From positions 434,001-498,000 of the forward strand of contig NZ_BCWR01000005.1 of NCBI RefSeq assembly GCF_001592305.1: 64,000 nt of DNA. The letters are read 5' to 3'. Shown piece by piece: positions 1 to 64,000 of this stretch (position 1 is the first letter of the stretch; every line of letters begins with the position of its first letter). Below the pieces are notes generated by a model. It was not told where the DNA came from and did no database searches. It worked only from the letters and a program-made list of their open reading frames with translations. A program made the position numbers and the translations under genes. The DNA comes from Hydrogenophaga taeniospiralis CCUG 15921. Lineage in GTDB: Bacteria > Pseudomonadota > Gammaproteobacteria > Burkholderiales > Burkholderiaceae_C.

Positions 1-2
1 GC

Positions 3-107
3 CTGGTGCAAACCATGGCCAAGACCGCGGCCCGCAGCGTCGCCAGCGGGATCGGCCGGCAGATCGTGCGGGGGGTGTTGGGAAGCTTGTTGGGCGGCAA
101 ACGCTGA
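3..107 (+). CDS. HerA-like helicase (DUF853), C-terminal end only
   Basis: This open frame enters from the left edge and gives 34 residues before a TGA at 105-107. The tail is rich in Ala, Arg and Gly (LVQTMAKTAARSVASGIG, then a glycine-rich end). It resembles the C-terminus of DUF853/HerA-type ATPases, which end in a conserved AKSxARxxGxxxGRxIxRGxLGxLLG helix. The ATPase domain lies outside the window, so the call rests on this tail alone. The next gene starts 46 bp downstream on the same strand. Confidence 0.6.
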   Translation: MVQTMAKTAARSVASGIGRQIVRGVLGSLLGGKR

Positions 108-153
108 CCCGGCGACTTTTCCGCCCTTCCCTGCGAACTTTCCGGCTCCCTGC

Positions 154-645
154 GTGGGTCTGCTCAAAACACTGCTGTACGGCCTGCTCGCCCTGGCCGT
201 TGTGCTCCTGATCGGCGCCCAATTCGACTGGTTCAGCGGCCATCAGCCTTCGGATCTCGGTGTGAGGCAAGGTCGACTGAAGCCGCCGTCCCTCACGCGC
301 AACAGCGTCTCCAGCCAGGCCGATCTGTATCCGGACCACCCCCAACGGGCCCACGCTCTCATTCCGCCCCTGCCCCTCAAACATGGCGACGCCGCCGCCT
401 CGCTGCGCACGCTGGCCGCCGTGCTGCAGGGGCAGCCCGGCATCACGCTGGTCGAACAGCGGCCGGACTACCTCTACGCGCAGGCCCGGACACGCTGGCT
501 CAGATTCGTGGACGACCTCGAGTTCTGGTTCAATCCGGCGCGGGGCGTGATCGAGGTGCGCAGCGCAAGCCGCCTGGGCAGAGAGGACACCGGTCTGAAC
601 CGCCGACGCATGGAACACATCCGCGCGGCCTATCTGCGTCAATGA
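154..645 (+). CDS. DUF1499 family protein, membrane-anchored
   Basis: A 163-residue protein with one hydrophobic N-terminal segment (about residues 5-22) followed by a soluble domain. The C-terminal half, with FVDDLEFWF and VIEVRSASRLG, matches the DUF1499 signature, a small family of unknown function usually attached to or exported across the inner membrane. The start is a GTG at 154 without an obvious ribosome binding site; no better start keeps the hydrophobic segment. It lies between the helicase end and an SGNH lipoprotein gene. Function is not known and no residues can be called catalytic. Confidence 0.7.
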   Translation: MGLLKTLLYGLLALAVVLLIGAQFDWFSGHQPSDLGVRQGRLKPPSLTRNSVSSQADLYPDHPQRAHALIPPLPLKHGDAAASLRTLAAVLQGQPGITLVEQRPDYLYAQARTRWLRFVDDLEFWFNPARGVIEVRSASRLGREDTGLNRRRMEHIRAAYLRQ

Positions 646-706
646 GCCACCTGCAAAACCGATTCCCCATCGGCAGCCCATCAAACCACCTTCTCCTGGA
701 TGCTTC

Positions 707-1480
707 ATGCCTCAAAAAAAGACCCCCTCCCGTGCCGCCATGCTGCTGCTCACCGCGGTGCTCAGCGCCTGTGGCGGTGGCGACTCTGACGATGGTTCGG
801 GAAACGCCACATCGGCGCTCAGGGTCGCGAGCTGTGGCGGCGAAGGTGGCCCGCTGCGCATCATGCCCCTGGGCGATTCGGTCACCCAGGCCGAGGCGGG
901 ACACAACAGCTACCGCCGGGTGCTCTGGCAACGCCTGAACGCCGCGGGCTGCTCGGTGGACCTGGTGGGCAGCCGCACCGGCGTCTCCAGCGGCTACCGC
1001 GACAGCCCACAAACCAGCGCCCCCAACCCCGATTTCGACCAGGACCACGAAGGCTATTGGGACTACCATGCCCACGAACTGGCGCCCCTGGTAGCCGGCA
1101 AGGTCGGCAACGCCCGCCCCGACGTGGTCTTGCTCCACCTGGGCACCAACGACGTGCTCAATGGCCAGAGCGCCGCCGGCATCATCGCGGAGCTGGGAAG
1201 CGTGATCGACGCTATCCGGGCAGGCAAGGCCGACACCCACATCGTGCTGGCCAAGATCATTCCGGCCGCCCCCGACACCGCAGGAACAGCGGCACTGAAC
1301 CGCGGCATCGACGGCCTGGCGGCGTCGCGCAACTCAGCGCTCTCGCCCATCGCCGTGGTGAACCAGGCTGCGGGTTATTCGGTGGCGGACAACTACGACG
1401 GCGTCCACCCGAACGCCAGCGGTGAGGCCAAACTCGGCAACAAATGGGCCGACACCGTGCTGGCCTGGCGGACGCACTGA
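707..1480 (+). CDS. SGNH/GDSL-family hydrolase lipoprotein
   Basis: A 257-residue predicted lipoprotein: the signal peptide ends in the lipobox LSAC with Cys22, followed by GGGDSDDGSG. SGNH hydrolase blocks are visible: IMPLGDSVTQ (block I, nucleophile Ser), LHLGTNDVL (block III, Asn) and YDGVHPNASG (block V, Asp and His). The whole catalytic set is therefore present. Such enzymes are esterases, lipases or carbohydrate deacetylases; the substrate cannot be read from sequence. It would sit in the cell envelope. The gene ends at a strong hairpin shared with the convergent clpA. Confidence 0.85.
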   Translation: MPQKKTPSRAAMLLLTAVLSACGGGDSDDGSGNATSALRVASCGGEGGPLRIMPLGDSVTQAEAGHNSYRRVLWQRLNAAGCSVDLVGSRTGVSSGYRDSPQTSAPNPDFDQDHEGYWDYHAHELAPLVAGKVGNARPDVVLLHLGTNDVLNGQSAAGIIAELGSVIDAIRAGKADTHIVLAKIIPAAPDTAGTAALNRGIDGLAASRNSALSPIAVVNQAAGYSVADNYDGVHPNASGEAKLGNKWADTVLAWRTH

Positions 1481-1499
1481 CCGCTCAACAGCCCCAAAA

Positions 1500-1530
1500 A
1501 CAAAGGCCCGGATGTCCGGGCCTTTGTTTT
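1500..1530. terminator. Bidirectional rho-independent terminator between SGNH gene and clpA
   Basis: Perfect inverted repeat with arms ACAAAGGCCCGGA (1500-1512) and TCCGGGCCTTTGT (1515-1527), a 2-nt loop, then a T run on the plus strand and an A run on the other side. It sits between two convergent genes. Confidence 0.9.
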
Positions 1531-1552
1531 GTGTGCGCCAGGGCGCCCGGCA

Positions 1553-3889
1553 TCAACCCGCCGTGGCCTCTTCCGGCTTGGCCTTGCCTTCTTTCTTCGG
1601 CAGCGGCTGGATGTCGAGCTTGACTTCCTGGGTTTCCTTGCCGGCTTCGTCGGTCTTGGTTTCCAGGTCCACCGTGAGCCGGCCGCCTTCGGTCAGGCGC
1701 CCGAACAGCAGTTCGTCCGCCAGAGCACGACGGATCGTGTCCTGGATCAGCCGCTGCATCGGACGTGCGCCCATGAGCGGATCGAAGCCCTTCTTGGCCA
1801 AGTGCTTGCGCAACGCATCGGTGAAGGTGACTTCCACCTTCTTCTCGGTCAACTGGCCTTCGAGCTGCAGCAGGAACTTGTCCACCACGCGCATGATGAC
1901 GTTCTCGTCCAGCGCCTTGAAGCCCACGATGGCGTCCAGACGGTTGCGGAACTCCGGCGTGAACAAGCGCTTGATGTCGGCCATCTCGTCGCCAGCCTCG
2001 CGCGGGTTGGTGAACCCGATCGTGGCCTTGTTCATGGTCTCCGCGCCGGCATTGGTCGTCATGATGACGATAACGTTGCGGAAATCGGCCTTGCGCCCGT
2101 TGTTGTCGGTCAGGGTGCCGTGGTCCATCACCTGCAGCAGCACGTTGAAGATGTCGGGGTGCGCCTTTTCGATTTCGTCGAGCAGCAGCACGCAGTGCGG
2201 CTTCTTGGTGATGGCTTCGGTCAGCAGGCCACCCTGGTCAAAGCCCACGTAACCGGGAGGCGCACCGATCAGGCGGCTCACGGCATGGCGCTCCATGTAC
2301 TCCGACATGTCGAAGCGGATCAGGTCGATGCCCATGATGTAGGCCAGCTGCTTGGCGGCTTCGGTCTTGCCGACGCCGGTGGGGCCGCTGAACAGGAAGG
2401 CGCCGATCGGCTTGTCGCTCTTGCCCAGGCCCGAACGCGCCATCTTGACCGACGATGCCAGCACTTCCAGCGCCTTGTCCTGGCCAAACACCACGCTCTT
2501 GAGGTCGCGTTCCAGCGTCTGCAGCTTGCCGCGGTCGTCGTTGGACACGTTGGCCGGCGGGATGCGTGCGATTTTGGCCACGATCTCTTCGACCTCAGCC
2601 TTGCTGATGGTTTTCTTGCGCTTGGACGCCGGCAGGATGCGCTGCGCCGCGCCCGCTTCGTCGATCACGTCGATCGCCTTGTCGGGCAGGTGGCGGTCGT
2701 TGATGTACTTGGCGCTCAACTCGGCCGCCGCCTGCAGCGCCGCCAGGGCGTACTTGACGTTGTGGTGTTCCTCGAAGCGGCTCTTGAGTCCCTTGAGAAT
2801 ATCCACCGTCTGTTCCACCGTGGGTTCGACCACATCCACTTTCTGGAAACGGCGCGACAGCGCGGCGTCTTTTTCGAAAATGCCGCGGTATTCGGTGAAG
2901 GTGGTCGCGCCGATGCACTTCATCTGACCACTGGAGAGTGCCGGCTTGAGCAGATTGGACGCGTCCAGCGTGCCACCCGAGGCCGCGCCGGCCCCGATCA
3001 GGGTGTGGATTTCGTCGATGAACAGAATCGCGTTGGGCTTGTCCTTGAGCGACTTGAGAACACCCTTCAGGCGCTGCTCGAAGTCACCGCGGTACTTGGT
3101 ACCGGCCAGCAGCGCCCCCATGTCGAGCGAATACACATGCGACTCGGCCAGGATCTCGGGCACGTCCCCCTGGGTGATGCGCCAGGCCAGTCCCTCGGCG
3201 ATGGCGGTCTTGCCCACACCGGCCTCGCCCACCAGCAACGGGTTGTTCTTGCGGCGGCGGCACAGGATCTGGATCACACGCTCGACCTCGTATTCGCGGC
3301 CGATCAGCGGGTCGATCTTGCCGTCTTTGGCCAACTGGTTGAGGTTCTGGGTGAACTGCTCCAGCGGCGAGGCCTTTTCGTTGCTCTTGGCTTCACCGGC
3401 CTCTTCGTTCTCGGCCGCGCTTTCACCCGACTTGGTGGGCTCGGGCGGATCGCTCTTGCGGATGCCGTGAGCGATGAAATTGACCACGTCCAGGCGCGTC
3501 ACGCCCTGCTGGTGCAGGTAGTAGACAGCATGAGAGTCCTTTTCGCCGAAGATGGCAACCAGCACATTGGCGCCCGTCACTTCCTTCTTGCCGTTGCCGG
3601 TGGACTGCACGTGCATGATCGCGCGCTGAATCACACGCTGGAAACCGAGCGTGGGTTGGGTGTCCACCTCGTCGGTGCCGGCCACCTGTGGGGTGTTGTC
3701 CTTGATGAAATTCGCCAGCGACTTGCGCAAGTCGTCGACGTTGGCCGAGCAGGCGCGAAGCACCTCGGCCGCGCTGGGGTTGTCCAGCAGCGCGAGCAGC
3801 AAGTGCTCGACGGTAATGAATTCGTGTCGCTGTTGCCGAGCCTCGACGAAGGCCATGTGCAAGCTGACTTCAAGTTCCTGGGCAATCAT
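1553..3889 (-). CDS. clpA: ATP-dependent Clp protease ATP-binding subunit ClpA
   Basis: A 778-residue AAA+ unfoldase that feeds substrates to ClpP. It shows an N-terminal Clp repeat domain ([14 protein letters not shown] onward), D1 Walker A GEAGVGKT with the [11 protein letters not shown] Walker B, D2 Walker A GPTGVGKT with [11 protein letters not shown], and the ClpP-docking IGF tripeptide in [10 protein letters not shown]. Length matches the family (about 758 in E. coli). The ATG at 3889 is preferred over a GTG two codons upstream because AAAGGAAG sits 6 nt before the ATG but directly abuts the GTG. It lies 94 bp downstream of clpS in the usual clpS-clpA order; the C-terminal tail is Lys/Glu-rich. 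Confidence 0.97.
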
Positions 3890-3983
3890 GGACACTTCCT
3901 TTAGGGCTGTGGGTGATAGGAAACGCGGATTTCAGGGATAGAGATTACGCGGTAGCAGACCATCAGGTGGGGTGTGTTGTTAT

Positions 3984-4340
3984 TTATTCAACCGGTTCAC
4001 TCAAGCACTGCAGCGGGTGGCCAGCCGAGCGGGCCGCCTGCAGCACCTGGTCGACCTTGGTGCTGGCCACGTCACGGGTGTAAACGCCGCAGATGCCTTT
4101 GCCCTCCAGGTGGATCTTGAGCATGATCTGGGTCGCGGTTTCGCGGTCCTTGCTGAAGAACTCCTGGATAACGTGGACCACGAACTCCATGGGCGTGAAG
4201 TCGTCGTTGAGCAGCACCACCTGGAACATCTGGGGCGGTTTGACGCGCTGCGTGCGGCGCTCAAGCACCACGGAATCATCGCTGCCCACACTGGGCGGGG
4301 CAACGGGATTGGGTGGTTTTCTGGGGTTCTGGGTGGCCAT
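3984..4340 (-). CDS. clpS: ATP-dependent Clp protease adaptor ClpS
   Basis: A 118-residue adaptor that delivers N-degron substrates to ClpA. After a flexible proline-rich N-terminus the conserved core is clear: [17 protein letters not shown] (the NDD binding motif), [16 protein letters not shown] and the final helix KVDQVLQAA. The frame continues upstream without a stop, but the ATG at 4340 ([10 protein letters not shown]) is chosen because the upstream extension shows no homology and the length then matches ClpS (106 in E. coli). It lies directly upstream of clpA. Confidence 0.95.
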
Positions 4341-4504
4341 GAATTTGATTCTAGCGGCGCACACCCATCCCCTGCGCGGCGAAGGCAAATGAAATGCCTG
4401 CGCCCGCTCGCTTCCCCTGGCATGGGGTTTGGGAGGGAGGCGCTGGACTGGCGCCAGGATCCGCTGTTGGGCATGCTCCATTGTGAGGCGCGCGCCCAAA
4501 AACG

Positions 4505-4537
4505 AAACCGCCGAGGAAGCCGGCTTCCTGGCGGTTT
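4505..4537 (-). terminator. Terminator downstream of icd
   Basis: Long hairpin: arms AAACCGCC-G-AGGAAGCC (4505-4521) and GGCTTCCT-GGCGGTTT (4522-4537), with an essentially loopless centre, followed on the minus strand by TCGTTTTTG. T-runs flank both sides. It lies 67 bp after the icd stop. The rest of the 263-bp gap up to clpS shows no gene and presumably holds the clpS promoter. Confidence 0.8.
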
Positions 4538-4603
4538 TTCGCGCTCTTTCACCACCCCGAGGCAGCGCCCGGTGACCCGGGTCCGCTGCGGGGCGGTGCC
4601 GGA

Positions 4604-5857
4604 TCACATGTTGTCGATCATGACCTGACCAAAACCGGAGCAGCTCACCTGGGTGGCGCCGTCCATCAGGCGGGCGAAGTCGTAGGTGACCTTCTTGCTG
4701 GCGATGGACTTCTCGATCGAACTGATGATCAGGTCCGCGGCTTCCTTCCAGCCCATGTGGCGCAGCATCATTTCGGCGGAGAGGATTTCGGAACCAGGAT
4801 TCACGTAGTCCTTGCCGGCGTACTTCGGTGCCGTGCCGTGGGTGGCTTCAAAACAGGCCACGGAGTCGGACAGGTTGGCGCCGGGGGCAATGCCGATGCC
4901 GCCCACCTGCGCGGCCAGGGCGTCGGAGATGTAATCACCATTCAGGTTCAGCGTCGCCACCACCGAGTACTCGGCTGGGCGCAGCAGAATCTGCTGCAGG
5001 AAAGCGTCGGCAATGCTGTCCTTGATCACGATGTCCTTGCCAGACTTCGGGTTCTTGAACTTGCACCACGGGCCACCGTCGATCAGTTCGGCGCCAAACT
5101 CCTTCTGGGCCAGGGCATACGACCAGTCACGGAAGCCCCCTTCGGTGTACTTCATGATGTTGCCCTTGTGCACGATGGTCACGCTGGGCTTGTCGTTGTC
5201 GATCGCGTACTGGATGGCCTTGCGCACCAGGCGCTCGGTCCCTTCACGCGACACCGGTTTGATGCCGATGCCCGAGGTGTTCGGGAAACGGATCTTGGTC
5301 ACGCCCATCTCTTCCATCAGGAACTTGATCAGCTTCTTGGCCTTGTCGGACTCGGCTTCGTACTCGATGCCGGCGTAGATGTCCTCCGAGTTCTCGCGGA
5401 AGATCACCATGTTGGTCTTTTCCGGCTCTTTCACCGGCGAAGGCACGCCCTTGAAGTACTGGACCGGGCGCAGGCAGACGTAGAGATCGAGTTCCTGGCG
5501 CAGCGCCACGTTCAGCGATCGGATGCCGCCGCCCACGGGGGTGGTCAGCGGACCCTTGATGGAGACCACGTATTCGCGCAACGCGGCCAGGGTTTCTTCG
5601 GGCAGCCACACGTCGGGGCCGTAGACCTTGGTCGACTTCTCACCGGCGTACACCTCCATCCAGTGGATCTTGCGCTGGCCGCCGTAGGCCTTGGCCACGG
5701 CCGCGTCCACCACCTTGAGCATCACCGGGGTGATGTCCAGACCCGTGCCGTCGCCTTCGATGTACGGCACGATGGGCTGGTCAGGCACATTGAGCGACAT
5801 GTCGGCATTGACGGTGATCTTCTCGCCTTGGGCAGGGATGGTGATGTGCTGGTACAT
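4604..5857 (-). CDS. icd: NADP-dependent isocitrate dehydrogenase, homodimeric type
   Basis: A 417-residue TCA-cycle enzyme that decarboxylates isocitrate to 2-oxoglutarate with NADP. Recognised by [10 protein letters not shown], the substrate loop [13 protein letters not shown] containing the serine that is phosphorylated in E. coli Icd, [23 protein letters not shown] and the cofactor region [20 protein letters not shown]. The length equals the E. coli enzyme (416). No aceK is in the window, so phospho-control cannot be assumed. A second, unrelated monomeric isocitrate dehydrogenase is encoded 0.8 kb away. It is transcribed divergently from the DUF192 gene. Confidence 0.96.
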
Positions 5858-6059
5858 GGGGACGGGTCTCCGTGAGAGGCTATGGGGTGAGGCGCCGGCC
5901 CATGTTGATGGGGTCCGGTGGCCGCACGGGATCGTGCTCGCAAATTCTAGTGCCGATTGTTCTGCCCGGGCCAGGCGCCGCCCCTGGAACCAGCCGGCTC
6001 GGCCCTACCACGGCGAATGGCGGACAATGTGAACTGCCCATGACCACCGCCATCGCCTC

Positions 6060-6515
6060 ATGAACCGACTGCTCGTCCAACTCTCCTGCCTGCTGGCCGT
6101 TTTCGCACTCCCCGCCTGGTCCCAGGACACCCCCCAGCTCCAGTTGCCACGCGTGACACTCTCGGCGGGTATGCACCTGATCAACGCCCAGCTGGCGGCC
6201 ACGCCGGAGCAGCGCACCATCGGCCTGATGTTCCGGCAGGAGATGCCGGCAAATGAGGGCATGCTGTTTGTCTTCGAGCAGCCCGCGGGCCAGTGTTTCT
6301 GGATGAAAAACACACTGCTGCCGCTGACCGCCGCCTTCGTGGCCGATGACGGCACCATCGTCAACCTGGCCGACATGAAGCCGCAGACGCTGGACTCGCA
6401 CTGCTCGACCCAACCGGTGCGCTATGTGCTGGAAATGAACAAGGGCTGGTTTGCCAAACGCGGGCTCAAGTCGGGCTCCCGGCTGGGTGGTGCGCCCTTC
6501 GAGCGCCGCAAATAA
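6060..6515 (+). CDS. DUF192 family exported protein
   Basis: A 151-residue protein with a signal peptide likely cleaved after LPAWS (about residue 21). The mature part is a DUF192 domain: TPEQRTIGLMFRQEMPANEGMLF, then CFWMKNTLLPLTAAFV and VRYVLEMNKGWFAKRGL. The family is small, widely conserved, exported, and of unknown biochemical role. The ATG at 6060 follows an in-frame stop closely. It converges on the monomeric icd and shares a terminator with it. Confidence 0.85.
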   Translation: MNRLLVQLSCLLAVFALPAWSQDTPQLQLPRVTLSAGMHLINAQLAATPEQRTIGLMFRQEMPANEGMLFVFEQPAGQCFWMKNTLLPLTAAFVADDGTIVNLADMKPQTLDSHCSTQPVRYVLEMNKGWFAKRGLKSGSRLGGAPFERRK

Positions 6516-6593
6516 CCGAAGGCCGCGAAGGCTGTGGGCTCTGCATCGGCCCCGGCCGCATGACGCACCCCGTTCGCCCACAAGGACAAAGAC

Positions 6594-6632
6594 AAAAGCG
6601 ACCCGGACGGCCATGCCATCCGGGTCGCTTTT
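6594..6632. terminator. Bidirectional terminator between DUF192 gene and monomeric icd
   Basis: Perfect 14-bp arms AAAAGCGACCCGGA (6594-6607) and TCCGGGTCGCTTTT (6619-6632) around an 11-nt loop, located between convergent genes. Confidence 0.9.
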
Positions 6633-6692
6633 GAGATCAGCCGTCGTCGATGACGGCGCGTCCACCGGAACGGTGGAACGGCCTTCAGTGCC

Positions 6693-8930
6693 TTAAGCGG
6701 GGACGGTTTCCAGCGCCGCGTTCAGTGTGGGGCTCGGACGCATCACGGCGGCCAGCTTGTCAAAGTCGGGCTTGTAGTACCCGCCGATGTCCACCGGCTT
6801 GCCCTGCACCTCAGCCAGCTCGGCCACGATGGTTTGTTCGTTCTCCGCCAGTTTCTGGGCCAGCGGTGCGAAATGGGCGGCCAGAGCAGCATCTTCGGAC
6901 TGCGCGGCCAGCTCCTGGGCCCAGTACATGGCCAGGTAGAACTGGCTGCCGCGGTTGTCCAGCTGACCGGTCTTGGGCGACGGGTTCTTGTTGTTGTCCA
7001 GCAGCTTGCCGGTGGCCGCGTCCAGCGTCTTGGCCAGAATCTTGGCCTGGTTGTTGCCGGTTTTGATGCCCAGATCTTCCAGCGAAACCGCCAGTGCCAG
7101 GAATTCACCCAGCGAATCCCAGCGCAGGTGGTTTTCTTCCACCAGTTGCTGCACATGTTTGGGCGCCGAGCCGCCGGCGCCGGTTTCATACATGCCGCCG
7201 CCCGCCATCAGCGGCACCACGGACAGCATCTTGGCCGAGGTGCCCAGTTCCATGATGGGGAACAGGTCGGTCAGGTAGTCGCGCAGGATGTTGCCGGTGG
7301 CGCTGATGGTGTCCAGGCCTCGGACCACACGCTCCAGGGTGTAGCGCATGGCACGCACCTGGCTCATGATCTGGATGTCCAGACCGGTGGTGTTGTGCTC
7401 GTGCAGGTACATCTTGACCTTGGTGATCAGCTGGGCCTCGTGCGGACGGTACTGGTCCAGCCAGAACACCACCGGCATGCCGGAGTTGCGCGCGCGTGTC
7501 ACGGCCAGCTTCACCCAGTCGCGGATGGCGGCGTCCTTGACCTGGCACATACGCCAGATGTCACCGGCTTCCACGTTCTGGCTCAGCAGCACTTCGCCCG
7601 TGGCCAGATCGGTGATGTTGGCCACGCCGTCTTCGGGAATCTCGAAGGTCTTGTCGTGTGAGCCGTATTCCTCGGCCTGCTGGGCCATCAGGCCCACGTT
7701 GGGCACGGTGCCCATGGTCTTGGGGTCGAAAGCGCCGTGCCATTTGCAGAAGTTGATCATCTCCTGGTAGATGCGGGCAAAAGTCGACTCGGGCATGACC
7801 GCCTTCACGTCCTTCAGCCGGCCATCGGCACCCCACATCTTGCCGCCGTTGCGGATCATGGCGGGCATGGAAGCGTCCACGATCACGTCGTTGGGCGAGT
7901 GGAAGTTGGTGATGCCCTTGGCGGAATCCACCATGGCCAGTTCGGGACGGTACTCGTGGCAGGCGTGCAGGTCGCGCTTGATCTCGTCCTGTTTGCTCTG
8001 CGGCAGCGTGGAGATCTTGTCGTACAGGTTGGCCATGCCGTTGTTGACGTTCACGCCCAGTTCGTCGAACAAGGCGCCGTGCTTGGCGAAAGCGTCCTTG
8101 TAGAAGATCTTCACGCAGTGACCAAACACGATGGGGTGGGACACCTTCATCATGGTGGCTTTCACGTGCAGCGAGAACATGACGCCGGTCTTGTGGGCGT
8201 CCTCGATTTCCTTCTCGTAGAACGCTTCCAGCGCCTTCTTGCTCATGAACATGCTGTCGATCACCTCGCGGTCGAGCAGCGAGACCTTGGGCTTGAGCAC
8301 GATGGTCTTGCCGCTGTTCGTGATCAACTCCATCTTCACGTCGCGCGCCTTGTCCAGGGTGATCGACTTTTCGCCGTGGTAGAAGTCGCCGGCGTGCATG
8401 TGCGAGACGTGCGAGCGCGAAGCCTGGCTCCATTCGGCCATGCTGTGCGGGTTCTTGCGGGCGTATTCCTTCACGGCCTTGGGTGCGCGACGGTCCGAGT
8501 TGCCTTCGCGCAGCACGGGGTTGACGGCGCTGCCGATGCACTTGGCGTAACGGGCGCGGATGGCCTCTTCTTCGGGCGACTTGGCCGACTCGGGATAGTC
8601 GGGCAGCGCATAACCTTTGGACTGCAATTCTTTAATGGCGTTGACCAACTGGCCCACCGAGGCGCTGATGTTGGGCAATTTGATGATGTTGGCCTCGGGC
8701 CGCAGCGTCAGCTTGCCCAGCTCGGCCAGCGCATCGGGCACGCGCTGTTCTTCCGTCAGGCATTCGGGAAACGTGGCCAGAATGCGTGCCGCCACCGAAA
8801 TGTCGCTGGAGACCACGTTGATGCCAGCGGGCGCGGTGAACGTGCGGATGATGGGCAAAAAGGCGCTGGTGGCCAACAACGGCGCTTCGTCGGTCAACGT
8901 GTAGATGATGGTGGGTTGCTGGTTGCTCAC
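6693..8930 (-). CDS. icd2: NADP-dependent isocitrate dehydrogenase, monomeric type
   Basis: A 745-residue monomeric isocitrate dehydrogenase (family length about 740), unrelated in fold organisation to the dimeric enzyme encoded at 4604-5857. Recognised from the N-terminal [13 protein letters not shown] and [10 protein letters not shown], the central [19 protein letters not shown], and the C-terminal [17 protein letters not shown]. The start is GTG at 8930 with GGAG 5-8 nt upstream. Both enzymes catalyse the same NADP-linked reaction; organisms with both usually regulate them differently (cold and nutrient response for the monomeric form in some species). It is a single gene with its own promoter region and terminator. 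Confidence 0.96.
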
Positions 8931-9242
8931 GGTTTTCTCCAGATATCGTTGTAGGCATCCCGCTGGCCGTGTGGCAGGCCAACCGAATCGGCGGATAGTC
9001 CGAGATTTTGCTTTCAGCGCTCTGACCCAAACCCCGCTTTTTGAACTGCAATCTCACAATGCGAATTTTTGAGATCGATTGACCAACTTTTTTTGTGCGA
9101 ATCGGCAAAAATGCCCCGAAAGCCAACGAAATCAGGGACACATCAGCACCGACTGGGCGCACACACCACGGCGCCGACGGGCAACAAAAAGGGCCCGAAG
9201 GCATGGCCTTCGAGCCCTTTTCTGTCAGCCTGAAAACCGCTT
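8931..9242. other. Gene-free gap between monomeric icd and sodB
   Basis: 312 bp without a credible gene. It contains the icd2 promoter region, which is AT-richer around 9030-9110 and carries two copies of TGCGAAT (9060-9066 and 9096-9102), and the sodB terminator at 9186-9221. No conserved RNA could be identified by eye. Confidence 0.6.
9186..9221 (-). terminator. Terminator of sodB
   Basis: Stem AAAAAGGGC-CCGAAGGC with its complement GCCTTCG-AGCCCTTTT around a short ATG-like loop. It lies 21 bp downstream of the sodB stop; on the minus strand it ends in a T run. Confidence 0.85.
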
Positions 9243-9824
9243 TCAGGCGAAGTTGGCTTCGGCGAACGACCAGTTCACCAGCTTGTCGAGGTAGGTTTCG
9301 ACGAACTTGGGGCGCAGGTTGCGGTAGTCGATGTAGTAGGCGTGCTCCCACACGTCCACGGTCAGCAGGGCCTTGTCGCCGGTGGTCAGCGGGGTGCCGG
9401 CAGCGCCCATGTTGACGATGTCGACCGAGCCATCGGCCTTCTTCACCAGCCAGGTCCAGCCAGAACCGAAGTTGCCCACCGCGCTCTTGACGAACGCTTC
9501 CTTGAAGGCGGCGTAGCTGCCCCACTTGGCATTGATGGCCGCGGCCAGCGCGCCGGAAGGCTCGCCGCCGCCGTTGGGCTTCATGCAGTTCCAGAAGAAG
9601 GTGTGGTTCCAGATCTGGGCGGCGTTGTTGTAGATGCCGCCGCTGGACTTCTTGATGATGGACTCCAGGTCCATGGCCTCGAACTCGGTGCCCTTTTGCA
9701 GGTTGTTCAGGTTGACCACATAGGCGTTGTGGTGCTTGCCATGGTGGAACTCCAGCGTTTCGCGGCTGTAGTGGGGCGCCAGATCGTCCAGGCCATAAGG
9801 CAGTGCGGGCAAGGTGTGTTCCAT
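9243..9824 (-). CDS. sodB: Superoxide dismutase [Fe]
   Basis: A 193-residue cytoplasmic enzyme that dismutates superoxide. The four metal ligands are in place: His in LEFHHGKHH, His in IWNHTFFW, and Asp and His in [13 protein letters not shown]. The iron-type signatures AAQIWNH (Gln in the N-terminal half) and GSGWTWLV favour Fe over Mn. The ATG at 9824 has AGGAA upstream and gives the family length; the frame is open further upstream but has no homology there. It lies downstream of xseA on the same strand, 138 bp away. Confidence 0.96.
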
Positions 9825-9962
9825 GGGGGGTTCCTCGTGTGGTGGTTGTGTTGTGAGAGAAAGAACGCCGGGCCGGGCGCGAAGCCCTCCAGCAAGACGA
9901 TCGCGCATTGTAGGCACGCACAAAGAGACAGCAGAGATCAGGGTTTCTTGGGCTCACATCCC

Positions 9963-11282
9963 TTACAAATTCACCGTGAGGCCCAGTTCGCCATCGGAGA
10001 GCGTGGCCCGCAAGGCCTGCCCCGCCCGAGTTTGGGCCACACGGGTGATGGCCAGGCCCTGTGCGTCGGTCAGGAACGCGTAGCCCCGCTCCAGCACCAG
10101 GTGCGGATCGAGCAGACCCAGGGCCGCATCCAGGCGCTGCAGGCGCGCACTGTGCTGCTCCTGCGCCCGCCGCAGGGCCAGTGGCAAGGCGGTTTGCAGG
10201 GACTGCAGCCGGTTTTGCTGACGCTGTGCCGCCAGCAGCAGCCCACGCTGCAGGCGGTGCTGCAGACCCATGAGCCGCTGGTGGTTGTCGTGCAGTCGAC
10301 CCGAGGGCCTGCCCAGGCGTTGAGCGAGCCGGTCCAGCCGCTGCGCGCGCTGGTCGATGGCGCCGTAGGCGGCCTCGGCCAGACGTTCGCCCAGATAGGC
10401 CAGCTCGCCCAGGCGGGCCTCGCGTGTGGGGGCGCACAGCTCGGCCGCGGCCGTGGGGGTGGGCGCGCGCAGGTCGGCCACGAAATCGGCCAGGGTGAAG
10501 TCGGTTTCGTGGCCGACGCCACAGACCACGGGCATGGGCGCCCGCGCCACGGTGCGCACCAGTGTTTCGTCGTTGAACGACCACAGGTCTTCCAGCGAAC
10601 CGCCACCCCGCACCAGCAGCAGCACGGCGCTTTCACCCGTTTGCTCGTGGCGGCGGTAGGCCGTCTGCAGCGCCGCACACAGTTCGGCCGGTGCCTGTGC
10701 GCCCTGCACCGCCGCGGGATACACCACCACAGGCAGGTGCGGCACACGTCGGCGCAGCGCGGTGATGACGTCGCGCAGGGCCGCCGCCCCCAGCGAAGTG
10801 ACCACACCAATGCTGCGCGGCTGGGGCGGCAGCGCCCGTTTGCGGGCCGCATCAAACAGCCCCTCGGCTTCAAGCCGTGCCTTGAGGCGCAGGAATTCCT
10901 CGAACAGTGCCCCCTGGCCGGCAGGCTTGAGGCTGTCCACGATCAGTTGCAGGTCGCCGCGCGGACCGTACACGTCGAGTTTTCCCTGGGCCTCCACCAC
11001 CTGCCCGTCGCGCGGGGCAAAGCTCAGCTGTTCGGCCGAGCGGCGAAACAGGGCACAGCGGACCTGCCCGGTGTCGTCCTTGAGCGAAAAGTAACAATGC
11101 CCGCTGGCCGCACGCGAGAAACCGGAAATCTCGCCACGCACCGCCACCGGGTTGAAGCGCGCGGACAAAGTGTCCGCAATGGCGCGCATGAGCGGCCCAA
11201 CCGCCCAGACACGGCGCGCCGGTGCTGCATCAGAACCTGAAAATGGCTCAGACACAGGGCTCTCCAGACCAAAAGTGTCCAC
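9963..11282 (-). CDS. xseA: Exodeoxyribonuclease VII large subunit
   Basis: A 439-residue large subunit of exonuclease VII, which degrades single-stranded DNA in repair. The N-terminal OB-fold (VAVRGEISGFSRAASGHCYFSLKDD) is followed by the nuclease core with VRGGGSLEDLWSFND and GVGHETDFTLADFVADLRAPTP, then a long Arg/Gln/Leu-rich coiled-coil region and a short beta tail. The start is a GTG at 11282; the first 24 residues are poorly conserved so the exact start is uncertain. The small subunit gene xseB is not in the window. Confidence 0.95.
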   Translation of the reverse strand: MDTFGLESPVSEPFSGSDAAPARRVWAVGPLMRAIADTLSARFNPVAVRGEISGFSRAASGHCYFSLKDDTGQVRCALFRRSAEQLSFAPRDGQVVEAQGKLDVYGPRGDLQLIVDSLKPAGQGALFEEFLRLKARLEAEGLFDAARKRALPPQPRSIGVVTSLGAAALRDVITALRRRVPHLPVVVYPAAVQGAQAPAELCAALQTAYRRHEQTGESAVLLLVRGGGSLEDLWSFNDETLVRTVARAPMPVVCGVGHETDFTLADFVADLRAPTPTAAAELCAPTREARLGELAYLGERLAEAAYGAIDQRAQRLDRLAQRLGRPSGRLHDNHQRLMGLQHRLQRGLLLAAQRQQNRLQSLQTALPLALRRAQEQHSARLQRLDAALGLLDPHLVLERGYAFLTDAQGLAITRVAQTRAGQALRATLSDGELGLTVNL

Positions 11283-11622
11283 AATCCGCGTGATTTCTTG
11301 GGCGGCGACCCGAAAGACCGCGCTCCAACTGGCCCGAACGCCAAGCCCTTGAAATCAAAGCAGTTTCTGCTGCCTGTTTTGTCATCGAATTGTCTGGAGC
11401 GAGGCCTGGTGCGGCTTGAGGGATGGGATGGGGTGGGTTCTTCACAAAGTTATCCACAGAATCTGTGCATCGCGGCAGGCCCGTTCGCAGCGCGATGGTG
11501 GGGTGGCGTTCGCTGGGCTGCGGGGCGCTGGTCTGCACTTGAGCCGACCGCTTTGGAGGCTGAGCCATAATCGCCGGACCGCCCTTCGGCCGCAACGCGT
11601 CGGCCTTTCCTGGAGCCCTGAT
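11283..11622. promoter_or_regulatory. Gap between xseA and exbB with a perfect DnaA box
   Basis: 340 bp between divergent genes, without a convincing gene. TTATCCACA, identical to the high-affinity DnaA box, lies at 11450-11458 and overlaps the perfect palindrome CACAGA-A-TCTGTG at 11455-11467. The exbB ribosome binding site TGGAGC is at 11611-11616. Promoters for both genes should lie here, but no confident -35/-10 pair was assigned. Confidence 0.55.
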
Positions 11623-12264
11623 TTGCTTTCCATCATACAAGCCGCCGGCTGGCCGATCTGGCCATTGATCATCTGTTCCGTGCTGGGCATGGCCCTCGTC
11701 ATCGAGCGCTTCATCAGCCTGAAAACCGCCAAAATCGCCCCGCCCAAACTGCTCGATGAAGCGATCATGGTGTCGCGCAGCGGCATACCCGGCCCGGACG
11801 TGGTCAAGCAGCTGGAACAGAACTCGGTGCTGGGCCATGTGCTCGCCAGCGGGTTCCGCACCTTCAACAGCAACCCGGTGGCCACCGAAGACGATCTGCG
11901 CGCCAACCTCGAGATCGCCGGTCGCCAGGCCGCTGCCAAGCTGCAGCGCTACCTGGGAGCGCTCGCCACCATCGCATCGGCCGCGCCCCTGCTGGGCTTG
12001 CTGGGCACGGTCATCGGCATGATCGAGATCTTCGGCTCGCAGGGCGGCGAAGGCGGCATGGGCGCAATGCCCGGCGGCGGCAACCCCGCCCAGCTGGCGC
12101 ACGGTATCTCGATCGCCCTCTACAACACCGCGTTTGGTCTGATGATCGCCATCCCCGCGCTGATCTTCTGGCGCTATTTCCGGGCCCGGGTGGACGACTA
12201 CCTGCTGGCCATGGAGCTGGCGGCCGAGCGCTTTGTGCGGCATTTGTTGAGCCTGCGCAAATGA
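11623..12264 (+). CDS. exbB: MotA/TolQ/ExbB proton channel family protein
   Basis: A 213-residue inner-membrane protein with three membrane segments: about residues 10-28, and a pair in the second half (LATIASAAPLLGLLGTVIGMI and SIALYNTAFGLMIAIPALIF). This is the ExbB/TolQ layout of a proton-driven energiser. The start is a TTG at 11623 (reads LLSIIQAAG) because GGAG lies 7 nt upstream and residues further upstream are not conserved. It overlaps exbD by 4 bp (ATGA). The position ahead of lpxK is conserved in betaproteobacteria. Without tonB here, it may power outer-membrane uptake or another envelope process. Confidence 0.9.
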   Translation: MLSIIQAAGWPIWPLIICSVLGMALVIERFISLKTAKIAPPKLLDEAIMVSRSGIPGPDVVKQLEQNSVLGHVLASGFRTFNSNPVATEDDLRANLEIAGRQAAAKLQRYLGALATIASAAPLLGLLGTVIGMIEIFGSQGGEGGMGAMPGGGNPAQLAHGISIALYNTAFGLMIAIPALIFWRYFRARVDDYLLAMELAAERFVRHLLSLRK

Positions 12265-12701
12265 ACTTTCGACCCGGTTCCCGTGACGAGCCCGAGATCA
12301 ACCTGATCCCGTTCATCGACGTTCTGCTGGTGGTGCTCATTTTCCTGATGCTCACCACCACCTACAGCAAGTTCACCGAGCTGCAGGTCAACCTGCCGGT
12401 GGCCGACGCGCAGGCGCAGCGCGAGAACCCCCAGGAAGTGATCGTCTCGGTCAGCAACGATGGGCGCTACTCGATCAACAAACAGCTGCTCGAAGGCAGT
12501 GGGGTCGAGATGCTCACGCGCGCGCTGTCGCTGTCCGCTCAGGACAACCGCGAGGTGGTGGTGGTCATCAGCGCCGATGCAGCGGCCACCCACCAGTCCG
12601 TCATCAACGTGATGGACGCCGCACGACGCGCAGGCCTGGTGCAGATCACCTTTGCCACCCAGCAGTCATCGGGTGGCAAGGCCGCCCGCGGCAAGTCCTG
12701 A
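12261..12701 (+). CDS. exbD: ExbD/TolR family biopolymer transport protein
   Basis: A 146-residue protein with one N-terminal membrane helix ([16 protein letters not shown]) containing the conserved Asp that carries protons in ExbD/TolR, and a periplasmic domain ([36 protein letters not shown]). It overlaps the exbB end by 4 bp, so the two are translationally coupled and form the stator complex. lpxK follows 14 bp later. Confidence 0.93.
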
Positions 12702-12715
12702 ACCCTTCTCCCCAC

Positions 12716-13792
12716 ATGAACCCCGGGCCAGCCGACCGGCAAGCGCGCTGGCTGGCCACGGCCCAGGAGCGTGGTCCTCGGGCCAGGCTGCTGTGGCCGC
12801 TCTCGCTGCTGTACCGCATGCTTACGGACCTGCGGCGCCGGCTGTACGTCATTGGCGTCTTCAAAACCCGGCGCCTGCCCGTTGCGGTGGTCGTGGTGGG
12901 CAATGTGGTCGTGGGCGGTGCGGGCAAAACCCCCACGGTGATCGCGCTGGTGCAGCAGCTGCGCGCACTCGGCTGGCAGCCGGGTGTGATCTCACGCGGC
13001 TATGGCCGCCGCAGCGAAAAGGTGACCGAGGTCGGCCCAGACACGCCCGCAGCGGACAGCGGCGACGAACCTGCGCTGATCCGCCGCGCCACCGGGGTGC
13101 CGGTTTTCGTGGCCAGGCGCCGGATCGACGCTGCGCAGGCGCTGCTCGCGGCGCACCCGCAGGTGAATGTGCTGCTCTGCGACGATGGACTGCAGCACCT
13201 GGCACTGGCGCGCGATCTGAGCATCGCAGTGTTTGACGAACGCGGCACCGGCAACGGCTGGCTGCTGCCCGCCGGGCTGTTGCGCGAGCCATGGCCCCCG
13301 GCTCCTGGCACACCGTTCAGCCCCGACCTGGTGCTGATTCAACACAGGCAGGACCGCGCCGCCCCCGTGGTCCCATCGGCTGCGGGTGTGCCCGTGTTCC
13401 ATGCGGTGCGCCGCCTGGCGGACCACGCCGTGGGCGTTGGCGGTGAGCGCATCGCCCTCGAAGCACTTCAAGGCAAGGCCCTGACCGCCGTGGCCGGCAT
13501 TGCCCGACCCGCGGTGTTCTTTGACATGCTGCGCGCCCGAGGCCTCACGCTGGCGCGCGAAGTGGCGCTGCCCGATCATGCGGATCAGGCGGTCTATGAA
13601 GCCCTGCTGGCGTCCCCCACCACCACGGTGGTATGCACCGAGAAGGATTCGGTCAAGCTGTTCGCCCTGCACCCCGACGGCGGAGCCGCAGGCTCGGTCG
13701 ATGCCTGGGCGGTGCCGCTGGAGCTCGTGCCCGAAGCGGCGTTTTTTACCGCCGTCGGTGAGCGCCTGGCCGCCCTGAAAAACCGCCGCTGA
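12716..13792 (+). CDS. lpxK: Tetraacyldisaccharide 4'-kinase
   Basis: A 358-residue kinase that phosphorylates the 4' position of the lipid A disaccharide precursor at the inner membrane. Features: an amphipathic N-terminal membrane-association helix, Walker [41 protein letters not shown] and the C-terminal [12 protein letters not shown]. The length is a little above the usual 330 residues. It lies in a run with exbBD upstream and a Trm112-like gene and kdsB downstream, a grouping of lipopolysaccharide synthesis genes. Confidence 0.95.
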
Positions 13793-13829
13793 GACGCATG
13801 GCCCGTGCCGGCCCGACTATCATCGCGGC

Positions 13830-14036
13830 ATGGACACCAAACTGCTTGAACTGCTGGTCTGCCCGGTCACCAAAGGCCCGCTGATCTACGACCGCGAGAA
13901 ACAGGAACTGCTCTCGCGCAGCGCGCGTCTGGCCTATCCTGTACGCGATGGCATCCCTATCCTGCTCGAACACGTGGCCCGTACCCTGACCGAGGAAGAA
14001 GCGGCCCGCCCACCGGCACCCGCGCCGCTTCCATGA
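13830..14036 (+). CDS. Trm112/YcaR family protein
   Basis: A 68-residue protein of the Trm112-like family: [18 protein letters not shown] and [17 protein letters not shown] are the two conserved blocks. Bacterial members sit almost always between lpxK and kdsB, as here. The role is not settled; the eukaryotic relative activates methyltransferases. Its stop overlaps the start of kdsB by 4 bp, so the two are co-translated. Confidence 0.92.
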
Positions 14037-14827
14037 GCCGCCCCGCCGAGAACACGGGCTTCACCGTCCTGATCCCGGCCCGGCTGTCGTCGAGCCGCTT
14101 GCCCGACAAACCCCTGGCCGACATCGCGGGCCTGCCCATGGTGGTGCGCGTGGCCCAACGCGCGCGGCTGAGCCACGCCACCCGCTGCGTGGTGGCCGCG
14201 GACGATGCCCGCATCGTGCAGGCCTGTGAAGCCCATGGCATCCCGGTCCTGCTGACCCGCACCGATCACCCTTCGGGCAGCGACCGCCTGGCCGAAGCCT
14301 GCACCCTGCTCGGCATGGCCGACGATGAGACGGTGGTCAATGTGCAGGGCGACGAACCGTTGATCGAGCCCGCGCTGATCAACGCGGTGGCGGCGGAGCT
14401 CCAGCGCCGCCCCGACTGCGTCATGAGCACCGCCGCGCACCCGGTGGACAGCATGGCCGACTTCCTCAACCCCAATGTGGTCAAGGTGGTGCTGGACCGG
14501 GCCCAGACTGCGCTGTACTTCAGCCGGGCACCCATCGCCTGGTGGCGCGACGGCATGGCGGCGCTGGATGGGGCGGCACCGAGCAACACACTCCCCTCGC
14601 CAGCGCCGTTGCGCCACATTGGCATCTATGGGTACCGCGCCGGTTTTCTGCGCCGATTCCCCAGGCTGGAACCCGCCCCACTGGAAATCACGGAGTCGCT
14701 GGAACAGCTGCGCGTGCTCTGGCATGGTGAACGCATTGCGGTGCATCTGAGCCCGGTGGCACCCGGCCCCGGCGTGGACACCCCACAGGACCTGGAACGG
14801 GTCCGCGCACTGCTGGGCGCACGCTGA
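14033..14827 (+). CDS. kdsB: 3-deoxy-manno-octulosonate cytidylyltransferase
   Basis: A 264-residue enzyme that makes CMP-KDO for lipopolysaccharide core assembly. The N-terminal nucleotide-binding signature [21 protein letters not shown] (read across a short stretch), the [12 protein letters not shown] motif and the C-terminal [12 protein letters not shown] and ESLEQLR blocks are diagnostic. It starts within the stop of the Trm112-like gene. Confidence 0.95.
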
Positions 14828-14961
14828 TTTCACTCTCAAATCCGGCCTTCTGGCTGTAAGCCAGCGCCCGGGATGCCCGTGCTATCCTCGACCGGTCGCC
14901 CCCGGCTCCCGGCCCAGGGGGCCGCCACGAGAGACACGTGGCCTCCGCATTGAAACTCTGA

Positions 14962-15630
<669 letters not shown>

Positions 15631-15650
15631 GCCCACCGCCACCCACCCCA

Positions 15651-15675
15651 AGCCCGGCCCGATGCCGGGCTTTTT
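15651..15675 (+). terminator. Terminator after adk
   Basis: Arms AGCCCGGC (15651-15658) and GCCGGGCT (15664-15671) with a 5-nt loop, followed by a T run. Confidence 0.9.
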
Positions 15676-15720
15676 GTTGTCCGCTCACTTTTTTATCCGT
15701 TGCTTGCAAAGACGTTGAAA

Positions 15721-15755
15721 CTGGTTAAAAATACAGCCACTGGATAAGAAGACAG
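15721..15755 (+). promoter_or_regulatory. Two tandem LexA (SOS) boxes upstream of lexA
   Basis: Two CTGG-N8-ACAG sites, CTGGTTAAAAATACAG (15721-15736) and CTGGATAAGAAGACAG (15740-15755), lie 19 bp apart start to start. Both deviate from the CTGT-N8-ACAG consensus at the same base of the left arm. Their location 92-126 bp before the lexA start suits autorepression by LexA. Confidence 0.8.
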
Positions 15756-15846
15756 TCCCGCCCGGCGCCATTCATGCCGGAGCTGCTTTCCGCCCCCTTT
15801 GCTGCACGCTCCTGGCAGCGCCCGACGCCCCTACAAGAGGTATTCC

Positions 15847-16533
15847 ATGATCGAGTCCGCGTTCTACCCGCCCAAGCTCACGGCCCGCCAGCAACAGATT
15901 CTGGAACTCATCCAGAGCGCCATTGCCCGCACCGGCGCGCCACCCACCCGGGCCGAAATCGCCACGGAGCTGGGATTCAAGTCGGCGAATGCGGCCGAAG
16001 AGCATCTGCAGGCGCTGGCGCGCAAAGGTGTGATCGAGCTGGTCAGCGGCACTTCGCGCGGTATCCGGCTGCGCAGCGAAGACCTCCAGTCCATCAACGA
16101 GTCGCGTGGGCGCCAGTTGACGCTGCCCTTGCCCAGCCTGACGCAGTTGATGTTGCCCCTGGTGGGCCGTGTGGCGGCGGGCTCACCCATCCTGGCCCAG
16201 GAACACGTGGATCAAACCTACCACGTCGAACGCAGCCTGTTTCAGCACACACCCGACTACCTGCTCAAGGTGCGTGGCATGTCCATGCGCGACGTGGGCA
16301 TCATCGACGGTGACCTGCTCGCCGTACAGGCCACCAAAGAAGCCAAAAATGGCCAGATCGTGGTGGCCCGGCTGGGCGACGATGTGACTGTCAAGCGCTT
16401 CATGCGGCGCCAGCATCTGATCGAACTGCACGCCGAAAACCCGGACTACAAGACCATCGTGGTCGAACCGGGCGAACCTTTTGAGATCGAGGGCCTGGCC
16501 GTCGGACTGATCCGCAACAGCTTCCAGATCTGA
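15847..16533 (+). CDS. lexA: SOS-response repressor LexA
   Basis: A 228-residue repressor that self-cleaves when RecA is active. It has an N-terminal winged helix ([34 protein letters not shown]), the cleavage site Ala111-Gly112 in GRVAAGSP, catalytic Ser146 in GMSM and Lys183 in VTVKRF. The start at ATG 15847 has AAGAGG 8 nt upstream; a longer open frame begins at 15799 but has no homology. Tandem SOS boxes upstream point to autoregulation. Confidence 0.97.
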
Positions 16534-16670
16534 CCCACCGGGTCCATGTCGCCTCAGCAGGTGGCGGGCGTTTGGTCGGGCTCGTGCATGTTCACTGGCC
16601 CGACACATCCCTGCGCTGGCGACCCCATTCGCAATCCTGCCTGTGTTCAACCCCTTTTTTGGAGTTACGC

Positions 16671-17051
16671 ATGGGAATCCGCTTCACCACCAACACCTGG
16701 CGCGCACCGTTGCAGTTGATCGACTGCTGGTTGCCCGCCGCCCCGCAACGCCCAACCACACCGCGCATCATGTCGCAGGTGGTGCGGCATTTCACCCGTG
16801 CAGGCTGGCTGGGTCGCACCATTGATGTCTCGACCCCCTCCGCCAACAACAGCATGGCCACCGGCAACAGAGCCATTCAGCCGCCAGCCGCCCACCGGGC
16901 CTGTCATGTGCGTGTGCTGCGTTCGGACGAAGCATCCGCCAGCGACCGCAGTGGTCCGCGTCTGGTGATCTCGGGCCGCATCAACGATGTTTGTGCCGAA
17001 CTGGACCGGCTGGCCGCGTTGGAGCATCTAGCCGAGGCCCGGCATACCTGA
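16671..17051 (+). CDS. Conserved hypothetical protein downstream of lexA
   Basis: A 126-residue protein with no recognised domain. The start at ATG 16671 has GGAG 6 nt upstream, which decides it over an earlier in-frame ATG. The N-terminal half is rich in Pro, Thr, Ser and Asn and looks unstructured; the C-terminal part (GPRLVISGRINDVCAELDRLAALE) looks folded and is the type of tail seen in small uncharacterised Comamonadaceae proteins. It could be co-transcribed with lexA, 137 bp upstream. Confidence 0.65.
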   Translation: MGIRFTTNTWRAPLQLIDCWLPAAPQRPTTPRIMSQVVRHFTRAGWLGRTIDVSTPSANNSMATGNRAIQPPAAHRACHVRVLRSDEASASDRSGPRLVISGRINDVCAELDRLAALEHLAEARHT

Positions 17052-17166
17052 ACCTTGATTGGCCCTGGCCCCGATCAACAGCGCATCCTCGCCGTCTTGA
17101 TCGGGGTTGGTTCGCAGGGCCAGTCCCGGTGCGGGGGCGCCTGACCATGCGGGCACAATAGCCCCC

Positions 17167-18174
17167 ATGAATATTGTGATTCTTGACGACTACCAGGACG
17201 TGGTCCGCAAGCTGCGTTGCGCCGAAAAGCTCGAGGCCTATCCGGCCAAGGTCTTCACCAACACCGTCAAAGGCGTGGGTCAGTTGTCCATCCGTTTGCG
17301 CGACGCTGACGTGCTGGTGCTGATCCGGGAGCGAACCCAGATCACCCGACAGCTCGTCGAGAAGTTGCCCAAGCTCAAGCTCATCGCGCAAACCGGTCGC
17401 GTCGGCGGGCACATCGACGTCAATGCCTGCACCGAACGGGGCATTGCCGTTGCCGAGGGCGTGGGCGCACCCTTTGCCACGGCCGAGCTGACCTGGGCCC
17501 TGATCATGGCCTCCATGCGGCGCATTCCCCAGTACGTGGCCAACCTCAAACATGGTGCCTGGCAACAGGCCGGCCTGAAGTCGTCGTCCATGCCCGTGAA
17601 CTTCGGCGTGGGCATGGTGCTCAGGGGCAAGACCCTGGGTGTCTGGAGCTACGGTCGCATTGGTCAACTGGTGGCCGGATACGGTCGGGCTTTTGGCATG
17701 CGGGTGATCGTGTGGGGCAGCGAAGCCTCCAGGCAGCGGGCCTCGGCCGATGGTTACGAGATCGCGAAAGACAAGATCGACCTCTTCGAGTCTTCCGACG
17801 TGCTGTCACTGCATCTTCGCCTGGGTGAGACCAACGCATGCAGCGTCACGCTGGAGGATCTTTCCCGCATGAAGCCGACCTCGTTGCTGGTGAACACCTC
17901 TCGTGCCGAGCTTCTGGAACCCGAGGCTCTGCTGGCGGCCCTGAACCGTGGTCGCCCGGGCATGGCCGCCGTGGATGTGTTCGAGTCCGAACCGATCCTT
18001 CAGGGCCATGCTTTGCTGCGTCTGGAGAACTGCATCTGCACGCCACACATCGGCTATGTCGAGCAGGAGAGCTATGAAACCTATTTCTCGTCCGCGTTTG
18101 ACAACGTGGTCAATTACATCAAAGGCACGCCGACCAACATCGTCAATCCGGGGGCGCTGCAGGTGCGCCGCTGA
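17167..18174 (+). CDS. D-2-hydroxyacid dehydrogenase family protein
   Basis: A 335-residue NAD-dependent oxidoreductase of the D-2-hydroxyacid (phosphoglycerate dehydrogenase-like) family. The Rossmann motif is LGVWSYGRIG, atypical because the first variable positions of GxGxxG are bulky (Trp, Ser, Tyr). The catalytic Arg (VNTSRAELL), Glu (DVFESEPI) and His (CTPHIGYVEQ) are present. The substrate is not evident. The ATG at 17167 gives the natural N-terminus MNIVILDDYQDVV; the frame extends further upstream without homology. It ends at a strong terminator. Confidence 0.88.
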   Translation: MNIVILDDYQDVVRKLRCAEKLEAYPAKVFTNTVKGVGQLSIRLRDADVLVLIRERTQITRQLVEKLPKLKLIAQTGRVGGHIDVNACTERGIAVAEGVGAPFATAELTWALIMASMRRIPQYVANLKHGAWQQAGLKSSSMPVNFGVGMVLRGKTLGVWSYGRIGQLVAGYGRAFGMRVIVWGSEASRQRASADGYEIAKDKIDLFESSDVLSLHLRLGETNACSVTLEDLSRMKPTSLLVNTSRAELLEPEALLAALNRGRPGMAAVDVFESEPILQGHALLRLENCICTPHIGYVEQESYETYFSSAFDNVVNYIKGTPTNIVNPGALQVRR

Positions 18175-18208
18175 AACATCGAAAAGCCCTGGGATTCCCT
18201 CGTGACAC

Positions 18209-18238
18209 AAAAAACGCCGGATCGATCCGGCGTTTTTT
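18209..18238. terminator. Bidirectional terminator between hydroxyacid dehydrogenase and FimV genes
   Basis: Perfect inverted repeat AAAAAACGCCGGAT-CG-ATCCGGCGTTTTTT between convergent genes. Confidence 0.92.
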
Positions 18239-18244
18239 CTGACG

Positions 18245-20296
18245 TCACTTCTTCGGGTCGGCCGGTTTGTTCTGCGACTCGCCATCGGGGGGCATGAAGT
18301 CCAGCACCTCGAAGTCGATCAGATTGCCCTCGGCCATCGTGAACGAGGGTTTGCCCGGCGCAGGAACGGATGGCGCGGAAGGCTCCACCGGCACGGCCAC
18401 TTCAGGCAACGACGCTTCGAAGGCGGACATTTCCGCCAGTTCGTCCAGATCCACATCCAGCCCCAGGCGAGGTGAGACCGGTGGCATCAGATCCAATGGT
18501 TCGGTCTGACGCCCGGACGCAGCCGCCTCGGCCACCGATGTGGCCAGCGCCTTGCTACCGGCGGCTTTGAGCGGTTGCATGGCTGTGTGCTGAAAACCGT
18601 TGGCAGGTTTGGGTGATTCCGAGTCGTGCTGGATCATTTCCTTGGCAATCGCATGCAGCAGCAGCAATTCGCGATAGGCTTCCAGATCGAAGACCTCGGC
18701 TTCCGTGTCGTTGTGCTCTTTGAAGATCGACTGCTCGATCACCTCCAGCACCTTGGGGCCAGGCCACAGCGCCTGGATACGGCTGAACGCCGCCTCATAA
18801 GCTTCCAGGCCACGGCTTTCATCGGTGTACTGATCAAATGGCGGCGCACCGGCGTTGAAAATGCGGTTGAACTCTTCACGCAGCGCTTCGTAGTCGTTGC
18901 GGCGGTTGAGCTTGTGATAGAGCTTGAACAAATCCAGATAAGCCAGTGCGCTGGGCTCCTGGCTCTCGGCCAAGTGATGACGCAACACCTGGATGGCCTG
19001 CTCGACTTCCCCCAGGGAGACGAAGAAATCGGCTTGTTGCTGCACGTCGAACAGCTCTTCGGTCGCCACCGAACGCGAAACACCGATCAGACTCGGTGCG
19101 AACTCGCGTTTGTCCTTCGGGGGCAGTCCCGGCACGCTTTCAACACCCACCTCGGACAGCGGGCTGTATTCATCGAACGAGGACTCCCGGTCAAGATTCA
19201 GATCGATGTCCAGAGCCCCGGCCCTGGGTACGCCCGAGCGCACCACCGGTCGTTTTTCGGCTTTGCTGGAGGCGCTGGGGGCCCACCAGGCTCGGGAAGC
19301 ATCGGAATCCGTGACCTGCGGACCCTTGCGCCGCCACACCACGAACAATGCCAGCAAGGCCAGCAACAACAAGGCGCCGAGCAGGTACACCAGCCAGTTC
19401 AGGTAGCGCTGGGAACGGGCCTGTTCCAGGCGGGCATTGAGTTCGCTGATGACCGCGTTGTTCCGGACTTCCTCCTCACGCAACCCCTTGGACTCGGCCT
19501 CCAGCACTGCCATCTTCTGGGCATCGCGCAGGATCTCTTCCGGCGACGCATTGATGGCTTTCCACAGCAAGCCGGCTGCGGCACGCTCTTCTTCCGATGT
19601 GGTCGGCTCGCTGAGCAGGGAGGGTGAGAGTCTGAGCACCGGATCGCGCTCGATGTTCAGGCTCAGATCCAGGGGATCGAGTTGCAGACGCGGCCCGGTA
19701 GGTCGTGCGGGTTCCGCCGGTCGACGCACCACGCTCGGAGGGCGTGGTCGGACCGGTCTAGCGCCAGATGGGCTGGGACTGGTCGCCCTCGCTGCCGCAT
19801 CCGGACGCTTCGCAGGAGCCGCCGGTGCCGCTGCCCCCCCTTGGCCGCCAGTGGCCGAGGATGCTGGCGGCAAGGCCATGGTGCCGGTCCCCGTCGCTGG
19901 CGGGCTCGGCTCAGCCGATCTGGCCGGCTCGCTGATCAGGTCGGCCAGCAGGACGTAGCGGCGTGTGAATGGCGTGCCGCAGCCCGCCCGCACCAGGATC
20001 GTGACAATCGGTTCGGTGACCGGCTCGCTCGACTGGATGCGCACCGAAGCTCCGGCGTCGGGGGCGGATCTCTGAGGGGTGCTGCGCACTGCCCCGGCGG
20101 CGACCCGGGTGTCGCCGTACAGCACTTCGGCCTGTATGCACTGAGCGTCAATATCCTCCCCGGGGCTCAGCAGCGCTTGCACGCGCACGTCCAGCGGGCG
20201 CCCGATCACGGCTGCCCCACTGTGCCTCCCCAACGTTACCGCCGAACTGCTCAAAGCAGTTGATAGCAAAATACAGGCTGTCCAGATCTGGCGCAC
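18245..20296 (-). CDS. FimV-like envelope protein
   Basis: A 683-residue protein laid out like FimV of type IV pilus and polarity systems: signal peptide (ACILLSTALSSSAV), an N-terminal FimV domain (LGRHSGAAVIGRPLDVRVQA, IDAQCIQAEVLYGD), a Pro/Ala/Arg-rich linker (about 125-195), a coiled coil (about 260-298), one membrane helix (NWLVYLLGALLLLALLALFVV), and a cytoplasmic acidic tail with a helical-repeat stretch (EQAIQVLRHHLAESQEP). FimV anchors to peptidoglycan and organises type IV pili and twitching. The usual C-terminal FimV segment is not evident. The start is a GTG and slightly uncertain. No pilus genes adjoin. Confidence 0.75.
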   Translation of the reverse strand: MRQIWTACILLSTALSSSAVTLGRHSGAAVIGRPLDVRVQALLSPGEDIDAQCIQAEVLYGDTRVAAGAVRSTPQRSAPDAGASVRIQSSEPVTEPIVTILVRAGCGTPFTRRYVLLADLISEPARSAEPSPPATGTGTMALPPASSATGGQGGAAAPAAPAKRPDAAARATSPSPSGARPVRPRPPSVVRRPAEPARPTGPRLQLDPLDLSLNIERDPVLRLSPSLLSEPTTSEEERAAAGLLWKAINASPEEILRDAQKMAVLEAESKGLREEEVRNNAVISELNARLEQARSQRYLNWLVYLLGALLLLALLALFVVWRRKGPQVTDSDASRAWWAPSASSKAEKRPVVRSGVPRAGALDIDLNLDRESSFDEYSPLSEVGVESVPGLPPKDKREFAPSLIGVSRSVATEELFDVQQQADFFVSLGEVEQAIQVLRHHLAESQEPSALAYLDLFKLYHKLNRRNDYEALREEFNRIFNAGAPPFDQYTDESRGLEAYEAAFSRIQALWPGPKVLEVIEQSIFKEHNDTEAEVFDLEAYRELLLLHAIAKEMIQHDSESPKPANGFQHTAMQPLKAAGSKALATSVAEAAASGRQTEPLDLMPPVSPRLGLDVDLDELAEMSAFEASLPEVAVPVEPSAPSVPAPGKPSFTMAEGNLIDFEVLDFMPPDGESQNKPADPKK

Positions 20297-20372
20297 GTCA
20301 GAGACCCTTCATTTCTTTGTCGGAACATTCTGTCATAGCTTGCCGCTGTTTCGCCTTAAATAATACTTTCAT

Positions 20373-21893
20373 ATGCAACCCGTTTTCAGAACCGTCGGTA
20401 TCGTGGGCACCGGTGCCATGGGTCGTGGCATCGCTCAAATGAGTGCACAGGCCGGCAGCGAGGTGCTGCTGTTTGACGCCCAGACCGGTGCCGCCGACGC
20501 TGCTCTGAGCGCGTTGCGGGACACTTGGCAGAAGCTGCTGACCAAGGGAAAACTGGGACAGACCGAACACGATGCCTGCGTGTCCCGCGTCCGTCTGGCC
20601 GACACCTGGGAGTCCCTGGCCCCTTGCGATCTGGTGGTCGAGGCCATCGTTGAAAAACTCGACGTCAAGCAGCGCCTGTTCGCCGATCTGGAGAACCTGG
20701 TCGGCCCTAAAACGGTGCTGGCCAGCAACACCTCGTCGCTGTCGATCACAGCGATTGGCGCCGGGCTCAAGAGGCCCGGCCAACTGGCTGGTTTTCACTT
20801 CTTCAATCCTGTTCCCCTGATGCGGGTGGTGGAAGTCATTGCGGGCCTGAAGACGGACGCCGTCGTGTGCCAGCAACTCACGGACTACGCGCGCCAGTTC
20901 GGGCACACCCCCGTATCGGCACAAGACACCCCGGGCTTTATCGTGAACCACGCTGGCCGGGGCTACGGCACCGAAGCATTGCGCGTGGCGGGTGAAAAAG
21001 TGGCCGACTTCGCCACCATCGACCGCATCCTGAAAGACCAGGCGGGTTTTCGCCTCGGCCCGTTTGAACTGATGGACCTGACCGCGCTGGATGTGTCGCA
21101 CCCGGTGATGGAATCCATTTACCACCAGTACTTTGAGGAACCCCGCTACCGCCCGAGCGTGATCACCGCCCAGCGCCTGGCTGGCGGGGTGGTGGGCAAA
21201 AAGGTGGGCGAGGGCTTTTACAGGTACGACAACGGCGCGGCGCAGATGCCTGCCGATCCGCCCGTTCCCGAGGTGTCGGCGCTGCCGCCGGTCTGGGTGT
21301 CGCCCAAGGCGGCCCGGCGCGCCGAGCTCTACCAGTTGCTGAAAAATCTGGGGGCCAGCATCGAAACCGCGGCGGCGCCCTCGGCCGGCGCGCTGATTCT
21401 GGTGGCGCCACTCGGGCTGGATGTGACCACGCTGGCCGCCGTGGAGCGGCTGGACGCCACCCGCACCATCGGCATCGACATGATGCTGGACGACGCATCA
21501 ACACGCCGCCGAGTGCTGGCCACCAACCCGGCCACCCGCCCCGACATGCGCGACGCCGCCCATGCCCTGTTTGCCCGCGACGGCAAGGCGGTCAGCGTGA
21601 TCCGCGACAGCGGCGGCTTCGTGACGCAGCGTGTGGTGGCCACCATCGTCAACATCGCCACCGACATGTGCCAGCAGGGCATCTGCTCACCGGCCGACCT
21701 GGACGTGGCCGTCACGCTGGGACTGGGCTACCCCATGGGGCCGCTGGCCCTGGGTGACCGCATCGGCCCCACCAATGTGCTGGAGATCCTGTTCAACCTG
21801 CAGACCGTGTATGGCGATCCCCGCTACCGCCCGTCGCCCTGGCTGCGCCGACGCGGCGCCCTCGGTCTGAGCCTGACGCACGAGGAGGTGTAG
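20373..21893 (+). CDS. 3-hydroxyacyl-CoA dehydrogenase
   Basis: A 506-residue NAD-dependent enzyme of beta-oxidation type. The N-terminal Rossmann motif is GIVGTGAMGRGIAQ; the catalytic His sits in GFHFFNPVPLMRVVEV; two C-terminal dimerisation domains follow (DTPGFIVNHAGRGYG and the second copy SGGFVTQRVVATIVN). The size and two-C-domain layout resemble PaaH of phenylacetate degradation, but no other paa gene is near. It is divergent from the FimV gene and followed 52 bp later by an enoyl-CoA hydratase gene, so they probably act in sequence. Confidence 0.9.
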   Translation: MQPVFRTVGIVGTGAMGRGIAQMSAQAGSEVLLFDAQTGAADAALSALRDTWQKLLTKGKLGQTEHDACVSRVRLADTWESLAPCDLVVEAIVEKLDVKQRLFADLENLVGPKTVLASNTSSLSITAIGAGLKRPGQLAGFHFFNPVPLMRVVEVIAGLKTDAVVCQQLTDYARQFGHTPVSAQDTPGFIVNHAGRGYGTEALRVAGEKVADFATIDRILKDQAGFRLGPFELMDLTALDVSHPVMESIYHQYFEEPRYRPSVITAQRLAGGVVGKKVGEGFYRYDNGAAQMPADPPVPEVSALPPVWVSPKAARRAELYQLLKNLGASIETAAAPSAGALILVAPLGLDVTTLAAVERLDATRTIGIDMMLDDASTRRRVLATNPATRPDMRDAAHALFARDGKAVSVIRDSGGFVTQRVVATIVNIATDMCQQGICSPADLDVAVTLGLGYPMGPLALGDRIGPTNVLEILFNLQTVYGDPRYRPSPWLRRRGALGLSLTHEEV

Positions 21894-21945
21894 CCACTCC
21901 TGCGCACGCGACATCTCAACGATCTCTGAACCCGCTTTACACCTC

Positions 21946-22725
21946 ATGACCGCCAGCCTCAAAAGCCACAGCCATGGCCAGACCATGGTGCTGACCATCA
22001 GCAACCCCGAGCACCGCAACGCCCTGGGACCGGACCTGTACGCCGCTGGCGTGGAGGCGCTCAACGTGGCCGAGAACAACCCGGAGGTGCGCAGCGTCGT
22101 CATCACCGGAGAGGGCAACCACTTCTGCGCCGGCGGCAACCTGCAACGGCTGATGGACAACCGCCAGCAGCCGCCCGAAGTCCAGACGCAGAGCGTCGAA
22201 GGTCTGCACAACTGGATCGAGACCATCCGTGCCTTTTCCAAACCGGTGGTGGCGGCCGTTGAAGGCTCGTGCGCGGGCGCCGGCTTTTCGCTGGCGCTGG
22301 CCTGCGACCTCGTGGTCGCGGCGCACAACAGCGTGTTCGTCATGGCCTACAGCAACGTGGGCCTGTCGCCCGACGGCGGGGCCACCTGGAGTCTCATGCG
22401 CGCCCTGCCCCGCGCCACCGCGCTGCAGTTGCTGATGGGCGGCGAGCGCATCAGCGCCGAGCGGCTGCAGCAGCTCGGCGTGATCAACCAGGTGAGCGCC
22501 CTGGGTGAGTCGCTGAACGACGCGCTGGCGCTGTGCGAACGGCTCAACACCCGCGCGCCCAATGCGCTGGCCAGCATCAAAGAACTCGCCAACGAAGCGA
22601 TGACCGGTTCGCTGCACGCCCAGCTCGGCGCCGAGCGTGACCACTTCGTGCGCAACCTGCACCATGCGAACGCGGGTGAAGGGATCGCGGCTTTCCTCGA
22701 AAAGCGCCGCGCCAACTACCTCTGA
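21946..22725 (+). CDS. Enoyl-CoA hydratase/isomerase family protein
   Basis: A 259-residue crotonase-fold protein. The oxyanion-hole segments are NHFCAGGNL and EGSCAGAGFSLALACD. At the second active-site acid the sequence reads GLSPDGGATW, an Asp as in PaaG-type isomerases rather than the Glu of classical hydratases; the first acid position is not a Glu either. It may therefore be an isomerase or a specialised hydratase rather than a standard beta-oxidation hydratase. It follows a 3-hydroxyacyl-CoA dehydrogenase gene and precedes a Crp-type regulator gene on the same strand. Confidence 0.88.
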   Translation: MTASLKSHSHGQTMVLTISNPEHRNALGPDLYAAGVEALNVAENNPEVRSVVITGEGNHFCAGGNLQRLMDNRQQPPEVQTQSVEGLHNWIETIRAFSKPVVAAVEGSCAGAGFSLALACDLVVAAHNSVFVMAYSNVGLSPDGGATWSLMRALPRATALQLLMGGERISAERLQQLGVINQVSALGESLNDALALCERLNTRAPNALASIKELANEAMTGSLHAQLGAERDHFVRNLHHANAGEGIAAFLEKRRANYL

Positions 22726-22849
22726 GCCACGCGCCGCCGTCCGGCGACCGCAAGGACACTTGCGGGACACGGCTCATGCAAACCCTGATGCCCGCCCTGG
22801 TCGCAGTGGCGACAATGGGGCACACCCCCAGTCACTCATAAGACAGCCG

Positions 22850-23569
22850 ATGGACGAACCGATTCTGACAATGGAAGAACGCGAGGCGATCAACAGTGGT
22901 CGCTGGTTCAGCAGTCTTTCACCTTCCCTGCGTCACGACATACTCCGATGCGCCTACGTCAAGCGATTCAAGGATGGCGACCTCATCGTCGCCCGCGGCG
23001 ATCCGCCCACCGAATGGACAGCGGTCGCCAAGGGCGCGGTGCGCGTGAGTTCGACCTCGCTCTCGGGCAAGCAGATCACGCTGACCTACGTGGAGCCGGG
23101 CGTGTGGTTTGGCGATGTGGCCATGTTCGACGGCGACCAGCGCACGCACGATGCCTACGCGCATGGCGCCACCACCCTGCTCTGCGTGGCCCGCAACGAC
23201 TTCCAGAAGATTCTCGGCATGCACGTGGAGCTGTACGAAGCATTGATGCGGCTGCAGGCGCGCCGCATCCGCACGCTGTTCGGCCTGGTGGAAGACCTCA
23301 ACACCCTGCCCCTGCGCGCTCGGCTGGCCAAGCAGCTGCTGCACCTGGTGCGCAGCTACGGCGTGCCCTGTCTGTCGGACGGCAACGAGATGCGCATCGG
23401 CCTGCAGCTGGCGCAGGAAGAACTGGCGCAGCTGCTCGGTGCTTCGCGCCAGCGCGTCAACCAGGAACTCAAGTCGATGGAACGCGAAGAAGCCATCCGC
23501 ATCGAACAGGGCGGCCTGGTGGTGCGCAACCGCGACATGCTGATGCGCATCGCCGAAGCCGAATCCTGA
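22850..23569 (+). CDS. Crp/Fnr family transcriptional regulator
   Basis: A 239-residue regulator with an N-terminal cyclic-nucleotide-binding-like barrel (DGDLIVARGDPPTEWTAV, GVWFGDVAMFDG) and a C-terminal winged helix (LAQEELAQLLGASRQRVNQE). It lacks the Cys cluster of Fnr. Placement inside an acyl-CoA gene run, 79 bp before the phosphotransferase gene, suggests control of these genes, which is inference. The start at ATG 22850 gives the natural N-terminus; the frame is open further upstream. Confidence 0.88.
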   Translation: MDEPILTMEEREAINSGRWFSSLSPSLRHDILRCAYVKRFKDGDLIVARGDPPTEWTAVAKGAVRVSSTSLSGKQITLTYVEPGVWFGDVAMFDGDQRTHDAYAHGATTLLCVARNDFQKILGMHVELYEALMRLQARRIRTLFGLVEDLNTLPLRARLAKQLLHLVRSYGVPCLSDGNEMRIGLQLAQEELAQLLGASRQRVNQELKSMEREEAIRIEQGGLVVRNRDMLMRIAEAES

Positions 23570-23648
23570 ACCGCCGGTCCCGCCCCGCGGCCGAGCCCAT
23601 CGTTTCCGCGCAGGGTTGCGCGTGCCCGAACCCCACCGAGACCCGCGC

Positions 23649-24734
23649 ATGAGTGATTCCCAGAGCTTCACCGGCACACGTGCCGTTTCCGGACAACACG
23701 CTTTTGATGTCGCGGCGCTGCAGCGCTGGCTCGCGGCCCACCTGGACGGCTTTGCCGGCCCGCTGACGGTGGAGATGTTCAAAGGCGGGCAATCCAACCC
23801 GACCTACAAGCTCATCACGCCGCAGCGTGCCTACGTGATGCGCGCGAAACCCGGCCCGGTGGCCAAGCTGCTGCCCTCGGCCCACGCCATCGAGCGCGAA
23901 TTCCGCGTCATGAGCGCGTTGCACGGCACGGGCGTGCCAGTGGCGCAGATGCACGTGTTGTGCGAAGACGAATCGGTGATCGGCCGTGCCTTCTATGTCA
24001 TGGAGTGTGTGGACGGCCGCGTGATGTGGGAGCAGTCCCTGCCCGGCATGGGCCGCGAGCAGCGAGGCGCCATCTACGACGAGATGAACCGCGTCATGGC
24101 CGCGCTGCACACGGTGGATCCGGTGGCCGTCGGTTTGGAGGGCTACGGCAAGCCCGGCAACTACTTCGAGCGCCAGATCGGCCGCTGGAGCAAACAGTAT
24201 GTGGCCTCCATCACCCAGCCGATCCCCGAGATGGACCGGCTCATGGCGTGGTTGCCGCAGAACATCCCCGCCATGGCGCGCGACGAGTCCCTGGTGTCGG
24301 TGGTGCACGGCGACTACCGGCTCGACAACCTGATGTTCCACCCGACCGAGCCGCGCGTGCTCGCGGTGCTGGACTGGGAGCTCTCCACCCTGGGTCACCC
24401 GCTGGCCGACTTCAGCTACCACTGCATGTCGTGGCACATCCCGCCCGGCGCGTTCCGCGGCATCGGCGGCCTGGACCTGCAGTCCCTGGGCATTCCCACC
24501 GAAGACGACTACATCGCGCTCTACTGCGAACGCACGGGCTTTGCCACGCCGGAACAGCTCAAGGCCGACTGGAACTTCTACCTCGCCTACAACCTGTTCC
24601 GCCTGGCAGCCATCCTGCAAGGCATCGCCAAGCGGGTCGAGACGGGAACCGCCTCCAGCGCGCAGGCCGTGTCGTCCGCCGCGGGCGCCCGGCCCCTGGC
24701 CGAAATGGCCTGGCGCTTCGCCGGCGCCGTCTGA
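23649..24734 (+). CDS. Phosphotransferase family protein (aminoglycoside phosphotransferase fold)
   Basis: A 361-residue protein with an APH kinase-like fold: the N-terminal [12 protein letters not shown], catalytic [13 protein letters not shown] and the metal-binding [18 protein letters not shown]. This subfamily is the separate equivalent of the N-terminal half of ACAD10/ACAD11-type acyl-CoA dehydrogenases and is typically next to an acyl-CoA dehydrogenase gene, as here (38 bp downstream). It likely phosphorylates a 4-hydroxyacyl-CoA or a related substrate, which the partner then converts. The start at ATG 23649 is preferred to 23616 on length and homology. Confidence 0.88.
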
Positions 24735-24772
24735 CCCCTTTTCTGTTCAAGCCCATCCCCACTGGAGACACG

Positions 24773-26032
24773 ATGAATTTCGACTACACCGACAAAGTCA
24801 AGGACATGCGCGAACGCCTGCTGGCGTTCATGGACGCGCACATCTATCCCAACGAGGGCCGCTTCTTTGCCGAGATCGCCGCGAACCGTGCCCAGGGCAA
24901 CGCCTGGCTGCCCACCAAGATCATCGAAGAGCTCAAACCCAAGGCACGCGCCGCGGGCCTGTGGAACCTGTTCCTGCCGCGCAGCCCGCGCGCGCCCGAG
25001 GGCCTGTCCAACCTGGAATACGCACCGCTGTGCGAGATCATGGGCCGCGTGCCGTTTGCCGCCGAGGTGTTCAACTGCTCCGCGCCCGACACCGGCAACA
25101 TGGAAACACTGGAGCGCTACGCCAGCGAGGACATCAAGGACGAGTGGCTGGAGCCGCTGCTCAAGGGCGAGTTCCGCTCCGCCTTCCTCATGACCGAACC
25201 CGAGGTGGCTTCGTCGGACGCGACCAACATCCAGTGCCGCATCGAACGCGATGGCGACGACTACGTGATCAACGGCCGCAAGTGGTGGTCGTCGGGCGCG
25301 GGCGATCCGCGCTGCGCCGTCTACATCGTGATGGGCAAGACCAACCCCGACGCACCGCGCCACTCGCAGCAGTCCATGATCGTGGTGCCCTCCAACACCC
25401 CCGGCATCGAGGTGGTGCGACCGCTGACGGTGTTCGGCTACGACGACGCGCCGCACGGCCACATGGAGGTGGTGCTGAAGAACGTGCGCGTGCCGGCGCG
25501 CAACCTGCTGCTCGGTGAAGGCCGTGGCTTCGAGATCGCCCAGGGTCGCCTCGGCCCGGGCCGCATCCACCACTGCATGCGCTCCATCGGCGCGGCCGAA
25601 CGCGCGCTCGAACTCATGTGCAAGCGGCTCAACAGCCGTGTCGCCTTTGGCAAACCGATCTCGGCCCAGTCGGTCTGGCACGAACGCATCGCCGACGCCC
25701 GCTGCCGCATCGAGATGGCGCGCCTGCTCACGCTCAAGGCCGCGTACATGATGGACACGGTGGGCAACAAGGTGGCCAAGGCCGAAATTGCGATGATCAA
25801 GGTGGTGGCGCCCAACATGGCCTGCGACGTCATCGACATGGCCATCCAGGCGCACGGCGGCGGCGGCGTGAGCGACGATTTCCCGCTCGCCTACAGCTAC
25901 GCCAACCAGCGCACCCTGCGCCTGGCCGACGGCCCGGACGAGGTGCACCGCCAGTCGATCGCCAAGCTGGAGCTGGCCAAACACATCCTGATCAAGGCCG
26001 AGGTGGACATGCCGGTCACGCGCGGCTGCTGA
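24773..26032 (+). CDS. Acyl-CoA dehydrogenase family protein
   Basis: A 419-residue flavoprotein of the acyl-CoA dehydrogenase family, nearest in style to the ACAD10/11 C-terminal domain. Motifs: [17 protein letters not shown] (FAD loop), the beta-barrel [32 protein letters not shown], and the C-terminal [16 protein letters not shown] and [20 protein letters not shown]. The start at ATG 24773 follows TGGAGA. With the upstream phosphotransferase it probably handles hydroxylated or branched acyl-CoAs. Confidence 0.92.
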
Positions 26033-26063
26033 AACCGCCCGCGCTGACCCAACTCCCGGAGCC

Positions 26064-26723
26064 CTACGGCAGAGCCATCGCCTGAGCGCACGCCTGCTCG
26101 AACAGTTCGAGCGCGTGCAGCACGCTGCCGGTGGGGTTCTTGCCCGGCACCTGCATGCGCAGATAGGTTTTGCCGCGCATGAGCATCAGCAACACCGGTG
26201 TCTGCGCATCGACGCCCCCCTCCGGCCATGCCATCAACCGGGCCACCATCGCGTCATCGACCCAGTACCTCGCGGTGTCAGCCGCATCGGCCAGCACCGC
26301 GTAGCGGGCCCAGAACGCGGGGTCCGGCCCCTCCCAGCCCAGGTCTCGGTACATGGACACCCAGCGCATCTCCTCGGGCAGCGGCTCGGTCACGGTCTGC
26401 AGCTCGTCCGTGACCTGCTCGTAAAAACGGTGGGCCTGCTCGGTCAATTGCAGCTTGAGATGGCGGTTCATCAGCACCACGGTCGCTGCCGTGTCCAGCG
26501 CCAGTTCGGCCCGTGCCGAGATCTCCCGCCCGCGGATGAACGGTCGCGCGGGCGGACCGTATTCCACCCGCAGCGGCCGGCCGAGCAGCATGCCGCCGAG
26601 GGCGAAGCCGCCCTCGGGCATGTGCGTGAAATTCAGCGAACGCGCTTCGGACCAGCTCTGCACCGCATCGGTCGAAAGCCCGTCGCTGCCTGCGCGCAGC
26701 AGATTCTGAAACCGCTCAAACAT
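26064..26723 (-). CDS. Conserved hypothetical protein
   Basis: A 219-residue protein without a named domain. It starts MFERFQNLLRAG and carries GFALGGMLLGRPLRVEYGPP, EMRWVSMYRDLGWEG and VLLMLMRGKTYLRMQ, which look like conserved blocks of a family restricted to Comamonadaceae and relatives. The chosen ATG at 26723 avoids overlap with the divergent glutathione transferase gene; a longer version (to 26825) would add a hydrophobic helix but would run into that gene. No function can be assigned. Confidence 0.65.
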   Translation of the reverse strand: MFERFQNLLRAGSDGLSTDAVQSWSEARSLNFTHMPEGGFALGGMLLGRPLRVEYGPPARPFIRGREISARAELALDTAATVVLMNRHLKLQLTEQAHRFYEQVTDELQTVTEPLPEEMRWVSMYRDLGWEGPDPAFWARYAVLADAADTARYWVDDAMVARLMAWPEGGVDAQTPVLLMLMRGKTYLRMQVPGKNPTGSVLHALELFEQACAQAMALP

Positions 26724-26797
26724 CGCCAATGGTTTTCCCGTAAAGTCGTTCGGGCGGACAAACAACCACCCCATCAAAAGAAAGAGGCACGCGACCC

Positions 26798-27502
26798 ATG
26801 ATCGACGTCTACTCCTGGCCCACACCCAATGGGCACAAGGTTCATATCATGCTGGAAGAATGCGGGTTGCGCCTGGGGCGGGACTGGCGAGTCCATCCCA
26901 TCAACATCGGCCGGGGCGATCAGTTCCAGCCCGAGTTTCTCAAGATCAGTCCCAACAACAAAATCCCCGCGCTGGTCGACACCGAGGGGCCCGACGGAAA
27001 GCCCATCAGCCTGTTCGAGTCGGGCGCCATCCTGCTCTACCTGGCCGCCAAGACCGGCAAGTTCCTGCCCAAGTCAGACCGGGCCAAATTCAAGGTGCTG
27101 GAGTGGCTGATGTTCCAGATGGGCGGCGTCGGCCCCATGCTCGGCCAGGCGCACCACTTCCGCATCTACGCTCCAGAAAAGATCGACTACGCCATCAACC
27201 GCTACACCAACGAGGCCCGGCGCCTGTATGGCGTGATGGACAAGCAGTTGGCCGATCACAAGTACATCGCGGGCAACCAGTACACCGTGGCCGACATCGC
27301 CATCTTCCCGTGGCTGCGCAGCTGGCAGAACCAGGGCATTGACTGGGCCGACTACCCCCGGCTGAAAGACTGGTTCGACCGCATCGCGGCCCGGCCGGCC
27401 GTGGCGCGCGGCGTGGCCGTCCTGGCCGGTGCGCGCCAGCCACTCACCGACGACAAAGCGCGCGACGTGCTGTTCGGACAGACGCAGTACAAGAAACACT
27501 GA
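26798..27502 (+). CDS. Glutathione S-transferase family protein (YfcG-like)
   Basis: A 234-residue protein with an N-terminal thioredoxin-like GST domain (YSWPTPNGHKVHIMLEE, NKIPALVDTEG, LFESGAILLYLA) and a helical C-terminal domain (YTVADIAIFPWLRSW). The motif SWPTPNGHK is that of the YfcG/YghU group, which act as glutathione-dependent disulfide-bond reductases or peroxidases. AAAGAGG precedes the start. It lies just upstream of two tRNA genes. Confidence 0.9.
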   Translation: MIDVYSWPTPNGHKVHIMLEECGLRLGRDWRVHPINIGRGDQFQPEFLKISPNNKIPALVDTEGPDGKPISLFESGAILLYLAAKTGKFLPKSDRAKFKVLEWLMFQMGGVGPMLGQAHHFRIYAPEKIDYAINRYTNEARRLYGVMDKQLADHKYIAGNQYTVADIAIFPWLRSWQNQGIDWADYPRLKDWFDRIAARPAVARGVAVLAGARQPLTDDKARDVLFGQTQYKKH

Positions 27503-27562
27503 ACAAAAATCCATGGCCCGGCCGGAAGCGGGTCCGCCAGCGGGTACAATTCGCCGCTTAGT

Positions 27563-27639
27563 CGGAGCGTAGCGCAGCCTGGTAGCGCATCTGCTTTGGG
27601 AGCAGAGGGTCGCGAGTTCGAATCCCGCCGCTCCGACCA
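27563..27639 (+). tRNA. tRNA-Pro (anticodon TGG)
   Basis: A 77-nt cloverleaf including an encoded CCA. The acceptor arm CGGAGCG pairs with CGCTCCG, then A and CCA. The anticodon stem TCTGC/GCAGA encloses TTTGGGA, giving anticodon TGG at 27597-27599. The T loop is TTCGAAT. It closely parallels E. coli tRNA-Pro(UGG). Confidence 0.97.
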
Positions 27640-27651
27640 TTGATCGAAAAC

Positions 27652-27679
27652 AAAAGGGCCCACGATGTGGGCCCTTTTT
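27652..27679 (+). terminator. Terminator between the two tRNA genes
   Basis: AAAAGGGCCCAC-GATG-TGGGCCCTTTTT-like hairpin with a T tail between tRNA-Pro and tRNA-Arg, suggesting separate transcription of the two tRNAs. Confidence 0.8.
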
Positions 27680-27697
27680 GTATCGGCTGTCACCCGT

Positions 27698-27774
27698 CTG
27701 CCCGTAGCTCAACCGGATAGAGCAGCTGCCTTCTAAGCAGCAGGTCGGGGGTTCGAGTCCCTCCGGGCAGGCCA
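27698..27774 (+). tRNA. tRNA-Arg (anticodon TCT)
   Basis: A 77-nt cloverleaf including an encoded CCA. The acceptor arm CTGCCCG pairs with CGGGCAG, then G and CCA. The anticodon stem GCTGC/GCAGC encloses CTTCTAA, giving anticodon TCT at 27732-27734. No integrase or attachment duplication follows. Confidence 0.95.
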
Positions 27775-28154
27775 CTTCTGTGCGAGCAGCGTCCACGCGA
27801 ACGCGCTCGCCGCCCCCTCCCCAATCTCTTCATTCCCCCCGCTGGAACGTCGCGTCGTCTGATTCCTGCGTGCGCTCGTGCGCGCCATTCCGTGCAACAC
27901 ACCGAGGGTTTTCACGGGGCTTCAAACCCCACCTCATGCAATATAGTGCATCAACCGAGCCACTCACAGGCGGCATGGTTCGACCAGTGGAATGCAATAT
28001 AAATCACCAAGTGGTATGCCCCACAGGCACCGAAACCGACGCCATTCATGCATCAATAGTTTAGATATCAAGTACGGGTAATTCACTATCCCCAAGACCA
28101 CACCGCCCGCATACAGTGATCCGACCCTTGAAACCACCCACCAGGAGAACCCCC
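27775..28154. promoter_or_regulatory. Upstream regulatory region of the ABC transporter operon
   Basis: 380 bp without a credible gene. It is AT-richer from about 27930 and has ordered repeats: ATGCAATATA at 27936-27945 and again at 27992-28001; the 16-bp palindrome ATGCA-ATATAG-TGCAT at 27936-27951; and GTGGAATGC (27987-27995) repeated as GTGGTATGC (28011-28019). AGGAGA at 28143-28148 is the ribosome binding site of the next gene. The repeats look like operator sites, but the PobR-type motif seen at 34344 is not present here. Confidence 0.55.
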
Positions 28155-29342
28155 ATGACCACCCGCCGTCTTGTCCTCACCCGCAGTGCCGCCGTGATCG
28201 GCGCCGCCTCCAGCGGCTTGCTGCTGCCGCAGATCGTCCGGGCCCAGTCCGACAAGGTCCGCGTGGGCTTCATGCTGCCCTACACCGGCACGTTTGCGCA
28301 GCTCGGTGTGGCCATCGAGAACGGCTTCCGTATGGCGCTCAACGAACAAGGCGGCAAGCTCGGCGGCCGTGAAGTGGAGTTCTTCAAAGTGGACGACGAG
28401 TCCAACCCGGCCAAGGGCATCGAAAACGCCAACCGCCTGGTGCAGCGCGACAAGGTCGACGTGCTGGTGGGCACGGTGCACTCGGGCGTGCAGATGGGCA
28501 TCCACAAGGTGGCACGCGACAGCGGCGTGCTCAACCTGATCCCCAACGCCGGCGTGCATGTGGCCACCCGCGCGCAGTGCGCCCCCAACGTGTTCCGCAC
28601 CTCGTTCAGCAACTCCCAGCCCACGCTGGCGCTGGGCAAAGCCATGATGGAACGGGGCCACAAGAAGGCGGTCTGGATCACCTGGAACTACGCCGCTGGC
28701 GAAGAAGCCTATGAAGGCTTCGAGCAAAGCTACACCGCCGCGGGCGGCACCATCGTCAAGAAGCTCGGCCTGCCCTTCCCCAACGTGGAGTTCCAGGCCC
28801 TGCTGACCGAAATCGCTTCGCTCAAGCCCGACGCCGTGGCCTGCTTCTTCGCGGGTGGTGGCGCCGCCAAGTTCCTGCGCGACTACGCTGCCGCCGGGCT
28901 GAACAAGAACATCCAGCTCTACGGCTCGGGTTTCCTGACCGAGGGCGTGCTCGAAGCCGCCGGCCCGGCCGCCGATGGCGTGCTGACGACCATGCACTAC
29001 AGCGACTCGCTGGACACGCCGCGCAACAAGAAATTCCGCCTCGACTACGCCAAGACCTTCAAGGCCCAGCCCGACGTGTACGCCGTGCAGGGTTACGACA
29101 CCGGCCTGCTGCTGGTCAAGGGCGCCAACGCGGTCAAGGGCGACCTGTCCAACAAGAAGGCGCTGTACGCGGCCATGGAAGGCGCGACCATCGACAGCCC
29201 GCGTGGCCAGTGGACCATGAGCAAGGCCCACAACCCCATCCAGGACATGTACCTGCGCAAGGTGGAAAACAAGGAAAACAAGGTGATCGGCGTGGCACAG
29301 AAGGCCGTGGCCGACCCGGCCACCGGCTGCAAATTGAGCTAA
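28155..29342 (+). CDS. ABC transporter substrate-binding protein, branched-chain amino acid type
   Basis: A 395-residue periplasmic binding protein (Peripla_BP_6/LivK type). The signal peptide contains twin arginines (TTRRLVLTRS) and ends near IVRAQSD. The mature protein starts VRVGFMLPYTGTFAQLG and has FKVDDESNPAKGIENANRL and VQGYDTGLLLV. This class often binds aromatic acids in Burkholderiales rather than leucine. It is the first of five transporter genes, and with pobA nearby the ligand may be 4-hydroxybenzoate or a related aromatic acid (inference). The start ATG 28155 is set by AGGAGA. Confidence 0.9.
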   Translation: MTTRRLVLTRSAAVIGAASSGLLLPQIVRAQSDKVRVGFMLPYTGTFAQLGVAIENGFRMALNEQGGKLGGREVEFFKVDDESNPAKGIENANRLVQRDKVDVLVGTVHSGVQMGIHKVARDSGVLNLIPNAGVHVATRAQCAPNVFRTSFSNSQPTLALGKAMMERGHKKAVWITWNYAAGEEAYEGFEQSYTAAGGTIVKKLGLPFPNVEFQALLTEIASLKPDAVACFFAGGGAAKFLRDYAAAGLNKNIQLYGSGFLTEGVLEAAGPAADGVLTTMHYSDSLDTPRNKKFRLDYAKTFKAQPDVYAVQGYDTGLLLVKGANAVKGDLSNKKALYAAMEGATIDSPRGQWTMSKAHNPIQDMYLRKVENKENKVIGVAQKAVADPATGCKLS

Positions 29343-29419
29343 CCCCCCGCGCTGCCTTCGGCATCACCCCCCAGGGGGTGATGCCAGCCGCCCGGCAAAG
29401 CCGGTTCGGCGGCATCCTT
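29343..29419 (+). repeat. Dispersed three-hairpin element, copy A
   Basis: About 77 bp beginning just after the binding-protein stop. It forms successive stem-loops: GCTGCCTTCGGCA-like, CACCCCCCAGGGGGTG, and GCCCGGC-AAA-GCCGG. It shares this order and most bases with copies at 34491-34561 (inverted) and 35766-35842. It separates the binding-protein gene from the permease genes and could stabilise or attenuate the upstream message. Confidence 0.8.
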
Positions 29420-29436
29420 GACCTTTCGGGTCTGCC

Positions 29437-30300
29437 ATGGACTTTGCCAATTTCCTGATTCAACTCCTCAACAGCCTGCAATACGGCCTGTTGCTGTTCA
29501 TGCTGGCCGCCGGCCTCACCCTGATCTTCGGCATCATGGGTGTGGTCAATCTGGCCCATGGCAGCTTCTACATGCTGGGCGCCTACCTCGCCTGGTTTCT
29601 GGCTTCGCAGTTCGACAGCCTGGTGCTGGCCATCGTGGTGGGCACGCTGCTCGCCGTGGCTCTGGGCTGGGCGCTGGAGTGGCTGCTGTTCCGCCACTTC
29701 TACCACCGCGACCACCTCGATCAGGTGCTGCTCACCTTCGGCCTGATCTACATCTTTGAAGAGGTGCGCTCCATCCTCTGGGGCGACGACGTGCACTCGG
29801 TGCCCGTGCCCGAACTCGTGAACTGGTCCATCCCGCTCACGGAAAACCTGTCCTACCCGGTCTACCGGCTGGTGATCTCGGCGGTCTGCGTGGCGCTGGC
29901 GCTGGGCCTGTACCTCCTGATCTCGAAAACCCGCCTCGGCATGAAGATCCGTGCCGGTGCCTTCAACCGCGAAATGACCGAGGCGCTGGGCATCAACATC
30001 CGCCTGATCCACGGCGTGGTGTTCGCGCTTGGCGTGGCGTTGGCCGCCATCGCCGGCATGATCGCCTCGCCCATCTCCAGCGTGTACCCCGGCATGGGCA
30101 GCTCGGTGCTGATCATGTGTTTCGTGGTGGTCGTCATCGGCGGCATCGGCTCGGTGCGTGGCGCGCTGGTGGCCGCGCTCATGGTGGGCCTGGTGGACAC
30201 CTTCGGCAAGGTGCTGCTGCCACAGATCGCCGGCATGGCCGTCTACATGCTGATGGCCGGCGTGCTGCTCTACAAACCTGAAGGCCTGTTCAAACAATGA
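29437..30300 (+). CDS. ABC transporter permease, LivH type
   Basis: A 287-residue inner-membrane permease with about eight hydrophobic segments. The LivH hallmarks are LTLIFGIMGVVNLAHGSFYMLGAY (read in part) and the cytoplasmic coupling loop MTEALGINIRLIHGVVFALG. It begins 94 bp after the binding-protein stop, with repeat copy A between. Its end overlaps the next permease by 4 bp. Confidence 0.93.
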   Translation: MDFANFLIQLLNSLQYGLLLFMLAAGLTLIFGIMGVVNLAHGSFYMLGAYLAWFLASQFDSLVLAIVVGTLLAVALGWALEWLLFRHFYHRDHLDQVLLTFGLIYIFEEVRSILWGDDVHSVPVPELVNWSIPLTENLSYPVYRLVISAVCVALALGLYLLISKTRLGMKIRAGAFNREMTEALGINIRLIHGVVFALGVALAAIAGMIASPISSVYPGMGSSVLIMCFVVVVIGGIGSVRGALVAALMVGLVDTFGKVLLPQIAGMAVYMLMAGVLLYKPEGLFKQ

Positions 30301-31298
30301 GTTCGCCCAAAGCCCAACTCGAAAAACTGCCACGCAGCGTGCAGGTGCTGCTGGCGCTGGGTGCGGTCGCGCTCGCCGCGTTTCCGCTGGTGCCCTCCGA
30401 CAGCGCCGACTTCTACCTGCAGATGCTCTCGCAGATGATGATCCTGGCGATCTTCGCCATGAGTCTGGACCTGCTGCAGGGCGTGAGCGGCCTGGTCTCG
30501 CTCGGCCACGCCGCCTACTTCGGCCTGGCTGGTTACGCGCTGGCGTTCCTGACCCCGGCCGATGCCCCCATCAGCCTGTGGTGGGCGCTGCCGGTGTCGG
30601 CGCTCGGCGCCGGGCTGGCGGCCCTGGTGATCGGCTTCTTCGTGGTGCGCACGCACGGCATCTACTTCATCATGGTCACCATGGCCTTCGCGCAGATGGT
30701 GTTCTTCCTGTTCTTCGACAACAAGGAGCTCGGGGGATCGGACGGCCTGTACGTCAACTTCCGGCCCGACGCGACCCTGTTCGGCTGGGCCGGCATCGAC
30801 CTGGAAAACAAGACCACCTTCTATTACTTCACGCTGGCGATGCTGGTGGCCGTCTATGCCTTCCTGCGCCGCCTGCTGTTCTCGCCGTTTGGCCGGGTGC
30901 TCGCGGGCATCCGCGTCAACGAACACCGCATGCGTGCGGTGGGCTACGGCACGTTCGGCTACAAGCTCGCCGCCTTCACGCTGGCGGGCACCCTGGCCGG
31001 CGTGGCCGGGTTTCTATGGGCCGCGCAGACCGGCTTCGTGAACCCCGATCTCATGGGTTTTCACATGAGCGCGCACGCCATCATGATGGTGATCCTGGGC
31101 GGCATGGGCAACTTCGCCGGGGCCATCGTGGGCGCCTTCGCATTCGAATACGTGATGCACTTCTTCAAAGACCTCACCAAACACTGGCAACTGCTCATGG
31201 GCAGCTTCATCGTGCTGGTGGTGGTGTTCGCGCCGCGTGGCCTGCTCGGCCTGAGCGAGAAGTTCCAGCGTCGCGGTGGGGGGAACAACGATGAGTGA
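30297..31298 (+). CDS. ABC transporter permease, LivM type
   Basis: A 333-residue inner-membrane permease, partner of the preceding LivH-type protein. LivM marks include GVSGLVSLGHAAYFGLAGYA, RTHGIYFIMVTMAFAQMVFF and the coupling loop VLAGIRVNEHRMRAVGYGTF. It overlaps its neighbours at both ends (4 bp with the upstream permease, 8 bp with the ATPase gene), indicating tight translational coupling. Confidence 0.93.
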   Translation: MSSPKAQLEKLPRSVQVLLALGAVALAAFPLVPSDSADFYLQMLSQMMILAIFAMSLDLLQGVSGLVSLGHAAYFGLAGYALAFLTPADAPISLWWALPVSALGAGLAALVIGFFVVRTHGIYFIMVTMAFAQMVFFLFFDNKELGGSDGLYVNFRPDATLFGWAGIDLENKTTFYYFTLAMLVAVYAFLRRLLFSPFGRVLAGIRVNEHRMRAVGYGTFGYKLAAFTLAGTLAGVAGFLWAAQTGFVNPDLMGFHMSAHAIMMVILGGMGNFAGAIVGAFAFEYVMHFFKDLTKHWQLLMGSFIVLVVVFAPRGLLGLSEKFQRRGGGNNDE

Positions 31299-32055
31299 CC
31301 TCCTGCTCACCGCCCGCAGCCTGACCAAGCGTTTCGGTGGCCTGGCCGCCGTGAACGACGTGTCGGTGGATCTGTTTCGCGACCACATCCATGCCGTGAT
31401 TGGCCCCAACGGCGCGGGCAAGTCCACCCTGACCAACCTGCTCTCGGGCGACCTGCCCCCCACCTCGGGGAGCATCACGCTCAACGGCACGGAAACCGCC
31501 GGCCAGAGTCCGGAGCGCATTTCGCGCCTGGGCCTGGGCCGCAGCTACCAGAAGACCAACATCTTCCTGCCCTTCACGGTGTGGGACAACGTGCGGCTGG
31601 CCGCGCAATCGCGCGAGCGCCACTGGCCCTGGAACCCGCTGCGCTGGATCGGCTCGGCCCAGGCCATGGCCGGGGTCAACCAGCGCTGCGAGCGTGCCAT
31701 CGAGCTCGCTGGCCTGACGCACCGCAGCCAGACCGCGGCCGGCACCACCAGCCATGGCGAGCAGCGCCAGCTCGAAATCGCCATGACCCTGGCGACCGAA
31801 CCCACCGTGCTGCTGCTCGACGAACCCCTGGCCGGCATGGGCCAGGCCGAGGCCGAAAGCATGATCGCCCTGCTGCAGAAGCTGAAGAAGGACCACGCCA
31901 TGATGCTGGTGGAGCACGACATGGACGCCGTGTTCTCGCTGGCCGACCAGCTCACCGTGATGGTCAATGGCCAGGTGATCGCCAGCGGCACGCCGGCCGA
32001 GGTGCGCAGCGATCCGCTCGTGCAAGCGGCGTATCTCGGAGAGGACCACGCATGA
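31291..32055 (+). CDS. ABC transporter ATP-binding protein, LivG type
   Basis: A 254-residue ATPase: Walker A GPNGAGKSTL, Q-loop region SRLGLGRSYQKTNIF, signature-like region SHGEQRQLEIAM, Walker B VLLLDEPLAGMG and switch His MLVEHDMDAVF. The C-terminal helix typical of LivG is present. The start ATG 31291 lies inside the end of the LivM gene. Confidence 0.93.
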   Translation: MSDLLLTARSLTKRFGGLAAVNDVSVDLFRDHIHAVIGPNGAGKSTLTNLLSGDLPPTSGSITLNGTETAGQSPERISRLGLGRSYQKTNIFLPFTVWDNVRLAAQSRERHWPWNPLRWIGSAQAMAGVNQRCERAIELAGLTHRSQTAAGTTSHGEQRQLEIAMTLATEPTVLLLDEPLAGMGQAEAESMIALLQKLKKDHAMMLVEHDMDAVFSLADQLTVMVNGQVIASGTPAEVRSDPLVQAAYLGEDHA

Positions 32056-32768
32056 AAGCCACGCCGCTGATCCAGGCCTCTGGCCTGCACACCCACTACG
32101 GCGCCAGCCACATCCTGCGCGGCGTGGACTTCACCGTCGACCAGGGCCAGACCATTGGACTCATGGGCCGCAACGGCATGGGCAAGACCACCCTGCTCAA
32201 GTCGCTCATGGGCATCGTCAAGCCCAGCGGTGGTGGCGTGCTTATCAAGGGCCGGCCCATGACGGGCGCCTCCACCTTCGAGATCGCACGCGAAGGCATC
32301 GCCTACGTGCCCGAAGGCCGCGGCATCTTCGGCAACCTCAGCGTGAAGGAAAACCTGGTCATGTCGGCCCGCGCCGGCTGCAAGGGCCAGCGCGACTGGA
32401 CCTACGACCGCGTGCTGGAGACCTTCCCACGCCTGGCCGAGCGCCTGAACCACGGCGGCCAGCAGCTCAGCGGCGGTGAGCAGCAGATGCTGACCATCGG
32501 CCGCGCGCTCATGACCAACCCCGACGTGCTGATCCTTGACGAAGCCACCGAAGGCCTGGCGCCGCTGATCGCGCGCGAAATCTGGCGCATCTGCGGCCTG
32601 ATCCGCGAAAGCGGTATCAGCAGCGTCATCGTGGACAAGAACTGGAAACACGTGACCCAGATCACCGACCGCAACGTCATCCTCGTCAAGGGCGAGGTGG
32701 CGTTCGAAGGCAGTTCGGACGAACTGCTGTCAAAGCCAGAATTGCTGGAGCAGTACCTCGGGGTGTGA
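32052..32768 (+). CDS. ABC transporter ATP-binding protein, LivF type
   Basis: A 238-residue ATPase: Walker A GRNGMGKTTL, the LivF-typical AREGIAYVPEGRGIFGNLSV, signature LSGGEQQML, Walker B VLILDEATEGL and the end region VIVDKNWKHVTQITD. At the switch position the sequence reads IVDKN, without the usual His; this Lys/Asn variant is seen in some LivF-like proteins. It overlaps the LivG gene by 4 bp and closes the transporter operon. Confidence 0.92.
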   Translation: MKATPLIQASGLHTHYGASHILRGVDFTVDQGQTIGLMGRNGMGKTTLLKSLMGIVKPSGGGVLIKGRPMTGASTFEIAREGIAYVPEGRGIFGNLSVKENLVMSARAGCKGQRDWTYDRVLETFPRLAERLNHGGQQLSGGEQQMLTIGRALMTNPDVLILDEATEGLAPLIAREIWRICGLIRESGISSVIVDKNWKHVTQITDRNVILVKGEVAFEGSSDELLSKPELLEQYLGV

Positions 32769-32900
32769 AGCCGCGCCATGCGGCTATAGTGCGGCGAGCG
32801 ATTCTTGGTCCCAAGCCAGGGACGACATGGACCTGGATGTGCCCACCGGCTTTGCTGCATCCGTCATGACTGATGAGTCGTCTACATCAAAGTCAGCCTC

Positions 32901-33494
32901 ATGAAGTGCCTCGTCGTCATCGCCCACCCCAGCACCGACAGTCTGTGTCATTCGATGGCACAGTCCGCCATTGCCGCCTTGAAAGCGGGCGGCCACGAGG
33001 TCATGATTGAAGACCTCTACCTCTCTGGTTTTTCTCCCGCCTTGACAGTCAATGAACGCCAAAGCTACTACAGCCCGGCGTTCGACTCTGCCGCTGTCCA
33101 AGATCAAATCGACCGTTTGCTGTCCGCCGAAGCCCTGGTGCTTGTTTTCCCCACTTGGTGGTTTGGCTTTCCCGCCATCCTGAAAGGGTGGTTTGATCGC
33201 ATCTGGGCACCCGGCATTGCATACGATCACGCCACCGATCTTGGCGCGATCAAGCCACGGCTCCACAACCTGCGAAGTGCATTGGCCGTTACGTCTCTTG
33301 GCTCGCCGTGGTGGGTTGACCGCTTGCTTCTCTGGCAGCCTGTGAAACGTGTGCTCAAGACGGCGCTGCTGGGCACTTGTGCGCCCCGCTGCCGGTTCGA
33401 GATGTTGTCGCTTTACAAAGCAGAATCGCTCACCCAAGTCGGGGTCCAATCGTTTTGCTCGCGTGTCGAGCGCGCAATTGGCAAATGGACTTGA
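32901..33494 (+). CDS. NAD(P)H-dependent oxidoreductase, flavodoxin-like fold
   Basis: A 197-residue protein of the NQO/KefF-like family: MKCLVVIAHPSTDSLCHSMA at the N-terminus, LVLVFPTWWFGFPAILKGWFDRIW in the flavin-binding region (read in parts). It likely binds FMN or FAD and reduces quinones or related electrophiles. It lies between the transporter operon and pobR. Base composition is a little less GC-rich than its neighbours. A role in aromatic metabolism is possible but not shown. Confidence 0.85.
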   Translation: MKCLVVIAHPSTDSLCHSMAQSAIAALKAGGHEVMIEDLYLSGFSPALTVNERQSYYSPAFDSAAVQDQIDRLLSAEALVLVFPTWWFGFPAILKGWFDRIWAPGIAYDHATDLGAIKPRLHNLRSALAVTSLGSPWWVDRLLLWQPVKRVLKTALLGTCAPRCRFEMLSLYKAESLTQVGVQSFCSRVERAIGKWT

Positions 33495-33558
33495 CTGCTC
33501 GCCATCTGTCAGCGACCCCTCCGACCGGGCAATAGGAGCTGCGGCGATATTCGCCCGC

Positions 33559-34341
33559 TTACAGCAACGGTCGCAGTTCCCTCGCGGCGTCCAGCAGAAG
33601 CGGCAGCAAGTCCTGGCGCATGGCCGCCGACTCCAATCGGTCGGGCGACGCCACCACGTTGAGCGCTGCCACTGTTTTTCCTTGCATGTTGCGCAGCGGC
33701 ACGGCCAGCGCGTGCACGCCGAGTTCGTGTTCCTCGCTGGCCACGGCGTAGTCGTCGGCCTTCACCTGTGCCACGACCGCGCGAAACGCCTTGTGGTCGA
33801 TGATGGTCTTCGGCGTCAGCCGCGCCAGTTCGCGGCCCTTGAGCCAGGCGTTGAATTCGGCGCGTGGCAGCGCGGCCAGCAGCACACGGCCAGTGGAGGT
33901 GGCGTGCACCGGCAGCCGCGCGCCCAGGTGCAGGCCGTAGGCCATGAGGCGCTGACCGCCGATGGACACGCTGCGCGCCACGATCACCACCTCGTCGCCA
34001 TCGAGCACCACGGCGGAGAACGACTCGCGCGTCTGCGCCGCCAGCCGGTTCAGCGTGGGCTGCAGCAGGCGTGGCAGCCGGGCCGAAGAGAGGTAGCTGC
34101 CCGAAAACCGCAGCACCTTGGCCGAGAGCCAGTAGTGGCTGCCGTCGGTGTCCAGATAGCCCAGGTAGGCCAGCGTGAGCAGGTGGCGGCGGGCGGCCGC
34201 GCGGGTCAGGCCGGCGCGCTCGGCGGCCTGCGTGGCATTGAGCCGCTGGCGTTCGGTGTCGAAACTCTCCAGCACGGCCATGCCCTTGGCCATGCCTTCG
34301 ATGAAGTCGGCCTTGGCGATGACTTTCGGTTCATTGTTCAT
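33559..34341 (-). CDS. pobR: IclR family regulator, PobR/PcaR-like
   Basis: A 260-residue IclR regulator with an N-terminal winged helix (FIEGMAKGMAVLESF, LNATQAAERAGLTRAAARRHLLTL) and a C-terminal effector domain (GLHLGARLPVHATSTGRVLLAALP, GVHALAVPLRNMQG). The FIEGMAKGMAVLESF opening is typical of the pca/pob subgroup that controls 4-hydroxybenzoate and protocatechuate genes. It is divergent from pobA. The start at ATG 34341 is chosen over 34398 because an operator-like repeat array lies at 34344-34380, directly upstream. The symbol is inferred from family and position. Confidence 0.82.
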   Translation of the reverse strand: MNNEPKVIAKADFIEGMAKGMAVLESFDTERQRLNATQAAERAGLTRAAARRHLLTLAYLGYLDTDGSHYWLSAKVLRFSGSYLSSARLPRLLQPTLNRLAAQTRESFSAVVLDGDEVVIVARSVSIGGQRLMAYGLHLGARLPVHATSTGRVLLAALPRAEFNAWLKGRELARLTPKTIIDHKAFRAVVAQVKADDYAVASEEHELGVHALAVPLRNMQGKTVAALNVVASPDRLESAAMRQDLLPLLLDAARELRPLL

Positions 34342-34343
34342 GC

Positions 34344-34380
34344 TGCGCGATGATCGCACAAGACCACTGATGATCGCGCA
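34344..34380. promoter_or_regulatory. Putative PobR operator
   Basis: Three related 8-mers: TGCGCGAT (34344-34351) and ATCGCACA (34353-34360) form a 17-bp palindrome with one mismatch, and ATCGCGCA (34373-34380) repeats the second arm 20 bp downstream. Two inverted repeats plus one direct repeat is the known operator design of IclR-type PobR/PcaU. It lies between pobR and pobA. Confidence 0.65.
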
Positions 34381-34490
34381 GGTATCGACTTCATCCATTG
34401 AAAACCCGATGGCTTCTACCTATTCTGCAGACTCCTTCAACCACATTTTTCGCCCACCCGCCACGCCAGAGGCTGTCAATGCCAGGGAAC

Positions 34491-35758
<1,268 letters not shown>

Positions 35759-35765
35759 ACGACCC

Positions 35766-35842
35766 ACCCCCGCGCCGCCTGCGGCGTCACCCCCTCAAGG
35801 GGGCAATGCGAGTGGCCCGGCAGAGCCGGTTCCACCGCATCC
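35766..35842 (+). repeat. Dispersed three-hairpin element, copy C
   Basis: About 77 bp starting 8 bp after the pobA stop: CGCGCCGCCTGCGGCG, CCCCCTCAAGGGGG, then GGCCCGGCAGAGCCGG and CCGCATCC. It is in direct orientation to copy A and inverted to copy B. Confidence 0.8.
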
Positions 35843-35946
35843 TGGGTGACGTCACGTCGTGCCGGCGGTGGCGTTTGCGTTGGCACCGGGATTTCGCCGC
35901 AGCGTTGTCGCGCTCGCGCTTCGAAGCGACCTGACCAGGCGGTACA

Positions 35947-35962
35947 TTGACGTAAACGTCAA
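35947..35962. promoter_or_regulatory. LiuR-like palindromic operator
   Basis: Perfect inverted repeat TTGACG-TAAA-CGTCAA, 12 bp before the CoA-transferase start. The ACGT-NN-ACGT core is that of MerR-family LiuR sites, which control leucine and branched acyl-CoA degradation in proteobacteria. No MerR gene is in the window. Confidence 0.55.
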
Positions 35963-35973
35963 CCGGTAACGCC

Positions 35974-36891
35974 ATGTCCTCACCCGCCCCCTCCCCGATC
36001 AAAGCTCTCAAGCCGCTGCGCGCCGTGCGCGTGCTCAGCCTCGCGCTCAACCTGCCCGGGCCGGCCGCGTTCATGCGCCTCAAGGCCATGGGCGCCACCT
36101 GCATCAAGGCCGAGCCGCCCGGCCCCAAGGGTGCGCCCGCAGGCACCAGCGGCGACCCGATGGGCCAGTACAACCCGACCGCCTACGCCACGCTGCACGC
36201 GGGCATCAAGGTCCTGAGCATCGACCTGAAGACCGACAAGGGCCAGGCCCGGCTGCACCGGGAACTGGCGCGCACCGACCTGCTGCTGACCTCGTTCCGC
36301 CCCTCGGCGCTGGCCAAGCTGGGCCTCTCCTGGAAGGCGCTGCACAAGGCCTACCCGCAGCTCTCGGTCGTGGCCATCGTGGGTGCGCCCGGCGCGCGCG
36401 CCGAAGAGCCGGGGCACGACCTGACGTATCTGGCCGACGCCGGTCTGGTGACGGGGCTGGAGCTGCCGGCCACGCTGTTCGCCGACATGGGCGGCGCGCT
36501 CATGGCCTGCGAGGCGGCCCTGAAGGCCGTGCTGGCGCAGAAAACGAGTGGCAGGGGTTCGTTCCAGGAGGTCGCGCTCTCGGACGCCGCCGCCTGGCTC
36601 GCCCTGCCCCGCGACTGGGGCCTGACCCTGCCCAGCGGCTCGGTGGGCGGCGCCCATGCGGGCTACCGCGTCTACCCCTGCCAGGATGGCCGTGTGGCCG
36701 TGGCTGCGCTGGAGCCGCACTTTGCCGCGTCCCTCTGCGCAGCCGCAGGCGTGGCCATGGCCGATGTGCGCACGATGTTCCGGCCCGAGGTGCACACCGC
36801 CATCGCCCGCTTCCTGGCCGGCCAGACGCGCCAGCAGCTCGACCAGCTCGCCGCCGCCCATGACATTCCCTTGCACACCTTGCCGGCCTGA
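35974..36891 (+). CDS. CoA transferase / alpha-methylacyl-CoA racemase-like (family III)
   Basis: A 305-residue CaiB/BaiF-family protein. It has the GHDLTYLA segment (His148, Asp149) and LFADMGGALMA (Asp171), which match the His/Asp pair of alpha-methylacyl-CoA racemase better than the Asp of formyl-CoA transferase. At 305 residues it is shorter than most relatives (about 360-400), mainly at the C-terminus. A racemase role on 2-methyl-branched acyl-CoA would suit the LiuR-like operator upstream, but this is inference. It stands alone, convergent with an amidotransferase gene. Confidence 0.82.
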   Translation: MSSPAPSPIKALKPLRAVRVLSLALNLPGPAAFMRLKAMGATCIKAEPPGPKGAPAGTSGDPMGQYNPTAYATLHAGIKVLSIDLKTDKGQARLHRELARTDLLLTSFRPSALAKLGLSWKALHKAYPQLSVVAIVGAPGARAEEPGHDLTYLADAGLVTGLELPATLFADMGGALMACEAALKAVLAQKTSGRGSFQEVALSDAAAWLALPRDWGLTLPSGSVGGAHAGYRVYPCQDGRVAVAALEPHFAASLCAAAGVAMADVRTMFRPEVHTAIARFLAGQTRQQLDQLAAAHDIPLHTLPA

Positions 36892-36900
36892 ACGCGCATG

Positions 36901-37779
36901 TCAGGCGGGTGCCGCGAGCCCGGCTTCACCCGTCTTTGGCAAGGGCCAGGCCCGGCCTGCCGTGCCGGTGGGCTGCGGAAAGCGGATGGTTTCGGGCTCG
37001 TGGTGCGACCAGACTTCCCGCCCCATCACGAACACCTTGCTCTCGCCAGTGCGCAGCGCGCGCCAGGGTTCGTCCAGCGTCAGGGGTTCGGTGGCGATGA
37101 TGACCATGCAGTCCACTTCGCCATTGAGCGCGCCCAGGTCCATGCGGATGTCGCAGTCCACCAGCCGGGCCATGGGGAACGGATGCGCTCGCTCCAGGCT
37201 GGCCAGCTGGCTGGAGCAGTGGGCGTACAGCGCATCGCCGTTGGTCAGCAGGTAGTTGAAGTTGCCGTAGCGCGCCACCTCGCGGTTGAGCCGGGCCAGC
37301 ACTGGCGCCAGTTCGGTCCATTCCGGCGGACGCAGCCGGTCAGCGAAGGTCTGCCGCAGGCATTGCATCAGGTAGCAGAACGCCTTCTCGCTGTCGGTGT
37401 TGCCCACCGGCAGGAAGCCGCCGTCGAGTGCCGGATGGAAGTTGCGCAGATCGCCGTTGTGGGCGAAGAACCAGTTCTGTCCCAGCCACTCGCGGGTGAA
37501 AGGATGGGTGTTGGCCAGGCTCACGGTGCCCTGCGTGGCCTTGCGGATGTGCGAGATCACCGTGCGCGACTGGATCGGGTAGCTGCGCACGAATTCCGCC
37601 AGCATCGACTCGCTCGCCGGCCGGTCGTCGAGAAACATGCGCGAGCCGGTGGGCTCGTAGAACGCGATGCCCCAGCCGTCCACATGGTCGGCGGTGCAGC
37701 CCCCACGCTGGGCAAACCCGGTGAACGAAAACCGGATGGACGCGGTGGTGTTGCAGCTCATGCCCAGCAGTTGACACAT
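36901..37779 (-). CDS. Class II glutamine amidotransferase (YafJ-like)
   Basis: A 292-residue protein starting MCQLLGMSCN, where Cys2 is the N-terminal nucleophile after Met removal. Further Ntn-hydrolase marks: HVDGWGIAFYE, VISHIRKATQG, NTHPFTREW and FAHNGDLRNF. It consists of the glutaminase domain only, so the acceptor partner or substrate is unknown; YafJ-type proteins are single-domain. It lies 22 bp downstream of the racemase gene and may be co-transcribed. Confidence 0.9.
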   Translation of the reverse strand: MCQLLGMSCNTTASIRFSFTGFAQRGGCTADHVDGWGIAFYEPTGSRMFLDDRPASESMLAEFVRSYPIQSRTVISHIRKATQGTVSLANTHPFTREWLGQNWFFAHNGDLRNFHPALDGGFLPVGNTDSEKAFCYLMQCLRQTFADRLRPPEWTELAPVLARLNREVARYGNFNYLLTNGDALYAHCSSQLASLERAHPFPMARLVDCDIRMDLGALNGEVDCMVIIATEPLTLDEPWRALRTGESKVFVMGREVWSHHEPETIRFPQPTGTAGRAWPLPKTGEAGLAAPA

Positions 37780-37801
37780 GTCGATGCGCTCCCCGGGCCG
37801 C

Positions 37802-38494
37802 TCACTCGGCCAAGGCGAAGTTCACGGCCGCCATGGCGTGCAGCGCCGTGGTGTCGAAGGTGGGCAGGCAACTGTCTTTTGGCCCCACGATCAGCGGCAG
37901 TTCGGTGCAGCCCAGCACCACGCCCTGGGCGCCACGTGCCTTGAGCGACGCGATGCAGGCCGAGAGCCAGGCGCGCGATGCGGGTGGCAGCTGGCCCTGG
38001 CACAGCTCTTCGAAGATGATGCGGTGGATCTCGATGCGCTCGGCCTCGTCGGGGATGACGCAGCGGATACCGCGCGAAGCCAGCCGCTCCACGTAGAAGT
38101 CCTGCTCCATGGTGAAGCGCGTGCCCATAAGGCCCACCGCGTCCAGCCCCTGAGCCAGGATGGCGTCGGCGGTCACATCGGCGATGTGCAGCAAAGGAAC
38201 GTCGGACGCCGCTTGAACTTCTGGCGCCAGCTTGTGCATGGTGTTGGTGCCGATCAGCAGGCACTGGGCACCGGTCTCCTGCAGACGCCGCGCCGCCTGG
38301 CGCAGGATGTCGGCCATGCCCGACCAGTCACCGGCGCGTTGCCGTTGCGCGATGTCCTGGAAGTCCAGGCTCACCAGGTTCAGGCGGGCGCTGCTGAGGC
38401 CGCCCAGGCGACGCGCCACCTCGCGGTTGATCAACTGGTAATACAGGGTGGTCGATTCCCAGCTCATGCCGCCGATCAGGCCAATGGTTTTCAT
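37802..38494 (-). CDS. Aspartate/glutamate racemase family protein
   Basis: A 230-residue PLP-independent racemase of the Asp/Glu/hydantoin family. MKTIGLIGGMSWESTTLYYQ is the typical start; the second active-site loop VLGCTELPL carries Cys196. In the first active-site loop Thr83 (IGTNTMHK) replaces the usual Cys, the same atypical Thr/Cys pair reported for E. coli YgeA, an L-Asp/Glu-specific racemase. Divergent from an Lrp/AsnC gene, which may regulate it. Confidence 0.9.
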   Translation of the reverse strand: MKTIGLIGGMSWESTTLYYQLINREVARRLGGLSSARLNLVSLDFQDIAQRQRAGDWSGMADILRQAARRLQETGAQCLLIGTNTMHKLAPEVQAASDVPLLHIADVTADAILAQGLDAVGLMGTRFTMEQDFYVERLASRGIRCVIPDEAERIEIHRIIFEELCQGQLPPASRAWLSACIASLKARGAQGVVLGCTELPLIVGPKDSCLPTFDTTALHAMAAVNFALAE

Positions 38495-38608
38495 GCGTGC
38501 TCCAAAGCGTGTTGTGAATGCTGGGAGTGTGCGTGGACGGACGCAGAACCGGCTTGCCTTTCCAGCGCAGGAAATGGCCTAATGGGGAAACTATTTCTAC
38601 AAAATCAC

Positions 38609-39082
38609 ATGAAAAAGAAACTGGATGCGATTGATCGGCAGATTCTTACGATCCTGCAGCGCGACGCCGAAACCCCGCTGGCCGATCTGGCCCAGGCGGT
38701 GAACCTCTCGTCCACGCCTTGCTGGCGGCGCATCCAGCGGCTGCGCGAGCATGGCTTCATCACCCGCCACGTGGCGCTGGTCGACCCGCGCAAGATCAAC
38801 CTCGGCGTCACCGTATTCGTGGCGGTGCGCACCAACCAGCACAGCCAGGCCTGGTTCGAGGGCTTTCGCGACACCGTGCGCGACATCCCCGAGATCGTCG
38901 AGTTCTACCGCATGAGCGGCGACGTGGACTACCTGCTGCGTGTGGTGGTGCCCGACATCGCTGCCTACGACGCGGTCTACAAGCGCTTGATCCGCTCGGT
39001 CGAGCTCTCGGACGTGAGCAGCAGTTTCGCCATGGAGGAACTGAAGTTCACCACCGCCCTGCCGCTGGACTACGCGGACTGA
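38609..39082 (+). CDS. Lrp/AsnC family transcriptional regulator
   Basis: A 157-residue regulator with an N-terminal helix-turn-helix (LDAIDRQILTILQRDAETPL, VNLSSTPCWRRIQRL) and a C-terminal RAM domain (PEIVEFYRMSGDVDYLLRVVV). The family responds to amino acids. It is divergent from the racemase gene, so local control of amino-acid racemisation is likely. The start at ATG 38609 (MKKKLDAID) is preferred; an in-frame ATG lies 9 codons upstream. Confidence 0.9.
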   Translation: MKKKLDAIDRQILTILQRDAETPLADLAQAVNLSSTPCWRRIQRLREHGFITRHVALVDPRKINLGVTVFVAVRTNQHSQAWFEGFRDTVRDIPEIVEFYRMSGDVDYLLRVVVPDIAAYDAVYKRLIRSVELSDVSSSFAMEELKFTTALPLDYAD

Positions 39083-39106
39083 CCCGCGAGCCGAAGCCTC
39101 GGCCGC

Positions 39107-39724
39107 TCATCGCATGGGCTCGGGCGACACCACCTGTCGGGCCCAGGCTGGCAGCGGGTCGGCCTGCCACACCAGCTCGCCGCCGCGCAGCCGCGCCACC
39201 AGCCGCGGCGGCTGAAACACCTGGTCGGGCGGCAACGAGGTGTCGTAGAGCAGCGCCAGATCGGCTCGCCGCACCGCCACGCTCAGGTGGCGCACCGTGC
39301 GCGGGTAGCGCGCCAGAATGCGCTCGGGCGGCACGGGGTGGCCGCCCTCCTCCACGCGCTGGCTCACCCTGCCCAGCAGTTGCTGCGGGTCGTCCACGCA
39401 CACCACGAGTAGCACCACGCTGAACCCGGCGCGCCTGGCCGCGGCCATCAGATCAAGCTTGGAGGTGTGGGAAAACACCGTCTCACTGGCGAACGAGCGG
39501 CCTTCGGCCAGACACTGCACCCGCCGCGCATCGGCCCATTGGCGCGCCTGGCGCGAGCGTTCGGCGGCGTCCACCACATGCTGCAGATGGTCCGCCTCGT
39601 GCAAGTCGGCGTTGACGAATTCGGCGTTGGCGGGAATCAGGCCCTGGGCCACCGCGCTGCGGTAGAGCGTGGACTTTCCCGCGCCGTTGGGGCCGGCCAG
39701 CAGGTAAAAAACCGGAGCGGCCAA
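39107..39724 (-). CDS. Zeta-toxin family ATP-binding protein
   Basis: A 205-residue P-loop protein of the zeta toxin family: Walker A AGPNGAGKST (Lys17), ADLHEADHL, SFASETVFSHTSKLDLM and the RVEEGGHPVPPERILARYPRT motif characteristic of zeta/UNAG kinases. Zeta toxins phosphorylate UDP-N-acetylglucosamine and block wall synthesis. It is encoded 12 bp after a ParD-like antitoxin gene rather than an epsilon antitoxin gene. The size is that of the small chromosomal zeta-like proteins. Confidence 0.85.
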   Translation of the reverse strand: MAAPVFYLLAGPNGAGKSTLYRSAVAQGLIPANAEFVNADLHEADHLQHVVDAAERSRQARQWADARRVQCLAEGRSFASETVFSHTSKLDLMAAARRAGFSVVLLVVCVDDPQQLLGRVSQRVEEGGHPVPPERILARYPRTVRHLSVAVRRADLALLYDTSLPPDQVFQPPRLVARLRGGELVWQADPLPAWARQVVSPEPMR

Positions 39725-39736
39725 AGGATCGCGGCG

Positions 39737-40078
39737 TCAGGCTGCGCGGCGGGTGGGCGCGGCTTTCTGGCGGTTGGCCAATACGGTGTCTCGCACCGCC
39801 TGGGCCAGGCGGCCGGTGGATTCGGCGGCCATAAAGCGCGCCTCGATGGCGTCAAGAGACTCGTCTGCTGGAGCGCGGTGGCGGGCGTCGTAGAGCGCAA
39901 TTGCCTCGCGCGCCTCCTGCACGGTGAGGCCGGTTTCGTCGGCAATGCGCCCCAGGGTGGCCCAGTATTCGATCTGGCCCGCAATCGAACGGCGCTGCGG
40001 CTGGGCCGCTTCTCGGGCCTGCTGCACCAAGGCGGTGGGCAGTTTCACGGATGCAAACGGGCTGGCGGCGGTGGACAT
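39737..40078 (-). CDS. ParD-like antitoxin
   Basis: A 113-residue protein with an N-terminal ribbon-helix-helix-like region (FASVKLPTALVQQAREAAQPQRRSIAGQIEYWATLGR, in parts) as in ParD-like antitoxins, followed by a charged helical tail (LDAIEARFMAAESTGRLAQAV). The start at ATG 40078 is chosen over an upstream start because conservation begins at MSTAASPF. It precedes the zeta-type toxin gene on the same strand, the normal antitoxin-first order. Confidence 0.8.
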   Translation of the reverse strand: MSTAASPFASVKLPTALVQQAREAAQPQRRSIAGQIEYWATLGRIADETGLTVQEAREAIALYDARHRAPADESLDAIEARFMAAESTGRLAQAVRDTVLANRQKAAPTRRAA

Positions 40079-40152
40079 GGCAAGACTCCTGTTTGGCGCA
40101 TTTTGCGCCATTTCAGCCCATTTGACCACCCTGCGACGGCCGGGTTCAGGGT

Positions 40153-40665
40153 TCAGTCGTCGCGGCCGAACATCCGCGCGAAGAAGCCGCGCTTCTTTTT
40201 CAGTTGCAGCTCACGGATCAGCTCTTCCTTGATCTGTGCCTTCATGTCGGCTTCGCCGTGGCTGACGTTCTTCAGATAGACCTTCACCGCATCGGCGTAA
40301 CTGCGGTCGTCGTTGCGGATGTGGTTGAACAGCCAGCGCGAGAGCATGGCGTGCAGCTCGGAGGCCACGTCTTCGCCCGCCTCGAAGCGCATGCGGTATT
40401 CGCCCACCTTGCGCGTGAACAGATCGTGCACCTTCTTGTGCGGGCCGGCAAACATGTAGCCGGCGTCCGCCATCAGGGACTCCTCGAACGCAAAGTGCGA
40501 CAGCGTGTAGTCCACCATTTCGTCGATCACCGCGCCCACGGCCTCGCGGTCGTGGTGGTCGCGGGCGTCGTAGAGCTGGTTGATGTAGTCGACGATGCGC
40601 TTGTGCTGCCCGTCGATTTCACGGATGCCCGTTTCAAGATCGGGCGTCCAGTTCAGATGTGCCAT
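40153..40665 (-). CDS. Bacteriohemerythrin
   Basis: A 170-residue oxygen-binding di-iron protein. All ligands are visible: His21, His57, Glu61, His76, His80, His115 and Asp120, in the order H, HxxxE, HxxxH, HxxxxD. After the four-helix bundle there is a basic C-terminal tail (LQLKKKRGFFARMFGRDD) that could bind membrane or another partner. The start at ATG 40665 is preferred to a TTG five codons upstream because it matches MxxLxWxxxLE of the family. A perfect hairpin lies in its leader. Confidence 0.92.
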   Translation of the reverse strand: MAHLNWTPDLETGIREIDGQHKRIVDYINQLYDARDHHDREAVGAVIDEMVDYTLSHFAFEESLMADAGYMFAGPHKKVHDLFTRKVGEYRMRFEAGEDVASELHAMLSRWLFNHIRNDDRSYADAVKVYLKNVSHGEADMKAQIKEELIRELQLKKKRGFFARMFGRDD

Positions 40666-40683
40666 GGAAAATGTCCCCAAAAT

Positions 40684-40701
40684 GGGCGACAGGTGTCGCC
40701 C
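40684..40701. other. Perfect palindrome in the bacteriohemerythrin leader
   Basis: GGGCGACA-GG-TGTCGCCC, 19 bp before the start codon. No poly-T follows, so it is more likely an operator or an mRNA hairpin than a terminator. Confidence 0.45.
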
Positions 40702-40800
40702 GAAAGTAACGAATTGTGTGAGAGAACCCGTTGCGACGGGGGGGAATCAGCACAGTTCATGACATATCTCAAGCCTTCGCGCACGGCAAGATGCCGTCCA

Positions 40801-41766
40801 TCAGAACACGCGGCTGATCTTGAATCCTTTGGATTCCAAAAGGGCTGGCAGCCCCTGTGGCCCCACCAGGTGCAAGGAACCCACCGCCGCGAACACGCTC
40901 ACCTCGGCGTGCAGCCGCTCGATCGCCTCGGCCATTCCGGGGTTGCGCCCGCCCACCAGGCGGGCAAACACCTCCCGGTCGGTCGGCGTGTTCAGGCAGT
41001 CACACCAGTCGGCGTAGGCCTCCAGGTCTTTCAGGTCGCGACTGGCCCAGGCCTGCGCCAGTCGCTCCAGGCTGCGCACGGCCTGGGGGCGCTGCAGCTC
41101 GGCCAGCATCTCGCGCACCATGGTGGTGGCCTCTTCGTCGTCGCGCGCCAGCAGCGCCGAGAGCTGCGTCTGCACCGACTCCAGCCCCACCACAGGGCGC
41201 TGGGCACGCAGGCTGTGCATCAGCAACACCGACTCCGCGCCATACAACGAAAACAGCCCCTGGCGCTGCGCCTGCGCCACGGCCAGCAGGGTGGCGTGGT
41301 ACTCCGCCGCCCCCTGATCGAGAGCCGCCGCCGGCAGGCATTCGGCCGCCCAGGCCGAGCGCAGCGACTGCATCAGTTCGGCCGGCAACGACCGCGCCGG
41401 CCCCTGTGCAGTGGCGCGCAAGGCATCCAGCACCGCCGGATCGGTCACGTTGACCTCCAGCGCCAGCAGGCCCGTACGAGCCAGCGAAGCCTCTGCCCGC
41501 GGCCCCAGCGCAAACCACTCCGGCCGCCCGGCGTGAATGGTCCCGTACAGAAAGGAATCGCGCCCGTCGCGGCTGATACGCCAGAGAAACCCCCGGTCGG
41601 TCGCCTGCCGCTGGGCCTTCTGCATCAGCTCGCGGCTGGGGGGTGAGGGTTGGGGTGGGCAGGAGGCGGCATCGGCAGGCGCCGCCATGGCCGGGATCGC
41701 TGAGCACAAGGCGGCGAATGCCGCGGTGGCAGTGAAGCGGCGCCAGAAAATGGATCGATAGAACAT
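40801..41766 (-). CDS. TraB/GumN family protein
   Basis: A 321-residue exported protein with a signal peptide ending near AMAAPADA. The TraB/GumN domain begins at GFLWRISRDGRDSFLYGTIH, with the GTIHxG motif and a C-terminal SVFAAVGSLHLVGPQGLPALL containing the second conserved GxxHL. The family resembles a metal-binding hydrolase or erythromycin esterase fold; the bacterial role is unclear. Confidence 0.85.
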   Translation of the reverse strand: MFYRSIFWRRFTATAAFAALCSAIPAMAAPADAASCPPQPSPPSRELMQKAQRQATDRGFLWRISRDGRDSFLYGTIHAGRPEWFALGPRAEASLARTGLLALEVNVTDPAVLDALRATAQGPARSLPAELMQSLRSAWAAECLPAAALDQGAAEYHATLLAVAQAQRQGLFSLYGAESVLLMHSLRAQRPVVGLESVQTQLSALLARDDEEATTMVREMLAELQRPQAVRSLERLAQAWASRDLKDLEAYADWCDCLNTPTDREVFARLVGGRNPGMAEAIERLHAEVSVFAAVGSLHLVGPQGLPALLESKGFKISRVF

Positions 41767-41844
41767 CGTCGGATTGTCGGTGTAGCGCCGTAATTTACAA
41801 TTTGTAGCAGTCTCGGTTAATTCATTTTTTCAAGGAGGGTATTC

Positions 41845-42405
41845 GTGAATCGTTTGTTCAAAATTTTCCTGGCGTCGGTGGGGGCTTCCGCCCTGGTGGC
41901 TTGCGGCGGGGGCTCTGACGACCCCGTCGACATGTATGTCGGAACGTGGCGATCTGCCTGCTTTCCTTACGTTGCCAACAATGGCAACACATACTTTGCA
42001 AGGGACACCTCCAGTTTTACAAAAGCCTCATCCACATCACTGAACGCGACTCGCTCCGACACGACCGCCTACTCCGACTCCGCCTGCAACAACGTATTGG
42101 CTGCTATTTCCAATGGCCCAAACGCAACAATCCAACTGGGACCAAAAGCCAGTTTTTTAGGCGCAGAAGTGGACACGATTAGCATGGCCTTTCCCACGGA
42201 GACCCATGTCGGCTACATGACAGCCAATGCGACGCAGCTATTCATCATTGCGGAACCGCCAGATGTCATCCCGAGCGGCTGGGGTATAGGATCGCCCTAC
42301 ACCAGAATGGAATCCAAGCAGGCGTCAGCGTCTACGCTGACCAAGACCATGGAGAGCAACGATCACTTGGCTCCTGCAAAACCACTGGGGGCCTACTTCA
42401 GATAA
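41845..42405 (+). CDS. Hypothetical lipoprotein
   Basis: A 186-residue predicted lipoprotein with lipobox LVAC (Cys20) then GGGSDDPVDMYVGTW. The ribosome binding site AAGGAGGG is 8 nt upstream. Mature part is rich in Ser, Thr and Asn, without recognised domain. Base composition is clearly lower in GC than the flanking genes, as is the AT-rich leader, which may mean transfer or weak codon constraint. A family of similar short lipoproteins occurs in Comamonadaceae, as I recall. Confidence 0.75.
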   Translation: MNRLFKIFLASVGASALVACGGGSDDPVDMYVGTWRSACFPYVANNGNTYFARDTSSFTKASSTSLNATRSDTTAYSDSACNNVLAAISNGPNATIQLGPKASFLGAEVDTISMAFPTETHVGYMTANATQLFIIAEPPDVIPSGWGIGSPYTRMESKQASASTLTKTMESNDHLAPAKPLGAYFR

Positions 42406-42456
42406 CCGGCCAAAGCCACGGGGGCATGTGCTCGGAGCGCGTTCTTGCGTTGCGCC

Positions 42457-44844
42457 TTACTGCCCCCGGCCTTTGGCTCCTGCCCGCGGCGGCAAGCCCG
42501 TGTGCTGCGTCAGGATGCGGCCTTTGGTCGGCGCTTTGCCGGTTGAGGCTGTGCCCTTACCCATTCCGCCCGGCTTCACCACCGCAGCTGCCCGCTCGCT
42601 GGGCTTGGCGCCACCCGGCGTCGAGTTCTTGCGGCGCGCGCTCTGGTACCCGCCGTCGGTCATAGGCTGGAAGGTCGGAATCAGGTGGTGTTTGCCGTTG
42701 CCGATCAGGTCGGCGCGGCCCATGGTCTTGAGCGCTTCGCGCAGCAGCGGCCAGTTGTTCGGGTCGTGGTAGCGCAGGAAGGCCTTGTGCAGGCGGCGGC
42801 GTTTGTCGCCTCGCACGATGTCCACCTTCTCGGCCCGATCGTCGCGGTGCACGCCCTTGAGCGGGTTCAGGCTGGTGTGATACATCGCCGTGGCCGTGGC
42901 CATGGGGCTGGGGTAGAAGGTCTGCACCTGGTCGGCGCGAAAGCCGTTTTTCTTCAGCCAGATGGCCAGGTTCATCATGTCCTCGTCGCTGGTGCCGGGG
43001 TGGGCGGCGATGAAGTACGGGATGAGGAACTGCTTCTTGCCCGCCTCTTCGCTGTACTTCTCGAACATGGTCTTGAAGCGGTCGTAGCTGCCGATGCCGG
43101 GCTTCATCATCTTGGACAGCGGCCCGCCTTCGGTGTGCTCGGGCGCGATCTTGAGGTAGCCGCCCACGTGGTGCTGCACCAGTTCCTTGACGTACTCCGG
43201 GCTCTTCACGGCCAGGTCGTAGCGCAGGCCGGAGCCGATCAATATCTTCTTGATGCCCTTGAGCGCTCGCGCCCGGCGGTAGATCTTGATCAGCGGATCG
43301 TGGTTGGTGTGCAGGTTCTGGCAGATGCCGGGGTAGACGCAGCTGGGCTTGCGGCAGGCGGCTTCGATGGCCGGGCTCTTGCAGCCCAGGCGGTACATGT
43401 TGGCCGTGGGGCCGCCCAGGTCGGAGATGACGCCGGTGAAGCCGTCGACCTTGTCGCGGATGTCTTCGACCTCCTTGATGATCGAGTCTTCCGAACGGCT
43501 CTGGATGATGCGGCCCTCGTGCTCGGTGATGGAGCAGAAGGTGCAGCCGCCAAAGCAGCCGCGCATGATGTTGATCGAGAAGCGGATCATTTCCCAGGCT
43601 GGGATCTTGGTCGCGCCGTCGTGTTTGCCGTGTTCGTCGGCGTAGACCGGATGCGGGCCGCGCGCGTATGGCAGGTCGAACACGTAGTCCATCTCGGCCG
43701 TGGTCAGCGGGATGGGCGGCGGGTTGATCCACACGTCACGCGCCGTGGCGCCTTCGCCGTGCGCCTGCACCAGTGCACGGGCGTTGCCGGGGTTGGTTTC
43801 CAGGTGCAGCACACGGTTGGCGTGGGCGTAGAGCACGGCGTCACTTTTGACCTGCTCATAGCTGGGCAGGCGGATCACGCTGCGGTCGCGCGGCAGCTTG
43901 GCCACACCGCTGGCGCCTAACGGGCGGTGGATGGTAATGGGTTTGTAGGCTGAAGAACCCTCACCCCGGCCCTCTCCCGCAGGCGTGAGAGGGGGTTGGG
44001 AGCCATCTTCCTTGGAGCAGCTCTGCCCCTGGGCCTGCGCCTGTTCGCTGGTGGTCTGGTAGGGATTGATGTGGTCTTCGACGTGGCCGGGCTGGTCCAC
44101 CTCGCTGGAATCGATCTCGATCCAGCCCTCCGCCGTGGGGTCGTGCGGGCGGCGGATGAAGGCGGTACCGCGCACGTCGGTGATGTGTTCAACCGGTTCG
44201 CGTGCGGCGATGCGGTGCGCCACCTCCACCAGCGCGCGCTCGGCGTTGCCGTAGAGCAGCAGGTCGCATTTGCTGTCCACCACGATGCTGCGGCGCACCT
44301 TGTCGCTCCAGTAGTCGTAGTGGGCGATGCGGCGCAGGCTGCCTTCGATGCCGCCGAGCACGATGGGTACGTCCTTGAAGGCCTCGCGGCAGCGCTGGCT
44401 GTAGACGATGGCGGCGCGGTCGGGCCGCTTGCCACCCACATCACCAGGTGTGTAGGCGTCGTCGCTGCGGATTTTTCGATCAGCCGTGTAGCGGTTGATC
44501 ATGGAGTCCATGTTGCCCGCGGTCACGCCCCAGAACAGGTTGGGCTTGCCCAGCGCCTTGAAAGGCTCGGCGCTCTGCCAGTCGGGCTGGGCGATGATGC
44601 CGACGCGAAAGCCCTGCGCCTCCAGCACACGGCCGATCACCGCCATGCCGAAGCTGGGGTGGTCCACATAGGCGTCGCCGGTCACCAGGATGATGTCGCA
44701 CGAGTCCCAGCCCAGTTGCTCCATCTCGGCGCGGCTCATGGGCAGGAACGGCGCCACGCCGAACCGCTTGGCCCAATAGGGGCGGTAGCTGGTGAGCGGC
44801 TTGGCGGCGCGCGCGAAAAAAGAGACGTCGATGGGCGCGTTCAT
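42457..44844 (-). CDS. ygiQ: YgiQ family radical SAM protein
   Basis: A 795-residue radical SAM protein. N-terminal YgiQ domain ([34 protein letters not shown], in parts), radical SAM cluster Cys430-x3-Cys434-x2-Cys437 in [11 protein letters not shown], and a long basic C-terminal tail. The biochemical role is not established. About residues 274-300 ([22 protein letters not shown]) appear foreign: this stretch is encoded by a palindromic repeat at 43957-44002 inserted in frame between conserved blocks. AdoMet chemistry should be intact. Confidence 0.92.
43957..44002. repeat. Palindromic repeat element inside ygiQ
   Basis: About 46 bp reading ACCCTCACCCCGGCCCTCTC then CCGCAGGCGTGAGAGGGGGT; inner arms CCCTCTC (43970-43976) and GAGAGGG (43987-43993). 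The sequence matches a type of short palindrome that is common between genes in many proteobacteria. Here it is within a coding frame without disrupting it. Confidence 0.7.
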
Positions 44845-44916
44845 GGGGGCAATCGGGGGATAACCCGCAAGTGTACGGTTTACCCCCTGCCCTGCCTCTT
44901 TATAGGGCTGCTGGTT

Positions 44917-45111
44917 TCAAAGGTCTTTCAGCGCCGCGTCGATGTGCGCCTGGAACACCGCCGGGTCGGCCAGCGCGTGGGCGTTCAGCAGCGCGAGCTT
45001 GACGAGAAACAGCTCGGTCTTCTCCGGGCCTGCCGCGTCGATGGCCGTGGCCAGCGCGTCGTAGACCTGCTCCAGGCCGGAAGTGGTCAAGGTGTTCTGG
45101 TTCATGTTCAT
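44917..45111 (-). CDS. DUF2783 family protein
   Basis: A 64-residue protein (MNMNQNTLTTSGLEQVYDAL, then ALLNAHALADPAVF) of the DUF2783 family, which is almost always encoded next to a FAD-dependent aromatic monooxygenase. Its start overlaps the end of that monooxygenase gene by 4 bp (45108-45111), so the two are co-translated. A role as a small accessory subunit is likely but unproven. Confidence 0.8.
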   Translation of the reverse strand: MNMNQNTLTTSGLEQVYDALATAIDAAGPEKTELFLVKLALLNAHALADPAVFQAHIDAALKDL

Positions 45112-46811
45112 GCCTCTTTTTTCAGACCAGCGGCGTTGATCAGGGCAGCGCGCAGGCGCGTCGCATCCAGGCTCATCCAGCGGGCGCACACGTGCTGGTC
45201 GGGCCGCAGCAGGTAGGCCGCGCCGCTGGCCAGCACGCCGTAGCGCTCGCGCAGGTGGCCATTGGCGTCGGCCAGCGTTTCATCGGCGCCAGCGACCGGC
45301 TGGGCGCTGCCCACGGCGATCATGCGCAGCGGCAGGCCCCGTGCCCGCAGTTGGTTCACCTCTGCTTGCAACGCATCGGGCACGGCGGCGGCTTCGGTGA
45401 AGTACAGCAGAGAAAAACGGTGGTCCAAGTGGTCCAGCAGGTGGTCGTCGGCGCCCAGGCGCACGTTCTGCGGCGGCGCGCCGTGGCCCGGCCCGGCCTT
45501 GAACAGCGCGTTGTCGTCACCCGCGCTGTTGGCCGGCGAGTGGCGGTACTCGTGCGGCCGCGAGGTGCGCCAGTGGTAGAGCGGGCCCACGAAAGGTTCG
45601 CTGAGCGAGAGTGAGAGCACTGCGTCGCGCAGCAGGCGGAAGCCGCGCGTGGGCGGGGTCATGAAGCGCGTGCTCTTGCCGGCCTCGTCGATGATTTCGC
45701 GCGCCGCACCCACGCGTTCGCTGCTGTAACCCGCCAGCAGCGGCGCGCCGGCCAGACCCCGGACCACGAAGGCCAGGCGCCAGGCCAGGCACTGCGCATC
45801 CTGGAACCCGGTGTTGGCGCCGCGCACGCCGAAGATCGGCAGCAGGTGGGCTGCGTCGCCGGTGAACAGCACGCGGCCGTGCACGTAGTTGGGCAGCGTG
45901 AGCGCGCGGGCCGAATAGACCGAACACCAGTCCATCTCCCAGGGCACGCCGGCGTGGCCGATCATGGCCAGTTGGGCGTCGATGCGGGTCTTGAGCGATT
46001 CGGGCCTCCGGGCGGCTTCGGGGTCCTCGCCGGGCGGCAGCTGGTAGTCCACGCGCCAGATGCCGTGCGGCTCGCGGTGCATGAGGATGGTGTTGCCGGG
46101 GTTCCACTCGGGGTCAAAGAACGCCAGGCGTTCGGTGGGCAGCGGCAGGTCGATGCGGATGTCGGCGATGACGAAGCGGCCTTCGTAGGACGCGCCTTCG
46201 AGCTTCAGGTCCAGCATCGTGCGGATGCCGGAGCGCGCGCCGTCGGCGGCCACCAGCCAGTCGGTCTGCAGCATGTAAGGGCCTTCGGGCGTGTCCACCT
46301 CCAGCGTGGCGCCCTGCCCGTCTTGCGCCACGGCGGTCACGCGGTTGCCCCAGCGCAGCTCGATCAGCGGGTTCGCCCGCACCGCATCGATCAGGTATTC
46401 CTCCAGGTACTGCTGCTGCAGGTTGATCATGGGGAAGAAGCGGTCGTCCGGGTCGTGCGGGGCTTCCATGCGGAACACGCGCTGACCGCGGTAATACGAG
46501 TTGCCAAAGCGCCAGGGTAGCCCGTTCTGGGTGACGCGGTCGGCCACGCCCACCTGCTGCAGGATCTCCATGGAACGGCGCGTGAACACGATGGCGCGGC
46601 TGCCTTCGGACACCTGGCGCTCCGATTCGAGCAGCACGCATTTCACGCCGTGGCGGGCCAGTTCCAGCGCCGCCACCAGCCCGATCAGCCCGGCCCCGGC
46701 GATCACCACGGCGTGGTGCTGCGGCTGCGGGTGCTGTGAAGGCAGCCAGGCGTCGAACACCTGGTATGGGTAGTAGATGGAGCGCCGGGGTTCGGCGTGC
46801 GGCTGGTGCAT
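45108..46811 (-). CDS. FAD-dependent aromatic-ring monooxygenase (MhpA/PheA-like)
   Basis: A 567-residue flavoprotein monooxygenase. FAD motifs: VVIAGAGLIGLVAALELARHG (in part), DWLVAADGARSGIRTML and VLFTGDAAHLLPIFGVRGANTG. The C-terminal third is a thioredoxin-like domain seen in phenol and 3-(3-hydroxyphenyl)propionate hydroxylases. The substrate is not evident. AGGAG precedes the ATG. It sits between a LuxR-type regulator gene and DUF2783; the partner ring-cleavage gene is missing here. Confidence 0.88.
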   Translation of the reverse strand: MHQPHAEPRRSIYYPYQVFDAWLPSQHPQPQHHAVVIAGAGLIGLVAALELARHGVKCVLLESERQVSEGSRAIVFTRRSMEILQQVGVADRVTQNGLPWRFGNSYYRGQRVFRMEAPHDPDDRFFPMINLQQQYLEEYLIDAVRANPLIELRWGNRVTAVAQDGQGATLEVDTPEGPYMLQTDWLVAADGARSGIRTMLDLKLEGASYEGRFVIADIRIDLPLPTERLAFFDPEWNPGNTILMHREPHGIWRVDYQLPPGEDPEAARRPESLKTRIDAQLAMIGHAGVPWEMDWCSVYSARALTLPNYVHGRVLFTGDAAHLLPIFGVRGANTGFQDAQCLAWRLAFVVRGLAGAPLLAGYSSERVGAAREIIDEAGKSTRFMTPPTRGFRLLRDAVLSLSLSEPFVGPLYHWRTSRPHEYRHSPANSAGDDNALFKAGPGHGAPPQNVRLGADDHLLDHLDHRFSLLYFTEAAAVPDALQAEVNQLRARGLPLRMIAVGSAQPVAGADETLADANGHLRERYGVLASGAAYLLRPDQHVCARWMSLDATRLRAALINAAGLKKEA

Positions 46812-46907
46812 GGCGGGTCTCCTGACGATGGGCGCAGTGTAGGCAAGGCCTCTGCTGTGTATGTCCCCATATGGGAACTGCGCGGTTCGGCTGAGGGAAG
46901 ACCCCGA

Positions 46908-47741
46908 TCAGGTGCCGCTGTCGAGCAGGAGCGCCAGCAATTCGCGCTGCCCGGCCACGCCGAGCTTGCTGTGGACGCGCTTCTGGTAGGTCCGGGCGCT
47001 GGCCAGCGTCAGGCCCAGGCGCGCGGCCAGCGCCTCGGTGGACAGGCCGTCCATCAGCGCGGCCACCACGTCGTGGTCGCGCTGCGTGAGCACCGGAAAA
47101 CGACGCACCAGCCGCGCCAGCAGCAGGCCCGACACATCCTGATGCACCGCCTGCCCGGTGTGGTGCAGGCGCACGGCGTGCACGATCAGCGGCGCAAACG
47201 CATCCACCACGGCCAGGGCGGCGGCGTCGAACGGGCCGTGTTCGGTGCCGCGGTACAGGTTCACCGAGAGCCAGCGCCGGCCCTCGTAGAGCGCCAGCAC
47301 CGCCAGCCGCTCGGCCACCTGCGGCAGCTCGTAGCAGATGCGCCGGTACTCGGGGTGGGCGATGTCTTCGCCGCGCTGGCGGTGCAGCACGATGCGCGGC
47401 TCGGCCATGCCGGCCTTCTGCGCCGCGGCCAGTTCGGCGCGCATCACGGCGGCACTGCCGTCGAGCCGGTGGAAGCGGCTCACGTAGGCCTCGGCGATGT
47501 TCGGCAGCTCCTGCGTGCGCGAGCGGTCGCCCACCGCCACGATGGACGGGCGCCGCCCCGCTTCGAACGCAAAGATGGTGCACTGCGCCAGCGGCACCTG
47601 CGCTCCCACCAGCCGCAGCAGGTCCTCGGCCACGGCATGGCGGTCCGACTGGCCCAGGCGCGCCAGCAACGCGCTTACCTGGGGCAGCGGCAAGGCAATG
47701 GACGGCGCCAGGCGGCTGCCCAGCACCCAGTGATCGGTCAT
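46908..47741 (-). CDS. LuxR-family transcriptional regulator
   Basis: A 277-residue regulator whose C-terminal helix-turn-helix is clear (LTQRDHDVVAALMDGLSTEA, LGLTLASARTYQKRVHSKLG). The long N-terminal region has no obvious receiver or autoinducer domain motif and may sense a metabolite. It is upstream of the FAD monooxygenase gene on the same strand, 96 bp away, and is its probable regulator. The start at ATG 47741 is chosen over an upstream start on length. Confidence 0.8.
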   Translation of the reverse strand: MTDHWVLGSRLAPSIALPLPQVSALLARLGQSDRHAVAEDLLRLVGAQVPLAQCTIFAFEAGRRPSIVAVGDRSRTQELPNIAEAYVSRFHRLDGSAAVMRAELAAAQKAGMAEPRIVLHRQRGEDIAHPEYRRICYELPQVAERLAVLALYEGRRWLSVNLYRGTEHGPFDAAALAVVDAFAPLIVHAVRLHHTGQAVHQDVSGLLLARLVRRFPVLTQRDHDVVAALMDGLSTEALAARLGLTLASARTYQKRVHSKLGVAGQRELLALLLDSGT

Positions 47742-47837
47742 GGTGCGGGCACTGTAGCGCAGGCAGCGCGGCCAGCGCACCTGTTCAGCGCCGCCTGACG
47801 CTGAACGTCACGGCGCCCCGCACCTGTGGCCAGACCG

Positions 47838-50123
47838 TTAACGGGCCAACGCCCCGATGGCAGCCGCCGACAGCGCTCCGCTGTAGATGCGGAAGTCCTG
47901 CATGCGGCCCTTGAAGTACCGGTCCCCCCCGTATTGCGAGCGTCCCAGCCACGTCTGCTTGGTGTGGCCCATCTGGTAAGGGTTCATCCAGACCTCGTTG
48001 TGGGTGGCGACCGGCAGGCCGTCCACATACAGCGTGCCCACTGTCCCGGCGAGGGTGACGGCCACGTGCACCCAGCGGCCCGTGGGCAACGGGTCTGCGG
48101 CCAAGGGCTGCGCGGGCCAGAACTGATCGCGTGACGCCATGAGTTGGAGCTTTTGCTCTCCGCTGCGGGGGGACAGGGCGATGTAGGCCACGTCGTCCGA
48201 GCCGAAGTCGAAGATGCGGGTGTTGACGGCGGTGGTGTCCACCTGGACCCACACCGCGACCGTGAAGTCGCCCAGGGCCGACACGGCTCCGTCGGGCAGG
48301 GCCACGTGTCCTTTGTCGCCGTCAAATACCAGGCAGTTACCGCCGGCGCGGCCGGTGTCGAAGCTGGTCCCTCCCTCCAACTTGGCGTGTCGCCCATTGC
48401 CGCTGGCATCATCGGCATTGCCGTTCAGGGGCAGGTGCAGCCACAGCTCGCCCGGGGTGACCACGCGGGCCTTGTCGACCCCGAGCCGCTCGCCCTGGGG
48501 GGTGACCGCGCTGATCCGGTAGTACCAGGTGCCCGGGGCCGGCGCATCGGTGTAAGTGCGCGGCTCGGTGACCTGGGCGATTGTGGCGAAGGGCCCGTTG
48601 CGGGAGCCCGAGCGCTGAACGAGGTAGTGCGTGGCGTCCGCGCTGCCCCACCACGACAGCAGCACCTTGCCGTCGTTGAGAAAGGCCGTGAGCCCCCTCG
48701 GGGGCGCGGCGGGGGCGGCGCTGCGCGTGTACAGCAGCGTGCCCATGCCGGGGTCGTCGCCGCCGTCGATGCGTTCCGGCCGCATCTGGTCGAGCATCGC
48801 TCTGGTCCACGGGGCCGACAGGCCCCTGCGGCTCACGTAGTGGTGGTAGATGCGCTCGAAGCAAGGGCGGCGGGAGCCCGTGCCGGCGGCGGCAAGGCCC
48901 GTCCCGTGCACGCCCGTATATGGCACGAAGGGCATCGTGGCCGGGTCGTTCAGGTTGTTGCGGGCCACGTATTCGGCACCGGCCAGCAGGCGGTTGTTGG
49001 CATAGCCGTAGAGGTCCACGCCCTGGTTCCAGGCCATTTCGCAAAGGCAGCCCGCCAGCGCGATGCCCAGGGTGGAGTGGCCCTGGTCGCGGTGCGTCTC
49101 CTGCCATTGGCCCAGGTGCCCCGGGTGCAGGTAGTAGACATGGTGGGCGGAGGCGCCGTTGCCCCGGCCGTTCTTGTAGTAGTTCACTGCGAAGTCCGTG
49201 ATGTCGGACCGGTCGCAGAACACGCCAATGGCATACGCGGCGCAGAGGTTGGCCAGGTCCCAGTTGGCCCAGTAGTGGGTGACCTTGCGGATTTCGCTGC
49301 CGTTGTGGTTGGTCAGGAACTCGTGGGCCCGCGTGTAGAACACCTTGAGCAGCATGTCCTGGAAGCGGGCCCGGTCCTCTGGCGCCCAGCCGGGATAGTT
49401 GCGCATCAGCTCTGCGGCATTGGCCCACTGGGTGCCATACAGGCCCGACGAGAGATACAGATTGGAGTTGCCACCCAGCTCCTTCAGCGTGGACGACCAA
49501 GCGTTGAGGAACTTCACCGCATCCCGGGCATAGGCTTCGTCGCCCGAGATGTGCCAGCGCAGCGCCAGGTGGTAGGTACGCATCATGTCGGTGACCATCA
49601 CGCCGTAGTTCTCGGCGCCGGAAACGCCACGGATGACCACCTCCAAGGGGAAAGGCGTGGCGTTCAGGTTGGCGCGGCGGCCGCCCAGCAGCACGTTCCA
49701 TCCCCCCAGCCAGGGCTCCTGGCTGACGGCGACCATTTCCGCCATGCGTTTAAGGTCGCTCGTGGTGTGCAGCAGACCGGGATGCCCGGCCGCCACTGGT
49801 GCTGGTTCGGGGGCTGGCGCTGGTTCGGGCGCCGGCTCAGGTGCTGGTGCTGGTGCTGGTGCTGGTGCTGGTGCCGGCTCGGGCACAGGGGCTGGTGTAG
49901 ACGGATGAGGATGTGGCTTCGCAGACGGTGGGTGTGACGCCCCCGGGGACCCCCCACCGTCGGGGAGTGGGGTGTCATCGAGGAGCGGCTCATCGACGCT
50001 GGCGCTCCCGGGGTCGCCGCCGCAGGCCACGAGGGTCCCAGCGAGCGGCAAGACGGCCATTCCCTTGAGCACACAGCGCCGTGCCGTGAAGTCCTTATTG
50101 TTTTCCTTGATTTTCATCATCAT
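47838..50123 (-). CDS. Alginate-lyase-family lipoprotein with LamG domain
   Basis: A 761-residue modular envelope protein. Order: signal peptide with lipobox LVAC (Cys34); a Pro/Glu/Ala linker (about 65-110) encoded by a hexamer repeat; an alginate lyase-like helical domain (HPGLLHTTSDLKRMAEMV to the ERIDGGDDPGMGTLLYTRSA region) with NHNGSEIRKVTHYWANWDLAN; a fibronectin-like segment (ALYSWWG... TWYYRISAVTPQG region); and a C-terminal LamG/concanavalin domain (DFTVAVWVQVDTTAV, GRWVHVAVTLAGTVG). It likely binds and cleaves a uronate-rich polysaccharide at the cell surface. The start has MMM at 50115-50123 and no strong ribosome binding site. It is a monocistronic orphan. Confidence 0.8.
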   Translation of the reverse strand: MMMKIKENNKDFTARRCVLKGMAVLPLAGTLVACGGDPGSASVDEPLLDDTPLPDGGGSPGASHPPSAKPHPHPSTPAPVPEPAPAPAPAPAPAPEPAPEPAPAPEPAPVAAGHPGLLHTTSDLKRMAEMVAVSQEPWLGGWNVLLGGRRANLNATPFPLEVVIRGVSGAENYGVMVTDMMRTYHLALRWHISGDEAYARDAVKFLNAWSSTLKELGGNSNLYLSSGLYGTQWANAAELMRNYPGWAPEDRARFQDMLLKVFYTRAHEFLTNHNGSEIRKVTHYWANWDLANLCAAYAIGVFCDRSDITDFAVNYYKNGRGNGASAHHVYYLHPGHLGQWQETHRDQGHSTLGIALAGCLCEMAWNQGVDLYGYANNRLLAGAEYVARNNLNDPATMPFVPYTGVHGTGLAAAGTGSRRPCFERIYHHYVSRRGLSAPWTRAMLDQMRPERIDGGDDPGMGTLLYTRSAAPAAPPRGLTAFLNDGKVLLSWWGSADATHYLVQRSGSRNGPFATIAQVTEPRTYTDAPAPGTWYYRISAVTPQGERLGVDKARVVTPGELWLHLPLNGNADDASGNGRHAKLEGGTSFDTGRAGGNCLVFDGDKGHVALPDGAVSALGDFTVAVWVQVDTTAVNTRIFDFGSDDVAYIALSPRSGEQKLQLMASRDQFWPAQPLAADPLPTGRWVHVAVTLAGTVGTLYVDGLPVATHNEVWMNPYQMGHTKQTWLGRSQYGGDRYFKGRMQDFRIYSGALSAAAIGALAR
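49840..49875. repeat. Hexanucleotide repeat in the lyase linker
   Basis: Five exact GGTGCT units plus a sixth ending in C, embedded in further GCTGGT-like degenerate units (49801-49900). On the coding strand it gives a Pro-Ala repeat. Units are multiples of three, so slippage would change linker length without frameshift. Confidence 0.85.
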
Positions 50124-50879
50124 TTCTAGGCGCTGGTTGGACGGAAGGCCGCTGTGTCGTATGGAGAGCTTGCGCTGTGGTCGTCGATGGGCCTGCAACG
50201 TTGAGTCGCGACATGGGGCCACTTGCGGGTACCCGTGGTCTGCTGACCGGCTCTTCCGGGCTCTCCTGGACTGCCTTCGGGCCGAAGCGGATCGAACGAA
50301 ATTTGAGGAAAAGCTCAAAACAAACGATTGCGGGTGCGGAAAATATCACGACTTATCGCTTGTCTGCCAAAGATTAAATTGCTTGTAATAATTTGTTGTC
50401 GTGTCGCTTCAACCTCAAGAATTTTAATTATATTTTAATAAACCAAGGTTTGCATTGTGCTAAGCGCAGAGGTTTTTGCACTCCGGCGAGGTTTGCGCAT
50501 GGGGCTTGGGGCTTTGAAAAGGGGGCGTGGCGCGGACGAACCCCTCGCCAGGCAGTCGCTTCTGGATCGTGCAGGCCAAACTGGTTGCACGGGAAGCCCA
50601 GCAGGTGGTCAACCAGGTGATGCTCACCATGGGGCTGGAGCAGTCACAGCAGATGGCCACGGTGTTCGACGGCATCACGCGCCACAACCCCGAAGGCGAC
50701 GAAGCGCGGGCCTTGATCCGTGACATCGAGGCGCGCCGCCCGTCCCGAGCCGTTACAAGAAAAAATGCAAAACCGGCAACGGAAAGTACGGTTCATCCCG
50801 TTACCACTCTTACGGTCGCAGCAGGAATGTAAGCCGCATGGCCCTTAGCATGAACGCTTCACTTTTTGAAGGAGCTGGC
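50124..50879. other. Gene-poor region between lyase and bactofilin genes
   Basis: 756 bp. The stretch 50340-50460 is markedly AT-rich compared with the window and probably includes divergent promoters. A crotonase relic occupies about 50575-50742. The bactofilin ribosome binding site AAGGAG is at 50869-50874. No other feature could be supported. Confidence 0.55.
50575..50742 (+). pseudogene. Enoyl-CoA hydratase remnant
   Basis: This open frame contains QVVNQVMLTMGLEQSQQMAT then VFDGITRHNPEG, which matches the C-terminal region of crotonase-family enoyl-CoA hydratases where TLFDGITRHTPEG-type blocks are conserved. The catalytic domain is absent, and after NPEG the expected segment (about 20 residues) is missing and the frame passes straight to DEARALIRDIEARRP. 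It therefore looks like a decayed fragment, not a functional gene. The identification is from memory of the family. Confidence 0.45.
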
Positions 50880-51485
50880 ATGGCATTGCATTTTGGAAAA
50901 CGCGAAACCGAACTACCCAAACCCCTGACCCAAGGCCAGACCCCACAGCGCTACGGAGCGGTCGGCAGCGGCGTTTCCACCCAGCCGCAAGCCCCGGCCC
51001 AGCCCCAGACCCCCGCAGCACCGGCCCCGGTGGCCAGCAGCGCTTCGATGGCGTCGAGCACCGTGGTGCCCGAGGGCGGCAGCAAGCTGACCGTGGGCCC
51101 GAACATCAAGCTCAAGGGCGTCGAAATCACCGACTGCGACACCTTGGTGGTGGAGGGTCTGGTGGAGGCCACGATGGACTCGCGCGTGATCCAGATCGCC
51201 GAACAAGGGGCCTTCAAGGGCTCGGCCGAGATCGACATCGCCGAGATCCGCGGCGTGTTCGATGGCAACCTCACGGTGCGCCAGAAGCTGGTGATCTACG
51301 CCACCGGCAAAGTGACCGGCAAGATCCGCTACGGCAAGGTCGTGATCGAAGAAGGCGGCCAGCTTTCGGGTGATATCGAATGCTCGGTGGCCTCGGCCGC
51401 CAAGGCTTCGGGCGGCTCCGCCAGCGCCGGCACAACCACCAGCGCCTCCGCCAGCAAGCCCGCCTCCATGCAGCTCGCGGCCTGA
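50880..51485 (+). CDS. Bactofilin (polymer-forming cytoskeletal protein)
   Basis: A 201-residue bactofilin. The beta-helical core is KLTVGPNIKLKGVEITDCDT through DIAEIRGVFDGNLTVRQKLV to GKIRYGKVVIEEGG; flanking arms are Pro/Ala/Gln-rich and Ser/Ala-rich, as in the family. Bactofilins form filaments linked to the membrane and influence shape, pili or stalks. The ATG at 50880 follows AAGGAG at ideal spacing, which rules out the earlier in-frame ATG at 50838. Confidence 0.92.
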   Translation: MALHFGKRETELPKPLTQGQTPQRYGAVGSGVSTQPQAPAQPQTPAAPAPVASSASMASSTVVPEGGSKLTVGPNIKLKGVEITDCDTLVVEGLVEATMDSRVIQIAEQGAFKGSAEIDIAEIRGVFDGNLTVRQKLVIYATGKVTGKIRYGKVVIEEGGQLSGDIECSVASAAKASGGSASAGTTTSASASKPASMQLAA

Positions 51486-51511
51486 GCCAAGCCACTCTGC
51501 TGCCGCACCCT

Positions 51512-51542
51512 ACACGCCCGACCCGCCCGCGGTCGGGCGTGT
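51512..51542 (+). terminator. Terminator after bactofilin gene
   Basis: Arms ACACGCCCGACC (51512-51523) and GGTCGGGCGTGT (51531-51542) with a 7-nt loop, then a short T run. Confidence 0.75.
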
Positions 51543-51577
51543 TTGCCCGGCCCTGAGGGGCCCGGTATGCTTGGACC

Positions 51578-53308
51578 ATGTACGCCGAATACTTTGGTCT
51601 AAAACAAGAGCCTTTTTCGATAGCTCCCGATCCGCACTACCTCTTCATGAGTGAGCGCCATCGGGAGGCTTTGGCCCATCTGCTCTACGGCATCCGTGGT
51701 GGTGGTGGATTTGTATTGCTCAGCGGTGAAATTGGCGCGGGCAAGACCACCATCTGCCGTTGCTTCCTTGAGCAGTTGCCAAAGCACTGCCGGGTGGCCT
51801 ACATCTTCAACCCCAAGTTGACGGTGTCAGACCTCCTGAAGACGATCTGCCACGAGTTCCAGATCCCGGTCCAGCACACAGGCATTGGCCCGGCCACGAT
51901 CAAGGACCACCTTGATCCGCTCAACGAGTACCTGCTGGCCAGCCACGCCAAGGGCCAGCAGAATATCCTGATCATTGACGAGGCACAAAACCTCACGCCT
52001 CACGTGCTGGAGCAGTTGCGGCTGCTGACCAACCTGGAAACCGCCGAGCGAAAGTTGCTGCAAGTGATCCTGATTGGGCAACCCGAACTCCGCCAGATGG
52101 TTGCACGGCCGGAACTGGAGCAACTGGCGCAACGCGTCATTGCCCGGTTCCATCTGAGTGCACTCACCGAGATGGAGACCCGTCAGTACATTCAGCACCG
52201 GATGGGCATTGGCGGACTGCGTGGACCGATACCGTTTTCTGCGACGGCGCTGAAGCGCATTCACACCATCACGCGCGGCGTGCCCCGCCGCATCAACCTG
52301 CTCTGTGACCGCTCCCTCTTGGGCGCCTACGCCAATGGCTTGCCCCGTGTGGACCAGGCCGTGGTGAATAGGGCAGCAACCGAAGTGTTTGAATCCGAAG
52401 CCCTCCCCCCTTCAGCAACCCCTGTGTGGGTTCAGCGGTGGACCGCTGGCGCCAAAAACCTGCTGCTGGGCGCATTGGGTGGAGGTATTGTCGCCGCTGC
52501 GCTGTTCTGGCTGTGGCACGGGTCGCCGGCTCCCTCGGGAAACATCAGCGAGCCCACATCGCCTACGGTGGCCGCATCACCACCAGCGACAAACCCGTCA
52601 ACCACCACGCCAGTGCCGGCCCCCGCTGCCGCCTCAACACCGTCAGACGTCAGTGCCACCGATCCCGTCCCCGACCCAACTGCACGGGTAGAAGCACCCC
52701 TGCCTTCCATCAGCCTGCCCACAGCCAGCGCTTTGCTGACCAGCGAACTCGCCGGATTGCGCGAATTGGGTGTGCTTTGGAGCAAACCGCTTGAAGGCGC
52801 CGACCCCTGTGCCAGCGCGTTGCGACTCGGCCTGCAATGTTTCCGGACCGATCGCATGACATTGCATGGCCTGATTCAGATGGATCGCCCGGCGGTGCTC
52901 ACCTTGTACCTTCCCGGCCATGACGGTCGCTGGGCCTTGCTGACGGCCATCACGCAGGACTCGGTCACGCTGCATTCAGGATCTGAAGCATGGCGGCTTC
53001 CCCTGAGCGTGCTGGCCGACATCTGGCGAGGCGACTACGCCACACTGTGGCAGCATCCGCCGGGACACCAAGGAGTGCTTCGTCGGGGAGACGACGGTCC
53101 GGCAGGTGCTTGGCTGCGTCAGCAGCTCGACCAACTGGCGACGAATCAACCGATGATCGCATCGGCAAACAATTTGACAAGAAAAATTGAAGCGTTTCAG
53201 CGCAGCCAAGGCCTGGAAACAGACGGCCTGGCGGGTCCGATGACCTTCATGCAAATCAACCGGGTCAGCGGCGTGAAAGAGCCTCGCCTCAGGTCGCCAA
53301 CCATCTGA
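51578..53308 (+). CDS. gspA: General secretion pathway ATPase GspA (ExeA-like)
   Basis: A 576-residue membrane ATPase. The N-terminal AAA domain has MYAEYFGLKQEPFSIAPDPH, Walker A LSGEIGAGKTT and Walker B ILIIDEAQNL. A membrane helix follows (about residues 292-312), a Thr/Pro/Ser-rich linker, a C39-peptidase-like fold without clear catalytic Cys, and a C-terminal peptidoglycan-binding motif (KIEAFQRSQGLETDGLAGP). In Aeromonas, ExeA with ExeB helps the type II secretin pass the wall. Immediately followed by gspB; other gsp genes are not in the window. Confidence 0.9.
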   Translation: MYAEYFGLKQEPFSIAPDPHYLFMSERHREALAHLLYGIRGGGGFVLLSGEIGAGKTTICRCFLEQLPKHCRVAYIFNPKLTVSDLLKTICHEFQIPVQHTGIGPATIKDHLDPLNEYLLASHAKGQQNILIIDEAQNLTPHVLEQLRLLTNLETAERKLLQVILIGQPELRQMVARPELEQLAQRVIARFHLSALTEMETRQYIQHRMGIGGLRGPIPFSATALKRIHTITRGVPRRINLLCDRSLLGAYANGLPRVDQAVVNRAATEVFESEALPPSATPVWVQRWTAGAKNLLLGALGGGIVAAALFWLWHGSPAPSGNISEPTSPTVAASPPATNPSTTTPVPAPAAASTPSDVSATDPVPDPTARVEAPLPSISLPTASALLTSELAGLRELGVLWSKPLEGADPCASALRLGLQCFRTDRMTLHGLIQMDRPAVLTLYLPGHDGRWALLTAITQDSVTLHSGSEAWRLPLSVLADIWRGDYATLWQHPPGHQGVLRRGDDGPAGAWLRQQLDQLATNQPMIASANNLTRKIEAFQRSQGLETDGLAGPMTFMQINRVSGVKEPRLRSPTI

Positions 53309-53317
53309 GGAACGCCC

Positions 53318-54022
53318 ATGTCCTACATTCTTGATGCGCTCAAACGCGCGGACGCCGAAAGAGAGCGCGAGCGTGGCCACGTGCCGGGCCTGCACAGCCA
53401 CGGCACGGCCATCCAAGCCCGGACCGGCTCCCCGGCCATGGGCCGCCGCACGCTCATGCTCGGCGCCGCGGTGCTGGCGGTCGCTGCGGCACTGGTCTGG
53501 TGGTGGAATGGCCGCGCACCGGCCGCCCCACAGCCTGCCGCAGCGTCCACAGCCGCCTCCCAGATCGCCGCCCGGCTGGCCCTGGCGCCACCATCGCCAC
53601 CACCCGCCTCCGCGCTGCCCATCCTGGCGCCCGAGCCCGCGCCCGTTCCCCCACCCGCTGTGCCACCTGCCCCGCTGCAAGCGCCTGTGGCCCTGCCGGT
53701 CGCCGCTCCGCCCGTGGCCACCCCAGTGCCCCCCGACACAGCGGCGCACAACCCCGATGTCGGCGTGCCGAAGCCGCCCACCCCCGCCACAGCCCCCGCG
53801 CGCCCCGCCAGCACGCTGCCCGTCTACGCCAGCGGCGTGGGCCCTGAAGTCAAGATCAGCGGCGCCACCTACTCCGAAAACCCGGCCCACCGCATGCTCA
53901 TCGCCAACGGCCTGGTGCTGCACGAAGGCCAGGACATCGCGCCCGATCTCAAGCTGGAAGTGATCGGCCCTCGCGGCGCCGTGCTCAACCACCGAGGCAC
54001 GCGCTACAACATCCAATACTGA
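53318..54022 (+). CDS. gspB: General secretion pathway protein GspB
   Basis: A 234-residue protein starting MSYILDALKRADAERERERG, the hallmark of GspB/ExeB. One membrane helix (LMLGAAVLAVAAALVWWW), a long Pro/Ala-rich periplasmic linker, and the C-terminal T2SSB domain (YSENPAHRMLIANGLVLHEG, GPRGAVLNHRGTRYNIQY) are present. It is the partner of GspA, 9 bp upstream, and together they assemble the secretin. Confidence 0.9.
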   Translation: MSYILDALKRADAERERERGHVPGLHSHGTAIQARTGSPAMGRRTLMLGAAVLAVAAALVWWWNGRAPAAPQPAAASTAASQIAARLALAPPSPPPASALPILAPEPAPVPPPAVPPAPLQAPVALPVAAPPVATPVPPDTAAHNPDVGVPKPPTPATAPARPASTLPVYASGVGPEVKISGATYSENPAHRMLIANGLVLHEGQDIAPDLKLEVIGPRGAVLNHRGTRYNIQY

Positions 54023-54033
54023 GGCACACCGTG

Positions 54034-54672
54034 ATGGACAAGCCCCCCGTGCTGCTCGTTGACCGGTTGAGTTTCGGCTGGCCCGGCCGGACCCTGTTCC
54101 AGGAACTGAGCTTCAACATCCCGCCGGGCGTCAGCCTGATTCGTGGCGACGATGGTTGCGGCAAGAGCACCCTGCTGGGTCTGATGGCGGGCGACCTGCA
54201 GGCCCAGGGCGGCACGCTCAGCGTGCACGGCGTGCGGCTGGACCAGCATCACGATGCCTACCGCCAGCAGGTGTTCTGGATCGATCCGCAGACCGAAGCG
54301 CACGACGCCATCAGCGCCGCCGGCTACCTGGACAGCCTGAGCCACCACTACCCCGCCTTCAGCCGCGCCGCACTCACCGAGCTGGTGGCGGGCTTCACAC
54401 TGCGACCCCATCTGGACAAGCCGCTGTACATGCTCTCGGCCGGCAGCAAACGCAAGGTCTGGCTCTGCGCCGCGTTTGCCGCTGGCACCGCGCTCACGCT
54501 GATCGACCAGCCCTTTGCGGCACTCGATGCACCGTCCATCCGCTTCTTGCTGGAGCTGCTGCAGGACGCGGCCGATCACCCCAGCCGGGCCTGGGTGCTG
54601 GCGGACTATCTGGCCCCCGAAGGTGTGCCGCTGGCCCGGGTCCTCACCCTGGGCGAAACGCCGGGCGGCTGA
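54034..54672 (+). CDS. ABC-type ATPase with degenerate catalytic residues
   Basis: A 212-residue ABC ATPase domain. Walker A GDDGCGKST (residues 38-46) and signature LSAGS (134-138) are intact. At Walker B the sequence is LTLIDQPFAALD, with Gln159 where the catalytic Glu is usual. At the switch His the sequence reads VLADYL instead of a THD-type motif. It has no permease partner nearby. It follows gspB by 11 bp and may be co-transcribed. It might bind ATP without rapid hydrolysis. Confidence 0.75.
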   Translation: MDKPPVLLVDRLSFGWPGRTLFQELSFNIPPGVSLIRGDDGCGKSTLLGLMAGDLQAQGGTLSVHGVRLDQHHDAYRQQVFWIDPQTEAHDAISAAGYLDSLSHHYPAFSRAALTELVAGFTLRPHLDKPLYMLSAGSKRKVWLCAAFAAGTALTLIDQPFAALDAPSIRFLLELLQDAADHPSRAWVLADYLAPEGVPLARVLTLGETPGG

Positions 54673-54699
54673 GGCCGGGTTTCACTTCAAGCGTCCCTG

Positions 54700-55365
54700 C
54701 TATTCGGCGCCCCGCCATGTTCCCGTGGCCATGTAGATGCCACCCATCATCCAGCTGTTGTCCACATCGACCGCGCCCAGCTGATCGGCCAGACCGCTCC
54801 AGGGTTGCCCCAGGCCGTCCATCGTGGTGACCGAATACAGCGCCGCCCCCAGCACGAACAGGTTCACCGGCCAGGCCCACAGCGGCGCCCACTGCAGCCC
54901 GGTGGCGACCACGCGCGCGCCGGGCTTGAGGTGGCGCAGTATGTTGGCGATGGCCTCGGGGCACCGCAGCACGTCGTGCGTGAAATGAAACAGGGCCGCA
55001 TCGGCCAGCGCGTCCAGCCGCGCCGTTTCGGCGGGCGCCTGGATCAGGCTCACATGGCGCCAGCCCTGCGCGGCGACACGCTCGCGGGCCTTGTCCATCA
55101 TCTCGGGGCATTGTTCGATGCCCACGATGCGACCTTTCCGGCCCACCGCGTCGTCCAGCAAGGCAAAGCTCAGGCCGGTGCCACAGCCCACGTCCAGCAC
55201 GGTGGCACCGCGGCTCAGGTTCAGGTGCCCGATGGCCTCTCGGCGCAAGGGTTCGAACAGCGCCAGCTCCCTGTCGTAGTCATTGGCGCGTGAGCGGTAT
55301 TGCGCCAGGGCCGCTCGGCGGTCGGGCTGCCGATGGTGCGGCGTGGAAACAGGGGATTTGGGCAT
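54700..55365 (-). CDS. Class I SAM-dependent methyltransferase
   Basis: A 221-residue methyltransferase. Motif I VLDVGCGTGLSF, the acidic SAM-ribose contact IVGIEQCPEMM, and motif IV-like ADAALFHFTHDVLRCPEAI are seen. The C-terminal half has Trp/Leu-rich hydrophobic stretches (LQWAPLWAWPVNLFVLGAAL), suggesting membrane association or a hydrophobic substrate. The substrate is not known. It is convergent with the ABC ATPase gene. Confidence 0.85.
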   Translation of the reverse strand: MPKSPVSTPHHRQPDRRAALAQYRSRANDYDRELALFEPLRREAIGHLNLSRGATVLDVGCGTGLSFALLDDAVGRKGRIVGIEQCPEMMDKARERVAAQGWRHVSLIQAPAETARLDALADAALFHFTHDVLRCPEAIANILRHLKPGARVVATGLQWAPLWAWPVNLFVLGAALYSVTTMDGLGQPWSGLADQLGAVDVDNSWMMGGIYMATGTWRGAE

Positions 55366-55502
55366 GAAACTCCAGCAGGGTTGCCGGGTTCAGCATAGGG
55401 CCCCCATGGTGCAGCGGCAAGGGCTGGGCGGGCGCCGTTGTTACCAACTGTCGGGACCGCTCAACGGGCCACCCTCTGCGGTGGGTGCAGCCCCCAAACG
55501 AC

Positions 55503-55529
55503 AAAAGCCGGAATCGGGTTCCGGCTTTT
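55503..55529 (-). terminator. Terminator after lipoprotein gene
   Basis: AAAAGCCGGAA-TCGGG-TTCCGGCTTTT, 20 bp downstream of the 55550 stop. Confidence 0.85.
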
Positions 55530-55549
55530 GGGCAGTGGGGGGTTGCGAA

Positions 55550-55999
55550 TCAGTTGTGGATGGCGTTGGACGCCACCTTGAGGCCTGCCGTGTCGCAGGT
55601 CAGCAATTCCAGCGCATTGATGCGATTGAAATAGCCTTTGGACAGCGTCTGGTATTGCTTCAGCTCTTCACGCGAGACATAAGAAAGAATCAATTCTTCC
55701 TTCTCCTGGTGCGAAACCGGTTTGTTCAGCAAGCGGTTGGCACGGCTGTCAAAGCAGGCTTCGGCGGTCAGGTGCTTGTAGGCCAGGTCTTCCTGGTATT
55801 GCCGCTGGGCAACGGTTTTTTCGATGGTGTGCTTGTACAAGGCCACATAGGCACTCGCGGCCTCATTCACGTCGGAGTGCGAAAACCGGGTGATGTTGGC
55901 GTCGAATCCTTCGGCCACGGCCGGGTTCGTCACGGGTGTGGAGCAAGCGGCCAGGCCAGCCAGAGCGGCCATTGACAAAACCCATTTGGCGTATTTCAT
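55550..55999 (-). CDS. Hypothetical lipoprotein
   Basis: A 149-residue predicted lipoprotein with lipobox LAAC (Cys19) followed by STPVTNPAVAEG. The mature part is mostly helical and charged, with two Cys residues (in AEACFDS and LLTCDTA) that could pair. No domain is recognised. GC content is lower than in the neighbours. It is flanked upstream by an AT-rich leader (56000-56120). Confidence 0.7.
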   Translation of the reverse strand: MKYAKWVLSMAALAGLAACSTPVTNPAVAEGFDANITRFSHSDVNEAASAYVALYKHTIEKTVAQRQYQEDLAYKHLTAEACFDSRANRLLNKPVSHQEKEELILSYVSREELKQYQTLSKGYFNRINALELLTCDTAGLKVASNAIHN

Positions 56000-56239
56000 G
56001 CTATTACCCTTTCAATTGGATCAATGTGCCTATGCGGAGCGATTCTTCCCATCCACACAATCCAACTATCGGCAGGGCAGCTGACAAATTAAACGAATAA
56101 GAGAACATTTTTTCGGCTAATCCAATGGTATTCATCAGAGCCCTGCAACCCACCAGAATGCATTAAAAAAACAGGCGGTCGAATAAACAAAAGGCCCGGG
56201 GTCCACGGGGCGGGCCGGTCGGGGGCGCAGAATGCGTGG

Positions 56240-57100
56240 ATGAAAGCACCCCCCAGACTCCAGTCGCTGATCGAAGAAGGCCTGATCGACACCGTGGTGC
56301 GTCAGCTCATGAGCGGCAAGGAGGCCATGGTGTACGTGGTGCGCTGCGGTGACGAGACGCGCTGCGCCAAGATCTACAAGGAAGCCACGCAGCGCAGCTT
56401 TCGCCAGGCGGTGGACTACACCGAGAACCGCCGCGTGAAGAACTCACGCCAGGCCCGCGCCATGGCCAAGGGCACGAAGTTCGGCCGCCAGGCGCAGGAA
56501 GCCGCCTGGCAAAGCGCCGAGGTGGACGCGCTGTACCGCCTGGCCGCTGCCGGCGTGCGGGTGCCGCAGCCCCACAACTTTCACGACGGCGTGCTGCTGA
56601 TGGAGCTGGTGACCGACGCCCACGGCGACGCCGCGCCGCGCCTGAACGACGTGTCATTCACACCCGAGGCCGCGCGCGCCCACCACGCCACGCTGCTGGT
56701 GGAGGTGGTGCGCATGCTGGGCGCGGGCGTCGTGCATGGCGACCTGTCGGAATTCAACATCCTGCTGGGCCATGTGGACGGCGCCGATGGCCCGGTGATC
56801 ATCGACCTGCCGCAGGCGGTGGACGCCGCGGGCAACAACCACGCCCAGCGCATGCTGCTGCGCGACGTGGCCAACCTGCGCGACTTCTTCGGCCAGTTCG
56901 CGCCCGAGCTGCTGGCCACCTCCCACGGCCCCGAGATCTGGGACCTGTACCAGCGCGGCATGCTCGACACCGACGTGGCACTGACGGGCCACTTTGCGCG
57001 CCCACAAGGCGCGGTGGACCTGGGCGGCGTGCTGCGCGAAATTGGCGACGCGCAGGCCGAGGAACAGGCGCGGCGCTTGCGCATGCAGTCCGCGGCATAG
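56240..57100 (+). CDS. RIO1-family serine kinase
   Basis: A 286-residue RIO-type protein kinase: ATP-binding segment LMSGKEAMVYVVRC with Lys in CAKIYKEATQ, catalytic loop VVHGDLSEFNILL and metal-binding IIDLPQAVDA. Bacterial RIO1 proteins of this size (PA4780-like) are largely uncharacterised. No obvious operon partner; the next gene is convergent. Confidence 0.9.
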   Translation: MKAPPRLQSLIEEGLIDTVVRQLMSGKEAMVYVVRCGDETRCAKIYKEATQRSFRQAVDYTENRRVKNSRQARAMAKGTKFGRQAQEAAWQSAEVDALYRLAAAGVRVPQPHNFHDGVLLMELVTDAHGDAAPRLNDVSFTPEAARAHHATLLVEVVRMLGAGVVHGDLSEFNILLGHVDGADGPVIIDLPQAVDAAGNNHAQRMLLRDVANLRDFFGQFAPELLATSHGPEIWDLYQRGMLDTDVALTGHFARPQGAVDLGGVLREIGDAQAEEQARRLRMQSAA

Positions 57101-57121
57101 CCCGGCTGGCCCCCGGGCCCG

Positions 57122-58066
57122 TCAGCCGGGGGGATGCTGTGCCGACTGAAGCGGGCCGTTGCCCAAGGCCGCCAGAACGTGGTCGATGAACACTCGCACT
57201 TTCAGCGGCATGTGCCGGTTGGCGGGATAGATGAGCGAGAACGGCCGTGAGCGCCCCGCGTAAGGCTGCAGCAGTTCAACAAGCTCGCCGCGCGCCAGGT
57301 CTTCCTCCACGATGAACCGGTAGGTCTGCAGCAAGCCCGCGCCGGCGCGCGCCAGGGTGACCACACCCAGCAGGTCCTCCGAGCAAGTGAACCCCCCGTC
57401 CGTGTTCACATCGATGTCCTGCCCGTCCAGGCGAAAGGCCCAGGGCACCCTTTGGCCGGTGGCGGGCAGCACGAACTGGATGCACTCGTGCTGCGCCAGG
57501 TCGTCCAGCGTCACAGGTCGCCCGGCCTGCGCCAGGTATTCGGGCGCGGCCACCACCACCAGCGCCGCGTCCATCAACTTGCGGGCGACCAGGCCCGAGT
57601 CGGGTTGCGCGCGTGCGCGCACGGCCAGGTCGAAGCCATCCGCGATGAAGTCCACGTTGCGGTTGCTCAGATGCACCTCGACCTGCACCTGCGGGTAGCG
57701 GCGGCGAAAACCCGGCAGCAGGCGCAACACGCCGTGGTGCCCCAGGGTGGTGGGCACGCTGATGCGCAGCACACCCGCCGGCGCCGCCTGGCGGCCCGTC
57801 AGCTCGCGCTCGGCCTCCACCAGCTGGTTGAGCGCCTGTCTGCACTGCGCCAGGTAGGCCCGACCTCCCTCGGTCAGGCGGATCCGGCGGGTGCTGCGCA
57901 CGAACAGGCGCACCTGCAAGCGCGCCTCCAGCCGTCCGATGGCCCGGCTGACTGCCGCAGGCGTGAGACCGGCCTGCGTCGCGGCAGCGGTAAAGCTTTC
58001 CAGCTCCGCCGCCAGGCAGAAAAGCTCGATGCTGCCGAGCATCACCGGGTCGAATTGCCGGGCCAT
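57122..58066 (-). CDS. LysR family transcriptional regulator
   Basis: A 314-residue LysR regulator: N-terminal winged helix (LGSIELFCLAAELESFTAAATQAGLTPAAVSRAIGRLEARL, in parts) and a substrate-binding domain (GVLRISVPTTLGHHGVLRLLP). It is divergent from the flavodoxin-like gene, the typical arrangement for its target. An ATTAC-N5-GTAAT palindrome lies just upstream of its start. Confidence 0.92.
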   Translation of the reverse strand: MARQFDPVMLGSIELFCLAAELESFTAAATQAGLTPAAVSRAIGRLEARLQVRLFVRSTRRIRLTEGGRAYLAQCRQALNQLVEAERELTGRQAAPAGVLRISVPTTLGHHGVLRLLPGFRRRYPQVQVEVHLSNRNVDFIADGFDLAVRARAQPDSGLVARKLMDAALVVVAAPEYLAQAGRPVTLDDLAQHECIQFVLPATGQRVPWAFRLDGQDIDVNTDGGFTCSEDLLGVVTLARAGAGLLQTYRFIVEEDLARGELVELLQPYAGRSRPFSLIYPANRHMPLKVRVFIDHVLAALGNGPLQSAQHPPG

Positions 58067-58068
58067 GA

Positions 58069-58083
58069 ATTACTCCATGTAAT
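58069..58083. promoter_or_regulatory. Putative LysR binding site
   Basis: ATTAC-TCCAT-GTAAT, a perfect 5-bp inverted repeat that fits the LysR T-N11-A pattern, 3 bp upstream of the lysR-type start and 89 bp before the divergent gene. Confidence 0.5.
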
Positions 58084-58171
58084 GAATGAATTGAAGCGAA
58101 GGCAGTTTATCTGCCTGAATGAAGTCAATAACCTTGCGCTCTCCCATCAACAAGGACAAGGAACCCAGGCA

Positions 58172-58726
58172 ATGACCTCCCCGATCAGCATCGTGTTTCA
58201 CAGTGGCTACGGCCACACGGCCAAAGTGGCGCAAGCGGTGGCCCAAGGCAGCGGCGCCACGCTGCTGGCCATCAACGAGCAGGGCGAGCTGCCGCCCGAG
58301 GGCTGGGACAGCCTGGCGGCATCGCGCGCCATCGTGTTTGGCTCGCCCACCTACATGGGCAGCGTCAGCTGGCAGTTCAAGAAATTCATGGATACCAGCT
58401 CAGCCGTCTGGGCCCGCCAGGGCTGGAAGGACAAGCTCGCCGCGGGCTTCACCAACAGTGCCGGCATCAACGGCGACAAGCTGTCCACCCTGCACACGCT
58501 GTTCACGCTGTCGCAGCAACACGCCATGCTCTGGGTGAGCACGGGAATGATGCCCAGCAACGCCAAGGCCTCGGCGCGTGACGACGTCAACTACCTGGCC
58601 TCTTTCGCCGGCCTGATGACGGCTACCCCGGCGGACGCGACGCCCGACGAGATGGTCGCCGGGGACCTCGAGACGGCACGGTTGTTCGGGCAACGCATCG
58701 CCGACTCGGTCCGGCGCCTGGGTTGA
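58172..58726 (+). CDS. Flavodoxin family protein (NAD(P)H:quinone oxidoreductase-like)
   Basis: A 184-residue flavodoxin-fold protein: IVFHSGYGHTAKVAQAV binds the phosphate of FMN, and IVFGSPTYMGSVSWQFKKFMD and FTNSAGINGDKLSTL resemble WrbA-like and related reductases. It probably reduces quinones or other electrophiles. The start at ATG 58172 has AAGGA upstream. It starts a three-gene run with a tautomerase and an NTF2-like protein, opposite the LysR gene. Confidence 0.85.
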   Translation: MTSPISIVFHSGYGHTAKVAQAVAQGSGATLLAINEQGELPPEGWDSLAASRAIVFGSPTYMGSVSWQFKKFMDTSSAVWARQGWKDKLAAGFTNSAGINGDKLSTLHTLFTLSQQHAMLWVSTGMMPSNAKASARDDVNYLASFAGLMTATPADATPDEMVAGDLETARLFGQRIADSVRRLG

Positions 58727-58737
58727 AGGAGGTCCAC

Positions 58738-58941
58738 ATGCCTTACGTCAACATCAAGGTCACGCGCGAAGGCGTGACGCGCGAACAGAAAGCCGAGCTC
58801 ATCGCCGGGGTGACAGACCTGCTGACACGGGTGCTGCAGAAGAACCCGGCCTTGACGCATGTGGTCATCGATGAAGTGGATCTGGACAACTGGGGACTGG
58901 GCGGCCTGACGGTGACCGAGTTCCGCCGGGGCAAGCCATGA
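58738..58941 (+). CDS. 4-oxalocrotonate tautomerase family protein
   Basis: A 67-residue tautomerase. The start at ATG 58738 gives MPYVNIKVTREGV, exposing Pro as the catalytic N-terminus after Met removal, and GAAGGAGG lies upstream; an earlier start would hide the Pro. HVVIDEVDLDNWGLGG is the second family block. Function is on dienol or keto-enol intermediates of aromatic-type catabolism. Its TGA lies within a 60-bp repeat (58937-58996). Confidence 0.9.
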   Translation: MPYVNIKVTREGVTREQKAELIAGVTDLLTRVLQKNPALTHVVIDEVDLDNWGLGGLTVTEFRRGKP

Positions 58942-58996
58942 GCGCCGCGCCGGGCCGTTCCCAAGCAAGCTCGCACCGCAGCCCGCAGGGCGAAGG
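58937..58996 (+). repeat. 60-bp stop-codon-associated repeat, copy 1
   Basis: Begins CATGAGCGCCGCGCCGGGCC and ends GCCCGCAGGGCGAAGG. It is identical over 60 bp to the inverted copy at 60283-60342. Its TGA (58939-58941) is the stop of the tautomerase gene, and its ATG is used as the start of the next gene. Confidence 0.9.
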
Positions 58997-59387
58997 CATT
59001 CCAACCACCGCCGCGCCCGACTTCAGCGGCGTGACCGCGGTGCTGGGTGACTACTTTGCCGGGCTGCGCCACAGCGACACCGCGCGTCTGAAGCGCGCCT
59101 TCCACCCCGAGGCGCACTACTTCTGCGCCACCGACGGCACGCTGCTGCACCTGGACATGGCGCGGTATTTCCCGGTCGTCGAGCAGCGGCCTTCACCCGC
59201 CAGCCAGGGGCACCCGCCCACGGACCGCATCCTGGCGATCGAATTCGCAGGCCCGGTGACGGCGTTTGCCAAGCTGGAGTGCTCCATCCCGCCCAAGTTC
59301 TTCACGGACTTCCTCGTCCTGCTCAAGCTGGACGGCCGCTGGCAGATCGTCAGCAAGGTCTTTCACTACGAGACCCGGCAGGAGTGA
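58938..59387 (+). CDS. NTF2-like nuclear transport factor 2 fold protein
   Basis: A 149-residue NTF2/SnoaL-fold protein (lumazine-binding-like subfamily): VTAVLGDYFAGLRHSDTARL, AFHPEAHYFCATDG and LLKLDGRWQIVSKVFHYE are the family blocks. Folding starts near residue 28. The first 20 residues (MSAAPGRSQASSHRSPQGEG) come entirely from the 60-bp repeat, so the protein has an adopted N-terminus or the true start lies further down, though no ATG is suitable before the conserved region. It overlaps the tautomerase stop by 4 bp and its end overlaps the convergent hydrolase gene by 38 bp. Confidence 0.8.
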   Translation: MSAAPGRSQASSHRSPQGEGIPTTAAPDFSGVTAVLGDYFAGLRHSDTARLKRAFHPEAHYFCATDGTLLHLDMARYFPVVEQRPSPASQGHPPTDRILAIEFAGPVTAFAKLECSIPPKFFTDFLVLLKLDGRWQIVSKVFHYETRQE

Positions 59388-60261
59388 GGCCGGCTTGCTG
59401 CGCGAGATGCAGGGGTGCGCCTGGATCGGCCAGGAAATCCAGCGCGATCCCGCTGAAATCCGCCGGCCGCTCCACCATGGGCGCATGCCCGCAGGGCGCG
59501 AGCACCACCGGCTTCGCGTGGGGCACCAGCCGCATCAGGGTGTCGAGGTGGCCCACGGGCAGGAAACGGTCCTGCTGGCCCCAGACCACGCAGGTGGGCG
59601 CCTGGATGCGCCGTGCCTTGGCATGGGAGTCGTCAATGACCGATGAGCGAAAGCCGCCCAGGTGGATCAAGCCCCGCAGGGTTTTCAGGAAGGCCGCCTG
59701 CGCGCCCGGTTGCCGGGCCAGCGCCACTTTTTCCCGCACCATCTCTGGCGTGATGCACGCCGGATCGGCCACCGCCGTTCGCCACAGCCGGGCGGTGCCG
59801 AACGCGGTGGGCCGGGTGAGCAGCTCGCCCAGCACCGGCAGCGAGGCCAGCCTGAAATCGAACAGGGTCGGGTTGTCCATGGCCGCCGGGGCCGAGAGCA
59901 CCAGCGAGCGCACCCGTTGCGGGGCCACCGCAGCGCACTCCATGGCCACCCGAGCGCCCAGCGAGTTGCCCACCAGCGACGCCTGATCCAGCCCCATGGC
60001 GTCCATGAACCCCAGCGTGAACCGGGCCAAGGCCGCCACGTCGTAGCTCGCATCGGCGGGCTTGGCCGTGAGCCCACACCCCAGCAGATCCAGCGCGTAT
60101 ACCCGGTGCCGCGTGGCCAGGGCGTGGATGCTGTGTTCCCACTCCAGCACCGAGCAGCCGATGCCGTGGAGGCACACCACCCCCGGCCCTTCCCGGCCCA
60201 CCTGCCAGTACCGGACTTGGTGGCCCTCTACGGTGGTGAACTGGTCATGGGGTCGGTTCAT
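59350..60261 (-). CDS. Alpha/beta-fold hydrolase
   Basis: A 303-residue alpha/beta hydrolase. HGIGCSVLEWEHS forms the oxyanion region, the nucleophile is Ser in LVGNSLGARVA, Asp in WGQQDRFLP and His in CGHAPMVERP. Substrate unknown; similar enzymes cleave ring-fission products or esters. It is the last gene of the minus-strand oxidation operon, 76 bp after the GMC gene, a gap filled by the second copy of the 60-bp repeat. Confidence 0.88.
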   Translation of the reverse strand: MNRPHDQFTTVEGHQVRYWQVGREGPGVVCLHGIGCSVLEWEHSIHALATRHRVYALDLLGCGLTAKPADASYDVAALARFTLGFMDAMGLDQASLVGNSLGARVAMECAAVAPQRVRSLVLSAPAAMDNPTLFDFRLASLPVLGELLTRPTAFGTARLWRTAVADPACITPEMVREKVALARQPGAQAAFLKTLRGLIHLGGFRSSVIDDSHAKARRIQAPTCVVWGQQDRFLPVGHLDTLMRLVPHAKPVVLAPCGHAPMVERPADFSGIALDFLADPGAPLHLAQQAGLTPAGSRSERPC

Positions 60262-60282
60262 GCTTTGGAGCTCACTGGAGTA

Positions 60283-60342
60283 CCTTCGCCCTGCGGGCTG
60301 CGGTGCGAGCTTGCTTGGGAACGGCCCGGCGCGGCGCTCATG
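60283..60342 (-). repeat. 60-bp stop-codon-associated repeat, copy 2 (inverted)
   Basis: Identical over 60 bp to 58937-58996 in reverse. On the minus strand its TGA (60338-60340) is the stop of the GMC gene. It occupies most of the spacer before the hydrolase gene and continues with weak similarity for about 7 bp. Confidence 0.9.
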
Positions 60343-61897
60343 CTTTGGCCTTGAGCATCTGCTCGCACACGTAGTGCGCCAGCGCGTACACCGTCTCCGA
60401 CGGGTTGTAGCCGATGGAGGTGGGCAGCAGGCTGGCGTCCACCACGTAGAGGTTTTTCACGTCGTGCGTCTCGCCGTGGGGGTTGACCACCGTCTTCTTC
60501 GGGTCGCGCCCCATGCGGCAGGTGCCCTGCGGGTGGAACGAGGTGTACTTGTAGCGAGCGGGTTCGTTCTTCAGGCCGCCGATGACCTTGTCCACGTCTT
60601 CCACGCGGTCGATGCTCGAGATGTGGGTGGTGGGCAGGTACAGCCGCTTAGCGCCCGAGGCGAACAGGATCTTGGCCGTGGCGATCAGCCCCTTTTTCAT
60701 GGACTCGAAGTCCTGGTCGTCCACAAAGTAGCTGATGTCTTTCTGTCCGTCCTTCCAGCTCACCTGGCCCACGTTCTGGTCATGGATCAGGCTGATCAGG
60801 CGGATGGTGTTCTTGTAGCCCGACATATAGGCCACATACGGCTTGCCCGTGCCCGGCTCGGCCTGGAAGCTGGCTTCCACCGGCTCCTGGATGGCGTTGA
60901 GCAGGATGTAGCCGCCCTTGTCGGGCAGGGTGTTCTGGTCCATGTACAGCGAGTGGGTGGCGCCGTGGAAATCGCGCACCTCGTGCGGAAACTCGGCGGT
61001 GACCGACATGGACGGATGGCACGCAAAGTTCTTGCCCACCTGTCCGCTGCTGTTGGCCAGCCCGCTCTTGAGCAACAACAACGGCGTCTGGATCGGGCCG
61101 GCCGCCAGCACCACCAGAGGCGCGTCGACCTGGATGTCCGCCTTCTTGCGGCCGGTGGCCGGGTCAATGATCTCGCCCTTGACGCCCACCGCCTTGCCCT
61201 CTTTCGACAGCAGCTCGGTGACGCGGGTGTCCGAATGGATGACGGCGCCGTGCGCCACCGCCCACGGCAGGTAGGTCACCAGCATGGACTGCTTGCGGTC
61301 GGTGGTGCAGCCGCTGAAGCAGAAGCCGGTCATGGCGCAGTCTTTGATGTTGCGCCGGGCCTTGCCCTGGGGGTAGCCCAGCTTGTCCATGCCCTGGCCG
61401 ATCAGCAGCGCGCCCGGGCTGGTTTCCTGCGGCCCCACCGTCTTGATGTGCAGATTGCGCTCCACCTTTTCAAAGATGGGCTTCATCACCGCCGGGGTGA
61501 GGTTGGTCAGGCCGAATTCCTTGGCCCAGAGCTTGAGGTAGTAGTCGGGCGTGCGAAAGCACAGCGCGGCGTTGACCACCGTGGAGCCGCCCACGCAGGC
61601 GCCCTGCAGCACCGAGATGTCGCCCGCCGAATTGGTCTGCCCGCCATGGTCCTGGTAGAGCGTGCCCATGGCCACGGCCAGCATCTCGGGGAACTTGTCG
61701 GAGGTGATGTACGGCCCGGCCTCCAGCACCACCACCTTCTTGCCCGCCTTGGCCAGCTCGTAGGCGGCGATGGCACCGCCCGCCCCCGAGCCCACCACCA
61801 CGGCGTCGGCCTTCAGGTGAAGCTGGCTGTCTTGGATGTCCGCGGCCTGGGTGACCTTGAGGCCTTGCTTTTCAACTTTGATCGCGTGTTTTTTCAT
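60338..61897 (-). CDS. GMC family oxidoreductase with probable Fe-S motif
   Basis: A 519-residue FAD-dependent dehydrogenase: FAD motif AVVVGSGAGGAIAAYELA, GMC signature GACVGGSTVVNAALCFRTP, and the C-terminal active-site region VDASLLPTSIGYNPSETVYALA. Cys187-x5-Cys193-x3-Cys197 has the spacing of the cysteines that hold the 3Fe-4S cluster in FAD-glucose/gluconate dehydrogenases. It has no signal peptide; the next upstream gene encodes a small Tat-signal protein that may carry it to the periplasm. Substrate: probably an alcohol or sugar; the downstream partner is an aldehyde dehydrogenase. Confidence 0.9.
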   Translation of the reverse strand: MKKHAIKVEKQGLKVTQAADIQDSQLHLKADAVVVGSGAGGAIAAYELAKAGKKVVVLEAGPYITSDKFPEMLAVAMGTLYQDHGGQTNSAGDISVLQGACVGGSTVVNAALCFRTPDYYLKLWAKEFGLTNLTPAVMKPIFEKVERNLHIKTVGPQETSPGALLIGQGMDKLGYPQGKARRNIKDCAMTGFCFSGCTTDRKQSMLVTYLPWAVAHGAVIHSDTRVTELLSKEGKAVGVKGEIIDPATGRKKADIQVDAPLVVLAAGPIQTPLLLLKSGLANSSGQVGKNFACHPSMSVTAEFPHEVRDFHGATHSLYMDQNTLPDKGGYILLNAIQEPVEASFQAEPGTGKPYVAYMSGYKNTIRLISLIHDQNVGQVSWKDGQKDISYFVDDQDFESMKKGLIATAKILFASGAKRLYLPTTHISSIDRVEDVDKVIGGLKNEPARYKYTSFHPQGTCRMGRDPKKTVVNPHGETHDVKNLYVVDASLLPTSIGYNPSETVYALAHYVCEQMLKAKA

Positions 61898-61917
61898 GTT
61901 GTCTCCGATGTGGGGGC

Positions 61918-62502
61918 TCAGCGCGTGGGCAGCGGGGCGTTGCCGAGGGACTTCAGGCCGTTGCGTTTCGATATCGGTCCGTCGTATTCCAGCGGCGCCC
62001 AGGACGCAGGGTTGGCCCAGTACGAGAGCTGCACCAGCTTCTTCAGGCCCGAAGCCAGGGCACGGTGTGGCACCTCTTTGGCGTTGCCCCAGGCGTCCAG
62101 AAAGGCGGTGGCCGTGGCGTCGTCCAGCGCCGTGAAGCGCTTGCCGTGCTGCGCCACCGGGCCTTCGTTGAAGTACTGCAGCCCGCCCTTGAGGCCCGCC
62201 AGCACGTGGGGCGGCATGGTGCCCAGCAGGGCCGCGTCCAGCGTGCCCAGCAGCCCCTCGGGCGTCCAGGGCGCCAGCGGGCTGCCGCCCACCGGCAGCA
62301 CCACCTCGGCCACGCGGCGGAAGATGGCGGCCTCGGCGGCGTTGATGCTCTTGAGCGCCGGGGCCTGGGCCTGCGCCACCGACGCGGCGCCACCGGCGGC
62401 CACGCCCACGGCGGCACCGGCAAAGACCATGAAGTCGCGACGCGACAGACGCCCGACGATCTTCAGGGCCTGGTTCAACGGGGATGGGGTGTCCAGAATC
62501 AT
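61918..62502 (-). CDS. Tat-exported small subunit (gluconate 2-dehydrogenase subunit 3-like)
   Basis: A 194-residue protein with a Tat signal (LSRRDFMVFAGAAVGVAAGG), cleavage near AQAQA. The remaining helical domain (AAEAAIFRRVAEVVLPVGG, FTALDDATATAFLDAW) resembles the small subunit of FAD-gluconate/glucose dehydrogenases. It lies 20 bp before the GMC gene, the order of the gamma and alpha subunits in those complexes. No cytochrome c subunit is present in the window. Confidence 0.8.
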   Translation of the reverse strand: MILDTPSPLNQALKIVGRLSRRDFMVFAGAAVGVAAGGAASVAQAQAPALKSINAAEAAIFRRVAEVVLPVGGSPLAPWTPEGLLGTLDAALLGTMPPHVLAGLKGGLQYFNEGPVAQHGKRFTALDDATATAFLDAWGNAKEVPHRALASGLKKLVQLSYWANPASWAPLEYDGPISKRNGLKSLGNAPLPTR

Positions 62503-62527
62503 GGTGTGTCCTCTCTGTGTCCGTGGG

Positions 62528-63988
62528 TCAGAAGGGGTAGACGATGGGTTGCTCCATCACGCTGACCCACTGGGTCTGGGTGAACTCGTCCAGGTTGGCC
62601 GGGCCGCCAAAGCGCCCGCCGTTGCCTGAGGCGCCCATGCCACCGAAGGGCACGTGGAATTCGTTGTTCACGGTCTGGTCGTTGACGTGGATCATTCCGG
62701 TGTGCAGCCGGTTGGCCACGGACATGGCGCGCGACACGTTGGCGCTGTGGATGGCGGCCGCCAGCCCGTAGGGCGAAGCGTTGACCAGCTCGACGGCTTC
62801 ATCCTCGGTGTCGAACACCGTGATGGGGGCCACGGGGCCAAAGATCTCGTCGGCGAACGCGGGCATGTCGGCGGTCACGCCCGACAACACCGTGGGCTGG
62901 AAGAACAGGCCTTCGTGCGTGCCCCCGGTCAGCAGCCGGGCACCCTGGGCCACGCTCCGGTCCACGATGTCCTGCACGCGGTTGCACTGCTTGGCGTTGA
63001 TGATGGGGCCCAGGTGCGCGGGGCCGGCGTGCGGGTCGCCCACGTAGAGCGCCTTCGCTCGCTGGACCAGCTTGTCGGCATAAGCCTGGGCCACCTTGCG
63101 CTGCACCAGGTGCCGCCCGGCCTGCATGCAGATCTGCCCCTGGTGCAGAAAGGCACCCCAGGCGCCGTTGGAGGCGGCGGCGTCCAGGTTGGCGTCGTCC
63201 AGCACGATGAGGGCGTTGTTGCCCCCCAGTTCCAGCGCCACCTTTTTCAGCAGCCCGCCACAGGTGGCGCCAATGCTCTTGCCCACCGCCGTCGAGCCGG
63301 TGAAAGAAATCATGGTCACGTCCGGGTGGCGCACCACCGCGTCCCCTGTTTCGGGGCCGCCCGGCAACACGTGCAGCACACCGTCGGGCAGGCCCGCATC
63401 GGCAAACACCTGGGCGATCAGGTGGCCACCGGTCACCGCCGTCTGGGCGTCGGGCTTGAGCAGCACGGCGTTGCCCAGTGCCAGCGCCGGCGCCACCGAG
63501 CGCATGGCCAGCAGCAGCGGGAAGTTCCAGGGGGCGATCACCCCCACCGTGCCCATGGGCACCCGGCGCCAGAGGTTGGTTCGCCCGGGCATGGACGAGG
63601 GGAACAGCTGCCCGTTGGCCTGCATGGGCAGCGCGGCGGCCATCAGCATCTGCTCGTAGGTGGCGTGCAGTTCCCATTCGGCCTTGGGGCCGATGGAGCC
63701 GCATTCGCGGATGTTCCAGATGTTGATGTCGGCGGCGCGCTCTTTCAGCAAACGCGCGGCCTCGCGCATCACCGCCGCGCGCTGGTCAAACGGCGTGGCG
63801 GCCCAGGCGGCGCGGGCGGCCTTGGCACTGGCGGCGGCGCGGTTCACGTCGGCCGGATTGGCGATGCCGGTTTGTTCCAGGGACTGGCCGGTGGCGGGTT
63901 CCCGCACGGCCTGCACGCCGCCAGCGGCGTCTGTCCATCCGTTGCTGAAAATCTTGCCTGACCAGATGGCGGGGCTGCTTGCACTCAT
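62528..63988 (-). CDS. Aldehyde dehydrogenase, benzaldehyde dehydrogenase type
   Basis: A 486-residue aldehyde dehydrogenase. General base Glu253 (LELGGNN), nucleophile Cys287 (HQGQICMQAGRHLV), and GNAVLLKPDAQT and SFTGSTAVGK of the cofactor site are seen. The overall pattern (IWSGKIFSNGWTDAAGG start, GQICM) is that of benzaldehyde dehydrogenases. It is the first gene of the run aldehyde dehydrogenase, small Tat subunit, GMC enzyme, hydrolase, and likely oxidises the aldehyde that the GMC enzyme makes. The start at ATG 63988 has GGAGAC upstream in the window. Confidence 0.92.
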   Translation of the reverse strand: MSASSPAIWSGKIFSNGWTDAAGGVQAVREPATGQSLEQTGIANPADVNRAAASAKAARAAWAATPFDQRAAVMREAARLLKERAADINIWNIRECGSIGPKAEWELHATYEQMLMAAALPMQANGQLFPSSMPGRTNLWRRVPMGTVGVIAPWNFPLLLAMRSVAPALALGNAVLLKPDAQTAVTGGHLIAQVFADAGLPDGVLHVLPGGPETGDAVVRHPDVTMISFTGSTAVGKSIGATCGGLLKKVALELGGNNALIVLDDANLDAAASNGAWGAFLHQGQICMQAGRHLVQRKVAQAYADKLVQRAKALYVGDPHAGPAHLGPIINAKQCNRVQDIVDRSVAQGARLLTGGTHEGLFFQPTVLSGVTADMPAFADEIFGPVAPITVFDTEDEAVELVNASPYGLAAAIHSANVSRAMSVANRLHTGMIHVNDQTVNNEFHVPFGGMGASGNGGRFGGPANLDEFTQTQWVSVMEQPIVYPF

Positions 63989-64000
63989 GGGTTGTCTCCG

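Follow-up and report, generated by a model that had tools for sequence, protein, structure and literature searches.

The window analysed here, a stretch of 64,000 nt from Hydrogenophaga taeniospiralis CCUG 15921 (G000, genome size 5.3 Mb), contains the same 60-bp sequence at two gene junctions on opposite strands, which raises the question of what this sequence is and how it came to lie there. As the first-pass annotation had described, the 60-mers at 58937-58996 (+) and 60283-60342 (-) are identical over their full length and inverted, the TGA in each is the stop codon of an upstream gene (confirmed by the tautomerase and GMC oxidoreductase ORFs), and a second gene begins in or after each copy. 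The longer inverted arms, at 58929-59003 and 60276-60350, are 93% complementary across 75 nt. Only these two copies stand above noise within the window, the next match having E=0.041, and an Rfam search over 58000-61000 returned one sub-threshold match, which was irrelevant.

Both copies follow a common order: a host ATGA, hairpin 1, hairpin 2 (GNNC-GCA-GNNC), a Shine-Dalgarno sequence, 7-8 nt, a second RTGA and the downstream gene, with a unit length of mostly 65-66 nt. For copy 1, a 66-nt unit of the A subfamily (58938-59007, + strand; R1 match 86.4 bits), the upstream tautomerase gene (PF01361; 58738-58941, +, assigned from ORF and Pfam) ends in TGA 58939-58941, which is the TGA of the left ATGA (58938-58941). 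Hairpin 1 is predicted at 58940-58972, with outer arms GAGC/GCTC and an inner stem GGG-CCGTT-CCC, and hairpin 2 (GCCC-GCA-GGGC) is predicted at 58981-58991; the Shine-Dalgarno-like GAAGG at 58992-58996 lies 7 nt ahead of the second-RTGA position (59004-59007), which here reads ACCA. The frame of the downstream Lumazine_bd_2 gene (PF12893; 58938-59387, +), the "NTF2" gene of the first-pass annotation, is fused to the element: it starts at the element's own ATG, residues 1-22 are element-derived and the Pfam domain occupies residues 28-143.

Copy 2, also of the A subfamily (60272-60341, - strand; R1 match 96.0 bits), begins where the GMC oxidoreductase gene (PF00732, PF05199; 60338-61897, -) ends, the stop TGA 60340-60338 being the TGA of the left ATGA (60341-60338). 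Its hairpin 1 is predicted at 60307-60339 and its hairpin 2, from predicted fold and alignment, at 60288-60298, followed in the sequence by the Shine-Dalgarno-like GAAGG (60283-60287) and by GTGA (60275-60272) as second RTGA. The left ATG opens a 27-codon frame (60258-60341, -) that runs from the ATGA of the GMC stop to a TGA overlapping the ATGA of the next start, with a 4-nt overlap with each gene. That next gene, encoding an alpha/beta-hydrolase (PF00561; 59350-60261, -, assigned from ORF and Pfam), starts at 60261, 80 nt past the ATG of copy 2. A 14-nt extra stretch past the element holds the 11-nt direct repeat CCAAAGCATGA (60258-60268, -), a second copy of 60338-60348. This sequence thus lies on either side of copy 2, is single in the relatives G045 and G047, and could be a trace of the insertion of copy 2 or of later slippage.

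Searches of the genome and of relatives, which the first-pass annotation had proposed, showed that the repeat is dispersed. With the 60-mer as BLAST query, the genome yielded 28 places with E below 1e-3; a sister form, B, yielded 27 at E<=0.01, partly shared with those of the 60-mer. A covariance model built from 38 aligned A and B copies (alignment A1) detected 56 copies, spread over 15 contigs, at E<=1e-3 and 62 when the threshold was relaxed to E<=0.1, so that neither chance nor local duplication accounts for the repeat. The identity of the window copies over 60 bp would fit a duplication of, or gene conversion between, these two copies only, an outcome that the first-pass annotation had named as refuting its proposal, but this reading is contradicted by the 56 copies on 15 contigs and by the distinct histories of filling at the two sites, described below, and we consider it almost inconceivable.

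Matches at E<=1e-3 were found in 61 of 67 genomes of the genus, the genome of study included, and, with at most 16 candidates scored per genome, at E<=1e-5 in 157 of 299 genomes and 82 of 126 genera of a family sample. At the level of the order, 11 of 300 genomes matched at E<=1e-7, four of them outside the family, and the two matching genomes among 370 of the class were our own and one congener. A-type copies were also present in 27 named stretches, 13 of which are labelled Hydrogenophaga, the others including a Rhodoferax MAG, an Acidovorax MAG and Comamonadaceae or Betaproteobacteria MAGs; since the pattern used for this search itself demands the left RTGA, these 27 matches are no evidence for that base. 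Four plasmid records contain a match, at six places in total. Head-to-tail tandem arrays occur as well, six of the 56 copies in our genome being second members of tandems.

Several further repeats were noted alongside these searches. G008 carries 80 matches, with a head-to-tail array of three 66-nt units at L238 (C39:5254-6855). Outside the family, a related unit of ~60 nt with a different hairpin 1 and RTGA borders is present in L233 (G575) and L231 (G578), and forms a head-to-tail array in G575; a wider superfamily beyond the family is likely. Two chimeras, L058 (C4:43231-43314) and L059 (C21:82880-82963), consist of the initial ~40 nt of the element fused to a CCCCCTTGGGGGG hairpin, which is itself a repeat: a search with the chimera gave 41 matches at E<=0.01, some of which fall in its element part. 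The window also holds a different GC-rich hairpin repeat of the CCCCCTTGAGGGGG ... GCCGAAGGCGGCGCGGGGG type, at 34482-34562, 35765-35845 and 29367-29412; two inverted copies of this CCCCCTTGAGGGGG...GCCGAAGGCGGCGCGGGGG type flank a gene at 34575-35759 that we named by eye as FAD monooxygenase-like.

The first-pass annotation had held that the repeat always begins at the stop of an ORF and had proposed a tabulation against chance. We scored coding-like frames (at least 40 codons, with high third-position GC) at the element's TGA and at 1140 control RTGA sites taken from the flanks of the same loci. The TGA ends such a frame in 35 of 50 non-tandem copies vs 19 of 1140 controls, ~forty times the control rate, although the copies share ancestry and these counts, like those of frame and length below, are not independent trials. 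The stop linkage therefore stands far above chance. "Always" does not hold, since no coding-like frame stops at the TGA in 15 of the 50 non-tandem copies, and stop overlap is thus not obligatory.

On the downstream side, 37 of 56 copies have a coding-like frame starting at the second RTGA, a weak criterion that 33.8% of control RTGA sites also pass. Seven further copies are fused to the left ATG and 12 of the 56 neither are fused nor open at the second RTGA. One copy (C1:678140) has ATAA replacing the second RTGA. The upstream stop and the downstream frame were found together in 25 of 56 copies, by row count, and at a single RTGA in 9 of 1140 controls. A crude six-frame score, for which there was no control set, found coding on the element's strand in the downstream flank of 50 of 50 non-tandem copies, compared with 40 of 50 for the upstream flank; by this score the downstream gene would be the more constant partner.

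The same linkage was seen beyond the genome of study. Among the best of the matches listed for 22 other genera of the family, 35 of 39 usable copies showed stop linkage (39 of 40 were used, L213 having ended at a contig end), as did 19 of the 27 named stretches. Annotation was inspected for four plasmid places in three records. In three of them the final base of the left ATGA is also that of the upstream CDS, and the following CDS begins exactly where the second RTGA does. The fourth place has a downstream CDS that starts 65 nt past the left A, and the nearest upstream CDS listed is an IS110 transposase on the opposite strand. The best reading of the target is an RTGA at which a gene starts, one that usually overlaps the stop of an upstream gene, and "always begins at an ORF stop" is too strong.

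If the element lies between a stop and a start, its own reading frame becomes of interest. Among 81 copies (42 from our genome and 39 from other genera), the 76 with a second RTGA were scored: the frame opened by the left ATG is stop-free in 76 of 76, and the other two frames are interrupted by stops, one in 8 copies and the other in 2. When random substitution was roughly simulated on the B form, ~12 copies were expected to carry a stop in the ATG frame. Unit lengths follow a corresponding rule. In the 108 copies with both RTGA (45 of 56 from our genome, 25 of 27 from the named stretches and 38 of 39 from the family), the length is 2 mod 3 in 57, so that the ATG frame can end in the second RTGA, and 0 mod 3 in 51, where the ATG frame is in frame with the next start and forms a fused leader; no copy is 1 mod 3. 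Thirteen copies of lengths other than 65 or 66 keep the same 0-or-2 mod 3 rule.

Elements that are short, GC-rich, hairpin-forming and present in many copies call to mind the extragenic palindromes of the REP/BIME kind, whose linkage to genes could be a by-product of a dense genome. Dense packing, however, predicts neither a stop linkage ~forty times that of the controls nor a minigene frame kept open, and we regard this explanation as very improbable.

Of 76 copies, 72 carry the Shine-Dalgarno sequence, and its spacing to the second RTGA is 7 nt in 51 copies and 8 nt in 19 (70 of 76). The two hairpins were evaluated in alignment A1, which holds 38 of 54 elements; partial, decayed and hairpin-chimeric elements were excluded, and C-type hairpin repeats were kept out, two such chimeras being counted among the 56 copies. 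Ten stem pairs are standard in 96.6% of cells vs 80.9% after shuffling, with a covariation score of 0.389 vs 0.145, and for neither quantity did any of 500 shuffles reach the observed value. When the partner was shifted by 1-3 columns, pairing fell to 18-53%. All 38 aligned copies have G-C or C-G as the inner closing pair of hairpin 1, and two stem pairs of hairpin 2 are altered on both sides in the B subfamily, giving GTGC-GCA-GCAC. The changes largely follow the split between the A and B subfamilies, so independent covariation events are few, and the number of pairs with double changes in A1, four, is not above that in shuffles (263 of 500 reach four).

The outer part of hairpin 1 is less uniform. 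A right arm could be located in 77 copies from our genome and other genera; 24 of these have a fully paired outer triplet, as GCC/GGC in 15, CCC/GGG in five, ACC/GGT in two and other pairs in two. It is unpaired in the largest group, 25 copies with GCC/CAA and A-type sequence, for which the alignment is partial. Folding energy was unremarkable (z of +1.2 for A and -1.5 for B), so minimum free energy folding was set aside as support and the stems are argued from covariation, itself limited. By inspection of A1, the ends of the element, GCGCC... and ...CTCCAGTGA, are not mutual inverted repeats of the kind that terminate DDE-type MITEs.

The most direct evidence for insertion comes from relatives in which the junction is empty. 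We aligned 34 relative loci, of which seven read as empty, five as filled and one as a remnant, 21 being too diverged at the junction to be scored. Junction 7 reads ...GCCATGAACCCC... in three relatives (G039, G035 and G032), and ...GCCATGA, element, GTGAACCCC... in our genome. Likewise, junction 14 is empty in G039, junction 15 in G031 and G015, and junction 20 in G033. Empty sites are a plain stop/start overlap, ATGA, and filled sites are ATGA-element-RTGA; the insertion adds ~65-66 bp, with no host bases lost at the cleanest site. Junctions 7, 14 and 15 retain on the left the base of the empty site (ATGA) and have GTGA as right border. The second tetranucleotide at junction 20 is ATGA, the same as in the empty site, which makes this junction also compatible with a target duplication. 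A long target duplication was rejected: the first base of the RTGA is often not the same on the two sides of the element, and an 11-nt repeat of the CCAAAGCATGA type is absent at junctions 7, 14 and 15.

The two sites of the window could be followed in the same way. The junction of the GMC oxidoreductase and hydrolase genes is empty, a plain overlap, in G045 (GGGCATGAACCG) and G047 (AAAGCGTGAAGCG), and holds a 26-nt derivative in G039. The site between the tautomerase and PF12893 genes is a plain RTGA overlap in G046, G029, G028 and G053, relatives of lower identity in which the region is more diverged; read from the letters, the overlap at these four sites is in frame with the tautomerase. 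A similar tautomerase-PF12893 pair in G045 (67% identity) is filled with its own element and lies on a contig other than that of the hydrolase-GMC pair. G039, G045 and G047 all carry the hydrolase-GMC pair without an adjoining tautomerase match at E<=1e-20, so the inverted arrangement looks like the product of two independent insertions into gene pairs that were separate targets and happen to be neighbours here. The first-pass suggestion that the segment between the copies might invert found no sign in its favour, the two pairs having separate histories in the relatives, while its idea of a specific insertion or gene-linking mechanism gains from both the empty sites and the non-random stop linkage.

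Taken together, these comparisons argue strongly that the repeat is a miniature, apparently non-autonomous mobile element of the Comamonadaceae and near relatives, inserting at a gene-start RTGA that is mostly an ATGA stop/start overlap. As read from the alignments, its insertion is precise and oriented, its frame is open, its Shine-Dalgarno spacing is nearly fixed, its stems covary and it forms head-to-tail arrays.

Movement would probably depend on an enzyme acting in trans, which would recognise the hairpins and attach the element on the 3' side of an RTGA. As the element ends in RTGA, each copy would itself be a target, which would yield tandem arrays. One candidate is single-strand transposition of the IS200/IS605 or RAYT type, in which a Y1 enzyme would cut 3' of RTGA and recognise both hairpins; this is compatible with a mobile element targeting gene starts, and we consider it possible, if somewhat doubtful. 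The element is asymmetric, with a hairpin towards each end and similar border tetranucleotides, and the left ATGA and right GTGA of junctions 7, 14 and 15 are as this route would have them; the right border of junction 20, on the other hand, is ATGA, and a 3-nt TGA duplication by another enzyme would give identical products. At least one Y1_Tnp gene is present in 40 of 43 good genomes of the genus, matches being found in 55 of 66 genus genomes, two of which carry two; our genome has a single, RAYT-like one (C18:62588-62911, L088). However, Y1 genes also occur in genomes without an element match, such as G005 and G016, and they are not flanked by the element: at 30 loci (our own and 29 of relatives) there was no strong element match within ~1.5 kb of the Y1 gene, only eight weak ones up to E=1, the best with E=0.0067.

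How a copy might be tolerated between two genes can be outlined from its anatomy. A ribosome finishing the upstream gene could restart at the left ATG and read a 22-codon minigene or fused leader; its passage would open hairpin 2, whose base includes the Shine-Dalgarno sequence, and it could then restart at the second RTGA or continue into the fused gene. With restart at the left ATG followed by restart at the second RTGA or by read-through, translation of the upstream and downstream genes would stay coupled. Since the element brings its own minigene and ribosome site, both neighbours are probably still readable, and insertion would cost little, allowing copies at such junctions to persist. 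We infer minigene translation and coupling from this arrangement of signals.

The same strong Shine-Dalgarno at near-constant spacing, together with a downstream flank coding in the same direction at all 50 non-tandem copies (by the crude, uncontrolled six-frame score), could instead point to a translation cassette that lands widely and is retained by positive selection, not tolerance, for a strong ribosome site that tunes the ratio of two operon genes. But the same sites are empty in close relatives, and a ribosome site alone would leave the covarying stems and the RTGA at both ends unexplained, making such a selected cassette rather unlikely.

A mobile element tolerated at gene starts would have consequences of its own. 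It would suggest that insertion at an ATGA overlap with a minigene carried along is a strategy also used outside the mycobacteria, and many annotated proteins would gain leader peptides and N-termini that derive from the element. The many natural pairs of filled and empty sites would allow a direct test of translational coupling and of target choice.

Among known systems, the Rickettsia palindromic elements are repeats that spread with their reading frames open, inside genes and in frame. The present element likewise keeps reading frames open as it spreads, but sits at the junction of two genes. REP elements mobilised by RAYTs are short hairpin repeats for which single-strand transposition by a trans-acting Y1 enzyme is possible, and their border tetranucleotide is GTAG or CGTC. 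Here, by contrast, the border is RTGA, the copies sit at gene starts and no strong match lies beside the 30 Y1 loci examined.

Within the betaproteobacteria, a comparable repeat is BRE (Beta-proteobacterial repeat element), ~90 bp long (75-91) and found in Bordetella and Comamonadaceae (PMC3110155). Both are small GC-rich repeats, sometimes in tandem, and according to the excerpted BRE account some copies overlap ORF ends by a few bases (PMC3110155). The present element is set apart by description, being 65-66 bp vs ~90 bp in length, and the excerpt on BRE includes neither a stop/start rule nor a minigene (PMC3110155). A likeness to a SCOOP-like peptide was dropped, the motif lying, in the excerpt concerned, in the C-terminus of an unknown protein (PMC8448819). 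The literature matches listed, with BRE compared by description, included no description of such an element in Comamonadaceae.

The closest likeness is to the MIRUs of mycobacteria, which an excerpt of a 2025 review presents as short mobile repeats that sit at start codons and contain an ORF coupled at -4 (PMC12548453). As in MIRUs, a short ORF within the element overlaps both neighbours at RTGA/DTGA (57 of 108 copies end in the second RTGA and 51 are in frame with the next start, the frame being open in 76 of 76), insertion is at start codons or start/stop overlaps, seen here through the empty sites, copies share the orientation of the adjacent genes (downstream 50 of 50 and upstream 40 of 50 non-tandem copies, by the crude score), and some lie in tandem. 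Supply et al. are said to have reported in 1997 that MIRUs run in the same direction as the genes and have D-TGA as target. The host of the present element belongs to another phylum, and its sequence presumably differs from that of MIRUs. Set beside MIRUs by description, our element is distinguished by two covarying stems, a near-fixed Shine-Dalgarno spacing and a 66-nt class that fuses a leader to the downstream protein. The element would thus appear to work like a MIRU, a likeness of anatomy for which we claim no kinship. We propose tentatively that it represents a family-wide betaproteobacterial class of transposing minigenes that target the start/stop overlap and evolved independently of MIRUs, with hairpins that would serve both a transposase and translational coupling, and that may rewire or preserve gene ratios in dozens of operons per genome.
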